Assembly: GCA_900757695.1 (NCBI GenBank)
Contig: CAAEOU010000095.1
Coordinates: 1-7,930, forward strand
Direction: 5' to 3'
Length of the DNA stretch: 7,930 nucleotides
Source: an uncultured Oscillospiraceae bacterium
Lineage (GTDB): Bacteria > Bacillota_A > Clostridia > Oscillospirales > Oscillospiraceae
Shown here in pieces: positions 1 to 7,930 of the stretch. The notes beneath the pieces are model-generated. The model had not been told where the DNA came from. It was given only the letters and a program-made list of their open reading frames with translations, and did no database searches. Each line of letters opens with the position of its first letter. Within the stretch, counting starts at the first letter, position 1. Position numbers and translations under genes: made by a program.

Positions 1-689
1 AGGCACTGCGGGAGTGTCAGGGCCTTGTGTGTTTCGGCGGAGACGGTACGATCCTCCATGCGGCCCGGCTGGTGGGCAATAAGAATATTCCGCTGCTGGG
101 TGTCAACACTGGCTCCATGGGCTTTATGGCGGAGCTGGAGAGCAATGAGCTTCCGCTGGTGCTGAAGCTGGTCACCGGTGACTTTACGCTGGATCAGCGG
201 ATGATGATCCATGTGGCGGTAAAGCGGAATGGCCGGGTGATCTATGAGGACAACGCCCTGAACGATGCAGTGGTCACCAAGGGAGCGGTTGCCCGGGTGA
301 TCCAGATGTCCATTTCCGTGGACGGGCAGGAAGCCATGGAGTTTGACGGGGATGGCATCGTCCTGTCTACCCCCACGGGAACTACAGCCTATTCCATGTC
401 CGCCGGAGGCCCCATTGTGGAGCCGGGAGCGGAGAACATTATCGTTACACCCATTTGCGCACACAGCATGTCCATTCGGTCACTGGTGCTGTCCAGAGAA
501 CGGAATATCGTTACCCGCATTGGCCGAATCGGGAAGCGGAGCGCATTCCTGTCGGTGGATGGCGGCAAAGCCTTCCGGCTCAGTGCCGAGGATGAGGTAG
601 TCGTGACGGCATCCGGCAGAAAGATTTCGCTGATACGTCTAAAGGGAACCAGCTTCTATGGGGTTCTCAACCATAAGTTTCAGGGGTGA
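1..689 (+). CDS. nadK: NAD kinase (NAD+ -> NADP+), 5'-truncated by the window edge
   Basis: Cytosolic ATP-dependent kinase that phosphorylates NAD to NADP. The frame is open from base 3, giving 228 visible residues; the family is usually about 280-300, so roughly the first 50-60 residues lie upstream. The GTG at base 27 is internal, because similarity-like sequence continues before it. Visible motifs are the GGDGT nucleotide-binding signature with its catalytic Asp (about visible residues 12-16), NTGSMGFMAEL, the LNDAVV segment (NE/ND motif), and the glycine-rich STPTGTTAYSMSAGGPIV block that binds NAD. PICAHSMSIRSLVLS follows in the C-terminal part. These in this order identify the family securely. 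The TGA at 687-689 abuts argR, so the two are almost certainly co-transcribed and perhaps translationally coupled. The nadK-argR-recN order is a common Firmicutes arrangement. Confidence 0.95.
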   Translation, partial: ALRECQGLVCFGGDGTILHAARLVGNKNIPLLGVNTGSMGFMAELESNELPLVLKLVTGDFTLDQRMMIHVAVKRNGRVIYEDNALNDAVVTKGAVARVIQMSISVDGQEAMEFDGDGIVLSTPTGTTAYSMSAGGPIVEPGAENIIVTPICAHSMSIRSLVLSRERNIVTRIGRIGKRSAFLSVDGGKAFRLSAEDEVVVTASGRKISLIRLKGTSFYGVLNHKFQG

Positions 690-694
690 TGACT

Positions 695-1153
695 ATGAAA
701 AGCCAGCGGCAGGCAAAGATTCTTGAAATCATCGGAAAGCGGGACATCGAGACCCAGGAGCAGCTGCTCTCTGCCTTGGAAGAGAGCGGGTTCCGCAGCA
801 CTCAGGCCACCATTTCCAGAGACATCAAGGATCTCAGAATCGTAAAAGAGCTCTCAGATTCCGGCAGCTATCGGTATACCGTTCAGCAGGCGGAATCTGC
901 ATCCTTTGTATCACGGCTCAACAACATTTTTCATGAGTGCGTGGTAAAGCTGGATCATGCGCAGAATATCGTGGTGATCCATACGCTGCCGGGGCTGGCG
1001 TCCGCTGCCTGCTCTGCGGTGGATGGCATGGATATCGGCTATGTAGTCGGGACGATTGCAGGCGATGATACGGGGCTGATTCTCATGCGGGATTCGGATT
1101 ATGCCAGAGAATTTTGCGAAGAACTTCGAGGGATCATCAACAGAGCGAGGTAG
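695..1153 (+). CDS. argR: Arginine repressor ArgR/AhrC
   Basis: Arginine-responsive DNA-binding hexamer that represses arginine biosynthesis and can activate catabolism. With the ATG at 695 the product is 152 residues, normal for ArgR. The N-terminal winged helix-turn-helix (about residues 2-65) contains the recognition helix STQATISRDIKDLRIVK, the most characteristic stretch of the family. The C-terminal half holds VVIHTLPGLASA and GTIAGDDT, the arginine-binding and trimerisation core. Two earlier in-frame starts exist, GTG at 686 and ATG at 689. I prefer 695 because AGGGGTG at 682-688 then sits 6 bases upstream and the protein begins MKSQRQAKI, as in relatives; an ATG689 start would overlap the nadK stop as TGATG. 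The gene sits between nadK and recN with hardly any spacing, so it has no promoter of its own that I can see. I found no obvious ARG-box palindrome in the window. Confidence 0.95.
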   Translation: MKSQRQAKILEIIGKRDIETQEQLLSALEESGFRSTQATISRDIKDLRIVKELSDSGSYRYTVQQAESASFVSRLNNIFHECVVKLDHAQNIVVIHTLPGLASAACSAVDGMDIGYVVGTIAGDDTGLILMRDSDYAREFCEELRGIINRAR

Positions 1154-1158
1154 GAGCC

Positions 1159-2820
1159 ATGCTGGAACTGCTGCACATTGAGAACATTGCGGTGATCGAA
1201 CGGGCGGATATTACGTTCCGACCGGGGTTTAATGCGCTTACCGGCGAGACCGGCGCAGGCAAATCCATTGTCATTGACGCCATTTCGGCCATATTAGGGC
1301 AGCGTGCTTACCGGGACGCCATTCGTACCGGGGCCGATCGTGCCTTTATCAGCGCAGTGTTTCAAAAGGTGCCGGAGTACCCCTGGTTTCGGGAAAATGC
1401 CGTTCCGCTGGAGGGCGGCGAGGTTCTGATTCAGCGGGAGATCTTTGCAGACGGCCGGAATGTATGCCGGGTCAACGGGGTGCCGGTGACGGTGTCGATC
1501 CTTCGGGGACTGGGACAGCAGCTGATCCAGATCCATGGGCAGCATGACTCGGCGCAGCTTTTTGACGAGAACAATCACCTTACCATGCTGGATGCCTTTG
1601 CGGATCATGGGGAACTCATGGAGACCTACCGGACGGCTTTTTTGGAGATGGACGGCATTCGGAAGCGGATCCGTGCCCTGCAGATGGACGAGGCGGAAAA
1701 AACCCGGCGCATGGAGAATCTGACCTTTCAGATTCAGGAGATCCAGCGGGCGGAGCTGAAGCCCGGCGAGGATCAGGAGCTGGAGGAAAAGCGCAAGCTC
1801 ATGCGCAGCGGCGAAAAGCTCATGACTGCCCTCAGTGAAGCTACGGCGGCGCTGTATGGGGGCGATGATACGGACGGAGCCGTTTCCATGATCTCCGGGG
1901 CCCAGCATGCCCTTGGCATGGTGGCGGACGTGTCCGATGCCATCGGCGAGGCCTATCAGCAGGTCACAGAGCTGAGCTACAGCGTTGTGGATGCGGCGGA
2001 ACGGGTGCGGGATCTCCGGGACAGCTTTGATTTTTCTCCCGGAGAGCTGGAAGCGGTGGAGTCCAGACTGGACGTGATCCATCGGCTTCGCCGGAAGTAT
2101 GGGGCGACCTGTGAGGATATCCTTGCCTATGAGGCCCGGTGCCGGAAGGAGCTGGATGAGATCCAGATGGCCGATGATACCATTGCCCAGCTTCAGGCGC
2201 AGTTCCGGGTCAAGGCCAAGGCGGCAAAGGCACTGGCGGCCCAGCTTACCGAGAGCCGGAAAAAGGCAGCAGGGCTGTTTGAACAGCGGCTGATTTCCGA
2301 GCTTCGGCAGCTGGATATGCCCAGAGTGCAGTTTGTCTGTGAGCTGACGCCCCTTCGGCATTTGGAAGAGACCGGCGGAGATGGGTGCCGGTTTATGATG
2401 TCTGCCAATATGGGCGAGGAGCTCCGGCAGATGAACCGGGTGGCCTCCGGCGGTGAGCTGGCCCGCATTATGCTGGCCATGAAGAATGTTCTGTCGGAAA
2501 AGGATCATATTCCCACCATGATCTTCGATGAGGTGGATACCGGCGTATCGGGCCGTGCGGCCCAGAAGGTGGCGGAAAAGCTCCAAAGCGTGTCCCGGGG
2601 CAAGCAGGTGCTGGTGGTGACCCATCTGCCCCAGATTGCGGCCATGGCGGACACCCATTTCCAGATTTCCAAGGCGGAGCAGGGGGGACGTACCTATACC
2701 AGCGTGACCCCGCTGAATCTCATGGGCCGGAAGGAAGAAATTGCCCGGCTCATCGGCGGTGCCCGGATCACGGAGAATACCCTGAAAAGCGCCGAGGAAA
2801 TGCTTCGGGTCAAATCCTGA
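1159..2820 (+). CDS. recN: DNA repair ATPase RecN (SMC-like)
   Basis: SMC-family ATPase that gathers and tethers DNA at double-strand breaks during recombinational repair. Starting at ATG1159 it has 553 residues, within the usual range. The ATPase head is split, as in the family. The N-terminal half carries Walker A GETGAGKS (residues 29-36) after the typical opening MLELLHIENIAVIE. The C-terminal half carries the ABC signature ASGGELARIMLAMK (from residue 429), Walker B MIFDE (454-458) with D-loop VDTGVSG, and the switch histidine in VVTHLPQIA. The middle part (about 150-400) is rich in Glu, Lys, Arg and Gln and fits the antiparallel coiled coil. Upstream in-frame codons reach into argR, but AGGAG at 1152-1156 and the conserved N-terminus fix the start. 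The TAG of argR lies inside this ribosome-binding region, which suggests translational coupling. A strong terminator follows the stop. Confidence 0.97.
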   Translation: MLELLHIENIAVIERADITFRPGFNALTGETGAGKSIVIDAISAILGQRAYRDAIRTGADRAFISAVFQKVPEYPWFRENAVPLEGGEVLIQREIFADGRNVCRVNGVPVTVSILRGLGQQLIQIHGQHDSAQLFDENNHLTMLDAFADHGELMETYRTAFLEMDGIRKRIRALQMDEAEKTRRMENLTFQIQEIQRAELKPGEDQELEEKRKLMRSGEKLMTALSEATAALYGGDDTDGAVSMISGAQHALGMVADVSDAIGEAYQQVTELSYSVVDAAERVRDLRDSFDFSPGELEAVESRLDVIHRLRRKYGATCEDILAYEARCRKELDEIQMADDTIAQLQAQFRVKAKAAKALAAQLTESRKKAAGLFEQRLISELRQLDMPRVQFVCELTPLRHLEETGGDGCRFMMSANMGEELRQMNRVASGGELARIMLAMKNVLSEKDHIPTMIFDEVDTGVSGRAAQKVAEKLQSVSRGKQVLVVTHLPQIAAMADTHFQISKAEQGGRTYTSVTPLNLMGRKEEIARLIGGARITENTLKSAEEMLRVKS

Positions 2821-2836
2821 ATACGGAAGAAATACA

Positions 2837-2868
2837 GCGTTGCAGGCTTGCCTGCGGCGCTTTTTCTT
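2837..2868 (+). terminator. Intrinsic terminator after recN
   Basis: GCGTTGCAGGC (2837-2847) pairs with GCCTGCGGCGC (2850-2860) over 11 positions including two G-T wobbles. Only TT separates the arms, so the innermost pair probably opens to a four-base loop. The stem is followed directly by TTTTTCTT. This is a textbook Rho-independent terminator, 16 bases after the recN stop, closing the nadK-argR-recN unit. The last bases of its tail merge with the -35 element of the next promoter. Confidence 0.9.
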
Positions 2869-2895
2869 GCAAAAGCGCCGCTGCTATGGTACACT
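2867..2895 (+). promoter_or_regulatory. Sigma-A-type promoter for folD
   Basis: A -35 element TTGCAA (2867-2872), a 17-base spacer and a -10 element TACACT (2890-2895) fit the vegetative consensus well. TGG just before the -10 supplies an extended -10 (TGn). Transcription would start near 2902, within or beside a tandem TATCGT repeat (2895-2906), leaving a leader of about 45 bases before folD. The assignment is by consensus only; there is no experimental evidence. Confidence 0.7.
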
Positions 2896-2947
2896 ATCGT
2901 TATCGTATTTTGCATTTTCCCGGTGGAGGAGCTCAGGAGGTTTATCA

Positions 2948-3799
2948 ATGGCGACGATTTTAGACGGAAAGACACTGTCCATGCAGTGCAAGGAAGATAT
3001 TAAAAAGCAGGCTGAGGCGCTGGCGGAAAAGGGCTTCCGGCCCGGTATGGCCGTGGTGCTGGTGGGGGAAAACCCCGCCTCCAAGGTCTATGTGCGCAAT
3101 AAGGAGAAGGATTGTCAGGAGTGCGGCATTTACAGCGCCATGTACCATCTCCCGGAGGAGACCACGGAGCAGGAGCTGCTGGAGCTTCTCGACACGCTGA
3201 ACCATGATCCCAAGATCAACGGCATTCTGGTGCAGCTGCCGCTGCCCAAGCAGATCGATTCCCAGAAGGTCATCGAGGCCATTGACCCCATCAAGGATGT
3301 GGATGCCTTCCATCCCACCAATGTGGGCTATCTGACCCAGGGCATGCCCCGGTTTGCCCCCTGCACGCCCGCCGGAATCGTAAGGCTTATGGAAGCCTAT
3401 CACATCGACCCGGCAGGAAAGCACTGCGTGGTCATTGGCCGGAGCAACATTGTAGGAAAGCCCATGGCCCTGCTGCTGCTCCAGCGGAACGGCACTGTGA
3501 CCATCTGCCATTCCGGTACCAAGGATCTCAAGGCCCAGACGCTTCAGGCAGATATTCTCATTTCTGCTGTGGGCAAAACCGGATTTGTGACGGCGGACAT
3601 GGTGAAGGATGGCGCCGTTGTCATCGATGTTGCCATGAACCGCAATGCTGAAGGTAAGCTCTGCGGGGACGTGGATTATCCTGCGGTGGCAGAGAAGGCC
3701 AGCGCCATTACGCCGGTTCCCGGCGGCGTAGGCCCCATGACCCGGCTGATGCTGCTGGAAAACACCCTCACGGCTTGCAGACTGCAAAACCAGCTTTAA
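2948..3799 (+). CDS. folD: Bifunctional methylenetetrahydrofolate dehydrogenase / methenyl-THF cyclohydrolase
   Basis: Cytosolic one-carbon enzyme that interconverts 5,10-methylene-THF, 5,10-methenyl-THF and 10-formyl-THF with NADP(H). It feeds purine and formylmethionine synthesis and, in some Clostridia, folate-dependent one-carbon assimilation. From ATG2948 it is 283 residues, the standard length. AGGAGG at 2935-2940, 7 bases upstream, fixes this start; the frame remains open further upstream but that DNA is terminator and promoter. The catalytic Tyr/Lys pair is visible as Y48-x3-K52 in SKVYVRNKEK. VQLPLPKQID and DVDAFHPTN are the folate-site signatures, GRSNIVGKP lies in the Rossmann NADP-binding domain, and PVPGGVGPMT is the C-terminal PROSITE-type motif. 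No key residue appears missing. The gene seems to be its own unit, with a promoter before it and a hairpin after it. Confidence 0.97.
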   Translation: MATILDGKTLSMQCKEDIKKQAEALAEKGFRPGMAVVLVGENPASKVYVRNKEKDCQECGIYSAMYHLPEETTEQELLELLDTLNHDPKINGILVQLPLPKQIDSQKVIEAIDPIKDVDAFHPTNVGYLTQGMPRFAPCTPAGIVRLMEAYHIDPAGKHCVVIGRSNIVGKPMALLLLQRNGTVTICHSGTKDLKAQTLQADILISAVGKTGFVTADMVKDGAVVIDVAMNRNAEGKLCGDVDYPAVAEKASAITPVPGGVGPMTRLMLLENTLTACRLQNQL

Positions 3800-3813
3800 G
3801 TACAAGCGTACAG

Positions 3814-3838
3814 GGCTGCGGCATACTATGCCGCAGCC
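3814..3838 (+). terminator. Perfect 11-bp hairpin after folD, weak terminator candidate
   Basis: GGCTGCGGCAT (3814-3824) and ATGCCGCAGCC (3828-3838) are exact inverted copies around a three-base ACT loop. The stem lies 15 bases after the folD stop, where a terminator is expected. The downstream tail (TTACACAT) is poor in T, so termination may be incomplete, or the stem may instead protect the folD mRNA 3' end. A bidirectional role is possible, but no gene converges here. Confidence 0.55.
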
Positions 3839-3880
3839 TTACACATACTGAATCTAAGCTCAAATGTTGGAGGAACAAAC

Positions 3881-6187
3881 TTGAAACGAAAGCTCTTATG
3901 TCTCCTGATCGCTGCTGCGCTTTTGATCGGCGTTCTGCCTGCGGCAGCGGCAGAAGCGGAGGAAAACAGCCAATCGCCGGATGCCATCGTCTATATTCCG
4001 CTGGATAACCGGCCCTTTAACAAGGACCGGGTGGAGCAAATGGCCGCATCTCTGGATCTTCAGCTGGTGATGCCCGAGGAGGATCTATACGCCACCAAGC
4101 TGGACGGGCAGGAGAAAAACGCCAACGGCACCCAATATGGTGACCGTGGCGCACTGCTGGCATGGCTCATGGATGAGGCGGAGCATTACGATACCTTTTT
4201 GATCTCGCTGGATCAGCTTTTGTCCGGCGGACTCATGAACTCCCGCTGTATGCTGGAAATGGAAAACGTGGTGCTGCCGGATGGCACGGAGATGTCGGAG
4301 TATGACGTCATCGATTATTTGCAGGAGCTGGCGGCCACCAAAACCATCTATATCATTGACTCCATTCCACGGCTGGCCTCCTCCAGCGGCTATGGCGGGT
4401 ATACCACAGGCTCCTATAACTATACCCGGAATTACGGGGCTATGGCCCGGCCAATTTTGCAGTATGGACAGCTGACCGTGGAGAATATCATTGCCAACTA
4501 CAGGAATACTGCCCAGCAGCCCGAACCGGAGGTGGCGGAGCTCATTGATCGTTACCTGACGGTCAGAGAGCGAAAGCTGCGGCTGTGCGACTATGCCATG
4601 CGGCATCTCAGCGGGCAGGGGAACGTCCAGTATATCCTCGGCGTAGATGACTCCTCGGACGGCAACAATATCCAGACCAATGAGATCGCCTATGTGCGGC
4701 GCTTTCTGGGGGATGATACGCTGATCTTTTCCGCACTGGATGGTCTTGCGCAGATGGCGCTGGCGAAGATTTACATGGATCGTGCCGGTATGCAGGGGCT
4801 GCAGGCCAGCGTAGACTATTTCGGCTGCGACAGCGATATGGTGCCCACCTTTAACTATAAATCCGTGGGGGCCATGATAGAGCAGACGGTAGGCTACTTT
4901 GGCGGGGAAATTCTGCCGGAGGATGCGGAGGAAACAGCGGATGTTTCCATTCTGGTTGCAGCCAGTACGGAGGATTCTACGGTAAATCAGGCTGCCTTTC
5001 AGGCACTGATCCGGCGGCTTACGGAGAATGAGGCGGCGGAGCGCCCCACCATCCTGCTGGACTTTACGGAAAAAGACCGTTCGGTATTTCACGGCCTGCT
5101 GACAGAGTATGCGCATCTTGGATACCTGCTGAGCTACAGCGGCTATTATGAAAATCCGGTGCAGGTGCCCATGGCCGTCAGTCAGGGGCTGGCACGTTAT
5201 ACGGCCCTCCACACGGAGCTGTCGGAGCAGGCCCAGACTGCCCATGGGGAGGGGCTGCTGACGGCGCTGGTCAAGGAGTTTTACCGTTCCGACGGGCCCC
5301 TGACAGCAATGAGCGGCATACTCTCCGGGGAAGGGCTGGCCACCAATAACTTTGGCGGGATCTCGCAGCAGAAGCTGCGGGCCCTGCAATGGCAGCTGCT
5401 GATCCGCATGGAGGATGCTACCAAAGATCTGATGGAGAATTTCAGCCGCAGTAACATGATCGTCTCGCTGGAGCCTTTTACCCAGCGGGGATTGTCTCAG
5501 GCACAGCTGAAGGACTGCTGGTATCCCTGGCGCAGAACTCTGGAAATCGGCACCTCGGTTTCCTGCCAGCTGTCGGAGCAGTGCCATGACATTCCGGTGC
5601 ATACCCCCTATATTCAGGGCGTGGATTCCGAGCATTTTAAGCCCAATGGGAATCTGACCCGGGAGCAGGCGGCAAAGCTGCTGGTGGCGGTGAGCGATAC
5701 GGAAGTGCTGGAGCCGTGGGAATGCCCGTTTTCCGATGTGGCTGGATGGGCCAGAGGCTATGTGGCCTCAGCCTATGCAGCCGGGTACATGAAGGGATAT
5801 CCCGGAGGGCTTTTCAAGGGCAGCGGCAGCATTACCCGGGCGGAGTTTGCGGCGATGCTGGCCCAGTATGCCGATGCTGTGGGCATGGAGCTGGAGCGCA
5901 CCGAAACGGTTTCCTTTACGGATGTCCCCGACAGTGGCGGCCCATGGTACGCCCAGAGCGTCCGCCGACTGGCACAGGCAGGGGTCATCCATGGCTATGG
6001 AGACGGCAGTTTCCGGCCGCAAAAGAATGTTACCCGGGCCGAGGCAGTGGCGATGCTCAACCGCTTCTTCGGCAGGAATGACACGCCCCCGGCGTGGATG
6101 ACGGCAGAGAATTTCTTTACGGATGTGCCGGAGACCTTCTGGGCCTATTCCGCCATTGCGGAGGCAAGCTGCCTGCACTTTGGATAA
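3881..6187 (+). CDS. Secreted DUF4127-family protein with C-terminal SLH repeats
   Basis: Function unknown. The 768-residue product starts at TTG3881, chosen because GGAGG (3869-3873) lies 7 bases upstream and the protein then opens with a clean signal peptide: MKRK, a hydrophobic stretch, and likely cleavage after AAAA near residue 24. Residues about 35-560 resemble DUF4127: VYIPLDNRPFN (37-47), ISLDQLLSGGLMNSR (108-122), an Asp pair in VDDSSDGNN (255-263) and YPWRRTLEI (548-556). The usual AYAGWNT-like segment is replaced by SYSGYYENP, so the member is divergent. The C-terminus is SLH-like: a partial repeat ending LTREQAAKLL (near 590), repeats from about F617 and F679 (GYGDGSFRP...TRAEAVAMLNRF), and a short final piece FTDVPETFWAYSAI (from 746). 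SLH repeats bind secondary cell-wall polymers, so the protein should sit on the wall. It precedes a lipoprotein gene. The DUF4127 assignment is from memory of the family, without a search. Confidence 0.8.
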   Translation: MKRKLLCLLIAAALLIGVLPAAAAEAEENSQSPDAIVYIPLDNRPFNKDRVEQMAASLDLQLVMPEEDLYATKLDGQEKNANGTQYGDRGALLAWLMDEAEHYDTFLISLDQLLSGGLMNSRCMLEMENVVLPDGTEMSEYDVIDYLQELAATKTIYIIDSIPRLASSSGYGGYTTGSYNYTRNYGAMARPILQYGQLTVENIIANYRNTAQQPEPEVAELIDRYLTVRERKLRLCDYAMRHLSGQGNVQYILGVDDSSDGNNIQTNEIAYVRRFLGDDTLIFSALDGLAQMALAKIYMDRAGMQGLQASVDYFGCDSDMVPTFNYKSVGAMIEQTVGYFGGEILPEDAEETADVSILVAASTEDSTVNQAAFQALIRRLTENEAAERPTILLDFTEKDRSVFHGLLTEYAHLGYLLSYSGYYENPVQVPMAVSQGLARYTALHTELSEQAQTAHGEGLLTALVKEFYRSDGPLTAMSGILSGEGLATNNFGGISQQKLRALQWQLLIRMEDATKDLMENFSRSNMIVSLEPFTQRGLSQAQLKDCWYPWRRTLEIGTSVSCQLSEQCHDIPVHTPYIQGVDSEHFKPNGNLTREQAAKLLVAVSDTEVLEPWECPFSDVAGWARGYVASAYAAGYMKGYPGGLFKGSGSITRAEFAAMLAQYADAVGMELERTETVSFTDVPDSGGPWYAQSVRRLAQAGVIHGYGDGSFRPQKNVTRAEAVAMLNRFFGRNDTPPAWMTAENFFTDVPETFWAYSAIAEASCLHFG

Positions 6188-6308
6188 TTTGCGCTCCACG
6201 GCGTCGGATTGCCCAAGCGGTGCATGAAAGTTTCCGGCCAATTTGGATGGAACCTTTTTGGAGAAAGTGCGTCTGAAAGAGCAGATACCACAAGGAGGTA
6301 GTTTCTAT

Positions 6309-7259
6309 ATGAAAAAATTCGTTGCACTTCTAATGGCGCTGGGACTGGCGGTGACCGCCGCAGGCTGCGGCAGCGGGCAATCTGTGGGCAGCAGCCAGAG
6401 CGCATTGCCTTCGGCACCGGAGGCGTCGGCTTCCGTCGACGCTGCACAGAGCGCCAGTGATGCAGAAGCAGGTGCATCACTGGATCAGCAGAGCGATACG
6501 GTGACAATGATCTATTATCTCGATCTGAAGGACGGCTCCATTATGGCGGCGTGCAGAGATCAATCGGGGATCGATTCGCTGGGCGGAGACTATATCAAAG
6601 TATATACGGACAATGCAATCATGGAGGATGCAGCCGGAAACCCGGTGGCGCTTTCTGACATTGCTCGGGGCAGCATCCTTCAGGTCACATTCCCGGGGAT
6701 GGTGACCATGAGCATTCCTGCGCAGATTTCCGCCTCTAAAATTGTTGTGTCCGAGGAAGCACCGGCGGATGTTCCTGCGGAAAATGAGATCCCGGATCGG
6801 GGCAGCGGAAAATGGTGGGAGCCGGAGGTTGTCAATCAGGTTCCGGATCTATCCATCCAGTATCGAAGCCAGTATGGCCAGATCAGCCAGCTGATCCCCT
6901 ACCACACGGGATCGTGGAGCTATGGGGATGAGGGCGCCCAGCAGGGCGGCATGACCAATGCAGCCTTGGACGGTCAGAAGCCCCAGGACTGGGTCTATGA
7001 CGAGTACAATACCCTGACCCGGGCGGGATTTGACACCGTAACGCTGACCTTTGCGGCAGCACCGGAGGATATAACGGTGACGGCCTACCTGCGGTCTGAC
7101 CCGGAGGATCCCGGCACCCAGATCCCTGTGGAGGCCGATGGCAGCATTGCTTTGCTCCAGAGCGACGAGGATGTGGTGTATACCGTATCCGGAACGTGGA
7201 ATACAGAAGCCTATCAGGGCTGGGCCGTCTATGGATTTCTGGTGACAGCGGCAGACTAA
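6309..7259 (+). CDS. Predicted lipoprotein of unknown function
   Basis: I do not recognise this 316-residue protein. ATG6309 is chosen over an earlier in-frame ATG at 6243 because AAGGAGG (6292-6298) precedes it by 10 bases and the protein then begins with a lipoprotein signal: MKKF, a hydrophobic core and lipobox AAGC with Cys20 as the lipidation site. Residues about 21-62 are a Ser/Ala/Gln-rich linker, as expected between membrane anchor and folded part. Residues 64-148 look like a small beta-rich domain (IKVYTDNAIMEDAAG, SILQVTFPG, ISASKIVV), loosely reminiscent of DUF3221-type OB-like modules. After a Pro/Glu-rich joint (149-180), residues 181-316 form a second domain containing GSWSYGDEGA and TVTLTFAAAPEDITVTAY, perhaps beta-sandwich. 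It should face outward on the membrane. It follows the DUF4127-SLH gene by 121 bases with no clear terminator between, so the two may be co-expressed. The domain guesses are tentative. Confidence 0.8.
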   Translation: MKKFVALLMALGLAVTAAGCGSGQSVGSSQSALPSAPEASASVDAAQSASDAEAGASLDQQSDTVTMIYYLDLKDGSIMAACRDQSGIDSLGGDYIKVYTDNAIMEDAAGNPVALSDIARGSILQVTFPGMVTMSIPAQISASKIVVSEEAPADVPAENEIPDRGSGKWWEPEVVNQVPDLSIQYRSQYGQISQLIPYHTGSWSYGDEGAQQGGMTNAALDGQKPQDWVYDEYNTLTRAGFDTVTLTFAAAPEDITVTAYLRSDPEDPGTQIPVEADGSIALLQSDEDVVYTVSGTWNTEAYQGWAVYGFLVTAAD

Positions 7260-7291
7260 GCGCAAAAACGCAGAAGTTCCCTTTTTCGGCA

Positions 7292-7320
7292 GAATGAAAT
7301 TACGCCTCTCGGGAAAAATT
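7292..7320 (+). promoter_or_regulatory. Candidate forespore (sigma-F, possibly also sigma-G) promoter of sigG
   Basis: GAATG (7292-7296) resembles the sigma-F/sigma-G -35 (GNATR). After 14 bases, GGGAAAAATT (7311-7320) matches every specified base of the sigma-F -10, GGnnAnAnT(T). AATTCTA (7317-7323) also resembles the sigma-G -10 CATnnTA, although its 20-base spacing from the -35 is long. Transcription would start near 7326-7328. In Bacillus subtilis sigG is transcribed by sigma-F and autoregulated by sigma-G, so this is the expected promoter type. The -35 is not ideal, lacking the pyrimidine of GYATA. Confidence 0.55.
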
Positions 7321-7348
7321 CTAACAGGAATTTTTCCGGGAGGTTTTT
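7305..7348 (+). promoter_or_regulatory. Hairpin sequestering the sigG ribosome-binding site, with terminator-like T tract
   Basis: The 5' arm (7305-7321) and 3' arm (7328-7343) pair over 16 positions, with one bulged G and one G-T, around loop TAACAG. Nine inner pairs (GAAAAATTC with GAATTTTTC) are perfect. The 3' arm ends in GGGAGG (7338-7343), which is the sigG Shine-Dalgarno 8 bases before its ATG, and TTTTT follows at 7344-7348. The structure can therefore act as a terminator for upstream transcripts and also hide the ribosome-binding site in any RNA that contains both arms. Confidence 0.75.
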
Positions 7349-7351
7349 CAT

Positions 7352-7930
7352 ATGCTTGGGAAGGTTGAAATCTGCGGCGTGAACACCTCAAAATTAAAGG
7401 TGCTGCGCAACGAGGAAATGATGGCGCTGATGAAGCGGTATAAAAACGGCGATATGGAGGCCAGAAATGCGCTGGTGGAGGGGAATCTCCGGCTGGTACT
7501 CAGCGTGATACAGCGCTTTTCCAACAGCGGAGAGAGCCCGGACGATCTGTTTCAGGTGGGCTGCATCGGACTGCTGAAGGCCATTGAAAACTTTGATATC
7601 AGCATGAATACGAAATTTTCCACCTATGGGGTCCCCATGATCTCCGGAGAGGTAAGGCGGTTCCTCCGGGACAACAGCCCCATCCGGGTCAGCCGGAGCC
7701 TTCGGGACACGGCCTATCGGGTGCTCCAGACCAGAGAAAGCCTGATGCGGGAGAACCAGAAGGAGCCTACCATGGAGGAGATTGCAAAAAAACTGGAGCT
7801 GCCCATTGAAGAGGTGAACTTTGCTATGGACGCCATTGCTTCTCCGGTGAGCCTCTATGATCCCATCTATTCCGATGGGGGAGACCCGCTGACCGTCATG
7901 GATCAGGTGCGGGATACCAAGAATACCGAT
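7352..7930 (+). CDS. sigG: Sporulation sigma factor sigma-G, 3'-truncated by the window edge
   Basis: RNA polymerase sigma factor that drives late forespore genes after engulfment. It starts at ATG7352 and runs off the window: 193 residues are visible of about 255-260. The N-terminal KVEICGVNTSKL tag is diagnostic for sigma-G against sigma-F. Region 2 (about residues 36-108) includes NLRLVLSVIQRF, DDLFQVGCIGLLKAIENFD and TKFSTYGVPMISGEVRRFLRDN, covering core binding and -10 recognition. Region 3 (about 113-170) includes SRSLRDTAYRVLQ and EEIAKKLELP. The stretch PIYSDGGDPLTVMDQ is also sigma-G-like. Region 4, the -35 reader, lies beyond the window. The residue matching B. subtilis Asn45 is Glu43 here. 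In Bacillus and many Clostridia sigG follows spoIIGA-sigE; here the upstream neighbour is a lipoprotein gene, so it seems to depend on its own forespore promoter. Confidence 0.96.
   Translation, partial: MLGKVEICGVNTSKLKVLRNEEMMALMKRYKNGDMEARNALVEGNLRLVLSVIQRFSNSGESPDDLFQVGCIGLLKAIENFDISMNTKFSTYGVPMISGEVRRFLRDNSPIRVSRSLRDTAYRVLQTRESLMRENQKEPTMEEIAKKLELPIEEVNFAMDAIASPVSLYDPIYSDGGDPLTVMDQVRDTKNTD

Follow-up and report, generated by a model that had tools for sequence, protein, structure and literature searches.

A candidate start-site-gated translation lock in the sigG leader of an uncultured Oscillospiraceae bacterium, with related leaders at sigG and spoIIR

The sigG locus and its leader

The stretch of DNA analysed here, called the window throughout, spans positions 1 to 7,930 of contig CAAEOU010000095.1 (assembly GCA_900757695.1) from an uncultured Oscillospiraceae bacterium. 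Its last gene is sigG, which occupies positions 7352-7930 of the plus strand, is still open at the window end and matches the spore_sigG family TIGR02850 with an E-value of 2.5e-93. As the window stops within the gene, only 193 amino acids of SigG are present; they score 312 bits against a profile whose cut-off of 457 applies to the whole protein. Its start codon can be read directly as the ATG at 7352-7354. The genes 5' of sigG in the window code for a lipoprotein, a DUF4127/SLH protein, FolD, RecN and ArgR. The nearest is an open reading frame at 6309-7259, also on the plus strand, which is predicted to encode a lipoprotein on account of a lipobox-like TAAGC recognised by eye and has no family match in NCBIfam or Pfam. 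With this co-directional gene directly upstream, sigG does not stand behind spoIIGA-sigE in the window, and the lipoprotein gene is a possible source of read-through RNA into sigG. Farther upstream, a terminator-like hairpin follows directly after recN (2836-2861), a very stable fold lies right after folD (3800-3844), and 3881-6187, between folD and the lipoprotein gene, encodes a 768-residue protein that combines S-layer homology repeats with a DUF4127 domain.

In front of sigG lies a promoter of the sigma-F/G type. Its -35 element is GAATG at 7292-7296, and its -10 element, GGGAAAAAT at 7311-7319, aligns with the GGAAATACT-type -10 found in relatives; a spacer of 14 nt separates the two. The -35/-10 pair occupies the same place in the relatives as in the window, and 156 of 166 non-redundant sigG leaders, the window included, reach a promoter score of at least 9. 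The window itself scores 9.5, with a -10 below consensus, and relatives reach values of up to about 15. Counting 7 nt past the -10 gives a predicted transcription start at 7326 (about 7325-7328).

The promoter overlaps a long hairpin on the same strand. In the predicted fold the 5' arm spans 7304-7322, with 7304-7312 and 7314-7322 paired and G7313 bulged, the loop covers 7323-7326, and the 3' arm (7327-7344) holds the whole Shine-Dalgarno sequence (SD), directly readable as GGGAGG at 7338-7343. The 5' arm opens in the promoter spacer and continues through the -10, and its SD-pairing segment falls at the border of the two. The initial annotation had described a 16-bp hairpin with the SD in its 3' arm and a sigma-F-like -10 at 7311-7320 in its 5' arm; both placements stand, but the stem has 18 pairs, some of them G-U, and the -10 ends at 7319. 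Its expectation of a start in or just after the loop agrees with the predicted start, which falls in the loop. The stem has a G-C base followed by U5, a bulge and an upper part rich in A-U pairs; the tract of five T at 7344-7348 may act as a weak terminator.

Folding of 7300-7360 yields -23.3 kcal/mol (z -4.9), a value that none of 200 dinucleotide shuffles equalled. Among 45-nt folds of the plus strand of the window the hairpin ranks only sixth, so it is unusual in its position more than in its stability. A comparison with Rfam returned a single match, to a microRNA model far below its cut-off, which was taken as chance.

Accessibility of the Shine-Dalgarno sequence

Since the predicted start lies at about 7326, the hairpin should be unable to form in promoter-started RNA, and the layout supports the view of the initial annotation that the lock would be confined to RNA entering from upstream. 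In such RNA the SD is predicted to be unpaired with a mean probability of 0.005-0.014, compared with 0.26-0.40 for starts at 7323-7328. To open the SD takes 12.1 kcal/mol in the read-through model versus 7.5 in the start-site RNA; the null mean for the read-through model is 5.0 kcal/mol, and none of 100 shuffles of the upstream part reached 12.1. Likewise, none of 100 shuffles of the promoter spacer fitted the SD as well as the natural one. The bases that pair with the SD lie 16 to 22 nt upstream of the predicted start (-16 to -22), so the gate would not depend on the exact start unless this were badly misplaced.

The same models suggest that the SD is only partly freed in the start-site RNA because downstream bases re-pair part of it: in the fold of 7326-7400, ACACCTC at 7383-7389, within the early sigG codons, can take up the SD again, with 7384-7388 among the re-pairing bases. 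The expectation that RNA begun by sigma-F would be translated freely was therefore too strong. The gate is real in prediction, yet it is no on/off contrast.

This residual pairing allows for a two-stage guard, in which the upstream-arm lock would be joined by a weaker pairing of the SD with early codons that damps promoter-started RNA, as in B. subtilis. There, a separate 5-bp hairpin at the ribosome-binding site (RBS) of RNA from PsigG lowers expression 2-4-fold, as described in PMC5942855, and the 26-40% of unpaired SD predicted here would fit such damping. The pairing of ACACCTC with the SD may be a counterpart of the B. subtilis damping structures, but the start-site RNA folds no better than its shuffles (z 0.13 and, for 7326-7400, -0.27). 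We regard such a two-stage guard as possible but less likely than not.

Predicted locks in the sigG and spoIIR leaders of relatives

To place the window among its relatives, three sets of sigG loci were compared: the best 80 of 361 related loci (set A), 70 loci from 150 genomes, 148 of them with a match, of the family to which G001, the genome of the closest relative, belongs (set B), and the 30 best loci from 119 genomes, 104 with a match, of the phylum of G001 (set C). The 181 hits, window included, became 179 with a start codon (L036 and L157 have none), 166 after removal of 13 near-duplicates (six of them family loci identical to set A loci and counted in A), and 156 once ten leaders with no promoter or a weak one (score below 9) were taken out; these are the window, 71 leaders of set A, 59 of set B (family) and 25 of set C (phylum). 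Leaders of generic genes, spoVT, gpr and spoIVA served as controls (pooled n=119). Seven of the 24 spoVT loci, which are without the N-terminal motif, were left out. The SD test of spoIIR, gpr and spoIVA excluded L228 and L304 for their weak SD and L274 for being partial, and leaders with a promoter score below 7.5 were assumed to start 28 nt before the gene. A strong lock is defined by an SD opening cost that at most 5 of 100 shuffles reach, together with a cost difference of at least 4 kcal/mol; these terms were chosen after the opening costs of the leaders had been seen, and the plain shuffle counts are given alongside.

By the plain count, at most 5 of 100 upstream shuffles reached the opening cost in 17/71 leaders of set A, 28/59 of set B and 6/25 of set C, and among the controls in 3/55 generic genes, 3/17 spoVT, 2/24 gpr and 2/23 spoIVA. 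Strong locks occur in 27/59 family leaders versus 9/119 pooled controls (Fisher p 8e-9); against the same controls the enrichment is modest in set A (16/71, p 0.004) and set C (6/25, p 0.03). The enrichment in the family backs selection for the lock, and 32 of its 59 leaders do without a strong one. A shuffle of the spacer that keeps its composition is passed (at most 5/100) by 22/71, 36/59 and 9/25 leaders of sets A, B and C. The spoVT control is not clean, as 5/17 of its spacers pass this short test, near the 22/71 of set A. The two positive spoIVA leaders, L259 and L271, carry strong hairpins that mask the SD, their arms lying 14-27 nt ahead of the assumed start.

Averaged over the 156 leaders, the energy of an SD duplex peaks at -6.1 kcal/mol at -21 from the start, within the spacer, against about -2 to -3 kcal/mol over much of the region; a lesser peak of -4.9 stands at -39, and pairing is weakest near the -35 and the -10. 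In every one of the 50 sigG leaders with a strong lock, the median position of the SD partner precedes the predicted start: it is in the spacer in 31 of them, from -15 to -1 in 10 and upstream of the -35 in 9.

The fit between SD and spacer was probed by swapping spacers. Within sets, the own spacer suits the own SD better than those of other leaders do in family sigG (p 6e-6), but not significantly so in set A (p 0.17) or set C (p 0.31), nor among the controls gpr (p 0.26) and spoIVA (p 0.19). A first version of this test, with all 156 leaders pooled, had placed the own spacer in the best 5% for 24/59 leaders of B, 3/71 of A and 3/25 of C. Conservation of the stem in close relatives, a point raised in the initial annotation, is patchy: the closest relative (L001, genome G001) keeps the hairpin, but the next closest, L002, L003 and L004, whose SigG is 79-82% identical, have no lock, with 78, 76 and 59 of 100 shuffles reaching their values; the leaders of L002 and L003 are near duplicates.

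Some of the relatives have an apparently split sigG, parted at about codon 93-97 (around GVPMI) in L191-L193, L195-L199 and L330-L335, from genomes G122, G027, G116, G050, G008, G055, G009 and G127 and also G044. At eight loci the site holds just the C-terminal part, beginning with residue 94 or 95. In G027 and G122 the N-terminal part lies at a distance of about 6.4 kb, and in G116 of about 25 kb, in each case on the same contig and strand; in G008, G009 and G044 it is on another contig, and G050, G055 and G127 gave weaker matches alone. A large serine recombinase reading frame stands directly upstream of the C-terminal part in L191, L192, L196, L197 and L198, and those of L192 and L198 carry Pfam Resolvase and Recombinase domains. 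The arrangement looks like a skin-type intervening element, of which a non-exhaustive literature search found no sigG case.

The lock apparently extends to spoIIR, another sigma-F gene, for which 26 loci (L225-L250) were collected from 31 family genomes, 25 of them with a usable start. These 25 leaders replaced earlier picks of spoIIR starts: four starts, of which none passed the spacer test, and later 13, of which nine had a strong lock. Strong locks are present in 15/25 versus 9/119 pooled controls (Fisher p 2e-8). The start is assumed in 10 of the 25, four of which are among the 15 strong ones; the other 11 strong locks fall among the 15 leaders with a scored promoter. Several leaders (for example L226, L227, L229, L237 and L241) have a long hairpin, followed by a run of T, whose 5' arm contains the -10 and whose 3' arm contains the SD. 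Own pairs of spacer and SD reach -17.9 kcal/mol versus -9.6 for swapped ones, 15/24 being in the best 5% (p 2e-5), and genome G001 has a lock at both sigG (L001) and spoIIR (L241). Among other genomes of the phylum spoIIR has a lock in 3/29, all three within the 6/29 that have a scored promoter of their own. A limited search of the open-licence literature, which is no proof of absence, found no description of such a lock at spoIIR.

Could the hairpin mainly be an intrinsic terminator of the lipoprotein gene that happens to abut and include the sigG SD and into which the promoter grew? It begins about 45 nt past the stop codon of that gene and has five T behind it, and tails with at least 5 T in 8 are somewhat commoner behind strong sigG locks (13/50 versus 14/106 other leaders; 13 versus 8 by a second measure). 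The strong family spoIIR locks are terminator-like as well, with such a tail near the leader end in 14/15 versus 1/10 of the others. However, a terminator scan of the window did not list the sigG hairpin, and 37 of the 50 strong sigG locks have no T-rich tail. With T runs after a minority of locks, termination is not the general point at sigG; it may occur at this hairpin, but the label of terminator is overstated.

Locks are also about equally frequent where the nearest called gene points away. If the lock served against read-through from the adjoining gene, it ought to be commoner where that gene is co-directional, yet the counts show no such dependence: 15/49 with a co-directional gene, 13/54 with an opposite one and 22/53 with no call. 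This test used reading frames with homologues in other loci and is crude, as for L001 a frame more than 1 kb away was chosen and 53/156 leaders, the window included, received no call. An alternative test by the longest reading frame was set aside because antisense frames are long in G+C-rich DNA; it likewise gave no support for a link. As direction is not predictive, the guarded transcripts may be stray ones, the gene calls may be too crude, or the function may differ. Taken together, we consider a hairpin that is mainly a terminator unlikely.

That C-rich promoter spacers merely meet G-rich SDs by chance, the window being one lucky case, is already disfavoured and in our view very improbable: an anti-SD is short, C-rich spacers are recurrent, only one of the four closest relatives has a lock and the window's spacer ranks only at 8.4% for its SD among the 156, but neither the upstream nor the spacer shuffles ever reached the window's value, and the family shows both its high pass rate under composition-kept spacer shuffling and its own-pair advantage.

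A probable start-site-gated lock and its known counterparts

The reading that we prefer, and consider probable, is that the sigG leader is a start-site-gated translation lock. What is shown directly is how the sequence is laid out, which structures it is predicted to form, that its promoter is conserved, that locks are enriched in the family and that many spoIIR genes share the design. In RNA entering sigG from upstream, the promoter spacer and the -10 would be present as an arm; this arm would pair with the SD and, we infer, block initiation, and some read-through transcripts would perhaps be ended at the T tract. RNA begun by sigma-F, and later by sigma-G, at the inferred start of about 7326 would come without the arm and be translatable, at a damped level. 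Through the pairing of arm and SD in upstream-derived RNA, stray or read-through transcription outside the forespore is proposed to yield little sigma-G; this would be the benefit of the lock.

The gene sigG codes for the next forespore sigma factor, and spoIIR for the signal that switches on sigma-E next door. Start-site-gated locks could hence be a shared safety device of sigma-F cell-fate genes, a generalisation for and against which we see about even odds: sigG and spoIIR of the family would often have a hairpin or terminator with the promoter concealed in its 5' arm and the ribosome site as its 3' arm, protein coming only from RNA begun by sigma-F/G, and the arm would drift in sequence and position from species to species without loss of the lock. 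Premature production of a compartment-specific sigma factor is dangerous. A lock that senses the origin of an RNA and not its amount would render leaky transcription harmless without a protein regulator. If true, a lock at both sigG and spoIIR with covariation of own pairs would turn a proposed one-gene feature of B. subtilis into a testable design rule for forespore genes of Clostridia.

A comparable protection against outside transcription is known from the insertion sequences IS10 and IS50. Their read-through RNA folds over the ribosome site, and transcripts of their own promoter begin within the palindrome. The start-gated logic is the same; the genes are unrelated, and the device serves to control transposition.

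Nor is the mechanism new at sigG. For B. subtilis, Mearls et al. 2018 (PMC5942855), citing work from 1988, describe a hairpin of 20 or more pairs that is proposed to keep read-through RNA from PspoIIG untranslated and that transcripts from PsigG cannot form. The initial annotation had mentioned a hairpin limiting sigG translation in B. subtilis, and correctly so, with the idea being older than it assumed. The promoter in the arm, which it suggested may be a more economical form, is not supported as a new one, since the B. subtilis hairpin follows the same logic. It nevertheless picked out a genuine feature and understood its logic well. The present analysis contributes statistical support across the family and, apparently, the extension to spoIIR.

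Further work provides context for both hairpins. In PMC5942855, the survey of Clostridia (4/13) concerns the 5-bp RBS hairpin and not the large one, and the ectopic sigma-G activity seen in B. subtilis, a sign that misplaced sigG expression has consequences there, followed the removal of four other damping features, not of the large hairpin. Read-through spoIIGA-sigE-sigG RNA has been described in B. subtilis and C. acetobutylicum (PMC3789822), and C. difficile sigG reportedly has at least two promoters (PMC7438776).

Against this background, the window agrees with the B. subtilis type in its sigG gene, its sigma-F/G-type promoter and a long hairpin that pairs the SD with sequence upstream of the predicted start. 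The large B. subtilis hairpin cannot form in RNA from PsigG, and the predicted start at about 7326 would entail this for the window as well. A difference of location rather than of the lock is that sigG of B. subtilis stands behind spoIIGA-sigE and that of the window behind a predicted lipoprotein gene. The small RBS hairpin of B. subtilis also covers the sigG SD and lowers translation in that organism, but according to PMC5942855 it has 5 pairs with both arms inside the PsigG RNA, whereas the 5' arm in the window (7304-7322) lies upstream of the predicted start.
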